Source: Echinarachnius parma (Eukaryota; Echinodermata; Echinoidea; Clypeasteroida; Echinarachniidae). From it: a stretch of DNA of 64,000 nucleotides. Of this stretch, positions 1-64,000 are shown one piece after another; the stretch's first letter is position 1; the number at the start of each line of letters is the position of its first letter. The notes under the pieces were generated by a model. It made no database searches. It was not told the DNA's origin and was given only the letters and a program-made list of their open reading frames with translations. Location of the stretch: NCBI GenBank assembly GCA_037951105.1, contig JBAMJV010007191.1, forward strand, positions 26,252 to 90,251, read 5' to 3'. Position numbers and translations under genes: made by a program.

Positions 1-1
1 C

Positions 2-1990
2 ATGATCCACATGATATTGCAAATTCTTTTAATGATTTTTTTTATTAATATTGGATTGAACATATGCAATACAATTCCTGTAAATAATAATTATAGAGAT
101 TTCTTGCCTCAACCATGTGCTGCATCTTTATTTTTGAAACCTGTTACTGCAAATGAAATAATAACAATTGTGCAATCATTAAAAAGTACTCAAAGTTGTG
201 GAGTAGATGGTTTTAATCCATGTGTAATTAAGACAATTAATGATTATATTTTAGAACCTCTTATTCATATTTTTAACATGTCTTTATGTACAGGAACAAT
301 ACCATCTGAAATGAAAATAGCCAGAGTCACTCCAATATAATAAAAAAGATGATATTCATAATTTAAGTAATTATCGACCAATTTCAGTTTTACCATTTTT
401 TCAAAAATTTTAGAACGAATTGTATATAATCGTTTGAATACATTTTTATTGGATAATGCAATATTAAATTCTTGCCAATATGGATTTACTAAAAATGTAT
501 CCACTGAAATGGCTCTAACAGATGTTCATGATTATTTAGTAACTTCCTTAAGTAAGAAATTGCACACTATAGGTCTTTTTTTAGATCTCAGCCAAGCCTT
601 TGATTCCATAGATCACAATATTTTTTTAGATAAATTGAATTATTATGGAATAAGAGGTATTGCTTACACATGGTTCAATAATTATTTGAAAAATCGACAC
701 CAAATAGTTTCATATAATGATGTTTTATCTGATCCAATGCAAGTCATTTGTCCCTCAGGGCTCAATTTTAGGTCCTCTTTTATTTTCATTGTACATAAAT
801 GATTTAAGTTATTGTTCTAATATTCTCAAATTTGTCCTTTTTGCTGATGACACCAATATCCTATATTCTCAAAAAGATATTGATATTTTATGTCAAACTT
901 TAAATAATGAATTACAGCATGTTTCACAATGGTTTAATAGTAATAGATTGTCTTTAAATACATCTAAATCTAACTTTATGTATTTTTATTATAAGCAAAA
1001 TAATATTTCAGATGATTCGTTGAAGGCATTAAGTATAAAAATGAATGATGTTTCGATACAACGAGTGCAATCAACTAACTTCTTAGGAGTAATTATTGAC
1101 CAACATTTAACTTGGAATGCTCACATACTGGCCATTTCAAACAAAATTTCAAGAAATATTGGTGTCATCAGCAAATTACGTCATATTTTGCCACAAAATA
1201 TTTGGATTTTATTGTATAATACAATGGTTTTGCCTTATTTAATGTATTGTAATGTTGTATGGGGCAACACATACCCAACACGATTACATCGACTGTTCAT
1301 ATTACAAAAGCGTATAGTACGAATATGTCTTATGTCTGATTTTAATGCCCATTCAAAACCATTATTTCAACAGCTCCAGTTTTTAAATATCTATCAGTTG
1401 AATAAATACTGTATTTTGCTCATGGTTTTTAATCATAAAATTGATAAACTGCCTATTAATCTTGCCACTATGATGAAATGTAAACAATCTGTTTATAATT
1501 ATAATACTAGAAATCCTGATAATTATTATATTGATAAATGTTCATCAACAAATTCTGCATTTACTTTTAGACACACTGGCCCTATAATTTGGAATTCTCT
1601 CCCCAGAGATATCCGAGACACTACCTTTTTAAACTCTTTTAGATAATAAATTAAGGAATACTTCATCTGTTTTTAAATTAATAATAATGTATGTATGTTA
1701 ATCCGTCAACAGTTTTGTTGTTGTTGTTGTTGTTGTTGTTGATCTTTAATAGGCAATTGTTGGAATTTGTATGTAACTTTTTATAACGGGTACTGCCTCG
1801 ACAGAACCTTACGGTTTTATTTGCAGTTACCCAATTCACTTCTATTGAATAACTTCTTACAATTCTGGTATTTTTGTAAACATTTGTTTTCATTTTGTGT
1901 GTTGTTATGTATTGTTTTACATTGTATATAATCTGTATTTTATACTCTTTGGATTTTAATTGAAATAAACTTGAAAACTTGAAACTTGAA
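2..1990 (+). mobile_element. Decayed LINE (jockey/CR1/L2-like non-LTR retrotransposon), RT and C-terminal part
   Basis: Three overlapping reading frames together give a non-LTR reverse transcriptase that enters from the left edge. An RT block with SCGVDGFNP is at 2-340. NYRPISVL and the block DLSQAFDSIDHN follow near 370-640. VPQGSILGPLLF and the catalytic FADDT lie at 750-860. The LINE C-terminal domain with the NVVWGN and FRHTGPIIWNSLP motifs runs to 1646. Frame breaks are visible near 345, 400 and 745, so it cannot make a full protein. A 3' region with a (GTT)n run at about 1711-1741 follows, and it ends in a short tandem tail of CTTGAAA-type units near 1960-1992, typical of this LINE group. 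The endonuclease part is outside the window. The family assignment rests on motif order only; a clade call needs a tree. Confidence 0.9.
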
Positions 1991-1992
1991 AC

Positions 1993-3035
1993 ACTTGATA
2001 ATGGGAATCACCTCTCATAAAAGTCGCTTTTCGTGATATGACACAGGGGCGTAATTTCCGGGGAAGGGGTGGGGGGGGGGGGAGGGAGGGGGTGGGCATC
2101 GGGGGATACAATATCCCCCGCTCTTGAATGAGGGGGGGAGATCGGCCGTCGTCTGGCAAAGAGGCGTATCTCGAAAATATGCCTCGTTTTTTTTATTGCA
2201 TATTTGGGGTTTTTGAGGTCAAAATTTTCATTAGGCCAAATTTCAGAAGTGCTCAAGTTCTAGTTTTTGAGATATCGGGGCCCTCTTTACCCGATTGCAT
2301 AACTATCGTCGTATTTTGTACGGCAAAAGGGTGTATATATACATACGCCCCTGTCCATGGAAATCTTGTTGGTTTCTGCTCAGTATCCGTCTGGTAGCAG
2401 GGCGTATCTCGATATACACCCTTCTGCCATACAAAAACGGCGAGTAACAGTCAGACATCAAGTCAGCTCCCCCAAAAATATAATGTCAATGGCATACAAA
2501 ATTGTACAAAAGGAGGGCGTATCTTTACATACACCCTTCTTCCTAAACAAAAATGACCAATCAATTTCATCAATTAGTATGGTAGAAAAGTATCTGTATA
2601 GATACGCCTTTCTACCGTACAAATGTGGACAATTTCGTAGTCTTGCTATCGTCTGGCAGAAGGCGTATCTATAGATACGCCCTTCTGCCAGACGATAGCA
2701 AGACGATACCGGGCGATACTTGCACGTATCTATAGATACGCCCTTCTACCAAACGATAGCACGACGATACCGGGCGATATTTCCACGTATCTAAAGATAC
2801 ACCCTTCTGCCGTACAAAAGCAACTACGAATATGTTCAAATTTGTTTGGCAGAAAGGCGTTCAATGTCGGCTTTCAACTAGAATCAACCCCGCAATACAA
2901 ATTCTACGTCCAAAGCTTCAACAGAGGGTTGAATATGTCAAACTTCAAAGGATTTTTTCTCGGTGTTGAAATCCCGGCGCGACACGCGAGATACGCCCTT
3001 CTGCCAGACGGCGGCCGAGATGGCCTGTACAAATA
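1993..3035. repeat. Hairpin-rich repeat family with GTATCTATAGATAC core
   Basis: After a G-rich run (about 2056-2135) the sequence holds about nine variants of one inverted motif, a GTATC...GATAC core flanked by GGCG/CGCC and CTTCTGCC. They lie near 2163, 2328, 2400, 2515, 2590, 2660, 2727, 2786 and 2988. The best copy at 2641-2703 is an almost perfect palindrome about 63 bases long, with one unpaired base, centred on GCGTATCTATAGATACGC. The flanking block GACGATAGCA is also repeated. Short ORFs here are by-products. No gene is seen. Confidence 0.75.
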
Positions 3036-3059
3036 ATCCCCCCTGAGATTCCCGTTTTC

Positions 3060-4000
3060 ATAAAAAAATCCTTTGACATGGGTGCCATTTTCTAAAAATA
3101 ACCATTACATATGGGTCCCTTTTTTCATTTATTCCTTTCCCCTTTTTTCTTCCTCATTTTCTCCGGGATTTTGAGATTTGCCGATTTAAAATTGCAAAAA
3201 TTGTATAATAATATCTAACAACCTCAGATGTTTGTATATTACCCTTTTTAATGCCATATCATAAACAATAAAACGAATTTATACCCATACAATAATATTG
3301 ACACGAATGGCATTTTCCGATGTGAAATTGCTTAAAATTGCAAGCTCTCTCCGCTCGCTCTCATACATTATTTTTCACAATCTCGGGTATTTATACAAAA
3401 CCCTTTATAACGCCATATCATAAGTAATAAAACGAATATACCCATACAATAATGTTGAAACAAAGGCCAATTTTCCGATGTGAAATTTCAAAAATGTTAA
3501 AGCTCGCTCCGCTCGCTCGCATATATAATTATGTCACAACCTCGGGTGTTTATTTAATACCCTTCATAACGACATATCATACAAAATCAAACGAATATAC
3601 CTATACAATAATACTGAAACAAATGGCAATTTTGCGATGTGAAATTGGTAAAAATTTCAGGCTTGATTTCCTCGCTCACATACATAATATTTCACAACAT
3701 CGGGTGTTTATATTTTACCCTTCATAACTTTCATATCAACAACAATATATTGTAACCAATGGCAATTTTCCGATGTGAAATTACTGAAATGTTCTCGCTC
3801 TGTTCGCTCGCATACGGTACATAATATTTCACAACCTCGGATGTTTCTAAATATATTACCCTTCATAACGCCATAACATGAGACATAGAAACGAATATGC
3901 CCATACAATAATATTGAAACAAATAATACTTACTGCTGTGAAATTGCTAAAACGTTCATGCTAGTACCGCTCGCTCGCATTATTCATATGTATACAAAGT
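3060..4000. repeat. Tandem repeat, monomer about 158 bp, about 5-6 diverged copies
   Basis: The landmark CCTCGGGTGTTTAT-like block recurs at about 3222, 3381, 3540, 3698 and 3835, a spacing near 158 bases and shorter (137) for the last. Each unit also carries AACGCCATATCAT, CCATACAATAATATTGAAAC, TTTTCCGATGTGAAATT and a GCTCGCTCCGCTCGCTCGC end. Divergence between copies is visible but moderate. It is satellite-like, with no coding potential. Confidence 0.85.
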
Positions 4001-4480
4001 ACCTCATCATAATTGAAGTCTATACACTGTTTTTCTATCATTTGAAAATTTGAGAATTTCACGCATCAGAGAGCTTCATTCTATGTGTACAAAGTGCCAA
4101 AGCTCCCTGGTGTGGGAATGAGGACATCCCCCCCCCCCCCACCACCACCACCACACCCTCCCCCCCCCCCCCCCCCCCACCCCTTCGGTCGCTGCGCTCC
4201 GTCGCTCGGGCGCTTCTCGCCCTCAAAGTATACACTTTCGCCCTCCCTAAAAAAAATACCCTGGCGCCGCCCCTGTAGTCAGTTTACTAATAAAACATTT
4301 TATTATGTTTTTATTATATTACAGCTAACAAAAATGCGATATTTAAAGTTCGAACTCCTTAGACATGGGTCCATTTTGTTAAACCCTTAGACATGGATAC
4401 CTATTTTATACAGCAAAATAACCCTTGGATGTGGGTATGGGTTCGGAGGTCTCAGCCGCACACCCCAATCCGACTATACT
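4001..4480. other. Gene-free stretch with long poly-C tracts
   Basis: The stretch contains C-rich runs around 4129-4180 mixed with ACC repeats, then a GC-rich block (CGGTCGCTGCGCTCCGTCGC) and an AT-rich tail. The ORF through the C-run is a homopolymer artefact. I see no gene. Confidence 0.6.
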
Positions 4481-4486
4481 CTAAGA

Positions 4487-5480
4487 AGGCCCCCCCCCCC
4501 CCTCCCCCGGGGCGCGGGTGAGCGTAAATTCTTGTGGGCTTGTGCTCGTGCTATATGTAGGGTGACACGATATATGCTCCACCGACAAATGCTCCGAAAA
4601 ATGCGACAAATGCTGCGAAAAATGCGACAAATGCTCCGCGATATTTGCTCCGCCGACAATTGTTCCGCCGACAAAAGCTCCACCGACATTTAATCCGCCG
4701 AAAAATGCTCTGCCGACATTCGCTCCGCCGACAATTGCTCCGCCGACAAATGCTCCAAAGATGCGACAATTGCTCTGCCGACATTTGCTCCGCCGACAAT
4801 TACTCCGCCGACGCGATCGCGCGGGTGAGCGTAAATTATTGTGGGCTTGTGCTCGTGCTATATGTAGGGTGACACGACATATGCTCCGCCGACAATTGCT
4901 CCGAAAAATGCGACAAATGCTCCGCGACAAATGCTCCGCGATATTTGCTCCGCCGACATTTGCTCCGCCGACAATTGTTCCGCCAACAAATGCTCCGCTG
5001 ACATTTGCTCCGCCGACAAATGCTCCACCGACATTTGATCCGCCGACAAATGTTCTGCCGACATTTGCTCCGCCGACAATTGCTACGCCAACAAATGCTC
5101 CGAAGATGCGACAATTGCTCCGCCGACATTCGCTCCGCCGACAATTGCACCGTCGACATTTGCTCGGCCGACAATTGCTCCGCCGACATTTGCCATGCCG
5201 ACAATTGCTCCGCCGACATTTGCTCCGCCGACAATTACTCTGCTGACAAATTCTCCGAAGATGCGACAATCGCTCCGCCGAAAATGCTTTGAATATGCGA
5301 CAATTGCTTAGCCGACATTTGTTCCGCCAAAATATGCTCCGGAGATACGACATTTGCTCCGGTGACAATTTCTCCGCAGAAATATATGCTCTGAAGATGA
5401 CAGTACTTCAAATGGTCCAAAAACAAATTATGTTCCTCAACCATTATTGTTCCACCGACATTTACTCCGCTGAAGATTAA
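4487..5480. repeat. 15-bp minisatellite (ACAATTGCTCCGCCG / ACATTTGCTCCGCCG) with higher-order 307-bp repeat
   Basis: Dozens of 15-base units repeat head to tail, alternating AATT and ATTT versions, some diverged (ATGCGACAA variants). The block GCGCGGGTGAGCGTAAATT followed by a TATATGTAGGGTGACACGA segment occurs at 4512 and again at 4819, so the array also has a higher-order period of about 307 bases. Because 15 is a multiple of 3, any frame without a stop in the monomer stays open. This explains overlapping ORFs up to 295 codons on both strands, with 5-residue repeats such as SAEQL or GGANV. I do not call any of them a gene. Confidence 0.9.
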
Positions 5481-6130
5481 ACTCTTTAATGAATTCTCAA
5501 GTACCTTTGGTATGCGCTTGTATATGTTATGCGAATCTCTTGTGAAATTGAAGTACAGTCGATTCTTTAAATATTGTATTGGCTGGTTTGTTTGTTACAC
5601 GTTTCTTTATACAGGGTGTGGGGGGGGGGGGGGGGCAGTCAAGCCCAGTGTTGTAAGGATGCGTGACCCCGCAGCCTGCATCTAGTAGCTGAAGGGGAGG
5701 CGCAATAACACACAACACTGGCTTTAGTTTTTGATGTTACATTGGGGTTCGACTGGAGTCGAACCACGGACCCTCATAGTATCCGAAAATGCTGTGATAA
5801 ATAGTATACTGTTCCAAGCAATCATCAAGCGAAGGGCATGATACTGGTGTTAAGATCGATCATGAATAGAAAAAAAGAAAAGTCTTTATAATCACTGCAT
5901 TTGTATTGCTCAGACTCTTTATGAATAAGGAAATTGTTCCGCATGAGTTCAAAATTTATCCACGTTTTATCAAAATTCAAAGAACGTTATTTTCACCCAC
6001 TGTTAAATTTTCGGAGTTCCAATTTTGTTTAGATTTTTTCATCGTTCACTGAACAACGAGGGCCCAATTTGTGGAGGCTGCCCTATTGTCCACCAGAAAA
6101 GCACAAACTTCCAATGCATTGTGCATTCTT
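5481..6130. other. Gene-free stretch with a poly-G tract
   Basis: A poly-G run lies at about 5619-5635. A tRNA B-box-like sequence, GGTTCGACTCC on the minus strand near 5745-5765, may be a SINE scrap, but no A-box lies at the right distance. Nothing else is recognised. Confidence 0.5.
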
Positions 6131-6440
6131 ATAAACCACCTATTACACAGAAGGCACACGGTAAAATACTGAAGGGATAACAAAAAAGTACACGGTAATA
6201 TATTGTTTAGATGTTGTCACCTATCACCTGGGTGACGAGGTACTCAGTAAAGTACCGTCTGAGGGGTTAGGGTTAGGGTTAGGGTTAGGGTTAGGGTTAG
6301 GGATAGGATCACTGTACAGATTATCCCACCGTGTCCATCAGATTACAGAAGATGTCATCCCTTCAGTATTTTACCGTGTGCCTCTCTTTTTTTTTACGGT
6401 GGCTTACTGTGTGCTTTTTGTGAATCGGGTGGTATATATA
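6130..6440. mobile_element. Foldback element with 26-bp perfect inverted repeat
   Basis: The arm at 6153-6178 (starting GGCACACGGTAAAATACT) is repeated as an exact reverse complement at 6357-6382. The outer flanks also pair weakly (ACCACC near 6135, GGTGGT near 6430). The interior holds the TTAGGG array. This is the structure of a non-autonomous foldback or MITE; no transposase is present and the target duplication is not resolved. Confidence 0.65.
6264..6303 (+). repeat. Interstitial telomere-type (TTAGGG)n, about 6 units
   Basis: Six perfect GGTTAG/TTAGGG hexamers lie inside the loop of the foldback, so they were probably spread by it rather than marking a chromosome end. TTAGGG is the usual metazoan telomere unit. 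Confidence 0.9.
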
Positions 6441-7059
6441 TATACTTCAGTCAAAATACACTAACGTTTCCTTCAGATGTGCAAACAGATCAGCGAATTT
6501 CAGCATTTTCTGTATCAATTCTGGTGCAGTGGTTGACATACATTCAAGGAGAAAAGTGAGCTGCACTTAGGCGCGCTCTGATTGGCTGATTGGGAGATCA
6601 ATGCACACATGCCACTTCCATGCTGATAGGTGATTGGCTGATTGAGTTGCTTCCTTTTGTCAGTGTTTTACGAGGAAATCTTTAGAGTTGCTTCCGTTTG
6701 ATATATCTATATTTCGGAAATTAGGGGTCATGTGACCTCAATTTATTCACCATCATGTAGAGCATACAAAAAATACCCCAAATCAAGAAAAAAGGTCGAT
6801 TTTGATAAATTCAGAGTTGCTTCCTTTTGTCATGGGACGGCAGTATACGAGTGGGAAAGAAAACATTAGTTGTACGAGCTTAGATTTGTTAATTATAGCG
6901 TTAACAAAGTGATTTATACTTCCATTTTCAATTTTCGCTGCGCGCTTCGAGCGTGGACAGATTACCTCACTTACGGTATACGGTATGTTCTGGGATGCAA
7001 TTATTTTCTGTATACCGGGCCACGTATAGTTCCAGTGTAGGCTGGCATTGCTCTGGCTG
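6441..7059. other. Gene-free stretch with repeated GAGTTGCTTCC motif
   Basis: GAGTTGCTTCC(T/G)TTTG appears near 6644, 6684 and 6811. A short purine/pyrimidine-mixed ORF at 6783-7115 (minus) lacks any domain feature. No gene seen. Confidence 0.5.
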
Positions 7060-7812
7060 CTTAATGTGTGACGTTCACCCAATTGCACCATTTCAAGTAC
7101 ATTATTTAAATGCAAAATCTTCTCCGTGGGATGGGGATACCCCCTCCAAATCCCTCCCTATTTAGTTCTGCCCCAGCCCTCGGTAGCTTTGCCCCTCGGG
7201 ACTCATTCTTGGCAATAGGCTAAGTTGTGAGATTATACATAATGTGGCATATGGCGAAGTTGGAACCGTGTATGACGCTACATATAAATAAAACAGTTTG
7301 TGTTGAGGGTGCATGTTGATTAGTGTGTCAATTATTTGTTTTCTTCGTGAAAATATATTTCAAATTTCTGGTCGATCAAATAATAATACGCCTTTTCAGA
7401 TACAGTCAATGTTATATATATTGTATATCTATTTTAGACTATAGGTAAGCACCAAATTGCACAATTTCAAGTCCAAAGATACAAAATCTCCCTACCGTGG
7501 GAGGGGGGACACCCTCCTCCCAAACCCTACCCCCGCTCAGTAATTTCGCTCTCTGTATTATATAGGGGGCATAATTATTTATTAGTGTGTCAATTAATTG
7601 TTTTCTTTGTGCAAATATACTAAATATCTGGTCGGTCAAATCATAACACGCTTTCCCAGATACAGTCAATTTTAAGCCCGAATTTCCTATCTAGGTGGGC
7701 ACCAGATTGCACAATTCCAAGTCCAAAAATGCAAAAGCTCCCTAGGGGGACACCCCCCTCCCAAACCCTCCCCCCGCTCAGTCACTTCGCTCCCTCGGGC
7801 TTGGTCGCTTCG
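7060..7812. repeat. Tandem repeat, about 260-bp unit, two full copies and one partial
   Basis: TTAGTGTGTCAATTA starts one copy at about 7319 and another at about 7581. Each continues through TCTGGTCG(A/G)TCAAAT, GATACAGTCAAT, CA(A/G)ATTGCACAAT and a CTCCC-rich end with CCGCTCAGT. The end portion alone (AATTGCACCATTTCAAGTAC onward) is also present at about 7080-7165. No coding potential. Confidence 0.8.
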
Positions 7813-8967
7813 CTACTTGCAATGTCTCACTCTCACAAGTTGGCAGCACTGTGAGTGTGGTTGGGAATGAGCCCCTACGCACACAAAATCGTGAGCCCCC
7901 CCCCCCCTCCCCCCCCCCCCCCTTGGGCTGCAAAGTAAAAATGTGATGTGGAACAAATGTGAAAAAAAATCGCAGCTTCGCGGCTCGTGGACGATGCTCC
8001 GCATCGTCATTGGGTAAACCCCCCCCCCCCCCCCCTTAGCAGAAAGATATCACTTATGGGGATTCAAAATAGCACCAAGAAATCGCCGCTTCGCGACCCG
8101 TGGACGATACTCCGCATCGTCATTGGGTCATACCAAAGACTGTAGAATTACAAGACAGATCACTGGCGGTCGCGCAGCGTTGTACCTTCAAACAGTATGA
8201 AGATTCAAATCGAGCTAAAGAGAAAGTTGGGTACACCCAGAGGTTTGGGTACAGTACTGAATCTTGTTTATTTTAATTAATTAAAAAACATTTAACAATT
8301 ATTGTCGATGAGCTTTTTTTGAACAAATCTTCCCTTTGTTAGTATTAATTTAAACAAAAGTAAGGATCAGAACGTACTTACTTATACTCGGCAAATTCAG
8401 GCTAGTATGACGATTGAACATCAGCTTATCTCCAAGTTGAGTACACCTGGGGGACACATTGTTTTTCTAATTCAATATTGTCTTTGTATATGTAAAAATA
8501 TTTAACAATTATTGTCGATGAGCTTTTAGAGATTTTCACTCACATTTTTGAAATAAAGAATTGTTAAATTCACAGATCTCGAACGTGCACAATAAACAGG
8601 CAATGGCATATTTGGATATTTGCATATTATCACGCACACTGTCTGGAATATACGCACCGACAAACCAATCGACTTTGTTCTTCCCAACATGATACTGCTT
8701 TGTGGAATAATTGACCTATGATAACTACGTATGTGTGCGCATTATAAAATCGGTGCGCTTAGTCAGCTGATTTATTTCCGAAAATAATATTGTTGCTAGG
8801 CTAAAAATAGCCGAGTCATTCACATTAAGCCAGCAGCAACAACAACAACTGCAACAATAAATATGTGGGGAACCCCCTGTGCAATTTGCATTGTGACGTC
8901 AGGACTGTAATTGCGCGCATTAACTGAGGACATCGCGCGCTGCCCATTCACTTTGTACAAGAAAATT
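7813..8967. other. Gene-free stretch: poly-C runs and two short direct repeats
   Basis: Poly-C runs lie at about 7898-7922 and 8019-8035. A ~45-base block containing CGTGGACGATGCTCCGCATC recurs at about 7970-8015 and 8082-8128. A block with TTAACAATTATTGTCGATGA recurs near 8290 and 8500. (CAA)n-like sequence lies near 8835. No gene recognised. Confidence 0.6.
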
Positions 8968-8969
8968 AG

Positions 8970-9977
8970 CCGTATTCAGACGATAAAAGCCAATCTTGTG
9001 GTTATCTTGTGGTTTGCAATTCTTAAGAATATCTTGTGGTTAGTGCTCGTTTGAACACACAAAACTCGTGGTTATCTTGTGGTTTCCAAACCACAAGATT
9101 GCGCGCACTGCAAAATATGCACAATCTCGTGGTTATCTTGTGGTTATCTTGTGGTTTCCAAACCACAAGATAACCACAAGATACTTGTAAGATTTTGCGC
9201 AGAATGAGCGCGCGATAAGCGCGCGACTGCGCGCAGTCTATTTTGTTTACCGTCTGAACCAGGGGGGTGTCACTGCTGCCAGAGTACAGCGATTTTTGCT
9301 CACCGGAAGTAGCCCATAATGCAACCAGTTGTAGGCAACTGGTTGCATTATGGGCTACTTGGGAACTACTGTTAACCAATCACAGAGTAGTTCAAACGCG
9401 TCGTCACGGGATCGAGGTCAATAAAACAAGTTCATATGCATACGTCACAATGGCTCCCATTGTTCTCATAAGCGTGATGAAATCTAGGACAGTGCGCAGG
9501 AAAATAGGCGCGATAGTCTACGCACTGCATAGCATGATGATTGGTCAAGTATTTTTAGGTCACTACGCGATGACGTAGAGAAGTAGGCTACGGGAGCTTC
9601 AAAAATCGGTTCACTCCGCCATGTTGCCTATGTACAAAGTATATGGGACACGTGACTTGCGCGCGTTAAGTGAGCCTTCTAGTTATAAACGGGTTGGTTT
9701 GTTTATTCATACTTCTATGGTCTGAACACAATCAGCTTCGAGACTCGTAGTTTGGGTTGACCTCATGACCGAGATACGTTTCCTGTGTGAAAACAAGTCA
9801 AGTGAGTGCGCGTGACCTCAAATGAGAAAGGCGCGCACACTACTTCCGGTTTTAATTCTTAAGAATTGCAACTCTCGAGAATTGGCATCGTTTGAACACA
9901 CATTTTGCAATTCTTAAGAGTTTCAATTCTTAAGAATTGCAATTCTTAAGAATTGGCTTTCATCGTGTGAATACGGC
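8970..9977. mobile_element. About 1-kb TA-flanked DNA transposon-like element with nested palindromes
   Basis: The ends are inverted copies: GCCGTATTCAGACGATAAAA at the left pairs with the reverse complement of the right end (TTTCATCGTGTGAATACGGC), with two mismatches in about 26. TA lies just outside each end, suggesting a Tc1/mariner-type target site. Inside are several perfect inverted repeats: 9135-9157 with 9160-9182 (CTTGTGGTTATCTTGTGG units) and 9308-9331 with 9336-9359 (AGTAGCCCATAATGCAACCA). AATTCTTAAGAATT palindromes cluster at 9850-9950. GTTTGAACACAC occurs in direct orientation near both ends. No transposase ORF is visible, so it is non-autonomous. Confidence 0.7.
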
Positions 9978-9979
9978 TA

Positions 9980-11036
9980 TTGTCCAGTGGTCGGTCTTTC
10001 CATTAAGCGTCTTTGGTCATACCCTCAATAGCAAAAAGCTAGATCCGCCCATGCCCCCCCCCCCCCCCCCTCCCCCCCCTACTAACCCACTGAGAGGGCT
10101 TTCAAGCAAATTTCCCCGGTCTCGAACAATTTGGGAAGGCGGTCTCGGGCGCGAAACAAAATTGGTCTCGGTCTGTTGAACGGCAAATCACCCTCCCCCC
10201 AGGTGTAAGAACCTGTCTACGCCACTGATTATGTTGTTTAGGGGAGTTTCCTGAACAGAATTCCGAAGAAAATTCCCATGTTGCAATTTTGCCGAGGTCT
10301 AGACTTTATAATGACTGGACTAATAGAGGTTTTATCGTTTGTATTCACTCAATCAAGTCCGTTTTGTCGAGAAAAAAAAAATTGCAATATTTTACCATTT
10401 TGTGGACATTAATTTGCATATTACGCAAATTGTATGCAAATTATGTTGAACTGATATACGTATGTTATGGTTATGATAGTGCATCTAGATGTCAAACAAT
10501 ACAGAACTTCATATTGATCCAATCAAACTATAGCTCATTTGCATATTTTTTGTGGTTGTTAAGGGGAGTTTTCTGAACAGAATTCCGAATACAAAATCCC
10601 GTGTTGCAATTTTGCCGAGGTCAAGACCATATATTGACTGGACTACTCAACAACTTCAAAACTAGGGATTAAAGGAGCGGGGACGTACCTCAGCTATTTT
10701 CAATGTAAGTATTTTTATTTTATTTTTTGTTGGGGGGGGGGGGGGGAGGTTTTCTGATTTTCCTAGATTTTCTACTCCCTCTTTTTCGTTCTCAGTGCTA
10801 ATAAACCTTTTGTTTAAACGCTGTTTATTTTCTAAATGTATATGTTTATGTTTCGTTTTGTTGTTATTAAAGGAGCATTGCCTTATTGCATTTGACTGCA
10901 TCTTTTATCATTGCATTTTTTTTGGTTGGTGATTGGCAATAAGCCAGCTTTCTGTTTATAGATATGTCATTATTGCGAATAATAATACACAATTGCTTCT
11001 TTTTATGGCTCTAATCGACCAATAAAAACTGAAATT
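9980..11036. other. Gene-free stretch with a ~90-bp direct repeat pair
   Basis: A block with GAACAGAATTCCGAA and TTGCAATTTTGCCGAGGTC occurs at about 10236-10325 and again at about 10556-10647. A poly-C run sits at 10054-10078 and a poly-G run at about 10732-10747. No gene seen. Confidence 0.6.
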
Positions 11037-11175
11037 ATATATGTATATATATGTATATAAATGTATAGTCACAATTTTTGTAATGAAAATCAGCGTAGCT
11101 AATGCGGCTTCCCCGGGATTTGAACCCAAGACCAGTCTGCTAAATCGGTGCTCTTACCAACTGAGCTAAAACGTA
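11037..11175 (-). mobile_element. tRNA-Ala-like SINE or tRNA pseudogene
   Basis: On the minus strand there is an A-box TAGCTCAGTTGG (11157-11168), an anticodon loop TTAGCAG (AGC, alanine-type) and a B-box GGGTTCAAATCCC (11115-11127). The acceptor arms do not pair and the variable loop is too short, so it is not a working tRNA gene. A non-tRNA body (GCTACGCTGATTTTCATTAC) and an AT-rich tail follow, which suits a tRNA-derived SINE. Related scraps lie near 14400-14500 and 14595-14655. Confidence 0.65.
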
Positions 11176-12143
11176 TTATGTTAGTCGTTGGTCCTAAGCC
11201 TAGGGAAGGGGATGGGAGGTCGGGGAGCACGTGCCCCATGTCTCCTGGCTCAGCATTTCTTGGTTGGATTATGCAGATCCTCAGTGAGTTTTACCAATGC
11301 ACGTGAACATATTTTGGAGTGAGAACGTCTCCCAACATGCTGTGCCCATATTGTGCCCAGCGTTTAATGGGTTTTCAGAGTGCAAATTAGAAAGGTTTAA
11401 AAAATAAATACAAACCATGTCACCTTTTGTAGATTGCATTAACATAAATAATTGTTTTTTCTTCACAATGTCCATACATAACAAAAACCAATTCGGCCTA
11501 ATGCAACGTCGGCACCAATAACTAATGTTGTTTCAATAGTAACTCCATACAAATGTGCGAGATGCAGCAAGTTGTGAAATGAGTGCATAGACTAGGGTCG
11601 TCACGTTTTTTGCCAAGGAAATAAAGATGTCCACCTAAATGTGGGTTTACCGATTTTGTTATAATCCTTGAACTGCGTTTCGACGTAAGGTAAGATACAA
11701 AGGTATGCAAACGCAATCAGCGCTAATTATAAACCAGGCACCGTTCTAGAATAAACCATTGCTATAATTGATTTTAAATTGCAGTGCTTTTTCGGGGGGG
11801 GGGGGGATATACAGTTGGCGAGTGGGTTACAAGTTATCTTTCTTCGTTGTTAAGCTGTGAATATTGTAATAAAACAGCATTAATTGCTTGATATTTTTTT
11901 AATTGAATTAGCTTTCGAACTTACATTTGGTTGGCTGCATACACCTAAGGCATTTGCAGAAAAGGCAGTGTGGAGTTACATCAGGTTACATGGCTGAAAT
12001 AATTTACAAATAATGGAGAACACATCGGGTTGCTTTAAAGTTCGGCGTCCAATATGATGCTATAATCTGATCATTTGCATTACATGAAAACTAGTATGGT
12101 AACATAAGTTCCGACGCTCACTATTTTACAGAAGGTAAATTAA
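11176..12143. other. Gene-free stretch
   Basis: Short unsupported ORFs only; one poly-G run at about 11798-11808. No domain, repeat array or splice-flanked coding block recognised. Confidence 0.5.
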
Positions 12144-12570
12144 ATGGGACCACCAGGCAAAAGACAACACATTATTATATGTTTTGGTACCGTTTTGTGA
12201 TATCAAATAGATACCCAACATTTTGCAAAGGGTTGTGTAATTCATAAACAAATCAATTAATTTCCACCACTTACGGAACCACGGCTATCTCGTGGTTCCA
12301 CACGGGACAGGCATTTGCGAGTGCGCCAATGCAAATCACGCGTACGTCAATAGAATCCCGGATGATTCGTTCGCTCTGTACAGAGCGCCGCTGGCTTTGC
12401 TCGCATAATAGTCTGCGCATTCAGACCGCATGACCGCATGGCTGAGAATGGTGATGCGTTTTCCAATTATGTATTTTTTTCTGAAAACATATTTTTGTGA
12501 ACTTATTGAAGGAATGGAATACTAAAGATGTTACCTTTCTATAAAAAGATTATTATTTTTGGGTGGTACC
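12144..12570 (-). mobile_element. TTAA-associated MITE (GGGACCACC family), copy 1
   Basis: This is the reverse-orientation relative of 42703-43121. Shared blocks include GACAACACATTAT, CCACTTACGGAACCAC, CATTTGCGAGTGCGCCAATG, GAGAATGGTGATGCGTTTTC and ATACTAAAGATGTTACCTTT. The left flank is TTAA (12140-12143); the right end is mutated (GGTGGTACCC). An internal hairpin GGAACCACG/CGTGGTTCC lies at about 12277-12300. No ORF with homology. Confidence 0.75.
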
Positions 12571-13194
12571 CAAATCATGATTATTTATTAAAAATTGACT
12601 ATGTAAGCTAGTAGAACGGTAATGTAATGGTCGTGTGTTGGTGTAATGTCTTATGTCTGTATCTTGTTTGTATTAAGTATGGAAAATAAAACATGCTCCG
12701 TGTAATCTCATTGTCATTATGATATTATGATTGTCAATGATATTACATATAAATCATAACTTATTTTTACACATTCATTACATTTCACACTGAATGACAC
12801 ACGTCGGTTGCACACCAATATAATATTGGGCATTACTTCAATAAATCAAAAGACAGGGAAAATGAGTTTACGTTGATTGAAAAGGGGATTGCGATGCACA
12901 ATGACATTTGGGTGTAATGACCTGTTTGTACTCTGTCCCAAATAGTTGTCAAGGGAGAATGGGGGATTTCGGAACAAAGTATATGGGGCCTAGGAGTAGA
13001 CTTATTGTCATTTGGGGGTCTTTTGATATAATACAATGAAATAACCATAATAAAATCCGTCACGGATGTAAACCTCATTGACTATAAACCCAGGCACCGC
13101 TCTAGAATATGTTTCGTTAACATTTTTCAAAATAGCATTGCTCCCATAAGTTTACTGCATCTGGTTACTTTTTGTAACATGGTAATTGCGTTAT
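12571..13194. other. Gene-free stretch
   Basis: AT-rich sequence with no recognised gene or repeat unit. Confidence 0.5.
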
Positions 13195-13736
13195 AGGAGT
13201 AGTTTAGTTTTGGTAAGACTGAACTTTTGTAGCCAAAACTTGCACAGTAACATTATAAACTAATAGTTATAACTCCACCATGATCGAAGGGTATACAAAA
13301 TTACAAACGACTAAAGTAAAAAGCCTGTTATCATTCACAAAGAGCCATTAAAACACAAGAGGGCGCATTTTAAAAAGGCATTTATTTCAACCATTTTTCA
13401 TACAAAATTATGCATGTGATGTTTGATTGATAATTATAATGATTAAATAGCGAGATCATCAACAACTATTTAAAAAACGCTTTTGAAAATTTGTGAAAAA
13501 GTGCAAGCATTTTTTTATTTTTTTTCTAAAAATCATCTAATTATTTGGGCCCCAAATAATTATAAAATCAGATATATTTATTGATATTTCAGCCGTTTCT
13601 GGGTCGATGTTGACCACATAAAGTTTATTCTGCCATTAAAATTGCATGTTCTCTCAAATTCGACACTCAGGTTTTCATTACCTCACAACACAATTGTGAT
13701 GTGCAGCGCCCTCTCTACCAAAACTAATCTACCCCT
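13195..13736 (+). mobile_element. TTAA-flanked ~530-bp MITE (AGGGGTAGTTTAG family), copy 1
   Basis: Ends are GTAGTTTAGTTTTGGTAAG and the reverse-complement-like ACCAAAACTAATCTACCCCT followed by TTAA. Subterminal GAGGGCGC and GCGCCCTCTC also form an inverted pair. The body is almost the same as 19931-20462 and 26195-26730. The left TTAA has mutated to TTAT. No transposase, so non-autonomous. TTAA target plus AGGG termini would fit the Kolobok group; that is inference. Confidence 0.85.
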
Positions 13737-13740
13737 TTAA

Positions 13741-14394
13741 GGTCAGCTTTCTCTTTGCAAATATGTCAATATTGCGAGTGAAAATGCAATTTTTTTATTC
13801 TGTTTGTGGCGCAAACAGAGCCACCATTGGTGAATGAAACTAAAATAATAGTTGATGAGATAATGTATTACGCCATCGCTACGTTTAGGTATACCGACTC
13901 AAAAGCTGGACTTCGCGAAGGTAGCTTTAATTTAATCCACGACCCTCATTTGTAACGTTATTTGTTTGTTCGTTGGAGCACCACAAGTTTTCCCTTTTAA
14001 GGAAAGGAATTAAACTTGTTTATGTATTACAAATGACACGTATGATAACAATTATATAACTAATTTCAGTTCAAATAATCTTTGCTTCTGTAAAACTTAA
14101 TTTGACATACAATGTTAACTGGGCAGTTTTGATATGTACATTAGTTTTATTCTGCCATGCTAGTATAGTACAACACAATCATACGGCTTGTTACCATCTC
14201 TGTAATCAAGCAATGTTATTGTATATATATTTTATACCCCCTCTACTTTTTATCGGCACTTATAAACATCTTTTTTAAGAGCTACATTTTGCTAGATTAT
14301 TATTTGTATTATCTTTATCATTATTCTTGTTATTGTAGTTAATGTTGCATTATTTATACACTGTCAAAACTGGCTGGAAATAGATATATAATAT
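13741..14394. other. Gene-free stretch
   Basis: AT-rich; no gene, tRNA or clear repeat recognised. Confidence 0.45.
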
Positions 14395-14660
14395 AAATAA
14401 AAACGAGCAGAGAAGATGAAGTTTCCCAGATATTCAAATCCAACTGCTTCGGACTGATAGATCGGCGCTCTTGTATTATAAGTGCGAGGGATTACTGAAG
14501 TGATGCAGTTTTTGGTAAACAATATTGCAAACATCGGGAAACTGACCACAAGTAGCTAATGTAAATGAAAATTAGCAAAGCAAATAAGATTTAATCTGAA
14601 TTTGACCTCCACAAAGCTAGACCGGTGATGTTAACAAATGAGCTAGAACGTTTTTATAAA
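14395..14660 (-). mobile_element. Two degenerate tRNA-Ala-like SINE scraps
   Basis: On the minus strand, 14410-14500 matches the 11037-11175 element through AAGAGCGCCGAT, TTGGATTTGAAT and CTGGGAAAC. The 14595-14655 block matches its A-box part (CTAGCTCATTTG, CACCGGTCTAGC). Both have lost promoter-box quality. Confidence 0.45.
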
Positions 14661-15780
14661 AAACAATCGTCCCTGAAACCCTCTACATTGCTAGATGGCC
14701 AAAAACTATTATAAACCTTACACAAGCCCGACGGATCGAAAGCACACAACAACATATTTTTACAATCCACAAAACTTTCATAGAAATATTGCGGTTATCA
14801 CAAGCTTCGTTCATATGTAAGTTGTTCGTCTCTAAAACACTTATCGTTGCTCGCGAACTCTAGCGGTTATCAGATACGTCTTATCCGTTTAATGAATTTG
14901 TCTGTCGTTATATTATAAAGATATTCATGATTGAAACATTCGGATCTGAAACTGCGTACAACGTTTGCGTAATATCACTTTGCACTGTTGCTTATTATTC
15001 GGCCATATGACATTTATTTACCGTTGCATTTTCATAGTGGTCATACAAACAATAGAAATGCACACATTGTAAGCTTTTAGTAACTGTTTGTGTTGCTTAT
15101 GTTGTCATATTATGTCAACATAGTTATTTAAAACCTGTAAGGTTATCTTAATAAACCTAACACATAACGAAGCCTCGCTTCGAAAACTCATCATAATTTC
15201 ATCACAAATACTTGTGTTAAGTTGTCGTCATTACCTGTTTTTTATAGTTGGGTACATCATGTTAAATATAGGAGTTTACAATGACGTCATGATTGCCTGA
15301 AACACAACTTGACCCGAAAAAGGCCCCGGCCATAAAAACGTCCCTACTCATCAGTAATTACTTAACGCTAACAAGTGACGAGACTTGTTTTCATTGCATG
15401 TGAAAATGAACATGGGAAACTGTCATGATTTATTAAACAAACAAATGGCAATATACGTGTTCGTAAAAGGAGATAAAACAATGGTTTATGTTGGTCTTAT
15501 TTTAAGTTATATATATATTTGATGTGGGGCTTAAAATAGCAACACAAACAAAAATAAAGAACGTAAACAAATTACATGAGGCAATGTGTTTTTATCTAGT
15601 CTGGGCTTTGGTGGTTTTGTTACATATATGCGGCACGCAAGAACATTAAAGCAAGCGGATTATTATAAATATGAAGAGCTTAATTTTTTAAAAACGTCTT
15701 AATTCAATATTTGTATTTTCGAGAAAATGTAGGTTTTGTATTAAATCTATTTCGCTTCTTCTGAACAGCAATAGGAGTAT
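14661..15780. other. Gene-free stretch
   Basis: AT-rich sequence with TATATA runs near 15512. No supported coding block or repeat. Confidence 0.45.
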
Positions 15781-15785
15781 CATCA

Positions 15786-16092
15786 TATCGTGGACGTGGT
15801 GTGGCAAGATAGGTAGAGTGCGCACTTCCTGATCTTGAGATCCCGAGTTCGAACCCTGACCACTCCGTTTGTCCTTCAGCAAGACAATTAATCCACATTG
15901 CTGCTCTTTACCCAGGAGTATACATGGTATTTGGTCGGGTGTTAATTAGCCTTCATCGCCTGTTGGCCAGCTTGAGCTAGTATGCTCCCCTGTGACTTGG
16001 GATGGTGCACAATATAATTGTGTGGGTTTGAACTGTACCATGATGACCAAGGGTAATAATGCGCCTATAAATAGGGCATCTATTTGTTGTTT
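15786..16092 (+). mobile_element. tRNA-derived SINE
   Basis: The tRNA-like head has an A-box-like TGGCAAGATAGGTAGAGTGC and a B-box GAGTTCGAACCC near 15846. The body reads GTCCTTCAGCAAGACAATTA, CTTTACCCAGGAGTATA, then a tail ending GCGCCTATAAATAGGGC. This layout (head, CAAGACA...ACCCAGG body, GCGC-TATAAAT tail) is common in marine invertebrate SINEs. Two more copies lie on the minus strand at 35120-35470 and 43735-44085. Confidence 0.75.
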
Positions 16093-17338
16093 CTGAACTG
16101 ATTTTGAATAGATGAAGTTATACAATCATGTTTTCAAAAAGGTATGTTTTGTTTTACTTTGACGTATTACAATAAATGTATTTCCTGCAGTGTCCTCTAT
16201 ACTAAAACTTAACTATTCCTTACAAAGATACCAACATAACGATTTATTACACGAGTTGCACACTATAAGGCAATGAATAAAGATGCAGTTTGCGAAAAGT
16301 ATAAACCATTGCAAATAATTCCATTAATTTGTTGCGATAATTGGATAATCAATGTATGCTATGGTTACCTAAATTGGCCCATTTCATAGCAAAACATTTA
16401 GAAAAAACATATAAGGATAAACACATATTAAAAACCTGTACTTTAGTAGGGATGCAGGTTCCAATATTACATACGGCAACTATCAGCTGAGTGAGCGATA
16501 ACGGCAGCTATTGGGTGAGCTGAGCTAGCTATGTGCAGGCGGTTCGGGCAGCGAACTAGTCCGAGTCCGGCAGATGTGCAAATGTATTACATAATCAATC
16601 ACAAACTAGTTTCTCATTCAAAATATCTGTACTTACTAACGAATCAATTCAAATGAATCAACAATCATTCAATAAAAAACAACAACATATAAATGCACAC
16701 AATAATTACAAGACGAAAGTAGGTAGTTGACTTTAGTTTTAAAATTACACGTAGTTTATTAAGAAAGCCCTCATATCTGTTTCTTCAAAACCCAGCATCA
16801 ATCACTTAGAAACATACCAAGATTAAGTTTTCACTTCTTTCTCAGCACCTCATTGTTGTATAAGCAAAAATTCCCCAAACCTTCAAGATGTGGACATGTA
16901 ATATGACAAACTATTTTGCCAGATAGGGTGAACTGAAGGTATTCTATTACATACAAGTGACATTCAGATACACATTATCATATCAAATATATCAGATATT
17001 AAGGTTTCAAAGATACTATAATCAGTACCTGAGTACCAACACATCTTCAATGAAACTAAATAATACATTTTGAGATCAACAGTAATTGACACATTTAAAA
17101 ATGTTGAAAGGTATTATCATCCTTTGCTTCCTCATTCTTTAGTTTGTTCAGAAGATACAATTGTATTGATTGATTGGAGCTTTATTACTTGCAAAAATGT
17201 TTTTTCCCAAGAATTTTAAGTTCCATCACTTCCTTGCCCGTGAAGAGATTTATACTGAATTTGTATTTATTTGTTATGTTGTACATCTAATGATCTAAAA
17301 CCACTACTCTTTATCAATCTGTAACGAACCCCTCCCTA
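16093..17338. other. Gene-free stretch
   Basis: No recognised gene. A GC-richer block at 16440-16580 shows GAGCTGAGCTAGCT and GTCCGAGTCCGG, related to the GAGTCC repeats at 17.6 kb. Confidence 0.45.
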
Positions 17339-17340
17339 AG

Positions 17341-17364
17341 CACACACACACACACACACACACA
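17341..17364 (+). repeat. (CA)n microsatellite
   Basis: About twelve uninterrupted CA units, continuing as an imperfect run to about 17372. Confidence 0.95.
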
Positions 17365-17538
17365 TACACACATCTATAATACACATTACATGCACACTTG
17401 ACATACAAAAGTAGAAGCACGGAAGACAGTCCAGGGCACGCACTGGACTACTGTGTGAAATTTTGATGACATTTCGGCAGGTGGAAACTGAGATATCCGT
17501 TTGGATACGAAACTGCATTAGCGCCCACATTCCCCGGT

Positions 17539-17655
17539 CTCGTGCCGGACTCGTCGCCGAGTCATCGAGTCACGGGCCCCGAGTCCGAGTCCGAAACCGA
17601 GTCCGGCACAAACGGACTCGAGTCCGGTCTCGAGTCAGAGACCGGACTCGAGTCA
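17539..17655. repeat. Simple repeat of GAGTCCG / CGGACTC words
   Basis: A GC-rich cluster in which GAGTCCG, GGACTCG and GAGTCAC alternate in both orientations, giving a locally self-complementary block. The surrounding sequence is AT-rich, so this block stands out. No gene assigned. Confidence 0.7.
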
Positions 17656-17930
17656 CATATCACTGGACATTGCATGGCCAAGTGATGAGCGAAAATGCGA
17701 AGTGATATTCATTTACTTACTACACTCACTTTGTACATGGTTTCAAAATTCCACCGGAGTTTTTCTTATCTGAATACCACTTCGATGGTACATATCTTTG
17801 TAATGAAAAGGAAATTTTAAAAACCGAAACATGTCCCATGATTTAATTTTAATATAAATACAACAAGGTATGAGGGAACCGTTATAATTAAAATGTTTAG
17901 GATGTGGACAATGTTACTATGTCCATTTAA

Positions 17931-18322
17931 AGGAATAGTTGGGTTTTGCTAAAGAGAGTGAAGTTTTTCGTAAAACTGTATTTTAGTAACTAAAACATGC
18001 ACCATTACATTACAAACTACTAGTTATAACTCCACCATATCCGAAAAGAATGGAACCTTATAAATGACTAAGGAAAAAGCCTGTTATCATTTAAAAAGCC
18101 GTTAACGTGCAAGAGGGCGCTCTCCAGAAATGTATTGGTTTTATCCATTTAAAATAGAGTATTGTGCATGGATATTTCTCCCATTTCTGAACCGATTTTC
18201 ATCAAATAAAGTTTATTATGTCATCAAAATTGTATGCTGTTTTAAATTTGACACTCAGTTTTGTATTTCTGATAACAGATTATATTGTGTAGCGCCTTCC
18301 ATACCAACCCTCACTTATCCCT
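17931..18322 (+). mobile_element. TTAA-flanked MITE, diverged shorter copy
   Basis: TTAA at 17927-17930 and 18323-18326. Shares TTATAACTCCACCAT, AAAGCCTGTTATCATT, AGAGGGCGCT and AAATTTGACACTCAGTTTT with the family. It is about 140 bases shorter than full copies through internal loss. Confidence 0.8.
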
Positions 18323-18399
18323 TTAAGGTAGGACAAGTAGGATCATTTAAAGAGGTAGTACTGTTCCCTGTTTCTGATTTTAAGTAAAGAAAACGTGGA

Positions 18400-19215
18400 C
18401 CTTATCATTACGATTAATACCAGAGCGGAAGGAAACCTGACAAACTGGTTTAAGGCTATTAGAACACTGGTCTCATTCCAAAATCAGCTGTAAAAACACA
18501 ACTCGTTGACCTCTAAAACATATTTTGTTGGTATAGGTTTAAGATATTTATTATACAAACAATAGTAAATGTTTTATTTTGTTAACCTAATGATTAAGTA
18601 TAGAGAACATCAACAATCGGATATATTTAGTCGTCTTCCAGCTGTTTCTTAGCAAATTATAAAGCTCGTTTGAATATCATTACATTTGGTTTGTCATTAC
18701 CTCACAAATATTTCTTGAAGGGCTCTCTAAACCAAAACTGTGACCTTACACCACAAAACGACCGTTATGTCACTGTAGTAGTTTATCTTTTATAGCTAAA
18801 ATAGTCAAATGTTTTTCAAAATATGAGATTTCGGATTTTGGTACTTCCTGAATAAGCATATTTATATATTATAATTTGTAATCAAACGTTAACAAACAAT
18901 TTCGAATGTTTCCTCTTTTCACGATGTATACAAGTTATAAAGGAGGTTTTTAAATAATTGTTGATAATCTCTCTATCCAATCCATATTTTAACAAAATCA
19001 CATGCACAATGCCCTATTTTCAATGGTTGAAACCAATTAATTTTTAGAGAGCGCCCTATTGTATTTAAAAGGCTCCTTTTTAATGATAACAAGCTTTTCA
19101 CTTAGTCATTTGGATGTTGCATTCCTTTCGGGCATGGTGGAGATATTACTATTATTTTGTAATGTTAGTGTGCAGGTTTTGGTTACTAAAGCTCAGCCTT
19201 ACTAAACCTGTACTA
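18400..19215. mobile_element. Mosaic of broken MITE copies
   Basis: 18400-18739 resembles the right half of the ~530-bp TTAA family (ends GGGCTCTCTAAACCAAAACT). 18740-18865 is the left end of the TGTGACC element seen complete at 39527-39961 (TGACCTTACACCACAAAACG). 18935-19215 is a minus-orientation TTAA-family fragment (GAGCGCCCTAT, GGCATGGTGGAGAT, TGCAGGTTTTGGTTACT). No gene. Confidence 0.6.
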
Positions 19216-19926
19216 GCATTCAAAACAAAACATTTGTAATTTCAATATTCTAACATGCGTGTTCCATATAACGGCTTACACGACTGGCAATAGATTATCT
19301 TACACCTCTACAATAAAGGTTTTTTTTTCAGTTAATGTAATTATTTCGTCATATATTTGAAAGCATATATTATCATAATAAATGTATACATTACAATATA
19401 TATTAGATAAGTTTCAAGTATGAAACATGCACCTACCATCAACTTACACACCCATACTCACTCACAAACTAAGGGAAGATCAGTTGACAAAATCGAACTT
19501 ACAATAAGTTACCCTACAAATGTTGAGTCCACGTACAACTACGGGATAGCAAACGCGAACAGTTTATTAGGCTTAATCATGTTATCACTGATGATCTTAA
19601 GGACAAATTATGGTTGATAAAATGAGTTCGAATCGTTATTAGTTAGTTTGTTTTAGTATTCAATAACGGAGAACGATCATATTAGTTTAAAATAACTATG
19701 TGTCCGTGTGCATTAGTTTCCATGCGTCCTCACCACAGCTGCAATGAGTGTTCTGTCATCTATGTAAGCGTTTATTTTGTTTTGCCCGCTTGTCTAGAAG
19801 AGGATACAATAATTCCTGTTCCTTTTAGTTTGTGTCTATTTTTCCTAAAGACATGCTTGGTTATATCAGTTTCAACACTTATTTACGTTTATGTAGTAAT
19901 CATGTTTTTTTTGTATAACATTGCAT
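19216..19926. other. Gene-free stretch
   Basis: No gene or repeat recognised. Possible downstream intron of the minus-strand gene starting at 20685, but I could not identify an exon. Confidence 0.4.
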
Positions 19927-19930
19927 TTAA

Positions 19931-20462
19931 AGGGGTAGTTTAGTTTTGGTAAGGCTGAACTTAAGTAGCCAAAACCTGCACAGTAACATTATAAACTAAT
20001 AGTTATAACTCCACCATGCTCGAAAGGTATACAAAATTACAAACGACTAAGTAAAAAGCCTGTTATCATTCAAAAAGAGCCATTGAAACACAAGAGGGCG
20101 CTTTTTAAAAAGGCATTGGTTTCAACCATTTTTCATACAAAATTATGCATGTGATGTTTTATTGATATAATGATTAAATAGCGAGATCATCAACAACTAT
20201 TTAACAAACGCTTTTGAAAATTTTTGAAAAAGTGCAAGCATTTTTTTATTTTTTTCTAAAAATCATTATTTGGGCCCCAAATAATTATAAGATCAGATAT
20301 ATTTATTGATATTTCAGCCGTTTCTGGGTCGATTTTGACCAAATAAAGTTTATTTCTGCCATTAAAATTGCATGTTCTCTCATATTCGACACTCAGTTTT
20401 TCATTACCTCACAAAAAAATTGTGATGTGCAGCGCCCTCTCTACCAAAACTGAACTACCCCT
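19931..20462 (+). mobile_element. TTAA-flanked ~530-bp MITE, complete copy
   Basis: Perfect TTAA on both sides (19927-19930, 20463-20466). Terminal inverted repeats AGGGGTAGTTTAGTTTTGGT and ACCAAAACTGAACTACCCCT pair over about 20 bases with one mismatch. No ORF of note. It lies just downstream of the exon at 20601, probably within intron 1 of that gene. Confidence 0.9.
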
Positions 20463-20600
20463 TTAAAATGTGGGTACTATTTATAATAGAATTCAGTCGT
20501 ATGTATTTACCATGACAGATATTGTAACGCATTTATGGTAATCATAATCACTTGTATAATTATGAGTTCTTGTTTAGGAATAGTTATTCTGACTACTTAC

Positions 20601-20685
20601 CGTTCTGACACACTGCTAAGTAATGCAACCCCGAAGACAAGATGAAGAAAAGAGCGACCTTCATCAAAAGCCCTCCACCGGCCAT
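20601..20685 (-). CDS. First coding exon with signal peptide, unknown secreted or membrane protein
   Basis: On the minus strand a start codon at 20685-20683 in good context (GAGGATGG) begins 28 codons plus one base, then a strong donor (AACG|GTAAGTAG). The peptide starts MAGGGLLMK, has a hydrophobic core VALFFILSSGLHYLAV and continues CQN, a classical signal peptide with likely cleavage after the core. The exon ends in phase 1, the usual phase for extracellular modules such as EGF and sushi. The 5' leader reads through GTTGAAAAACAAACTTGTC. Later exons should lie below 20600 on the minus strand, but I recognised none, so the product is unknown. Its upstream border is about 280 bases from the start of duplication copy A, so the exon is not duplicated. 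Confidence 0.7.
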
Positions 20686-20860
20686 CCTCGACAAGTTTGT
20701 TTTTCAACAAGTTTCAACTTTATTGTCGCATTAATGATCAAATCAAACGAACGTATCTGAGCGCATAAAATCTTACAAGCAGATGAAGGCACTCGACGGG
20801 TGTCGAAATGCGAGTGAGCTAAACATATTGCGACTCTAGTTGTCATAAGCTGAACTTCAC

Positions 20861-20872
20861 ACGCATGCGCGG
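20861..20872. promoter_or_regulatory. Possible NRF1-type promoter motif
   Basis: The palindromic ACGCATGCGCGG resembles the NRF1 consensus (GCGCATGCGC) and sits about 180 bases upstream of the start codon at 20685, where a promoter would be expected. Motif match only; no transcript data. Confidence 0.35.
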
Positions 20873-21810
20873 CAAAACATAAAGGCGTCGCATATTGCAT
20901 ATTACCTGCTCAAACACATGTGTACACGCACAAACAAAATCCCATCAAACTGCGTGAGCTCTATCAATCTGTTCGGATGCCCACCTCAAACTGATCTAAG
21001 CAAACAACAACAAACACAAGATGTACGTTTCCAAAGTATGACTTCCTCATTATAGTCACGCCCCTTTCCCATTTAGTGCGGTGCTGGTAATGCTACGGAA
21101 TTTGTATTGTCGTGTCATTGCCGTTTTTTTTTGTTGCCAGCATGGTTTATAACGAGACAGGAAGAGATTTAAATTTAATTAGAAAGACTTGGCCTTGTAA
21201 ACAGTATTAATATTAAATCGTTGTAGTAACAAATTATGTATACACAGTCAACTGAGCGACAGCAGAACTGTCTTGAATCATGCTTAACGTCACACATACG
21301 GACAAGGAAAATATTTGGAAAATCTTGCGAACCAATATATTGACATTTATACTCGTTTATACTGGCAAATCGTTCGTATTCAAACAGCCAATAAAGGGAA
21401 CTTTTTTGTGAAATTGTTACCCTCCAAAAAGGGATTACCAATGACGAAAACTGATACGTTTTATTATTTAATTTATTTGATTTTCGCGGCTAAAGCAGTT
21501 AATATAGCTACCGTTCATTCGAATATCAGCAATAATCATAATAATCATAAAATATCATTTGTTTTTGTTTCATTATTATACAAAATTAATAAAGCGATGG
21601 GTGACAATTTCTACCAAACATAATATTTGTAATCTATAACATTTCATCAGCCTAGCAGAGCCAATTCGTTGGTATTTTTCATTAAACTCACGACATATCT
21701 TGTCACAATGTATGTTATGTAGTATTTGTTAATACTTATGGGACCACTAGTTTTTTTTCCGCCGATGACATTACATACATATTGACATATTACAGTTTTG
21801 CACTTAACTT

Positions 21811-24287
21811 TTGTTTGTTTCGCATGACATATATGCACATTTTTTAAAAATTCAAGTCTAGGTTTCTCAGCCAGGTCAGAGCAGCATCTGTTGTCTGATG
21901 AATCCCCTGGAAACTATCAGGGAAACATCGGAGAGGGCAGTCATTTACCACATGCTTCACTGTCTGGTCTGGATTCCCGCAGTCACATGCAGGGCTGTCT
22001 TTCATTTTCCATCGATGGAGATGATGGGCTGACCTTGCATGGAGTGTTCTTATCCTGTTCAGAGCCACCCATTGCTTTCTGGGGAGATTGAATCCCACTG
22101 GCTCTGACGTAGGGTCCTGTACAAGGTCTTGGTTAGGGAAGTCGGACTCCGCCCAGGTGTTGCGCCATTCTCCTTTCAGGTCAAACTCTTTTATAGAATG
22201 GGTTGATAAATCCCTGCAATCTGGTTGGTTGAGAGCAAAATGTGTGCAGACAATTAATTGTACTGGATGCATGAAAAGTCATGCGTCCGGTAAAAAAAAC
22301 ATGCGTCCGGTAAAAATTTCATGCGTCCGGTAAAAATGTCATGCGTCCGGTAAACAAATTCATGCGTCCGGTAAACAAATCATGCGTCCGGTAAAAAAAT
22401 TCATGCGTCCGGTAAAACATTTCATGCGTCCGGTAACATTATTTAATGCATCCGGTAATTTTTCTACTTTTTTATTTTTTGACTTGTTGGGGGGCGTAAC
22501 AATGCCCATTCTATAAAACAGATGATGCGCAAGTTTATTTCGTGGGTCGGTGGAATTGTTTGCACGCGGTAACTATGGAAACTAGTCTAAACCCACTCGG
22601 CTTCGCCTCGTGGGTTTAACAGTTCCATAGTTACCGTGTGCAAACAATTCCTACCGACCCACTCATACCTGCGCATCATTTGTATACTAGAGACTTTGCA
22701 GAAGTCCAAAAGGGTGTCCGTGATTTAAGGCGCATTTTGGGTAGGTTCCCTAGGTCTTCGTGGATAGGTATGTCTGAGTTGGTGGAGGTGCGGTGTACTT
22801 CCTTGCGCATTATCTCCCGTCTGCGTACACCAGGGGGAGCGATGTGGGAGAGAGCAGGTAGCCATTGAAGAGGTGTTGACTTAAGGGTGCCAGTAATTAT
22901 TCTCATCGCTGAGTTCAAGATTACATCTACCTTCTTGGTATGGCAGCTCTCTGTCCACACTGGTGAGCAGTACTCTGCAACCGAGTAGACTAGTGCTATG
23001 CAGGCTGTTCGGAGGGTGTGTGTGCCTGAACCCCAGCTATTTCCTGCAAGTTTCCGGATAATGTTGACTCTGGTCTTCAGTTTTCCAGAAACCCTCTTGA
23101 GATGTTCACGATAGGTGAGGCTGCGGTCCAGCGTAACTCCAAGGTATTTGGGGAACTATTCATGCTTGACTGTTTTGCCACAAAAGGTGACCTTCAGTTC
23201 TGTTTTCGCTTGTCGGTTGCTGAGGTGGAAGGCAGTGGTTGTAGTCTTATTGGGATTTGGACGAAGGCGCCAGTAGGTGAAGTAGTCCTCCACCTTCTTC
23301 ATGTCCTCGGTGAGGGTTGTGCTAAGTACGTTGAAATCGGTGGATTGGGTAGCTAGTGCAAGGTCATCGGCATATGCAAATTTCCTGGAAGTGGTCTCCG
23401 GCATGTCACTTACATAGATGTTGAAAAGCATCGGGGCCAAGACAGATCCTTGAGGGAGGCCGTCGTTGAGGGTTCTAGCCGAGCTTGTTTGTCCTCCAAG
23501 TGAAACTCTGAATCTTCTGTTGCTGAGTATGGAAGCAAGGATGCGCATGGTTGTCTGACACTTGAAGATGTGGGAGGCTTTGAGTAGCAGGCCATGTCTC
23601 CATACAGTGTCGTAGGCCGATGAGAGGTCAATCAGTGCCACACCCGTTTTGAAGGCGCGCTGATATCCCGCCTCGATGAAGGTAGTGAGGGCTAGGACTT
23701 GGTCGGAACAGCTCCTTTTTGGTCTGAAGCCTGCTTGCTCCTTTGGTAGCACAGGTTCTACCAATGGGCTAAGCCTGACTAGAAGGAGACGCTCAAACAA
23801 TATGTAGGATGTGCACAGAACAGAGATGGGACGGTAGCTTGCAGGGTCATTCGCAGGTTTCCCTGGTTTAATGATCGCAATCACTTTAGCCTCTCTCCAA
23901 GGCTTTGGGATAACTCCGGAAGAGTGGATGTATGTGAAGAATGAGGCCAGCCAGCCGCGGCCTTTTGGTCCAAGGTTCTTCAGGAATTCTGGGTAGATTC
24001 CATCAATTCCCGCAGCTTTCCCTGATTTTGTGGATGAGAGACCAATGTCGACATCTTCTCTTGTGTAAGTTCTTGCAAGTGAGGAAGTCTTAGCTGATGT
24101 TGAGTAGGACTTGGAAAGGTTCTTCTTGACTTCTTTACGTGATGCATTTGTAGAAGGTACCTTGGAATTGAGGAGCAGGCGTGAATCAACAGCATTTGCT
24201 GTTACTTTAGGCGGTTGATGTTGAACCGGGGTTGCTGCTCCAAGATGTCGAAGAAGGTTCCAAGCCTTCGTGCTCGAGTGTGTAAAG
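21811..24287 (-). mobile_element. 5'-truncated LINE with near-complete RT ORF, split by a later insertion
   Basis: Read on the minus strand, one frame runs from 24287 to the stop at 21844. It contains GKAAGIDGIYPEFL (about 24015), ASYRPISVLCTSYILF, ALIDLSSAYDTVWRHG, DGLPQGSVLAP and the catalytic AYADDLAL (about 23370). The C-terminal domain follows (LVYSVAEYCSPVW, then RIRTLHARSAHHLHRW and a CDCG...HVVNDCP cysteine/histidine motif). Defects are one in-frame TAG at 23156-23158 and the 494-bp element at 22194-22687. Target duplication TTGC(A)(C/A)TTAACTT lies at 21798-21810 and 24288-24300. Copy B has the single uninterrupted site TTGCAATTAACTT at 38423-38435, so this is an insertion. The endonuclease part is lost by 5' truncation. 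It looks young. Confidence 0.93.
22194..22687 (+). mobile_element. Composite non-autonomous element with CATGCGTCCGGTAAA array, copy 1
   Basis: It is inserted in the LINE at TA (TA at 22192-22193 and 22688-22689). Removing 496 bases rejoins the LINE frame exactly. Order: TAGAATGGGTTGATAAATC at the left end; an array at about 22280-22460 of eight CATGCGTCCGGTAAA units (18-22 base spacing) plus a degenerate ninth; GCCCATTCTATA, which inverts the left end; then a long hairpin from GATGATGCGCAAGTTTATTT to GCGCATCATTTGTATAC with a small inner stem CCCACTCGGC...CGTGGGTTT. No ORF with homology. The second copy is at 62758-63242. Confidence 0.9.
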
Positions 24288-24300
24288 TTGCAATTAACTT

Positions 24301-25033
24301 AACAACATTTTAAAAAGAATGCTGTCACGATAAACCATCTATATTTAATAACCCAAATCTTTGATGGAGCAATATGGCGGAGTAAGTGGATTGACGAATA
24401 TGAACAGTAGATGCACGAGGTACTCTTACAAAGCTATTTTAATTATGTGTCTTGTTTCAGAAAGCACATTATGTTGTCTTCGAAATGAAAACGTGAGTAT
24501 AAGTATCGGTTTTTATGAAACTGCATTATGAATACAGTCATATGCGCTAATTTAAAAAGGACAACCACACGAACATACACTAGTACATGTACAAACAACT
24601 GAATCAAACGACGCACTCTTCAGAAAGGCGTGTACGTGTTGAGATTATCGTTGTCATGTGTTAATTATATCTTCATTGAAGTGATGAGAAAAACAACAAC
24701 AACAATGCATCACTAGAGTGTTACAGGCTAACATATGAATAGTATTCAAGTTTTTAGTGGCATAATTCTCATGTCTTAGTACTAACAACACAATTCAACT
24801 GCATCGCAAGAATCGAAAAAAGCGTTTATGTGGTAACGTGTTAACCTCTGTTTGTATAATAATACTAGCTTATTGATATAAACGTTTTGTCGTGCTTACT
24901 TGTAATACGATGTAATGGTAACGATACCATACGAAATTTATATATAAAAAAAGAATACAATTGTGGGGGAAGTGGAGGGGGGGGGGGGAGGGTCCTTGCA
25001 AAATATTATTAATGTTCTTTTTAGATTTTCACC
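24301..25033. other. Copy A flank, gene-free
   Basis: The first ~315 bases match 38436-38718. The rest has no match in the window; a poly-G run lies at about 24979-24990. No gene seen. Confidence 0.55.
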
Positions 25034-25037
25034 TTAA

Positions 25038-25496
25038 AGGCATATATGCGTGGGTTATTATGAATATACAGCAAATTCCAACTCGACTCCACCGTAATCT
25101 CTCGAGGTAAACTCACGATGTGTGTTGGATCGATCGAAGAGCGGTGCTTCTTATGAAATTGCATGCAGCAAACAGCTGGTATCTGTATATCGAGAGAGTT
25201 TCTCGCGCTGTCACCTGAAGGCATCAAACGGCGCTACTTTGAAGTCGGCAGGGTCAGGCGGGGTTAATCGTGTTACGTAATATTTTCGCTCGTAAACATC
25301 TCTGATGGATCTCCATTCGAACATTCCGAACGCGACTATTTTGTATGCATTTTTGACTCGGGTATTCGAAAGTGGGGCAGTTTGCGATCGCTATTTATAA
25401 CTGAGCCAATGGGGATTACTATATACCGTGCGTAGAAGTGCGCAAGATGGATCCACGCGTGTAATATACCGGTCTGACCCACGCATATATATGCCT
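25038..25496. mobile_element. TTAA-flanked MITE (AGGCATATATGCGTGGGT family)
   Basis: TTAA at 25034-25037 and 25497-25500 encloses ends AGGCATATATGCGTGGGT and ACCCACGCATATATATGCCT, inverted copies apart from one extra TA. The interior is relatively GC-rich with CGATCGAAGAGCGG and a CTCGAG-rich part. No convincing ORF. A copy of this position in B was not found. Confidence 0.75.
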
Positions 25497-25500
25497 TTAA

Positions 25501-26190
25501 GTGTTGTATTAACACAAATCGTACCGCCAATTGCTAGGCCACTGCCTGGGGCAACGTTATTGTCAATAGTTAATTAGCGCGAACACGACTGCGCGAAATA
25601 AACACCTATTCCTATTATAGTAAAAATATTACACGCTGGAGATGACGATTATGATCTACATAACTTGTGATGGCGTTATATTTAAGTGTTAAGCATTCAA
25701 ATGCGCCCCCTCCTCCAACAGGTTACTAATTTACTTTAAATCATCCATTTACTTTTTTAAGTGCAATAACATTAATTGCAGCTGTAGCATTTCTCATGTA
25801 CCAGGTCGGTAGGCTGGCTTATGTTAACATTTAACTTTATTGGTTTCGAATGTTCAGAATGATGTCTCCCTTGTCATAAAGAAACTAAACATTACATTAA
25901 AAAGCGTTTCGCAGCACTTTGCGATTGTTAAGTCAAACATATCCGAATTCAGATACTTTGATATTTAATTATACCCGATTCGCGCGAACGATAGAAGGTA
26001 ACATATGCCATTGATGTGTATTTTGTTTAATATTTAGATATTGTTCATTTTCTATACAAATATTAAATATTATGAAATATTATTCCGACGATTCGTAAAA
26101 CGGTATGGGCATATGACTAGATTAGTGAACATTTGCTAGTTCCTTTACATTTTGGAAAAATCGTATACAGTTATTTAATTAAAGGTAACG
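25501..26190. other. Gene-free stretch
   Basis: AT-rich, no recognised gene or repeat. Confidence 0.45.
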
Positions 26191-26194
26191 TTAA

Positions 26195-26730
26195 AGGGGT
26201 AGTTTAGTTTTGGTAAGGCTGAACTTAAGTAGCCAAAACCTGCACAGTAACAATATAAACTAATAGTTATAACTCCACCATGCTCGAAAGGTATACAAAA
26301 TTACAAACGGCTAAGTAAAAAGCCTGTTATCATTCAAAAAGAGCATTTAAAATACAAGAGGGCGCTTTTTAAAGAGGCATTGGTTTCTACCATTTTTCAT
26401 TCAATGTAGTGCATGTGATGTTTCACTGATATGATGATTAAATAGCGAGATCATCAACAACTATTTAAACAATGTTTTTGAACATTTTTGAAAAAGTGCA
26501 AGCATTTAAAAAAAAAATTCTAAAAATCATCTAATTATTTGGGCCGCAAATAACTTTAAGATCAGATACATTTATTGATATTTCAGTTGTTTCTGGGTCG
26601 ATTTTGACCAAATAAACTTTATTCTGCCATTGAAATTGCATGTTCTCTCAAATTCGACACTCAGTTTTTCATTACCTCACGAAAAAATTGTGATTTGCAG
26701 CGCCCTCTCTATCAATACTAAACTACCCCT
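26195..26730 (+). mobile_element. TTAA-flanked ~530-bp MITE, complete copy
   Basis: TTAA at 26191-26194 and 26731-26734. Ends AGGGGTAGTTTAGTTTTGGT and TACTAAACTACCCCT pair. Body as in 19931-20462. A truncated relative (CAAACTTAACTTTAGTAACC onward) follows at once and runs to about 26890; the same fragment occurs in B at about 39335-39450. Confidence 0.9.
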
Positions 26731-26944
26731 TTAAGTATTGGTCAAACTTAACTTTAGTAACCAAAACCTGCACGATTACATGATTACGGCACAAACTAAT
26801 AGTTATAACTTCACCATTCTCGAAAAGTATACACAATTAGAAACGACAAAGTAAAAAACCTGTTATCATTCAAAGAGAGCCGTTACAACTCAAATGTCAA
26901 ATTAACTCTAGAGAACGCTAGGGCAAAGCGCTAGCGTTCTAGGT

Positions 26945-27232
26945 CCTCCTAATACGGGACTGTAATGCACGGTAATAGTACCGCGCATATATTGCATGTG
27001 TATCGCAACTCGCAAGCCCCGTTCGGAGTCGCGCTAGCACACGGAGAGAAGTCCAGGAGGCGCATATATCACTGATTGTTTGCGGAATGGAGGGAAAATG
27101 ATAATTTTAATCCACCCGTTAGTTGGCTCACATATTGGAGAGTGAATTGGTGGTGAGTACCGAATCATATGTAAAGTTATAAGCACAATTAGCGTGCACA
27201 CAAATATTCATGTTCAGTCCCGTATTAGGAGG
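26945..27232. mobile_element. 288-bp MITE with 18-bp perfect terminal inverted repeats
   Basis: CCTCCTAATACGGGACTG at 26945-26962 is the exact reverse complement of 27215-27232. Just left is a hairpin GAACGCTAG/CTAGCGTTC (26912-26940). Copy B keeps the interior and the right end (40110-40128) but has lost the left end. Confidence 0.75.
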
Positions 27233-27914
27233 AAGTGATACCCGGACGTCAATCATTTTTATATAATATTTTGAAAGCAAATTTCACAACAATTAGAGCA
27301 TTTAAATAGGAATTAGTATTATTATTTATTATTAGTAGTATTATTATTTATTATGTCCCATGTTTTTTCGATGATTTGTCATATGGAATTTAAATCAGCC
27401 AAATCTGTTCCTTTTTTTTTGGGGGGGGGGGGGCACTTTGGAAATTTTCCAATACTTAAGGTTACCTTTTATCTCATGCTGAGCAAAACCGAACACAAAA
27501 CATAGCTAAAACAAGACAACTGCTCATATTTTCATAACCAGGAATCGTTTAAAGGTTTCGTCTTGGAAAAGTATTTATATGGTAGTTAGGGCAAAAAATG
27601 TATACAAATGAAATAAATTACATTCGTTGTTGTCATTTTTGTAATTCGCAAAAGTAATACTCAATATTATGTGCATGATTATTGTATTTTATTTAGAATT
27701 AATACTTTTATAAATTGCACTGTTTTAACACTGCAATTAATGCACTTAGCAAAATCTCCAATTAAACACTCAAAATGGTTGGAATATGAAACAGCATTGT
27801 TTAAAAAACCACAATCAATGCACTGAGTCAAAATGTGCTGTTTCACAGCACTATTAAGGCAACCGCAAATTCTTGTGACATTTGAAATTGGGGATGTTGT
27901 CTTTAATATCCTCA
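27233..27914. other. Copy A segment, gene-free
   Basis: ATT-rich simple sequence at 27315-27350 and a poly-G run at about 27421-27432. From about 27440 it matches 40250-40920 of copy B. No gene seen. Confidence 0.55.
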
Positions 27915-27918
27915 TTAA

Positions 27919-28644
27919 CCCTAATATTGTTCCAAAACGCTATACGATGACGCGCCGCTGCTTGGTGGCTTTTTTTTTTCGGGTCTTGCGCACATTTTAG
28001 AACAAAAATTTTGAAAATCGGACCTACCGTTACAAAGTCACGTGACCTCTTGTCTATGCATGTCAGCCCGAAAATCGCTCAATTTCGTTATTTGTGTACA
28101 AAACATATGGAAATATAAATGTTTGTAAAATGAGGTATATCATTGGTTATTTGGTGTTGTTTAGCTTTTATATGTTGGTTTTGGGGTTAAAAATAGTTAA
28201 ATTATAGTTAGAAATAAAATAACAACAAAAACAATAAAATACATAAGTTTAAAAAACATAGAAATACATAAGAAATTATCAAAACAATATAAAACATAAG
28301 GAAGAACCTGGCTCTTCCAAATTTTTTTCTTGTATTATTGTTCCAAATCCTCTAAAGAATATAGGTAGTGAAAACCAGAGTTTAATTATGAAGAATATAT
28401 GATTTATGGGTAAAAATATGAATTTCATGACCTATTTGCATAAATTATCATAAATATGCAAATTAATGAATTTTTCAAAAAAATTTAAAATTACCATTGT
28501 ATTCTATACACTTCACTTATCATGCGTGCAAATTTTCACGGCGATCGGCCGCTCCGCGGCCGAGATCTTAGGGGGGGGGGGGGGGGGGGGGGGTAATGGC
28601 CCCCCGGCCTGCTAAAGACCTCAAATAGCCCGGCCTTTTTAGGG
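27919..28644. mobile_element. piggyBac-like TTAA element (CCCTAA ends), non-autonomous
   Basis: TTAA at 27915-27918 and 28645-28648 bounds CCCTAATATTG and CTTTTTAGGG, an inverted pair. Copy B has the empty site CTCATTAAGCCATG at about 40935, with a single TTAA, which proves insertion. TTAA target and CCCT ends are standard for piggyBac. No transposase ORF is seen. A 22-32-base poly-G run lies at about 28570. Its right part was later duplicated (29678-30001). Confidence 0.85.
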
Positions 28645-29140
28645 TTAAGCCATGAATTGATGTACATTATAATTTGTTTGCACACACTTTACATAACGAC
28701 TGTATACACATTGGGGTAAGATAATACCTTGAACAAATTATCGGCTATGACATTATAAACAGTTGTTTAGAGGGTAATTAATAGTTGTGTTTGCTTAACG
28801 ATGATTTTTTTAATTGCTTTGACCATGTTGATGTTTAATCAGGTTCAGTATGTTAGACTAGACCGCGATGAATTGGACATGATGAATGAATTTTGATGAA
28901 GGAATTTTCCTTTTTGCACTCGTTTTTTTAAATGGTATAATATCGTCGTATTTGTCAGAATGTCCGAGTAAACTTTTAAATTATAATGGATGATTGTATT
29001 GCTGGAGATTGTTATAAAATATTATAATATATTATCTTTATTTCTAAAGGATCATATCAATAGTTTTCTTTTAATTATGATATTAGTTATAATGTTCGAT
29101 ACTGAACATTCATTCAGTATGAAGGTATTATATTGGCAAT

Positions 29141-29509
29141 ATGAATACAACAAGTAATGAAAGAACCACTAGATTGTTAAAGAAGTTATTCGGATGTGAA
29201 CAATGTTACTTTAAACATCTAAACGTACTTCGGATCCGTACATCGGATGCACGGTTCATCTTATGGAAACCTGTGAACAGTACGTACAACATAACAGGGC
29301 ATTTCATTCACCTACCCATGGTAATTAATGGGTTTCTTGGTCGGGTTCTAACAATCCTGATCAATGCACCGATAGGGTACATCGTGGTTGGCCCCACACC
29401 CAGGGGAGTAATAAAAGTGCCCTGCATAATTGCGCAGGTTCTAAATGACCCCAAAGTGATGACCAGGGTGATGATGATAAATGTGCTCTACGAGTATCTG
29501 CTGACATAA
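29141..29509 (+). CDS. Unrecognised 122-codon ORF, duplicated at 30857
   Basis: It begins MNTTSNERTTRLLKKLFGCE and ends YEYLLT. The middle has a hydrophobic stretch (HLPMVINGFLGRVLTILI) but no known motif. The copy at 30857-31111 is the same for about 80 codons, then shifts frame through a net 16-base loss near 31088. The host sequence is absent from copy B. With no homology and a broken copy, it may be a chance ORF or a small element ORF. No function is proposed. Confidence 0.3.
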   Translation: MNTTSNERTTRLLKKLFGCEQCYFKHLNVLRIRTSDARFILWKPVNSTYNITGHFIHLPMVINGFLGRVLTILINAPIGYIVVGPTPRGVIKVPCIIAQVLNDPKVMTRVMMINVLYEYLLT

Positions 29510-30856
29510 TGATGTGAACGCGCTATAAATGTAAACACTTCGTTATTTATAACTATTAGTACATGTATCTGTATTGATATTATTAGTATACTAACATTTA
29601 GGCTCAGTGCTGTGCAGTGCGCTCGTATAGTGTGCGCAAACACTAGCTTAGTTCGATTTGGCGACCCTCGATGTATACAAATTTTTTCTTGTATTATTGT
29701 TCCAAATCCTCTAAAGAATATATGTAGTGAAAACCAGAGTTTAATTATGAAGAATATATGATTTATGGGTAAAAATATGAATTTCATGACCTATTTGCAT
29801 AACTTATCATAAATATGCAAATTAATGAATTTTTCAAAAAAATTTAAAATTACCATTGTATTCTATACACTTCACTTATTATGCGTGCACATTTTCACGG
29901 CGATCGGCCGCTCCGCGGCCGAGATCTTAGGGGGGGGGGGGGGGGGGCATAATGGCCCCCCCGGCCTGCTAAAGACCTCAAATAGCCCGGCCTTTTTAGG
30001 GTTAAGCCATGAATTGATGTACATTATAATTTGTTTACACACACTTTACATAACGACTGTATACACATTGTGGTAAGATAATACCTTGAACAAATTATCG
30101 GCTATGACATTATAAACAGTTGTTTAGAGGGTAATTAATAGTTGTGTTTGCTTAACGATGATTTTTTTTAATTGCTTTGACCATGTTGATGTTTAATCAG
30201 GTTCAGTATGTTTGACTAGACCGCGATGAATTGGACATGAAAAGGGGATGTTTGCTTTGAAAAGCTACACATACCTTTCTGTTGTGGACGAGGCCTGGGA
30301 GGTTAATTTGTATAGTATTTCCAAACACGGCGTTAATGTTGACGACATCATATTTCGTTGCACTGCATGCGTATATAAATATCTTTATTGTGCAATGTGG
30401 TGAAAATAAGGGAATTTCCATATGACGTGATATCAGCGAGAACAAGAATAGGAAGGAAACAAATACAACTGTACATGGTAAGACCTTGTAATGAATGTGT
30501 ACAATGGTTATTATAGCGAGTTTGGTCTTCGCCGAGGAAGAGAACTTTGTATTATAATGGACTATTGTCAGGAAAGATTGATATCTAAAATAGTTCCTGA
30601 TTTTCTGTTTGATGAATGAGTTTTCCTTTTTGCACTCGTTTTTTTTAATGTTATAATATCGTCGTATTTGTCAGAATGTCCGAGTAAACTTATAAATTAT
30701 AATGGATGATTGTATTGCTGGAGATTGTTATAAAATATTATAATATATTATCTTTATTTCTAAAGGATCATATCAATAGTTTTCTTTTAATTATTATATT
30801 AGTTATAATGTTCGATACTGAACATTCATTCAGTATGAAGGTATTATATTGGCAAT

Positions 30857-31111
30857 ATGAATACAACAAGTAATGAAAGAACCACTAGATTGTTAAAGAA
30901 GTTATTCGGATGTGAACAATGTTACTTTAAACATCTAAACGTACTTCGGATCCGTACATCGGATGCACGGTTCATCTTATGGAAACCTGTGAACAGTACG
31001 TACAACATAACAGGGCATTTCATTCACCTACCCATGGTAATTAATGGGTTTCTTGGTCGGGTTCTAACAATCCTGATCAATGCACCGATTGGTACACACC
31101 CAGGGGAGTAA
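30857..31111 (+). pseudogene. Frameshifted copy of the 29141 ORF
   Basis: It has the same first ~80 codons as 29141-29509. A replacement of 22 bases by 6 near 31088-31093 changes the frame and ends the ORF at THPGE. It shows that the two local units have diverged since duplication. Confidence 0.5.
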
Positions 31112-31378
31112 TACAAGTGCCCTGCATAATTGCGCAGGTTCTAAATGACCCCAAAGTGATGACCAGGGTGATGATGATAAATGTGCTCTACGAGTATCTG
31201 CTGACATAATGATGTGAACGCGCTATAAATGTAAACACTTCGTTATTTATAACTATTAGTACATGTATCTGTATTGATATTATTAGTATACTAACATTTA
31301 GGCTCAGTGCTGTGCAGTGCGCTCGTATACAGTGCGCTCACACTAGCTTAGTTCGATTTGGCGACCCTCGATGTATAC

Positions 31379-32320
31379 TTATCTACGTTTCATAAACTTT
31401 AAGTAGCGATTGGATCAAGTGCTACATGGGAGGGAATCTTGAACCAATTTATTGCTTCCATGACGGACAAATATAGGTTAATTACATGTATATCTTAAAC
31501 ATTTCAGGTCAAACTGCATTTAAGTAAATAAGACGTGTGCCATATAATACATCCAATTGTTAAAACTCGACATTGCTGGATTGTCATTTTCGGGACAAGT
31601 AATAATTAATAGCATATTGCTCTCGGGCGATTAAATCATTTTGTTGTTTTTATTTTGTTGCTAGTGAGGTGAAATTGGGGAAGATGACAAAAGGACAAAA
31701 TACCTTAGCCCGCTAGAAAAAATATACCCTTATGCCCACGTGAACAAACGTTATTAATTTTGGATAATCATGAGTTGTCAGATTGGAATGGGTATGAAAA
31801 TGGTTGATGCTGTGAATGCTGTTATATGGCTGCCATAATGGAATGCTCCCATGCGAGTAAATACATGCACTTAATGTGGTCAGTGAATATACTTTGTTGC
31901 TATGCCATGCCGATTGTAAGCCTTGAGTGAAATGCTTATGGATAACGTTTGTTATTAGATGCTATACAGATACTAATTATCATTATCATCATTTCTTGTA
32001 ATTTATGTGCCGTTTTGTATTTTTAAACTGATGCAATACACATTTATGTACCAATTATTTGTTTCATCAATACTTGTTATGTATGTGCCGTTTTGTATGT
32101 TTTAAACTGTTTTCGTAATGAATGAATATCGCTAAATCCATCGCTCAGAAGCGCCGAAATATTAAATCTCCATAATCTTTCGCCTGGATTGTGTAGCGTA
32201 TGCATAAAGCAAAACATGATCTATGCTGAAACCAACTTTTGAAATATTGAAACGCAATTACAAGATGCGCAACCGTGACAGCAGTGACAATAGTAAGTAA
32301 TTTAGGGCTTGAAGTGTACC
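31379..32320. other. Copy A segment, gene-free
   Basis: From 31513 it matches B from about 41626. The block between about 30692 and 31512 is missing in B, where GAGTAAACT joins GCATTTAAATAAATAAG. No exon seen. Confidence 0.55.
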
Positions 32321-32333
32321 TAATCTCTGGAAT

Positions 32334-33814
32334 GAATATGGAAAATACTGCTGAAAACTGCATGTCTACTAAAAAATCGCCAATGTGATAAAATGAGAGT
32401 CGTATACAGCCTAGCTTTCGATCCTAGCAGAATCTTCGTCAGGGCACAAATGACAGTAACTACAGAAAAAACACAGAATATATACCAACATAAACACATG
32501 TATGGAAGGGGGGCTGGAAAGAGGAAAGGAGGCGGAGACACAAAACAATGAAAGCAACTGTGAGTGGGTGAGTGTCAGGACTGCTTGACCAATCAGGTAA
32601 AAACAGGCATGGGTGGGTCCTTAAGTGGCTGCAGTCAAAGAAAATGTGATGAGAGTGTAAGGCTTAGAGAAGAATAGAGGTAGGGAGGATCAAAGAAATA
32701 AATCAAGAAATGGAAAGAGACATGTGAACAAAAGACAGTTGATGAGGTGTGGGAGTGCACTGGGGCATTGAGAGGGGAGGAACAATAGAGGGGATTATGA
32801 GTGTAGGGGATGGGAGGAGAGGATTAGGACAAAGAAAGTGAAGTGAAGTGTGTTGCAGGATCGGATGAATAGGATAGGCGAGATCAAAGGACAGGAGTTT
32901 AAAAGAGATAGTGAACAAAAGGAAGCCTAAATAGGTAGGTGATCAGAGGGAAGGTGGAGAGACAAATGAGGGTGGAACAATATGATCAAAATAGAGGTGG
33001 AACTATGCATGATGAGAATGTGGATGTATATGAATAAGCCCATGTCTATGGACAGTGTACCTATAGAGAGAAATTAAATGCAAAAAGTGTAACATATTAA
33101 TAAACTAACATGATTATGTGTATGAATGGTGACAGTGTATATAATGTAATCTCAAAGGAAACTAAAATGAATATATGGGGAAAATAAAATGGGAAATAAG
33201 AATATGAATAGTATGTGGAACAAAGTAAAGTGTCGATATGGGGGGCGAAAACAAACAAATGGTGGTGCAGACGATGAAGGGGAGATGCAAAGGTTAATCA
33301 CTGCCTTCTTGGATGTTGAGACCACGGGGATGAATGGTGCAGAGACGTCTTATCCAATACTTTTCTCTGCTGGAGCGGAGTGTGTCCGGGCGGTTACCTA
33401 GAGATTCTATTCCCTGTAGAATCATGTCAGAAATGGAGTGATTAGGTAGGTTGAAGTGGTTGCCGACTGGGGCGTCATGTTTGGAGGTGTGGATGGTGGA
33501 TCTGTGTCCGTAAAATCGTCTCTTGAGGGTGTTCCTGGTTTCGCCTACGTACTGCATGCCACAGACTCTGCACGTGATAAGATATACAACATTGGTGGTG
33601 GTGCATGTGATGTGGCCCTTGGTATGGTGAGAGATGTTGTTGGAGTGGCTGGTGAAGGTTTCATCCTGATGGATATGTACCTGACACACAATGCATCTGT
33701 CGGCGGTGCACTAAAAGGTGCCTTGCTGTATGGGAGAGGGGTTGTTATTGGGGGTGGGAAGTTCAGCTCGAACAATGTCTGGAATAACAATGTCTCGAAT
33801 AACAATGTCTCGAA
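32334..33814 (-). mobile_element. 5'-truncated Penelope-like element (PLE) inserted in copy A
   Basis: It is flanked by TAATCTCTGGAAT at 32321-32333 and 33815-33827. Copy B has the single site at 42424-42436, so this is an insertion with a 12-13-bp target duplication. On the minus strand it holds the C-terminal GIY-YIG part of a PLE, then a ~950-base 3' region containing CCCTGACGAAGATTCTG and GATCGAAAGCTAGG. The reverse transcriptase part is missing through 5' truncation. Short TCTCGAATAACAATG tandem units sit at the truncated end. Confidence 0.9.
33294..33689 (-). pseudogene. PLE GIY-YIG endonuclease domain fragment
   Basis: The 131-codon frame contains VVYLITCRVCGMQYVGET (GIY-YIG core in its PLE form), LKRRFYGH with the conserved arginine, and SSREKYWIRRL with the expected glutamate, then PRGLN, the usual end of PLE proteins. 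Upstream, the same frame continues through C-x5-C (CTADRCIVC) of the PLE linker but is cut by TAG at 33711-33713. PLEs use this nuclease to nick target DNA for reverse transcription. Lacking RT, this copy is dead. Confidence 0.9.
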
Positions 33815-33991
33815 TAATCTCTGGAATATCACACATCAGTTAAACAGGACTTAATCAACCAAGTAAATTATTTTAGTTATATGCCGAGTGTGTCAAATGT
33901 GTCGATACCCACGGTTGAACGGAGTTCGAATTCTTAAACCAGATGCGCAGTTCGCAGTGGTCCCCTTTAAGGTATTTTCTTAACACTTATA

Positions 33992-34545
33992 CAGGGTGGC
34001 CCAGAAATAACGGAACGGGGCACTTCCCAAAATAAAGTCACAAAATGAAAATGTCCATCGGATAGGGTGTCCTTTCCAATGAACAACGATACCAAGAAAA
34101 CTAATTTTGGACGTGTAGTTTTTGTTTTAGGGCGCTTTGAGTGAGACCATGTCAGGTTCTTATTTTTGTCAATTTTTACCAAGTCAGTGTCTGATAAATG
34201 AGACTTACTGCCCGCCATACTATTTTACTACCAATTATGTCCATTCTCTCGGCACCGCTCGGCACACAGCTGAATGCACACTAACAATGGCGCGCTGAAT
34301 ACTCGCGTGTACAATGGTATGTAGGGCAATAAGTCTCATTTATCAGGCACTGACTTGGTAAAAATTGACAAAAATAGGAACCTGACATGGTCTCACTCAA
34401 AGCGCCCTAAAACAAAAACTACACGTCCAAAATAAGTTTTCTTGGTATCGTTGTTCATTGGAAAGGACATCCTATCCGATGGACATTTTCATTTTGTTAC
34501 TTTATTTTGGGAAGTGCCCCGTTCCGTTATTTCTGGGCCACCCTG
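33992..34545. mobile_element. mariner-type foldback MITE with ~225-bp inverted repeats
   Basis: Starts CAGGGTGGCCCAGAAATAAC and ends with its reverse complement. The arms pair over about 225 bases with only a handful of mismatches, leaving a ~100-base loop. TA is duplicated outside (33990-33991, 34546-34547). Copy B carries the empty site CACTTATATAACCTGAC at about 43139. No intact transposase. The ORF on the left arm is a repeat by-product. Confidence 0.93.
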
Positions 34546-34547
34546 TA

Positions 34548-35119
34548 TAACCTGACAATGTATCAATCGTATTAAGAGAAAAACTACATAGTCAAGTCAT
34601 GAACTATTGACAATGAGATGTTAGTTTACAAATTCTTCTGTATTATTTTATAAGAAAAAAAAAACATTTTAAAATCGAATATGGGGATAGATTTTAGATG
34701 AGCTCCATCAACAAATACTTCTTCTAAATCATTGAAATCTGTATTTTTGTCTTTGAACAAAAATACACCTCGTATATGATTAATGAAGGATACGACACTT
34801 GCCGATGAGGCTTAGTAAACAAATTTACCCAATATAAATCAAACCACAACATAACCAACCGGATCAAGACACAATAATGTTGAACAGCTAGCTAAACCCA
34901 AACAAAGGAAGGAATGAAGCATCATCTGGTTTAATCGTCTGAAGTTAATCTGCTTAATGCTGAACAATGACGATTTATATTTGATGTTGATGTTTGATCA
35001 GAAACGTTCGAAGATACCGCAATTATGTTAATAACAAAGGAGATGTTTGTATAAAAGTGAAGTGGGTGGCTTGTTTACATTTTGCATTATATATGGCGTG
35101 AATATGGCGCGTGTCATTA
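34548..35119. other. Copy A segment, gene-free
   Basis: Matches B 43150-43734 closely. No exon seen. Confidence 0.55.
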
Positions 35120-35470
35120 CAATAAAATATCATAATGATATACACTATTTATATAGCGCCTATCACAAATGATAATCATCTGTGAGCGCTTTACAATTAT
35201 ATTATTACCCCCAGTGATGGGAACAATGCAAACCAGCACACATTGTGTGCACCTTCTCCACTCTCTGCGGAGTATTCCTTCCTAGCGCTCAGTGGGCTCA
35301 AGAAGATCGTTTAACCTCCTAACGGTCCCCATAATATACACCTGGGTAGAGAGCAGCAATAGTGGATATATTGATTTGCTGAAGGACAAATGGAGTGGGC
35401 AGGGTTCGAACTCGGAATGTCATGATCGGAAAGTGCGCGCTCTACCAATCTCACCACACCACATCCACGT
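35120..35470 (-). mobile_element. tRNA-derived SINE (copy A)
   Basis: On the minus strand the A-box region TGAGATTGGTAGAGCGCGC and B-box GAGTTCGAACCC lie near 35400-35455. The body CTCTCTACCCAGGTGTATA and a tail with AAAGCGCTCACAGATGATTA and GGCGCTATATAAATAG follow. The B counterpart at 43735-44085 is the same insertion, so it predates the tandem duplication. Confidence 0.78.
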
Positions 35471-37605
35471 AATAAAGGGAGTAAAGTTCATCGGGCAATT
35501 TTGTAGATATAAGGGCTCTTCCCCCGGATGTAATGTCTATGCAAATTATTTATTACGTTTGCATAAACATAAACAATTTCTTTAACTCCAGCTACCGAAT
35601 AGAGTTGGATCCTAAATCTCGTTTGATCAACGTTGAATCACTTGTTTACTGATATATTCGCATTTGTTTTGTTGTTTACATTTTTCGCTGTGACGGTTCG
35701 CTGCCTACCATTGTGTTGTACAAAGCAGCAGGTTGGGGCTTGACACAAGCTGTCTCAATTGACGTGCTTGTGAATCATCAAATAGTGAACTGACATTAAA
35801 TTTAACATAGTATTATAAAGCCTCTTCGTTACAGGTGCCGAATATCCCTGGATTACGTAAGGCCTCTTTATTTCTTCATCTCTTCTTTGCTCTATACACG
35901 CTGTATTGTTTTGATAATTATAGATATTACTAGATATAGATATAGATATAGATAGCTAGTATCAGCCGTGTATTAATATATGTTTACCCTATCTCTAAGA
36001 ATATGTCAAACTGTTACAATCTTAGGTTTGGCAACACTTCAAGCTTCCGGCTTATATTGCCAGACCTTATGTTTCTATTTCGATGGTTTGACAGTTTATT
36101 TTATGTACGGCATTTATTTGTTGTGAGACATGCAGAAATATAATACATACATATTAAAACAAGAAATTGTGCACGCATGTTAAGTTATGTTTTAATGAAT
36201 ATTATAACCTACATGAATGAAATCCTGTTCAGTAGCGTCATGTGACCAAACATAGTAATGCCCATGGAGAAAAATGTGCTATGCGTGACGTCATTCATGG
36301 AATAGTAAATGCTATTCCATGAATGACGTCATAGACGCCGGGTGATCATAATGAGCCCATAGAGATGCGTGTTATAAAACTACCCTGCGAGAAGAGATCA
36401 TTCTTGTTTTAGCTTGCGAAAGATGTTCGACGAGAAACATACGCAAACAGAACAAACACACAGAGGTCGGGGGTTTTGAATCAAATGAATAAAACAAAAC
36501 AAAGAAGTACACACAGGATGAATCATGATGGTATTGATTGAAGATCAAATATATAAAGAATTATTGAAAAACAATTTGTTGAAATTAATGAGATTGTATT
36601 ACTTATAACAAATCAGTGTGAGTTAAATGCATAATGTGTACTTGTTATGTTTATGGGCAATATTTAACCTTAGAATAGCACAACAGTAGACAAAACGTTT
36701 TATGAATACATACAAGTTGAGAACAATTCAAAAATTATATACAAAAAATAACATTCGAGTATCAGACCAATGCCTTATGTGCGAAATCGGGCGCCTCTAA
36801 ATGAATAAGAATACTTATTGAGCAATATAAGTACTGCTCTTCATTACACAATCAAAAGCCCATTAACATGATTAACGAAAGAAAATACTCTTGAAGTGAT
36901 AATGAATGTAGCGAAGGGCACTTAAAACAAATCGCTAAATTGGAATGATCGAATCGTCAGTTCAGCTGCTGTGTTGAAGAATTTGAACATGAAATCCTTT
37001 AATTTAAAAACAGCATTTGGAAGAGCCACATTATTCCTTATTGGTTATATTGTTGTGATTTTGTCTTGGAATTTAATTTAATAATAATTATTATTATTAT
37101 TAATTTATTTTAATTTATCTGCTGTATTTTGTCATATTTATTATTCCATGTTGCTGCTCATTATCGTTCAACCATTTCAACCATATTTTGTTTATGATTT
37201 GAGGCACTATTAATACGATTTATTACATATACCATTTATACATGTCTAGTTTACGTGCTAACCTGTACATCTAAAAGGCTGCCCGTAAAGTGTCTAACTC
37301 CACGAATGTTACTCGGAGCTTCGTCGTTTCACTTCTGCCGTGTTGTTTAGCTTAATGGTAAGAAAAGAATATAATAGGGTTACATTTGTTCAAATGCCCC
37401 TTTAGTACGACGACATCTATCATTCAGCTCCAAAGCTTTAATTAACGGTCATGAATCTCACACACGTCCCTTGTAAAACCTGACGCAATTTTTCGCTTTT
37501 TTAACAAGAAAATCAGTGTTCTTTTTCAATGAAATGTTTACACTTCATTCGGCTATATTTTACATGATTTGGGTATAGGATTGAAGTCTCAAATCATTTT
37601 TGATC
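35471..37605. other. Copy A segment, gene-free
   Basis: Includes GATATA repeats at 35934-35952, a palindrome at 36286-36331, and ATT-rich simple sequence near 37080-37110. Matches B 46159-48200 except at 36205-36430, where A and B carry different sequence. Confidence 0.55.
36286..36331. repeat. Perfect 20-bp-arm palindrome with two TGACGTCA sites
   Basis: TGACGTCATTCATGGAATAG at 36286-36305 is exactly inverted at 36312-36331 with a 6-base loop. TGACGTCA is the CRE consensus. The block is missing from copy B. Confidence 0.8.
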
Positions 37606-38718
37606 AGATTTGAATTTAATTAGAAAGAAAAGCCTTTTAAACATTATTCATATTAAATCGTTGTAGTAACAAATTATTTATACACAGTCAACTGAGCGAC
37701 AATCTGCTCGGATGCCCACCTCAAACTGATCTAAGCAAACAACAACAAACACAAGATGTACGTTTCCAAAGTATGACTTCCTCATTATAGTCACGCCCTC
37801 TTTCCCATTTGGTGAGGTGCTGGTAATGCTACGGAATTTGTATTGTCGTGTCATTGCCGTTTTTTTTTTTGGCCAGCATGGTTTATAACGAGACAGGAAG
37901 AGATTTAAATTTAATTAGAAAGACTTGGCCTTGTAAACAGTATTAATATTAAATCGTTGTAGTAACAAATTATGTATACACAGTCAACTGAGCGACAGCA
38001 GAACTGTCTTAAATCATCCTTAACGTCAAACATACGGAAAAGGAAAACATTTGGAAAATCTTGCGAACCAATATACATGTATTGAGATTTATACTCGTTT
38101 ATACTGGCAAATCGTTCGTATTCAAACAGCTAATAAAGGACATTTTTGTAATCATAATAATCATAAAACATCATTTGTTTTTGTTTCATTATTATACAAA
38201 TAGAGCGATGGGCAACAATTTCTACCAAACATAATATTTGTAATCTATAACATTTCATCAGCCTAGCGGAGCCAATTCGTTGGTATTTTCATTAAACTCA
38301 AGACATATCTTGTCACAATGCCCATTAAAATATACATGTATGTTATGTAGTATTTGTTAATACTTATGCGACCACTAGTTTTTCCGACGATGACATTTCA
38401 TACATATTGACATATTACAGTTTTGCAATTAACTTAACAACATTTTAAAAAGAATGCTGTCACGACAAACCGTCAATATTTCATAACCCAAATCTTTGAT
38501 GGAGCAATATGGCGGAGTACGTGGATTGACGAATATTAACAGTAGATGCACGAGGTACTCTTACAAAGCTATTTAAATCATGTGTCTTGTTTCAGAAAGC
38601 ACATTATGTTGTCGTCGAAATGAAAACGTGAGTATAAGTATAGGTTTTTATGAAACTGCATTATAAATACAGTCATGAGCTAATTTAAAAAGGACAATCA
38701 CACGAACATACACTAGTA

Positions 38719-38925
38719 CAGTCAAACCTGCTAATGCGACCACCTGTCTATAACGACCACCTGCTCATAACGACCGCTCTCTGGTCCCCCCGTGAAAAAT
38801 CATGTGTTAAGCGACCTACATAATGCGACCACCTACCTAACGCGACCAGCGACCACCCCATTTGGATCCCGACGCACGTTTAAACCTGTATATATAGCGA
38901 CCGGAAATAGCGCTTGGGCGACCAA
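38719..38925 (+). mobile_element. pogo/Tigger-like MITE fragment
   Basis: TA then CAGTCAAACCTGCTAATGCG, followed by repeats of CGACCACCTG. Such starts are typical of pogo-type elements. The right end is not found, so it is probably truncated. A related complete element lies at 48825-49001. Confidence 0.6.
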
Positions 38926-39526
38926 GGCACCAATAAATTTACTTTTGTTCGCTCAAGGCTCCAATACTAAGCATGTCAATGCATAAAACAATTTATTAAA
39001 AAGGCCTAATCGACACCAAGTGCTTCAGACTCATAAACCAAGATTTGTTCCCTTCATTGTGGTATGTACCTAATGCTGATCCTGAAATGCGTCACACAAA
39101 GACACTTCATTCAACATCACAACCGAATTTGACATCTAACAATTATTCTAATAGCCTAGGCGGGATGTTTTCCCATATTTATAATTATGTTCAATCATAA
39201 TCCGCGTGTTACAACAAAACGGTGCATCTTGACTTATAGAAAACTCGTTATGAGCTTTTAAAAGTGCAGGTGAATCTTTCTAGTCTATTGATGAGTAAAT
39301 AAATTGACACATTTTGCAATTTCAATTTCACGTACAGATTACGGTACAAACTAATAGTTATAACTTCACCATGCTCAAAAAGTATACACAATAAGAAACG
39401 ACAAAGTAAAAACCCTGTTATCAATCAAAAAGAGCCGTTACAACTCAAATGTACCGCGCATATCGCAACTCGCAAGCCCCGTTCGGAGTCGCGCTAGCAC
39501 ACGGAGAGAAGTCCAGGAGGCGCATA
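38926..39526. other. Copy B stretch, gene-free
   Basis: 38926-39330 has no match seen in the window. 39335-39450 is a TTAA-family MITE fragment shared with 26760-26890, then the MITE interior shared with 26985-27062. Confidence 0.5.
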
Positions 39527-39961
39527 TGTGACCTTACACCACAAAACGACCGTTATGTTGCTGTGGTAGTTTCTCTTTTATTAGCTAAAATAGTAACATT
39601 TTGTTCAAAATATGAAATTTAGGATTTTGGTATTTCCTGAATAAACATATCTTAATCTACCTTCTGTGAAATTTTGAGTGTCGGAAATCATGTTTAAATA
39701 TTATTTTTCATCTAATAAATGTGATCTTATTATAGCATTTGAATGGACACTGATCTTTTAAGTGGCCCGTATCTCCCTTATTTAAAAAAATGCTTCAGCC
39801 ATATTCCAAATCGTTGGCGTTCATTTTGGGAGGGTATGCTTAGTCCAAATATGACAAATTATATACCATTTTAAAGGTAATGACTTCTATTTTAATATTA
39901 TATGAAAATAAGCATAATTAGTTTTCCCGACTTATTGGTCGTTTTGTGGTGTAAGGTCACA
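39527..39961. mobile_element. TA-inserted MITE, 25-bp TIRs (TGTGACCTTACACC family)
   Basis: Both ends read TGTGACCTTACACCACAAAA inward for about 25 bases. Copy A shows the uninterrupted GGCGCATATATCAC at about 27060, so the element inserted at TA in B only. No ORF. The left end alone recurs at 18740. Confidence 0.88.
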
Positions 39962-40621
39962 TATATCAATGATTTTTTGCAGAATGGAGGGAAAATCATA
40001 ATTTTAATTCCACCCGATAGTTGGCTCACATTTGGAGAGTGAATTGGTGGTGAGTACCGTATCATATGTATACTTTTAAGAACAATTAGCGTGCACACAA
40101 ATATTCATGTTCAGTCCCGTATTAAGAGGACCTAGAAAAGTGATACCCGGACGTCAATCACTTTTATATAATATAATTGAAATCAGCCAAATCCGTTCCA
40201 TTTTTTTTTTTTTTTGGCGGGGGGGAGGGGGGGGGGGGGGGGGGAGCGGGCACTTTGGAAATTACCAATACTCAATGTTGCCTTTAATCCCATGCTGAGC
40301 AAAACCGAACACAAAACAAAGCTACCCTCAAAACAACTGCTCATATTTTCATAACCAGGAATCGTTTAAAGGTTTCGTCTTGGAAAAGTATTTATATGGT
40401 AGTTAGGGCAATAAAATGTATACAAATGAAATAAATGAAATTCGTTGTTGTCATTTTTGTAATTCGCAAAAGTAATACTCAATATTACGTGCATGATTAT
40501 TGTATTTTATTTAGCATTAACACTTTTTATAAATTGCACTGTTTTAACACTCCAATTAAAGCACTCAGCCAAATCTGCAATTAAACACTCAAAATGGTTG
40601 GAATATCAAACAGCATTGTTC
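39962..40621. other. Copy B segment, gene-free, long poly-T/poly-G tract
   Basis: Matches 27060-27800 of A. T16 followed by a G-rich run at about 40200-40246. No gene. Confidence 0.55.
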
Positions 40622-40824
40622 AAAGTTGCGCGGACAAGACATATAGAGGGCCGGGGAAAAAATTACTCAGCCGCCCGCATTGGGCCGCGCCATGACCGTC
40701 AACTAGGCCAGAACGAACGTGCTGCTAAAAGGGGATACCATTAGTTTGTACAGACGGCGCGTCTCGTGCGTAGCGCGCGCGTAATATGACTAGCGTCCTC
40801 TATTTGCCTTGTCCGCGCCACTTT
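40622..40824. mobile_element. 203-bp GC-rich MITE with 28-bp TIRs
   Basis: AAAGTTGCGCGGACAAGACA at the left pairs with the right end (GCCTTGTCCGCGCCACTTT), 25 of 28 matching. Copy A at about 27800 reads straight through, so this is a B-specific insertion. It is much more GC-rich than its surroundings. Confidence 0.85.
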
Positions 40825-42423
40825 AAAAAAACACAATCAATGCATTAAGTCAAAATGTGCTGTTTCACAGCACTGTTAAGGCAATCGCAAATTCTTGTGA
40901 CTTTTGAAATTGGGGATTTTGTCTTTAATATGCTCATTAAGCCATGAATTGATGTACATTATAATTTGTTTACACACACTTTACATAACGACTGTATATA
41001 CATTGTGGTAAGATACTATCTTGAACAAATTATCGGCTATGAAATTATAAACATTTGTTTAGAGGGTAGTAAATTGTTGTGTTCGCTTAACGATGATTGT
41101 TTGAATTGCTTTGACCATGTTGATGTTTAATCAGGTACAGTATGTTTGACTAGACCGCGATGAATTGTCCATGAAAAGGAGATGTTCGCTTTGAAAAGCT
41201 ACACATACCTTTTTGTTGTGGACGAGGCCTGGGAGGTTTATTAGTATAGTATTTCCAAATATGGCGTTAATGTTGACGACATCATGTTTTCGTCGCATTG
41301 CATGCGTATATAAATATCTTTATTGTGCAATGTGGTGAAAATAAGGCAATTTCCATATGACGTGATGTCAGCGAGAACAAGAATAGGAAGGAAACAAATA
41401 CAACTGTACATGGTAAGACCTTGTAATGAATGTGTACAATGGTTATTATAGCGAGTTTGGTCTTGGCCGAGGAAGAGAACTTTGTATTATAAGGCACTAT
41501 TGTGAGGAAAGATCGATATCTAAAATAGTTCCTGATTTTGTGTTTGATGAATGAGTTTTCCTTTTTGCACTCGTCTTTTAAAATGGTATAATATCGTCGT
41601 ATTTGTCGGAATGTCCGAGTAAACTGCATTTAAATAAATAAGACGTGTGCCATATAATACATCCAATTGTTAAAACTCGACATTGCTGGATTGTCATTTT
41701 CGGGACAAGTAATAATTAATAGCATATTGCTTTCGGGCGATTAAATAATTTTGTTGTTGTTGCTAGTGAGGTGAAATTGGGGAAGATGACAAACGGACAA
41801 AATACCTTAGCCCGCTAGAAAAAAATATACCCTTATGCCTACGTGAACAAACATGATTAATTTGGGATAATCAGGAATTGTCAGATTGGAACGTGTATGA
41901 AAATGGTTGCTGCTGTGAATGCTGCTATATGGCTGCTATAATGTAATGCTCCCATGCGAGTCAATACATGCACTTAATGTGGTCAGTGAATATACTTTGT
42001 TGCTATGCCATGCCGATTGTAAGCCTTGAGTGAAATGCTTATGCATAACGTTTGTTATTAGATGGTATACAGATACTAATTATCATTATCTTCAATACTT
42101 GTTATTTATGTGCCGTTTTGTATTTTTAAACTGATGCAATACACATACATGTACCAATTATTTTTTTCATCGATACTTGTTATGTATGTGTCGTTTTGAA
42201 TGTTTTAAACTGTTTTCGTAATGGATGAATATCGCTTAATCCATCGCTCAGAAGCGCCGAAATATTAAATCTCCATAATCTTTCGCCTGGATTGTGTAGC
42301 GTATGCATAAAGCCAAACATGATATATGCTGAAAACAACTTTTGAAATATTGAAACGTAATTACAAGATGCGCAACCGTGACAGCAGTGACAATAGTAAG
42401 TAATTTAGGGCTTGAAGTGTACC
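40825..42423. other. Copy B segment, gene-free
   Basis: Matches 27810-27915, 30006-30690 and 31513-32320 of A. The TTAA element and the ~820-base ORF-bearing block are absent. No exon seen. Confidence 0.55.
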
Positions 42424-42702
42424 TAATCTCTGGAACATCACACATCAGTTAAACAGGACTTAATCAACCATGTAATTTATTTTAGTTATGTGCCGAGTGT
42501 GTCAAATGTGTCGATTCCCACCGTTGAATTCTTGAATCAGATGCGCAGTGCCCTATTGGGATCGCCTTGCGTTGGATGAGCAATGCAAACTGGCTCTGTG
42601 GTATGCAGTGCGCACAAACTAGCCTATTTATTCTAGTTCAAAATGGCGACCCACTGTGTAGTATCCTCACGCCTAATAATCTGTAATTTTTAAGTACGTT
42701 AA

Positions 42703-43121
42703 AGGGTACAACCACCCAAAAATGATATTCTTATTATAGAAAGGTAACATCTTTAGTATTCCATTCATTCAACAAGTTCACAAAAATATGTTTTCAGAAA
42801 AAAATATATAATTGGAAAACGCATCACCATTCTCAACCATGCATTCATGCGGTCTGAATTGCGTAGACTATACTTTTACAGCGCCAGAGCGCTCTGTGCA
42901 GGCCGAACGAATCATCCGGGATTATATTGACGTACGCGTGAAGAGCATTGGCGCACTCGCAAATGCTTGGTCCGTATGGAACCAGGAAATAGCAGTGGTT
43001 CCGTAAGTGGTGGAAATCAATTGCTTTGTTAATGAATTATACAACCCTGTGCAAAATGTTGGGTATCACAAAAAAGTACCAAAACATATAATATGTGTTG
43101 TCATTTGCCTGGTGGTCCCCT
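42703..43121 (+). mobile_element. TTAA-flanked MITE (GGGTACAACCACC family), copy 2
   Basis: TTAA at 42699-42702 and 43122-43125. Ends AGGGTACAACCACCC and CCTGGTGGTCCCCT form an imperfect inverted pair. Same body as 12144-12570 in opposite orientation. Copy A keeps only the last bases (TGGTCCCCTTTAAGG at about 33959), so A lost it by deletion. Confidence 0.85.
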
Positions 43122-43734
43122 TTAAGGTATTTTCTTGACACTTATATAACCTGACAATTTATCAATCGTATTAAGAGAAAACTACCTAGTCAACTCATGA
43201 ACTATTGACAATCAGATGTTAGTTTACAAATTCATCTGTATTATTTTATAAGAAAAACAAAGCATTTTAAAATCGAATATGTGGATACATTTTAGATGAG
43301 CTCCATCAACAAATATTTCTTCTAAATCATTGAAATCTGTATTTTTGTCTTTGAACAAAAATACACCTCTTATATGATTAATGAAGGATACGACAATTGC
43401 CGATTAGGCTTAGTAAACAAATTTACCCAATATAAATCAAACCGCAAAATAACCAACCGGATCAAGATACAATAATGTTAGCTTAACAGTTAGCTTAACC
43501 CAAACAAAGAAAGGAATGAAGCATCATGTGGTTTAATCGTCTGAAGTTAATCTGCTTAATGCTGAACAATGACGATTTATATTTGATGTTGATGTTTGAT
43601 CAGAAACGTTCGAAAAGACCACAATTATGTTAATAACAAAGGAGATGTTTGTATAAAAGTAAAGTGGGTGCATGGCTTGTTTGCATTTTGCATTATGGCG
43701 TGAATATGGCGTGTGTCATTACAATAAATAATCA

Positions 43735-44085
43735 TAATACACTATTTATATAGCGCCTTTCACAAATGATAATCATCTGTAAGCGCTTTACAATTATATT
43801 ATTACCTCGGTCATAGGATACAATGCAAACCAGCACACATTGTGTGCACCTTTTCCACTCCCTGGGTGTATTCCTTCCTAGCGCTCAGTGGGCTCAAGAA
43901 GATCGTTCACATAAAGGCTTTAACCTCATAACGGTCCCCATATATACACATGGGTAGAGAGCAGCAATAGTGGATAAATTGTCTTGCTGAAGGACAAATG
44001 GAGTGGGCAGGGTTCGAATTCGGGATGTCATGATCGGAAAGTGCGCGCTCTACCAATCTCACCACACCACATCCACGTAATAACA
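43735..44085 (-). mobile_element. tRNA-derived SINE (copy B counterpart)
   Basis: Same insertion and same boxes as 35120-35470, including TTCGAACCC and the AAAGCGCTTACAGATGATTA tail. Confidence 0.78.
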
Positions 44086-44309
44086 AGGGAGTCAAGTTCA
44101 TTGTGCAATTTGGTAGATATAAGGGCTCTTCCCCCGGATGTAATGTCTATGCAAATTATGTATTACGTTTTCATAAACATAAACAATTTCTTTAACTCCA
44201 GCTACCGAATAGAGTTGGATCCTGAATCTCGTTTGATCAACGTTGAATTACTTGTTTACTGATATATTCGCATTTGTTTTGTTGTTTAAATTTTTCGCTC
44301 TGACGGTTA

Positions 44310-46155
44310 TACCCCCGTCACATATAGCTACGCTCTCGCGCCGCTCCTAATCCCCATTCATAAATTTGGCAGTGGGAGGCGAAGCATTGTCCGAACGATG
44401 ATTAAATGACGAATGAATGGGAGGATTATCGCACATAGGTGAAAGGATATCCTCTCATGCATGGACATACAATGGCTCCCTAAACAAAAGAGCAGAACGC
44501 CAAAGACTCACGACCGCTTTCGACAGGTCCAAAGCTTAAAAAGCGGTCGTGGGTCGGTCGTGGGTCTTTTGCCGACCTAGTCTTTTGTTCAGCGAGCTAT
44601 TGTCTGTGCATTCATGGAAGGATATCTATTGACACATGTGAGATAATCTTCCCATTCAGATCCTCATTGGACAAAAGATATTTTGCAGATACATTCCAGT
44701 GATTGTGATCAGCTATTGTCTAGATCGTGGCTAGAGCGTGGCTCTATAGCCACGCTCTGTCTGCGTTCTCGTACTTATAAAAAAAAAAACATTTTTTCCA
44801 AAGCGCAGGGGAAACGCCGACAAATCGAGCGATTAATGACACAATGGTAGCTCGTTCCCGCTCTTGCCACGACCTGAACACGCTCTGCGTACGCTTTGGC
44901 CACGCTTTCCGAGCTATTCACTGTGCACGCTTGGTGTATCTTTAACAATAGCTCATAACAATGAGACGAGGTCATTTGCTCTACGCTCTGTCTGCGTTCT
45001 CGTACTTATACAAAAAAAACCCTTTTTTTCAAAGCGCAGGGGAAACACGATCTCCATGCACACGCTCTGTGCGATCCAATACCATGTACGAATGTAGTTG
45101 AACACACTCAGTGCGTTTCACGAGGTTGGGTGGAGGGAATGGGGAGGGTTATTATTGTTGACTATCATTGGTAGTAGTAGTAGTGGTAGTAGTGGTAGTA
45201 GTGGTAGTAGTGGTAGTAGTGGTAGTGGTAGTGGTAGTGGTAGTGGTGGTGGTGGTGGCAGTGGTGGCAGTGGTGGCAGTGGTGGTAGTGATGGTAGTAG
45301 TGGTAGTAGTGGTAGTAGTGGTAGTAGTGGTAGTGGTAGTGGTAGTGGTGGTGGTGGCAGTGGTGGTAGTAGTGGTAGTAGTGATAGTAGTGGTAGTAGT
45401 GGTAGTGGTGGTAGTAGTGGTAGATTTTGGACAAAACAATCATATATTTGCGGGAAATATGTGTTCATAATGCATACATAGGGTGTGCGTATGTCCCCAT
45501 TCATTGGAGCCTCATATAATTTGTATGCCGCCATGCCACGTTTTAGCCAGAAATTGAGTTTCCCCCAAATGTACATTATTTTTGCCCGGACATGCCATTT
45601 TAAATTGTGATATCATTTTACCTATAGTTGAAACGTGTCAAACTTCGGAATCTATAGCTTCCACTAGCAGAAGTGCTGGAATAGATCTGCAATAATGTCT
45701 TTTGTTCAACTTGGGAATGAATGAGAAGATTATGACACTTGTGTGAAAAGATATCCTCCCATGCATGGACATACAATAGCCCCCTGAACAAAGAGTAGGA
45801 CGCCGAAGCCCCAAGTTTGTTTTCAACATGTCCAAAGCGAACGCCGAGCTAGCTACGTCCTGCTCTTTTGTTCATCGAGCTATTCATGGAAGGATATCTA
45901 TTGACGCATGTGAGATAATCTTCCCATTCATTGCCCACTGCGTTGCCAATTTGCTAATTTAACTTGGTCGCCGCGGGAGCGGCGCCAGAGCGGCCGAGAA
46001 AAGTGTACGATCTAAACAATAGCGAACAATGAACGCCGCTCTCCACACGACCTCAACACGCTCTCCCCACGTCCTCCCCACGCTTCCAATTTTATGAATG
46101 GGGATTAGGAGCGGCGCTAGGTCGGCGCGAGAGCGTAGCTAATGTGACGGGGGTA
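44310..46155. mobile_element. 1.85-kb foldback composite DNA element, B only
   Basis: TTA at 44307-44309 and 46156-46158 encloses ends TACCCCCGTCACAT and ATGTGACGGGGGTA. The inverted arms extend about 60 bases (GCTACGCTCTCGCGCC, TCCTAATCCCCATTCATAAA) with an 11-base gap. Copy A has the empty site GACGGTTCGCTGCC at about 35693. Two inner blocks (about 44440-44660 and 45700-45930), each a smaller foldback with ATCCTC(T/C)CATGCATGGACAT...CATGGAAGGATATC, are repeated, as is a CTCTGTCTGCGTTCTCGTAC block (44755, 44988). A TTA target would fit PIF/Harbinger; no transposase is present. Confidence 0.85.
45164..45424 (+). repeat. (GGTAGT)n-type microsatellite
   Basis: About 260 bases of GGT, AGT and GGC triplets. 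All frames are open, giving long Gly/Ser, Val, or Thr/Leu/Pro runs that are not genes. It lies inside the 1.85-kb element. Confidence 0.95.
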
Positions 46156-46158
46156 TTA

Positions 46159-48205
46159 GCTGCCTACCATTGTGTTGTACAAAGCAGCAGGTTGGGGGAT
46201 CACACAAGATGTCTCAATTGACGTGCTTGTGAATTATAAAATAGTAAACTGACATTAAACTCAACATATTATTATAAAGCCTCTTCGTTACGACTATCCC
46301 TGGATTATGTAAGGCCTCCTTATGTTATCATCTCGTATTTGCTCTATGCACGCTGTATTGTTTTGATATATAAATTAAATATTGCGCAGCTCCGTTTTGG
46401 TAGAAAAATCAAATGACTGAAACATTTAGGTCTGAATTATATGCATCTATGTAGCGTTCGCTGTAATCATATTCACTTAACCTTTAAAAGGCTGGACTAT
46501 TCGAGGTCTTTCTACAACAAGAGTCGGGGGGGGGGGGGGCGGCGGCTATTAATATATCACCCGTGTATTAATCTATGTTTACCTTATCTATAAGAATATG
46601 TAAAATTGTTGCAATATTAGGTTTGGCAACACTCCAAGGTTCCGGCTTATATTGCCAGACCTTCGTATGTTTCTATTTCGATGTTTTGACAGTTTATTTT
46701 ATGTGAAACAAGAAATTGTGCACGCATTTTAAGAAATGATGTAATGAATACTATGGTGATTTAAACTTTTTGAAAAATTCCCTCATTTACATTGATGGTT
46801 ATATATGCAAACAGGAACTTGAAGTTCATATTTTTGCCCATTTGTCATAATATCTATACAAATGAAACTTGGATTTTTACTGAATGTATTATACAGATTA
46901 TTTCCCTGTCAATTTCGTCAAAACAGCAGCCAAACTGACGATGCGATCATCATTTGATTATTTAAAAACGGTTAAAGCACGCGAACGGATACTCAGGCCA
47001 AAAATTTGTTTCGAAAGGAGCATCCCATTTAAGAAACTTAAAGCGTCACATTTGTCGTGGGCATTCGGGCATTCAAAATCGTCAATATGCGAGCTTTGGT
47101 AAATATTGTGCCTTGTAATTTGTCATGGGTGTACACTAACCATGAGCATACGCAAACAAAACAAACATGCAGAGCTCGGGGTGTTTGAATGAAATGAATA
47201 AAACCAACCATAGAAGTACAAACATGATAAATAATGGTGGTATTGATTAAAGATATATACAAAATTATTGAAATACAATTTGTTGAAATGAATGATATTA
47301 TGTTACTTTGAAAATCACTGTGATTAAAGTGCATAATGTGTACTTGGTATGCTTATGTGCAATATTTAACCGTAGAATAGCACAACAGTAGACAAAACTT
47401 TGTATGAATACATGCAAGTTGAGAACAATTCAAAAATTATATACAAACAAGAACAATCGAATATCAAACCAATGCCTTATGTGCGAAATCGGGCGCCTCT
47501 AATTGAATAAGAATACTTATTGAGCAATATATGTATTGCTCTTCATTACACAATAATCAAATGCCCATTAACATGATCAACGAAAGAAAATACTCTTGAG
47601 GTGATAATTAATGTAGCGAAGAGCACTTAAAACAAATCGCTAAATTTGAATGATCAAATCGTCAGTTCAGCTGCTGTGTTGAAGAATTTGAAGATGAAAA
47701 CCTTTAATCTAAAAACAGCATCTGGAAGAGCCACATTATTCCTTATTGGTTATATTGTTGTGAATATGTCTTGGAATTTAATTTAATAATACGTCTAATA
47801 ATAATTATTATTATTAATTTAATTTAATTTATCTTTTGTATTTTGTCATATTTATTGTTCCATTTTGCTGCTCTAAAAGGCTGCCTGTAAAGTGTCTAAA
47901 TCCACGGAAGTTACTCGGAGCTTCGTCGTTTCAATGTTACCGTGTTGTTTAGCTCATGGTAAGAGAAGAATAAAATAGGGTTACATTTGTTCAAATGCCC
48001 CTTTAGTACGACGATATCTATCATTCAGCACCAAAGCGTTAATTAACGGTCATGAATCTCACACACGACCTTTGTAAAACCTGACGGAATTTGTTACATT
48101 TTTAACAAAAACATCAGTGTTCTTTTTCAATGAAACCTTTACACTTCATTCGGCCATATGTTACAATGATTTTGGTATAGGATTGAAGTCTCAAATATCA
48201 TTTTG
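46159..48205. other. Copy B tail, gene-free
   Basis: Matches A 35694-37600. It differs by a ~200-base block with a poly-G run at 46350-46555 and by 46750-47140, which is replaced in A. The 72-codon ORF at 46884 has no recognisable motif. Confidence 0.55.
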
Positions 48206-48824
48206 GGCAATATCTGACGCTGAGCAGGTGAATCTTGTACAATGCATCATACAATATGTTTTGCCATGTCTCTCCCTGCAGTCAGTCTACCCAAGCGTGT
48301 GATATTATACCACAAATACACTTTGCCTTTAGCACAATGTAATTGCCATGATGTCCTTTCGGGCATGTGTACTATTCATTTATTCTGACATTCTACGCGT
48401 TCAATAGGCCATTGTATGTAATGATTGATGGTTATTCCTCTTTTCGTTAATGGCTTAATATATACTTTTTATTGGACCTCTTCCACAAATTGAAAATTCC
48501 CATGAAAACAACCTATTACAAAAAGCCAATGAAAAAAGGGTCAATAGAGGTTGTGAGCAGATTTTGTGTTGCCAGAGCAGCAGGTTGGGGATGAAACAAG
48601 CTGCCTCAATGTTTACGCGTGTAAATTATACTACATGATTATAATGAATACACTGTACATATTTAACACAAATTGTGCACGCATTTTAAGTAATGTTCTA
48701 ATGAATACTACGGTGATTTCAATTTATTGAAACATTCCCTCATTTACACTGATGGTTATTATGTGACCGCCCACCATCAAACACACATTTACTTCACTAG
48801 AATGAGTTTAGACTTTTGTACATA
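48206..48824. other. Gene-free stretch with scraps of a third duplication copy
   Basis: 48565-48640 resembles 35716-35790 (GCAGCAGGTTGGGG, ACAAGCTG). 48676-48765 resembles 46712-46800. They are more diverged than A versus B, so this is an older copy. Confidence 0.5.
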
Positions 48825-49001
48825 CAGTAAAACCTGTCTTATCGACCACCTGTCTAGAGCAGCCAACCTGCCTTTAGTGGCCACTCAAGGTGATCCCTTC
48901 GAGACAAAACAGTGTAATTGAACCTGTATATAGAGGGCACCTGTAAACAGTGGCCACATTTATTTTCTCCCTTGGATGGTCACTATAGACATGTCTGACT
49001 G
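48825..49001. mobile_element. pogo/Tigger-like 177-bp MITE
   Basis: TA flanks at 48823-48824 and 49002-49003. CAGTAAAACCTGTCTTATCG at the left and the inverted GACATGTCTGACTG at the right. No ORF of its own. Confidence 0.75.
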
Positions 49002-49003
49002 TA

Positions 49004-49804
49004 GTTAAACAGAGTAGACTCTAAGCTTTGATATGATATATAATTCGTCAAATTTAGACCAGTATAACCTATTCAAAAAGCGATCAAAAGTAGGAGAGTG
49101 AGCAAGTCGAGTTTTACCAAATAAGGAGACAACAAGCTCTAAAGATAAAGGTCCATACATGCTCCCAGTGGGGATGAGTCTTCAAAACTGCTTATAGCTC
49201 AATTTTGTCTTAGTTTTGAGATTCCAAATTCTAACAGTTGATAGATACATATTCATACCGTCAGGTAAAGTCAAATTCACATTTTGTATTTGTGTTGTAA
49301 CTGTCATTGCACTCGTCAGAATATTATAAAGTGCACTCCTTCAGCCCCTTTCATACGGGAGCCGAATATCCCTGGATGCAGTGAGGCCTCCTGTTTTTGT
49401 TCATTTCATATCACATACCATCTGCGCGCTTTATTGCTTGGATAATAAAGAAATAGTATACATACTTCACTACACCGACGCAGACCAACTTTTTCAAAAG
49501 TCGTGCAGCCCTGTTTTATTGAAGAAAGAAATGACTTAAATGAGATTAAAATAATAGTCTAAATTGTTTTCATGTATGTTGTGTTCTCCATATCATGTTC
49601 ACTTTTGTTGTTGAAAAAGTTCACTTATTTGCATAATAAATTTATGATAATTTATGTAAGTATGGTCATGACACTGTAGTCACATACAATGAGGCCTATT
49701 TAAGTCGTCCTCCAAAATGCTTAATTGTAATGTAATGTCAGTATAATAATGTACATGTCATCGTGTATAATATGAAATATATTTTTAGTAGGCAAGTGTC
49801 CTGT
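49004..49804. other. Gene-free stretch
   Basis: 49335-49445 resembles the GCCGAATATCCCTGGATTACG block of copy A (35838), again a diverged third copy. No gene. Confidence 0.45.
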
Positions 49805-50525
49805 TTCAAATTTGTTTTTTGTTAATAAATTTGTTTTTATTTGAGTGTTAACTAATTTGAAATTAATTGAATTGTTTCTGGAAATGTAGTTATCACGATG
49901 TTATGTTCATTAAATTATATTATGTATGTTATCGGTTACTAGTAATCAAAATAACAGGCAATTTGAAATCACGTTAGGAGAGATATATTACAAATTTTAA
50001 ATATGTTTTGTTTTCCTTTTGTATGACCGTTTGACCTTTGTCCTTGGGTGATCATTCTTAAATGCAAAACGGTAGTGTAATCCATTATTTTAAACAGAAA
50101 CGACAATAAATCATAAATTGAATTGTATATAGCCAACTTGGCTGTATACAATTCAATCAAATGTAGGGTGAGGCTTCATGATCAAATACATAAATATCTC
50201 ATACTTCGTTTTCTCATCTATCAATGTTAACCATGATTATTGTCGTTTCTGTTTCAAATAATGGATTACACTACCGTTTTGCATTTAAGAATGATCACCC
50301 AAGGACAAAGGTCAAACGGTCATACAAAAGGAAAACAAAACATATTTAAAATTTGTAATATATCTCTCCTAATGGGAGTTCAAATTGCCTGTTATTTTGA
50401 ATACTAGTAACCGATAACATACATAATATAATTTACTGAACATAACATCGTGATAACTACATTTCCAGAAACAATTCAATTAATTTCAAATTAGTTAACA
50501 CTCAAATAAAAACAAATAAAAAAAA
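49805..50525. repeat. Large inverted repeat, ~300-bp arms, with inner hairpin
   Basis: 49805-50112 is reverse-complemented at 50232-50525 with few differences (blocks CAATTAATTTCAAATTAG, CATTTCCAGAAACAATTC, GGACAAAGGTCAAACGG). The ~120-base centre carries a second hairpin, ATTGAATTGTATATAGCCAA and its near-exact inverse at 50118-50158. Overall it is a foldback; target site not resolved. Confidence 0.88.
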
Positions 50526-50728
50526 ATTCGATAAACTTATCGAACATGCCTAATACATGTACAACGTTTTCATAGTACTCATAATTAACCCACATTCAGA
50601 TATACTTCGATTATACTTATCAAAAAAAAAATCACTAGAATTCCAAAAATATGATGTGTTTTTTCCTTATTATTTGTCTCATTTGCCCTTTACCAATCAA
50701 AATTGAAACAAAACGGTAACTTGGCGGA

Positions 50729-51945
50729 TTGTTAAAGATGTTCATGTTGTATAAATTAGAGCAAATATGGCATAAAACCAACATGTCATACTTAAGTTAT
50801 GGTATTATGACCTGGGGTAACACTCACGTAACATTATTAGATAAGTTGTTATTATTGCAAAAGAAAGTACTTCGTATTATTTTTGATACGGCCCCACGCT
50901 CTCACACAAATGTATTATTTTTTGATAATAATATATTAAAAGTTAGAGCTTAGTTCCAAAAGGTGCTAAATCCACTTTCCATAAAAAATGAGTTAACGAT
51001 ACTAGCGAGTTAATAAGCTATGTAGCATTCAATAAATCGAAATTTTAGGACGAATATATCGATCAAAATCAAAATATGGAACATTACATTTTCGTATTGC
51101 TATAGGCACGTGTACAAAATTAGATAAAAAACCCGATTTTCTCCGTAATTGAAAAAGTGGATTTAGCGCCTATTGGAATTACGCTCTTCATTTATTTCAC
51201 CTCGGTCATTTTATGTATAAATATAAAGAATAATAACTTACCCGCAATTTACCCAACTAGACATTCGGGGGAATTTAATTTACCATTATTGAGAACGTTA
51301 TTGGCTCAAAATACTTTCATTTATAATGGTCCCAAATGTTGGAATACTCTCATTGATAACATTAAAAATGTCAATACTAGCTCATTATCTTTGTGTTAGT
51401 TGATTGCAATTGCCTTTAAACTATTTTATATTTATATTGAGCGCTTCAATATCGCTTATACCCGTATGCGTCAACAGTTCTGTCTCTGTCCACATCTAAC
51501 CATCATTTCTCTTTTTGCTACCATCACGTATTTTACTATTCATTTTTTTATTGTGCTATGCACGTTGTTTTGTGTTGTGGCGTATAATTTTGTTATGCTC
51601 GTCAAGGCTCTGCGGCTCACCTTGTATGTTTTTAGTAACTTTTATTGGAAGCAATTCAAATTGAAATGTACAATTTTTGGTAAATTTTGTTAAAAGTACG
51701 ATTGTAAAGTATTATTCGAATCGGTTATGAATTATCATTAAATTGCTTTATTATTACTCGAGGGGTCCACAATCTACAAGCATTGCTTTTCAGTGGATCC
51801 CTCCATTTCCAATCCCATTATTTATTCTGTATGATCCTCATTTTCAGTGGACATCTACTTAATTGTATAAAATGTATCATTTGTTTTGTTTTGCACAATG
51901 CTATGTATATTGATTTTGATAAAATAAGGTTAAACTGAAACAAAA
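50729..51945 (+). mobile_element. LINE C-terminal fragment with 3' UTR, split by a MITE
   Basis: MSYLSYGIMTWGNTH and LLLLQKKVLRIIF, then YPTRHSGEFNLPLL and FIYNGPKCWNTL, match the C-terminal domain of the LINE at 2-1990 (NVVWGN, YNTRN, GPIIWNSL). It is a related but different family member. The coding part ends near 51398. The 3' part contains GGGGTCCAC...CAGTGGATCC and ends near ATAAGGTTAAACTG. The frame is interrupted by the element at 50953-51178. Confidence 0.8.
50953..51178. mobile_element. ~225-bp MITE inside a LINE, TTA target
   Basis: TTCCAAAAGGTGCTAAATCC at the left pairs with GGATTTAGCGCCTATTGGAA at the right. TTA lies on each side (GAGCTTA..., ...TTACGCTC). The LINE protein similarity stops at one side and resumes at the other. 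Confidence 0.8.
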
Positions 51946-53528
51946 CGTACATTAAACCCCTGTCACAACACGGTGATTTGTTATTGTTTTTTGTTTTTTA
52001 TTAACTTTGACATACCTTCAGTTATGTTGTTATGAGTCTTGTATAAAGTATACACAACACAATGATGGCACTGCAAAACCGTTAACTTTTAATTGTATTG
52101 AGTTACAAAGCAGGGAGGAAATAGCATCTGATCGAAATAAATGTAGTATAGTTATTACAAACAAAACTTTCTTTAAACGATATTGCGATTTTGGTCTATA
52201 CCAATATAAGTTATGTGTTATAACTGAACCGACTATGTCATGGCGGATGTGTTTCCATGTCAAATCCCCCCCCCCCCCCAACACAAACACAAACCAAATG
52301 TATACCAACAATATTGCTCGTAATAACATTTAACAACACATTACTACTATGATACCTTTCTAAAATAACTGGTTGCTTCATTAGACTATTTGACCAATAG
52401 TCGAATACAAATGTTTTAGTCTTAAGTATCATGCTTTAAAGGTTTAACATATGCTTTAGCAATGTCTTCCCCTACGTATTGGTTATTAAAACAGAATACA
52501 CAATACAAACACATGTTACCCGGAGCGTTTTGATAGTAAACCTACTGCAATTGTATGCCCCTAAGTAACAATCATACGTTTCACTTAACAATGCGATTCA
52601 CATTGACATTGAAATGATATTATTTTATCTTAATAAAAGTGAACGTTTCATTAAATTATATTTCCCAAAATTACATCCTTATACGTCAAGTTTATTATAC
52701 ATACAAAATGGACTAGTATTACATATTGTACGATTAATGTATAGTTTGTATAAACATATTACATGTAATATTAAACACTGCAAACAAAATCACTTAATGT
52801 TCATTTAGTACATTAATCAACAGTATTATGGTATCACGACAAATCATTTATTTAACTGCAAAATAATATATTGGCTACAAAAAAATATGTAATTGCTTTA
52901 TCAATACATCTAAAATTAGATGGGAATGTGTTGTCATGACAATTTCTATGTAGTTCATTATTGCTACAGTTATTGTTATATTTCAGAAATGCCTACAAGC
53001 TTTGTGAACAAATCATACGGTTGAGCAGGTATGCGTCAGCACACACATAAGTTAATGACAATTGACTAACCTCTGTTCTTTTAACTGAGAACACAACTGC
53101 AGAACCGCCATACCTATAATAAACAAATAAGGCAACTGATTATCACATATTCAAGTGCACCTAATTGTATAACTTGTACGGTTCTTGAGTTGATGCATAT
53201 CAATGTATGGACGGTGTTTGTTTTTATAAAACTGTTAAATAATTTATATTGATCAATAGCAACTCTTTAAAATGACGTATACATAATAAATTGCTATGCA
53301 ATATTGCAGAATGGTATAAACATTGTCACTTTGACATAAACAAAGTGATCCGAGTCTATACTACTGCAGTGCTTTGTCGTTGATGATCTTTGTGTAAAAT
53401 TGTCTTATGCGGATTTTCTGAAATATTTACGAATTACCAGTTTTACAAATTTATAGGCCGCCTAAACAAACCAACAATACAAATCACTGCATTTTCTTCA
53501 TTTGCTTACAACTAGTTATGTAGTATGT
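51946..53528. other. Gene-free stretch
   Basis: AT-rich. A poly-C run at 52267-52279 creates a proline ORF. No supported gene or repeat. Confidence 0.5.
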
Positions 53529-53532
53529 TTAA

Positions 53533-54484
53533 CCCCATTAAGCCCAAGGGAGGGGCTCATTGAGCCCCCTACCATATTTTTGATCACCGCTTCCACAGTT
53601 TTCATTCGATTGTCAACAATTTAGTGACTTTTCGTAAAATAGTATTGCGAATATTTTGTATAAACTTTGACTAGATTGGCCACTTTGTGTTGCCATGGTA
53701 ACCATAAAGTGAAGAGCATGTTTTCATTTTTGTTGGAAATGTTCTGCTTTTTTTTTAGTAAAGAAGTGAATTTTCGGTTTGTTCTGGTCAAATGTTAAGC
53801 GAATCATCGGTAACAGATTGTCATGACCTGAAATCGATTACATCGATTTTTTTTCTTCAAAGACACAATGACGCAACACAATATATATAATAATAATGAA
53901 GTCATATATAATTTTGATCTATTTTTATGATATCTGTGCAATTAAAATCTGCTTATAAGGTTTCTTATGATGTCTACATACATTTTTATATGGACTAATC
54001 AATTTGGTTTAATAAAGTATATAGGGTAAAATATTGAAGAAATTCCATTCGTAAATTATTATGTACAATGTGTCTTGCGGACATAATGGGCCTCTAAAAC
54101 ATATCGCATTCCACAGAAATGTCATGATCTATGTTACAGAATACCTAACTTTACATAATCGCGTTAAAAAAGTTAAATTTGCCTACTTGATAACAGTCCA
54201 TTTGGCTAAAACAACTGCAATACTTCGAAACTCTGTCTATGGTTTTCATCATTATCGTAAATATAGCCCTCATATGGTGACAAGGCTTAACAAATGTTTA
54301 TGATTGCAACTTGTAGAACTTGTCTTGCTGGACACGTGTGCCACATATGAAAGTGGTTGATTGAATAATAAAGAAAGTAGAGAGGAGCCATATGAGCCCC
54401 CGCCCCGACCCTACCCCCCCCCCCCCCCACCCCCCCCCCCCCCTTCGGGCCTGGGAACGCCAAAATAACTTGGGCTTGATAGGG
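53533..54484. mobile_element. TTAA-type element with CCCCATTAAGCCCAAG ends
   Basis: TTAA at 53529-53532 and mutated TTGA at 54485-54488 enclose CCCCATTAAGCCCAAG and CTTGGGCTTGATAGGG, a clear inverted pair. The interior has GAGCCCCCTACC and a poly-C block at about 54413-54442. No transposase; a piggyBac-like end type is inferred. Confidence 0.7.
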
Positions 54485-54639
54485 TTGAATGTATTATAAA
54501 CTTACTTTTATTCGTAACATAACCAAGACACTGCAAATTACATTAACCAAATTATAAACTTTATAAACAGCTTAACTATAATTATAATCAAAACATTCAC
54601 TGCAAGCACACTCATCAGAAAAGCACTGCTGTTAATCAA

Positions 54640-55130
54640 AGGTAGTGTTAAGTATTGGTATTTCTCGAAGTGTCCTCCGATAATTGTTGTGAGATAATGA
54701 AAACCTGACTGTCAAATTCGAAAGAACATACAATTTTAATTAAAGAATAAACTTTATTTGAACAAAATCGGTTCAGAAAGGGCTGAAACATCCATTAATA
54801 TATTTATTTTAAAAAAATGCTCTTCACAGGGTTAAATCACCGGGGGATATTAAAACTTTTTAGAAAAAATAAATAAATACTCGAAGACTACTTTGACAAA
54901 AATCAGAATAGATTCTTAAAAAGTCGTTGATAATATAAATATTGAATCATTATTTTATAGCGCCCTCTTGAGTTGTAACGGCTCTTTTTGAATGATAACA
55001 TGGGTTTTACTTAGTCGTTTGTAATTGTGTATACTTTTCGAGCATGGTGGAGTTATAACTATTACTTTGTACCGTAATGGTGCAGGTTTTGGTTACTAAA
55101 GTTAAGTTTGACCAATACTCAACTATCCCT
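54640..55130 (-). mobile_element. TTAA-flanked ~530-bp MITE, minus orientation
   Basis: TTAA at 55131-55134 follows CAACTATCCCT. Shared blocks in reverse are TTTTGGTTACTAAAG, CATGGTGGAGTTATAACT, TAGCGCCCTCTTG and CAAATTCGAAAGAACATAC. This subgroup also gave the fragments at 26735 and 39335. Confidence 0.75.
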
Positions 55131-55139
55131 TTAACCTTA

Positions 55140-55930
55140 TAAACTTATACAAGCATAAAGGGTGGTACATAGTGCCCCTACAATATTTTCGATTGCCACT
55201 TGTACAATTTGTTTTATTTCCATGAAATGTGGTTTAATTGTTCAAATACATATTGTTTCAAACTTGTTCCTACAAAATATACCCCCATTCGTCGCTTTAC
55301 GTCGCCATTGTAACCATAACATGACGAACATGTTTTGTTTACTGAAGTCATAGAATACATGCGTACCTTTTTTAAATAATCAACAATATGATTTCATGGA
55401 CTTGAATTAAAGTTCATATGAACTATAATTATTTAGTGTGTTGGTGTTTTGCAATTAGACAAATGACACCAAAGGATTACAACAACTAAGAACGAATACA
55501 TATATTTGTAGCACATTTGTTGGCAATATGCTAATGGAGTTTCAAGTAGTATCTTCAAACATACTCAACATCATCAAAGGGAAAGTGTTTCTTAGACCCA
55601 AAATCATAGGGTAAAATGTCAGAATAAAGTATAAAAAAATAATTTTGCTTAAATTCAAAATGTGAATAATATCACTTTGAAGAGAACTTCACATACGACT
55701 GACAAAGTGGATCACTAAATTACACAACGCACTACATAACAGGCTTGTATTATATTGTATGTCAAATTAAATTTCAATATGGCTTACATGTGTACTATAT
55801 TTTTATGACAAATTGGGCCAGGGAATGCCCCATAAGGCTTGAACTTTGTTTCTTTTTGGATGTAGGGTCTAAAGGCGAGTCTGTATTACCAGTATTAAAT
55901 ACCACAGTTTCAAACGATTATGGATAGTTT
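55140..55930. mobile_element. Diverged relative of the 53533-54484 element
   Basis: TTTTCGATTGCCACTTGTAC and CGCCATTGTAACCATAACAT parallel TTTTTGATCACCGCTTCCAC and TGCCATGGTAACCATAAAGT of the left half of 53533-54484. Ends are not resolved. Confidence 0.45.
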
Positions 55931-56526
55931 AATACATGCACAGCAAACATACGATAACATTGATACAACCTGATATTAACTTCCACTCCGTATAACCTAT
56001 GATTGATAAGACATCATGCGTTAACATGATAAATACTCACTGCAACACGCTCACTTAAACCAATACACAATCATCTCTAAGGGCACTGTGACTCTTAGTT
56101 TAAAACACAGTATAATTCACATCTGGATAACAAATGCACGAGTATGAACAAAAACCGAAACAATGGGAACACAAGTATGAGCAGTCTTCGTATTAAAACA
56201 CGTACATTGTATGGGACCTTCACTAAAGTGTCTCACCGCGCATTGTTGTTTGTTTTCTTGATGTGGTTTTGAGTGCAGTTCTTATGTTGTCATTTGTTCT
56301 CTCTCGTTTTGTGATGTAAATGTTACTATACAGGATACCCTAGTTGTACTCCTCACTGAAAAAAACATTACATTTCAGCTTGATTTCAGTACACAATACC
56401 CAATTCGGCATATAACCTCACTTAAATAGCCCCCTCCCCTAAACAGACTATATATATATATATATATATATGTATATGATTTTGAAATATATTAATACAA
56501 CAAATCGTCATATCAATTCTGTTATC
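55931..56526. other. Gene-free stretch, (TA)n run
   Basis: (TA) microsatellite at about 56449-56471. Possible 3' flank of the minus-strand gene ending at 56527. Confidence 0.5.
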
Positions 56527-56665
56527 CTAGAAAGATGTTGTGTTTTCTGACTGGTATTTAAAAAATGGGAAAGAAAAACTGAGCTGCTTCTTCACTGCAT
56601 TATCAGGAATCTTCCAATGAGATGACAGGTAGCAATCAGCATGACATGAGCAACCAACACTGGAG
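56527..56665 (-). CDS. Candidate terminal exon with Cys-rich start
   Basis: On the minus strand a very good acceptor (TATTATTCTACTGTTTCAG) ends at 56666. An open frame then runs 46 codons to TAG at 56527-56529, beginning SSVGCSCHADCYLSSHW. The GCSCHADC pattern recalls the second half of somatomedin B-like modules (CxCDxxC), but the later cysteines are missing, so this is a weak hint. It lies downstream of the EGF exons on the same strand and could end the same gene, with entry phase 2. It has no transcript support. Confidence 0.35.
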
Positions 56666-56883
56666 CTGAAACAGTAGAATAATAATATGGAATAGATAAT
56701 GGCTGGGCGATCAGATTAGACGACATAGTATACCGATCCAATTCTATGCTCAAGTCTTAGGGATAGCCTATTGGTTAATGTTACTGACAATTATGAGTTT
56801 GCCTGTGGTTTGCCAGTCATTAATGTTTTCCCGTGGATTAAAATTACTGTTTTATCTTGTAGCAGGACAATGCATTACTTTAT

Positions 56884-57066
56884 TACCGTATTTGCCGGTG
56901 TATAAACCGCACCTGTGTATTAACCGCACCCCCCCCCGCCCCCCCCCCCCCCCCCCCAAAAAAAGTGCGGTTAATACGCTATAAACCGCACCTGTGTATT
57001 AACCGCACCACCATTTTTTTTTTTTTTTTGAAAAAAGGTGCGGTTAATACACCAGCAAATACGGTA
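56884..57066. mobile_element. Palindromic MITE (TACCGTATTTGC ends)
   Basis: TACCGTATTTGCCGGTGTAT at the left is inverted at the right (ATACACCAGCAAATACGGTA). GTGCGGTTAATAC and its inverse are repeated inside around poly-C and poly-T tracts. It lies in a candidate intron. Confidence 0.85.
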
Positions 57067-57408
57067 TGTTTTCATTTAACTAATTTCCGATTGAGTTAAT
57101 TCGACGTATTGCATTAACTGGCCACCTACTTCCACTGTTACTGTTATGTGTTATATGTTTATCTTGCATATTATCACTTAATACAATTTCATAATCTACT
57201 AAAATATTTTCTGACGCAGTTTTTTGCTTTACTGATGTTATATAATGAGCTAATAATACATAATGTAATATTTTACTTTAGTATATTGAATAAGTAAATA
57301 AATACAAAATACAAAAACTATGGATGAGTACGTATTGTACGTAAAGTACGATCTGCATACATCATACTTATAATTTTCAAAATACTGTAAAGCATACGAT
57401 TGTGCAAC
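57067..57408. other. Candidate intron, no feature
   Basis: AT-rich; nothing recognised. Confidence 0.45.
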
Positions 57409-57417
57409 TATCCATAC

Positions 57418-57647
57418 CTTCCGAATCGACAATGCACTGGACTATGTCATCGCAGTATCTACCGATTGGACGACTTGGACGGCAGCTGGAGCTTGGATTC
57501 AAGCTTGATGCAGATCTTTACAAAGTCATCGCAAGATACTTGTTCCAGATTGAGCGTCACATTGAGGAGTGGGAAGGTCTCGGTCGGACTCGTGTGGTTG
57601 AACAATAGGCTGGCGTATGATTCTGGAATGGCAAGCCTCAATACCAT
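57418..57647 (-). pseudogene. Candidate exon with Cys-containing ectodomain-like peptide, frame broken
   Basis: On the minus strand, acceptor CCATACCTTCAG and donor GGAAG|GTATGG bound 230 bases. One frame reads LLNVTLNLEQVSCDDFVKIC and stops at TAG near 57455. An overlapping second frame continues GRYCDDIVQCIVDSE to the donor, so one indel separates two plausible parts. The borders coincide with a 13-base inverted repeat (57409-57421 and 57650-57662), which may instead mean a small mobile element. Its place between two other minus-strand exon candidates supports an exon. Confidence 0.35.
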
Positions 57648-57662
57648 CTGAAGGTATGGATA

Positions 57663-58461
57663 TGAGTAATTGGATAAAAACATGTCCTTCTTTGCAATAT
57701 GTTACTGTATCTCAAATTACCACATCCTCCAAATCCAATTGGAATGTAACAATCTAGTACTAATACGGGAATCCGGGTGAGTTGTGAATAAAGAGTCTAT
57801 AGAGACTTTACAATCGAGAAGGTAATTGGTTATCAATAGAAGCATCGGACAGGCTTGAGTTTTTTCGAAGTTCATTTCGCTGAAAGAATTGTAACGATTG
57901 AAATGTTGAGATGTTAAACTATCCAATGGACATTCGTTACCGTGTAGAAAATTTAAAAACAATGAGTAAATGAATAATATTTTTGCATATTTGCTCATCA
58001 CTAGGCAATTTAAACGTCCATTTTGCCTAATATTGTTACACAATACCCAGTCGAATCATATCATAACAATATACATTGTATCAACCATTCATCATATTTT
58101 AAACATGTCAACAAAGCAACTATAGATCCCTTAACAAGGATCTTTCACACATTGTGACAATGTTGAACAAAACTACAAGAATTTTGTGATGTTAGTGTCC
58201 GGATTTTTAATATAGTTTTGTTAAGCTCAGTGCAATGAAAATGTCAACATGCTACTTCACTCATTACTCGGCCATTATCATGAACATCAGTAGTAATTCG
58301 AATTGTTTACATATTATTCAGATCACAAACATACACATTGTATCAACCATTAATTACGCGTTGAAAATGTCAACACAGTAACTTTCACATGTTAGTATTA
58401 GTGGAATTATAATAATTACTGTTGTTATTAATATTGCTATTACTATTTCCAATCGCTTTAC
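57663..58461. other. Candidate intron, no feature
   Basis: The 108-codon minus ORF at 57717-58043 has no motif. No repeat recognised. Confidence 0.45.
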
Positions 58462-58637
58462 CTGCGAGTTCATCCTCATTAGCATTAGCGGGCTGGGATG
58501 ATGAATTTTAGGTTGCTGAAATTAACGTTGCCGCTCGTTACTTCAACCGTTGCAGACATTATTACAAAAGCGCCGCCACCGATAGTAACCGGGTCATCAG
58601 GATACACGATGACAGCTCTTACCAACGAGACAGACGC
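58462..58637 (-). pseudogene. Candidate exon, extracellular domain-like, one frame break
   Basis: The minus-strand acceptor CATTTTTAG precedes a 50-codon frame starting ASVSLVRAVIVYPDD, then TIGGGAFVIMSATVEV and FSNLKFIIPAR, to TAA at 58485-58487. A strong donor GCAG|GTAAAG follows at 58461. Shifting frame by one base at the stop gives NANEDELA up to the donor, so either this is the last exon or a single inserted T breaks an internal exon. The VI(M)SATV...NFSNL...P pattern is faintly like a GAIN-type region, which in adhesion GPCRs follows EGF repeats. That is a guess only. Confidence 0.45.
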
Positions 58638-59284
58638 CTAAAAATGAGTGATATACATTTATTATAAGAATAACTTGTATCTTTACCAAATGAACAAGCA
58701 CATCTTATAATGGCAATGATGAAATATACAGCATGGCGTCAACAGTAACAAATTGTTTTTCCATTGCGCGTAGTAACTAAACTGGCTTTAGTCGATCTAA
58801 TATAGCGCACCAGCATTTCAATGAATATATATATTCATGTAAGAAACGCGTTTACTTGTTAAGGACACATGCTGGTTAATAGGACCGTACCGAACGAATG
58901 GAGAGCATTCTTGTTCTCAAACTAAAAAACTCTGTTGTTATATTTGCATTGAGTCTTATAACGCTATAGCGGTTGACAAGTAGTACTTTCTGGACTACTA
59001 ATATCATCATTACAATGGAATAAACGATACGTAGCTCAGCATGTATACGAATAATTTGAAAGATTCTTAACACAGGTATTTACGATATAATTTTTACTGT
59101 AACATTGTAACGCTTATTAAATGCATAGAATAGGGTGCAATTACTGTATTCACTTAGTACCAACACAGTTAGAACTGTAGGTGATCGTGTGTATTACTTA
59201 TATCATTCAAATAAAAAAAAAGTATTTATTTGAATAACTCCTGTACATTTTAACTAAATTTGTTTTGATAACCCTACCGGAAAG
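58638..59284. other. Candidate intron, no feature
   Basis: No coding block or repeat recognised. Confidence 0.45.
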
Positions 59285-59541
59285 AACACAGCGTGCCACA
59301 GTGTGAACACAGTTTTGAAGACACCATTGGACCAGTGTCTTCGCCGTGTGAAAACTAACTTACACTGTGACCAGACTGTGGGTGCACTGTCGTCACAGTG
59401 TGAAATCGTCAACGCTCATAACGTGTGAAATAGTGCGACATACTGTATAGTGTGTGTCACAAATGTGATGTGTGTTCACTGTAAAAACGCTCCAAGTTAA
59501 CACAGTCTATGCTGTGTGTTCACACTGTGGCACAATGTGTT
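59285..59541. mobile_element. MITE with ~28-bp TIRs rich in CACAGTGTG
   Basis: AACACAGCGTGCCACAGTGT and the right end CACTGTGGCACAATGTGTT are inverted copies, with GTGAACACA following. Short CACTGTG/CACAGTG words recur across the interior. It lies within the introns of the minus-strand EGF gene. Confidence 0.75.
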
Positions 59542-59609
59542 TTTTTCCCATAGAATGATCAAAACAAATGTATATTTATATATAAACTGCATAATTGTAC
59601 CACAAATAC

Positions 59610-59640
59610 CTGTTGAGCTAGGAAGTGATGTCCGGTATCG
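59610..59640 (-). other. Possible 31-nt microexon
   Basis: On the minus strand CTCGTTATAG precedes 31 bases and ACAG|GTATTT follows. One frame reads RTSLPSST, similar to the peptide of 60217-60243. The length breaks the phase, so it may be damaged or false. Confidence 0.2.
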
Positions 59641-60216
59641 CTATAACGAGGGAATTAAAAATAATCAAAATATACAGTTATTAACATTTATAGTAACAAA
59701 TTAACAAGTACATAATACGATTCCGTACAGAAAGCAATTTGTTCTAGAATACTGCAGCATGTTCATAATAGAGGTACAGTACATTTATCAAATGACTCTC
59801 AATTTCGTATTACACTTTATTAAGTTACCAGGCATACATTGTGATCATGGCAGATCTTAAATACACTTTTTACCGAATATGCAAACACTACATTCATAAT
59901 TTGCACATTTTCAGCTGGGCACTGTTAATTGTAATAACCAAAACAACTATATACACGATAACGGATTGAATAATGATTGTCATCAATATTGGTTCATGAA
60001 GCATTTCCGGTATTAACATAGTTAAATTGGTATAATAATGTTCATTATAACCAAGTATTAGTGCCACATAGCAACATGTCGTGTTCTGTATGTAGCCTAT
60101 AACACACGCCACAATCTACCCGTTAGTTAGTGGTAACACATTTATGTTTTGTTATGCAATCGACAGGTCAATTCCTTTTTAAAACATGAATACAAACTGG
60201 AAATCTGATACTATAC

Positions 60217-60243
60217 CTGTGAAGCTCGGAACGGATGTCGGCA
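60217..60243 (-). other. Possible 27-nt microexon
   Basis: On the minus strand a strong pyrimidine tract and acceptor (TTATCTTCTGTCTAAAG) are followed by 27 bases and a donor (CACAG|GTATAG). In phase 1 it encodes PTSVPSFT, a Ser/Thr/Pro linker, and keeps phase 1-1 like the EGF exons upstream. Short, so low certainty. Confidence 0.3.
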
Positions 60244-60683
60244 CTTTAGACAGAAGATAAAAGAGAACATAAGAATTAATGTGTCAATTATACCTCGTTG
60301 TTTTATATGTCACACTAGCCCTGAATAAAGTATGTTCCCCACGGGAGAATAAATAGGCGAACATTAATTATGAGTGTGTCCAATTTCAATACAATTGTTT
60401 GAAAATAACATCCTATTTCCTATCATAATTGCGTTATTTAAATCGAAACGTAAGTATCATTGTTTTTTTTTGTTGTGGATACTTTTTTTGACTGAACTAT
60501 TCCACGAACAGTTTCATACGATGACATTTTCTGAAATGTTTGAATGGATGTACATACAAATTGACCAGATTAATCATCAGTGGGATAACTTTAGTCAATG
60601 ATACAAATAACCAAATGTCCAGTATCCGTTCCGAGACGTTTCATAACTATACAATTTATACAGCCAATTGCCGTCAGTGTTAA

Positions 60684-60769
60684 CCCCGTTCCCTACGAGT
60701 TTATTAAATCCCCATAGACTTTTGTACACAACCCACTCTCGGTTCCCGTGGTCAAGGGGTTAATGCAAA
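60684..60769. mobile_element. 86-bp TTAA-bounded element with CCCCG ends
   Basis: TTAA at 60680-60683 and 60770-60773 encloses CCCCGTTCCC and GGTCAAGGGG. CCATAGACT inside recurs in the sequence at 63924-64000, which also starts TTAACCCG, so both may belong to one family. Confidence 0.5.
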
Positions 60770-60831
60770 GCTCACTGCACAATACTTACAGACAAAGTGT
60801 CCCTTGAGAGTTATGGTTTAAAGGGGTTAGT

Positions 60832-61359
60832 ACAGTTTAGGTAAGGCTGAACTTTAATACCAAAAACATGCACAATTAACATTTACAACTAATAGTTTAA
60901 ACTCCACCATGCTTGAACAGGTATACACAATTACAAACGACTAAGTAAAAAACCTGTTATCATTCAAACAGAAGCAATTAAAAACAGAAGAGGGAGCTCT
61001 CTAAAAAGGCATTGGTTTCATCGTTTTCATACAAGTATATGCAGTGATGTTTTTGTTGACATAATGATTAAATAGAGAGATCATCAACAACTATTTATAA
61101 CCGCTTTTGAACATTTTGAAAAAGTGTAAGCATTTTAAAAATTTGTTTTAACAATCATCGGCAAAATGTGGGTCCCAAATTTATAACGATCGGATGTATT
61201 TATTGATATTTTAGCCATTTCTTAACCGATTTTGACAAAATAAAGTTTATAATGCCAGTAAAAGCTCATGTCTCTTATATTCGAGACTCTGTTTTTCATT
61301 ACATCACAAAACTAATTGTCTTGGTGCAGCGCCCTCTCTACCAAACCTGAAGTACCCCT
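60832..61359 (+). mobile_element. TTAA-flanked ~530-bp MITE, complete copy
   Basis: TTAA at 60828-60831 and 61360-61363. Ends AGGGGTTAGTACAGTTTAGG and CCTGAAGTACCCCT. More diverged than the 20-kb and 26-kb copies. Intronic in the minus-strand gene. Confidence 0.88.
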
Positions 61360-61732
61360 TTAACTGGTCTACAATAACATCGCGCTCTGGACCATACAGG
61401 ACATAAATACTCAACTACCGAGTATACCATCACTCAAATGTCAATGGTCACTTCGATTGGATGCATAATCAACGATATTGCCGGTGGCAGAAACATTATG
61501 ATAATCATCAGTGGAGCAGGTAAAATTACACAGGTGTTAAACTGGTTTATTAGCCTCCTTAGCCCGTTTTAAGTTGCGGGACATTATTACTATCAATTGT
61601 CATAGGTCTATAATTGTGGCTGAACTTTCTAGATATGGATAGAATTATGTAAAATCATGTAAAGCATCATACTATTAGATTATGATTGCAACACATACAT
61701 GTATGATATGCAATACACTTACAGACACAAGT

Positions 61733-61966
61733 GGATCCATTTGCCGTGTATCCAGCTCTACAGGAACAGGTGTAACTACCCTCCGTGTTATTGCAGTCGG
61801 CATTCGCCTGGCACATCTCGGAGGATACAGAGCACTCGTCCAAGTCGGTACAGGTCAACCCATCGCCAGTATACCCGGTAATGCCAGGTACACTGGAAGG
61901 AACCGTCAGTGTCCGTGCAAGTCGCACTTGCGGAGCAAGGTGTGGAGACTACGCATTCGTCAATGT
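61733..61966 (-). pseudogene. Exon coding two EGF-like (Ca-binding) modules, one frame break
   Basis: On the minus strand an AG acceptor (CCTCTAG) and consensus donor (GTCT|GTAAGT) bound 234 bases. The first module begins with the calcium-binding signature [11 protein letters not shown], then [13 protein letters not shown]. After a small deletion near 61890 the frame changes and reads [19 protein letters not shown], then [18 protein letters not shown] and GYTANGSTC. DxDEC with the (D/N)T(D/E)GS(F/Y)xC hydroxylation/aromatic pattern marks EGF_CA, used in extracellular adhesion or matrix proteins. Ends in phase 1. The lost bases cover part of the fifth-cysteine region of the first module. Confidence 0.85.
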
Positions 61967-62343
61967 CTAGAGGAATGTGAAATAAAATGATAAACGAAGT
62001 AAAGGGATATATATTAGATGAGATTTTATTGTAGATTGGAAGGTGGCTGAAGGGGTTGACATCTAAACACAAATGTATTACACAATGTAAACAGGTCAAT
62101 GGCATGCTTAATTATTGTAATTTTAAGCGGATGTTGTAATAATTGCAGGTATAAATTGGACGCTTAAATATATATATATACTATATATATAAAAAGGATA
62201 TATCCAAAACAGTTCCTCATTGAGATTAATATGTAGAAACAAAATTGTTTTGTTAGACACCAAGCCGAAGAACTCGTATGTTGGCTAACCCTTCATATTT
62301 GTTTAGTTTTGTATGGAATTAACATAAGTGAACGTACTTATAC

Positions 62344-62571
62344 ACGGTGCTCCCCACATAGCCACTGTTGCAGGCGCAAGCATACGATCCGGGTTGTTGA
62401 CACACGATGAGTGCTGTGGGCACACTTCGGCTACGCTGCATTCGTTGATATCCGAACGAAGCGAATCCGTCACCAGTGAATCCGGGCATACAGGTACACG
62501 AGAAAGACCCAGCTGTGTTTTGTACACTGGGCATTTCAGGTGACAGGGCGATGCCTGACACTCGTCCAAAT
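62344..62571 (-). pseudogene. Exon coding two EGF-like (Ca-binding) modules, several frame breaks
   Basis: The minus-strand acceptor TATCCGAAG and a donor near 62343 (GTATAAGT) bound about 228 bases. The pieces, in three frames, are DLDECQASPCHL, then NAQCT, then NTAGSFSCTCMPGFTGDGFA, then SDINECSVAEVCPQHSSC and VNNP, then GSYACACNSGYVGS. Together they give the cysteine order of two EGF_CA modules, but at least four single-base indels are needed. The first codon is completed by the phase-1 end of the exon at 63383. The last cysteine is unclear, so the exact donor is uncertain. Confidence 0.85.
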
Positions 62572-62757
62572 CTTCGGATAAATCAAGACAACTATGTTAT
62601 TGTTTTCAAGTCTATAATGTTTGTGCTCACGTTATTTTTTACCTCATGCTTCTTTATATCGCTTACTTAATCATATCCATTGAAATGAGTGTTGTTCTCT
62701 TTTGTCTTCTTCTTATTCACATTGTTATTATTACTATCGGTATTATTCTTATTATTA

Positions 62758-63242
62758 TAGAATGGGTTGATAAATCTCTACAATCTGATTGGTTGAGACG
62801 CAAAATTTGTGCAGACAATAATTGTACTGGATGCATGAAAAGTCATGCGTCCGGTAAAAAAATCATGCGTCCGGTAAAAATGTCATGGCTCCGGTAAAAT
62901 TTTTCATGCGTCCGGTAAACAAATCATGCGTCCGGTAAAAAATTTCATGCGTCCGGTAAAAAATGTCATGCGTCCGGTAAAATTATTTCATGCATCCGGT
63001 AATTTTTCTAATTTTTAATTTTTTTGACTTTTTGGGGGGCGTAACAATGCCCATTCTATAAACAGATGATGCGAAGTTTATTTCGTGGGTCGGTGGAAGG
63101 TGTTTTGCACGCGGTAACTATGGAAACTAGTCTAAACCCACTCGGCTTCGCCTCGTGGGTTTAACAGTTCCATGTTAAACAGTTACCTTGTGCAAACAAT
63201 TCCTACCGACCCCCACTCATAACCTGCGCATCATTTGTATAC
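62758..63242 (+). mobile_element. Composite element with CATGCGTCCGGTAAA array, copy 2
   Basis: TA at 62756-62757 and 63243-63244. Same order as 22194-22687: TAGAATGGGTTGATAAATC, eight 15-base units at about 62838-63003, GCCCATTCTATA, then the hairpin ending TTTGTATAC. It lies in the intron between two EGF exons. The arrays of the two copies differ in unit spacers, while their flanks are nearly the same. Confidence 0.9.
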
Positions 63243-63382
63243 TAATCAATCATAATTTTCAATGTGTTCAAAGTATTTCTGGAATTGTCCATCGATAACT
63301 CTTCAGAAAAGAAATACATTTATATGCCAACAATATACAAACTATTTAGAGTGAATGAAAAGTTAAAAGCCCATTGATGTAC

Positions 63383-63527
63383 CTTCGCATGCAGTACCAC
63401 CAACAAGTCTGTATCCAGTACTGCTGCAGACACAAGAGGTTATTCCATTCATACGACGGCAAAACATGCTGATGCCTGACACGGGTTCGCCACTCCCAAG
63501 ATAAGAGCATGTTGTCCGTATTATCAC
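63383..63527 (-). CDS. Exon, Cys-rich EGF-like or related module (intact)
   Basis: On the minus strand a pyrimidine-rich acceptor (CTATTTTACTACAG) and donor (CGAAG|GTACAT) bound 145 bases, 48 codons plus one base (phase 0 to phase 1). The frame reads VIIRTTCSYLGSGEP, MFCRRMNGITSCVCSSTGYR and ends GGTACE, so the next exon gives D-LDEC, a normal EGF_CA start. Cysteines CxC...GYR...GxxC resemble the second half of an EGF-like module. No indels here. More upstream exons are expected beyond 64000. The full gene is not identifiable from these modules. Confidence 0.75.
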
Positions 63528-63613
63528 CTGTAGTAAAATAGTTTTTAATTGATTAAACGATTATATTCCGATAGTAAGGGACTATTTTTACTGATGCGTA
63601 TACCTCTAATGTA

Positions 63614-63908
63614 ATACAGCATCTCTTCTTCTTCTTCTCTTCTTCTCTTCTTCTTCTCCTTCTTCTTCTTCTTCTCCTTCTTCTTCTCCTTCTTCTCTCT
63701 CCTTATCTTCTTCTTCTTCTTCTTCGTCTACTTTCTTCTTCTTCTTCTTCTTCTTCTTTCTTCTTCTTCTTCTTCTTCTTCTTCTTCTTCTGTCTTTCTT
63801 CTTCTTCTGTCTTCTTCTTCTTCTTCTTCTTCTTCTTCTTCTTCTTCTTCTTCTTCTTCTTCTTCTCTCTTCTTCTCTTCTTCTTCTTCTTCTTCTTCTT
63901 CTTCGTCT
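63614..63908. repeat. Long (TTC)n / (GAA)n tract
   Basis: About 295 bases of TTC and TCT with few interruptions, pure polypyrimidine for most of its length. It lies in an intron of the minus-strand gene, where the transcript would read GAA. The (GTC) interruptions near 63725, 63790 and 63905 split the run. Confidence 0.95.
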
Positions 63909-63923
63909 TCTATCGTCTTAACC

Positions 63924-64000
63924 CGTTGAGGACGAATTGATTTTGTTTAACACGCATTCTCCATAGACTCAAGCCCGAGTATAGTGACGGTATTGTGACG
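63924..64000 (+). mobile_element. Left end of a TTAACCCG-type element (cut by window edge)
   Basis: CTTAACCCGTTGAGGACGAA begins a block that shares CCATAGACT with the 60684-60769 element. The other end is outside the window. Confidence 0.35.

Follow-up and report, generated by a model that had tools for sequence, protein, structure and literature searches.

A non-coding mobile element of probable Helitron2-like type, with precise ends, an internal 14-mer array and a TA^CTR target preference, in the genome of Echinarachnius parma

A structure of about 490 bp occurs twice in a 64,000-nucleotide stretch of Echinarachnius parma DNA (the whole of this stretch is termed the window below), and it raises the question of what it is, where exactly it ends and what kind of enzyme moves it. 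The original prediction had placed the same structure at 22.2 kb and 62.8 kb; a full-length alignment of the two copies (22192-22687 and 62756-63242) bears this out with 452 matches, 21 mismatches and 10 gap runs, i.e. 95.6% ungapped identity, and a comparison of the flanks finds no relationship between the sequences outside them. The first (copy A) splits a LINE, and the second (copy B) adjoins EGF-domain coding stretches of a host gene (61.7-62.6 kb, minus strand). Among the 29 distinct window ORFs scanned with Pfam, out of 116 of at least 75 aa, the domains above the cut-offs are reverse transcriptase, GIY-YIG and EGF, with no transposase and no Rep; the element itself holds no transposase, as had been predicted. 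Rfam gives 0 matches within the window at the gathering threshold, and the motif and end sequences, searched as letters in open-licence PMC papers, retrieve unrelated papers only. The structure is a non-coding mobile element of about 500 bases with hundreds of copies in a genome of 1.2 billion bases, and we consider it, at a probability of roughly 75%, a young, high-copy, non-autonomous transposon of the Helitron2-like type, the rolling-circle class with an HUH Rep. Its components and those neighbours on which the argument depends are:

21844..24298, minus strand: LINE (reverse transcriptase) interrupted by copy A, with one more in-frame stop near 23156
22191..22686, plus strand: copy A, 496 bp, running from TTATAGAATGGG to TTTGTATA, with ends set from empty LINE copies and other host empty sites
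22191..22202, plus strand: 5' asymmetric inverted repeat TTATAGAATGGG, 12 bp, with its exact inverse at 22505-22516
22260..22273, minus strand: degenerate unit CATGCATCCAGTAC in inverted orientation, bordering the array on its left, 3 mismatches
22280..22458, plus strand: array of copy A, eight exact CATGCGTCCGGTAA units and one degenerate unit of the CATGCATCC type, period 20-22 bp
22505..22516, plus strand: 3' asymmetric inverted repeat CCCATTCTATAA, directly before the hairpin
22518..22683, plus strand: 3' hairpin of copy A, 71 base pairs in the fold, with its tip around GGCTTCGCC
36233..36399, minus strand: unoccupied copy of a palindromic host repeat, 98.2% identical to the joined flanks of the insertion at locus L176, reading GCATTTA^CTATTCC
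62755..63241, plus strand: copy B, 487 bp, with flanks TTATTA^ and ^CTAATC
62844..63002, plus strand: array of copy B, six exact units, one with 2 changes and one terminal degenerate unit
63050..63061, plus strand: 3' inverted repeat of copy B
63063..63238, plus strand: 3' hairpin of copy B, 69 pairs in the fold, eroded by indels

The 5' inverted repeat lies 0 bp from the end of the element as fixed by the empty sites described below. Neither outer tip, TTATAGAATGGG or TTTGTATA, is the inverse of the other; the inverse copy of TTATAGAATGGG is about 170 bp inside the 3' end, a distance that results from the length of the hairpin. Under RNA parameters the copy A hairpin folds with a minimum free energy of -113, against -39 +/- 5 in 100 mononucleotide shuffles, and that of copy B with -85 against -42 +/- 5, so that the inverted repeat and long hairpin of the original prediction are both upheld. 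A possible 5' hairpin, in which the GGG of the repeat pairs downstream, is predicted at -3.8 kcal/mol, and at four tested lengths 9-40% of shuffles are at least as stable.

The searched assembly comprises 1.2 Gb in 14,790 contigs. With copy A as the query, 1220 first-look candidates were recovered, and the best 40 scored of these cover at least bases 1-493 of 497, 39 of them at 96-97% identity. The exact 3' junction (CCCATTCTATAA, 0-3 bases, CAGATGATGCG) occurs 755 times genome-wide and adjacent pairs of the 14-mer 4001 times, with 0 matches to the reversed-pattern control in either case. Among the first 100 places listed for each pattern, which overlap from contig C2 to contig C173, an array lies 69-171 bp upstream on the same strand at 19 of the 19 listed junctions, and an exact junction is found at 19 of the 21 listed array loci, which shows that array and hairpin move together as a single element. 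Both end motifs are present in all 30 fetched loci, which represent 28 distinct insertions, as two loci have the same flanks as another. Thus, common ends, and an array accompanied by its hairpin, on which the unity of the composite structure depended, are what the genome holds. The 28 insertions, copy A included, are the best scoring of the 1220 candidates and are hence biased towards copy A; their mean distance to the consensus is 0.8%, with copy A the most distant at 3.0%. These sampled copies have spread recently, a statement that applies to well-kept copies, as the sampling favours them, and stands apart from the age of the family as a whole. A second sample comprises another 20 copies, chosen in contig order; the 3' end is intact in 18 of them.

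The array had been predicted to contain about eight repeated units per copy, which holds; the repeated core is the 14-mer CATGCGTCCGGTAA. Allowing up to 3 mismatches, this core matches the window 20 times, whereas 100 shuffles give 2.9 matches on average and 13 at most. The inverted unit CATGCATCCAGTAC precedes the array in copy A and copy B alike. Spacers are near-constant: among 100 listed of the 4001 pairs, with 2-10 bp allowed, 59 have 6 bp, 40 have 7 bp and one has 8 bp, and the resulting period of 20-22 bp approximates two turns of B-DNA. Copy A retains both CpGs of the core in every one of its eight exact units. A 15-mer drawn from the array has 39 single matches in the viral_contigs collection and at least 116 in genome_contigs, with no array around any of these 155 loci, and longer array patterns have 0 viral matches.

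Is this array a functional part or a passenger? Copies A and B by themselves had suggested constrained cores and free spacers, but the consensus spacers turned out to be more uniform and weakened this view; of the evidence on constraint we retain solely the contrast between shared and private variants. Variants shared by at least two of the 28 copies fall at 11 of 53 bp in the spacers, 0 of 126 bp in the cores, 0 of 88 bp in the 5' region, 2 of 57 bp after the array and 3 of 172 bp in the hairpin region, where two of the three concern the 3' base that the empty sites assign to the target. Private changes number 11 in the spacers, 7 in the cores, 7 in the 5' region, 8 after the array and 12 in the hairpin region. 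Shared against private variants thus stand at 11:11 in the spacers versus 0:7 in the cores (nominal p=0.026), and the spacers differ from all else with a nominal p of 0.0025. We give about even odds that the 14-bp cores are under constraint as putative binding sites in the mobile lineage. The competing view, that the array is a functionless, captured minisatellite with AT spacers mutating faster than the cores, is a serious contender that we place somewhat below an even chance: private changes alone are commoner in the spacers (11 in 53 bp) than in the cores (7 in 126 bp; nominal p=0.007), which makes part of the contrast between core and spacer a matter of mutation rate, and oyster HINEs are described as carrying captured satellite repeats (PMC7492417). 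The differing ratio of shared to private variants, the near-constant spacer length and the CpGs kept in the eight exact units of copy A argue against a mere passenger.

The ends of the element are defined by comparing filled sites with their unoccupied homologs, which cover five insertion sites and one further, diverged homolog, all belonging to copies whose first 3' base is other than A. When the 496 bp of copy A are taken out the LINE frame is restored, and the joined flanks match at least 238 of 240 bases in each of the best 40 of 490 LINE candidates (40/40). At the junction, the empty LINE copies read CTCTT^CTAGAG in 9 of 10 cases and CTCTT^TTAGAG in the other. The host sequence at locus L175 has 12 homologs, six of which lie inside the window; eleven of the 12 show ^CT and one shows ^TT; the host repeat of the L176 insertion has its unoccupied copy in the window (36233..36399, above), and the unoccupied homolog of L181 reads AAAAA^CTGTTTCC, starting with CTGTTT. 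At L178, where the first 3' base is T, the unoccupied homolog, found in L179 with 96.9% identity, reads ATACAA^TGGTAA. The diverged homolog of L167 (83%) has CATA^TCATAA against the occupied ^CTATCA, with no duplication and the C absent. Filled sites consist of A or T, then TTATAGAATGGG through to TTTGTATA, then CTR; comparison with the unoccupied sites therefore delimits the element as 22191-22686, with nothing duplicated. Removal of copy A restoring the LINE frame had been foreseen, but the ends then assigned had to be corrected to these positions, and the TA at the border does not represent a duplication. In two single cases, L178 and the LINE copy L229, an older parse (TATAG through to GTATA, plus one base) fits equally well.

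The insertion site has a clear preference. The first 3' flanking base is C in 21, A in 5 and T in 2 of the best-scoring 28 insertions, followed by T in 27 and G in 1 and then by G in 17 and A in 11; in the 18 contig-order copies the counts are C11 A5 T2, then T17 C1, then G10 A8. With both samples pooled (46 insertions), the 3' flank is C, A or T, followed by T in 44/46 and a purine in 46/46. On the 5' side the last flanking base is A in 20, T in 5 and G in 3 of the 28, with TA in 12/28. The TTATAG start is found in 27 of the 28 distinct insertions. Of 16 fetched 5' regions the end is present in 15, where the last flanking base is A in 10 and T in 5 and the element starts with TTATAG in 14. 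From these counts TA^CTR emerges as a consensus that is strict at T and R and loose elsewhere. Insertion occurs without target duplication and with the site preference TA^CTR. Locus L169 holds a copy inserted immediately behind TTTGTATA, which there is the 3' terminus of a second, diverged copy, an arrangement to be expected if the TTTGTATA end re-creates the target.

As a separate observation, an inverted-flank score of at least 21 is reached by 4 of 28 targets, against 84 of 4546 [A/T]T^T[G/A] sites drawn from the window and from four loci; flanks and control were both cut at the older T^T position, and three of the four palindromic targets belong to one host repeat family. A preference for insertion into palindromes is at most suggested by these figures.

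The genome holds 52 matches to Helitron_like_N, many of them in open frames. In the frames printed, the GSPH motif, described as the Helentron-type Rep motif (PMC4067079), appears in L204, L210, L212 and L215, and a GLPH motif in L186, L193, L196 and L197. Around the Helentron-type Reps on contigs C2449 (three pieces, 18 kb in all) and C7572 (8 kb), a search for the end motifs gave only three 7-base TAGAATG matches; the stretches searched stop short of the ends of these two Rep copies, whose mutual similarity runs on through an upstream LINE. The 5' tip preceded by A (ATTATAGAATGGG) and with any base but T after it occurs at 40 sites, against 24 for the control, and in a comparison of the lists by eye, restricted to this form of the tip, none of the 40 shares a contig with a Rep match. 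Neither of these comparisons, the C2449 and C7572 flanks or the ATTATAGAATGGG sites against the Rep contigs, yielded an autonomous copy with these ends. One junction, at C1019:166167, among the first 100 listed of 755, lies about 14 kb downstream of the Helitron1-type Rep L196 on the same strand; we read this proximity as chance.

The anatomy of the element is a known one. Helitron2 elements, as described by Bao and Jurka (2013, PMC3627910), carry asymmetric inverted repeats of 8-15 bp. Their 5' repeat lies 0-2 bp from the end, and their 3' repeat directly upstream of a hairpin, about 20-30 bp from the 3' end; they start with T, form a 5' hairpin using the 5' repeat, and insert at a family-specific target, TTTT^T/C, without target duplication except in CRe-1, 2 and 3. 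Measured against that description, our element shares the 12-bp repeat at the tip, its inverse before the hairpin, the T start and the absence of duplication; it departs from it in hairpin arms of about 75 bp, a 3' repeat about 170 bp rather than 20-30 bp from the end, the target TA^CTR instead of TTTT^T/C and the phased 14-mer array; any 5' hairpin would be weak. We therefore speak of a Helitron2-like element whose membership is unproven, as the 3' repeat distance is not the described one and no partner was found. The Fusarium FoHeli elements likewise have asymmetric inverted repeats and an A/T-rich 5' target side, TNAT^, whereas their 3' target side is not CTR and they are protein-coding and 5-11 kb long (PMC5148889). 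Canonical Helitron1, according to the same account, has 5' TC and 3' CTRR and inserts between A and T (PMC5148889); here the ends are 5' TT and 3' GTATA, and the CTR belongs to the target and not the element.

The strongest rival for the mover itself is some other enzyme that inserts without duplication, such as a Crypton-like tyrosine recombinase, an IS607-like serine recombinase or an unknown one, the likeness to Helitron2 having arisen by convergence. The lack of duplication, the strict short target and the failure to find a linked Rep gene all suit such a mover. Yet the tip repeat, its inverse before the hairpin and the T start form the full Helitron2 set, the genome has Rep genes in open frames, and elements of tyrosine and serine recombinases are described as being without terminal inverted repeats (PMC3627910). 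On balance we regard this explanation as improbable.

Less probable still is an ordinary HINE of a Helentron, inserted at T^T without duplication in the manner of the oyster Cg_HINE and of DINE-1. According to the two relevant accounts, Helentrons and HINEs insert into TT or T-rich sequence, with T^T as a hallmark (PMC4067079, PMC7492417), and HINEs carry 12-15 bp subTIRs and a palindrome at the 3' end (PMC4067079). The layout of parts predicted to recall Helentron-associated elements does so: as with HINE, Cg_HINE and Pearl elements in those accounts, there are subterminal inverted repeats, central tandem repeats, a 3' palindrome, no coding capacity, a high copy number and no duplication (PMC4067079, PMC7492417). 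Helentron-type Reps are moreover present in this genome, and most copies can be read as an element between two Ts if the empty sites are ignored. It is the site that fails: the target is not T-rich or TT, and ^CT rather than T^T is read at four unoccupied sites, namely the LINE host (9/10), the L175 host (11/12), L176 and L181, along with the invariant purine at the third 3' flanking position. T^T insertion, which had been proposed after the survey of the 28 insertions, was overturned by these empty sites. Further differences are a repeat unit of about 20 bp against about 140-180 bp in oyster clusters and a palindrome that greatly exceeds the 5-10 bp given for mite HINEs (PMC4067079, PMC7492417).

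MITEs of the Tc1/mariner type duplicate a TA target and carry terminal inverted repeats at both outer ends. The TA duplication by a Tc1/mariner-like mover that the original prediction favoured, on the strength of the TA-initial 3' flanks that copies A and B have under the earlier parse, can be set aside with near certainty, as TA is present in only 19 of 46 insertions (11/28 and 8/18), the two outer ends do not form an inverted repeat, and the unoccupied homologs show plain insertion. Equally negligible is the chance nesting of an unrelated array element and hairpin element, copied as a segmental duplication: each half does have its own inverted repeats, but every listed junction has its array, the exact junctions number 755 genome-wide, and the flanks vary from copy to copy.

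Movement of the Helitron2-like element may be pictured as follows. A Rep/helicase encoded elsewhere and acting in trans would recognise the 3' hairpin end and nick at TTTGTATA^HTR, whereupon one strand would be displaced through the element as far as the 5' inverted repeat. There the two copies of TTATAGAATGGG, 5' and 3', would pair and so mark the end, the pairing of two inverted repeats to fix the end being an idea raised for Helitron2 (PMC3627910). The displaced strand would then be joined into a target nicked at TA^CTR, and in such a mechanism no bases would be duplicated as a consequence. The bacterial IS91 elements insert beside a fixed short target at one end without duplication. Our element resembles them in the fixed short target at the 3' end and the absence of duplication, though the target differs, and its hairpin end may read or re-create the target in the manner of IS91. 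The rolling circle, the Rep as mover and the polarity are inferred; the phased 14-mer array would be a putative iteron-like binding array for the Rep or a host factor.

What is unusual about an otherwise known, Helitron2-like anatomy is the long hairpin (71 pairs), the array with its 20-22-bp period and the target. Somewhat speculatively, and with a probability well short of even, these could mark a lineage in which an iteron-like array at two helical turns, selected for mobility, is combined with an oversized plasmid-like hairpin at the target-reading end and a strict TA^CTR target. If so, transposition would start from an iteron-loaded origin, like that of rolling-circle or theta plasmids; going by literature listings, no such origin is known from Helitron-like elements of eukaryotes. 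The arbitrary look of their ends makes Helitron2-like elements difficult to delimit. Here the ends are exact, the target preference is sharp and there are hundreds of copies, many of them little diverged, so that both the site of strand transfer and the function of internal repeat arrays become testable. The element suggests that T^T is not the sole target among Helitron2-like elements, and that satellite-like internal arrays may be functional cis parts and not passengers.

Three of the element insertions (L165, L183 and L185) lie in the same host palindrome, between its arms TGCCATGTAACA...TGTTACATGGCA, and a fourth, L176, lies in the loop of another host palindrome; it is possible that insertion of the element favors hairpin loops. 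Other features of the window include the following:

Window 33987-34550: palindromic element, arms of 242 nt, 96% complementary.
Window 49829-50517: long palindrome, arms of 281 nt, 98% complementary.
Window 4625-5257: minisatellite with the 15-bp unit CGACAATTGCTCCGC, about 41 copies.
Window 13191, 17948, 19927, 26191, 54950 and 60876: dispersed repeat family, at least six copies in the window.
Window 33297-33710, minus strand: ORF encoding a GIY-YIG domain.

The palindromic element at 33987-34550 has TA at both edges and its arms begin with TACAGGGTGGCCC, ends which look mariner-type. In the palindrome at 49829-50517 the sequence ATTTGTTTTTATTTGAGTGTTAACTAATTT is common to both arms, close to the edge. 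Several copies of the dispersed family are homologous to the host repeat that carries the insertion L175. The minisatellite leaves several frames open on both strands, and the GIY-YIG ORF is perhaps a remnant of a Penelope-like element.

Within the array of the element, an identical T-to-G change recurs in the spacers of different units (consensus positions 127, 147, 168 and 209), and the combinations of these changes are mixed from copy to copy. The pattern appears as if spacers had been swapped or had been hit by repeated mutation. Elsewhere in the genome, ATTATAGAATGGGG sites are paired on one strand, 208 bp apart on contig C2563 (24222/24430) and 369 bp apart on contig C11475 (27974/28343); these pairs perhaps represent a further family.

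Two types of Rep genes were recovered from the genome. The Helitron1-type copies (L186-L196) are about 99% identical; in most the frame stays open for some 1000-1200 aa, and the GLPH motif is present in all three printed sequences. Their N-terminal part consists of a tandem repeat with a unit of about 23 aa (69 bp), the copy number of which varies among the printed copies. Among the matches listed, one exact junction of the element's 3' inverted repeat and hairpin, at 166167 on contig C1019, shares its strand with a Helitron1-type Rep at 151820 and lies downstream of it by about 14 kb, probably by chance. The Rep genes L204-L209 lie in open frames that range in length from about 1600 to about 4700 aa, and the copies are 99.4-99.9% identical to L204, the printed sequence of which displays the Helentron-type motif; on contig C2449, 51-bp (17-aa) tandem repeats lie upstream of the Rep. 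L204-L209 are probably giant Helentrons that were active recently.
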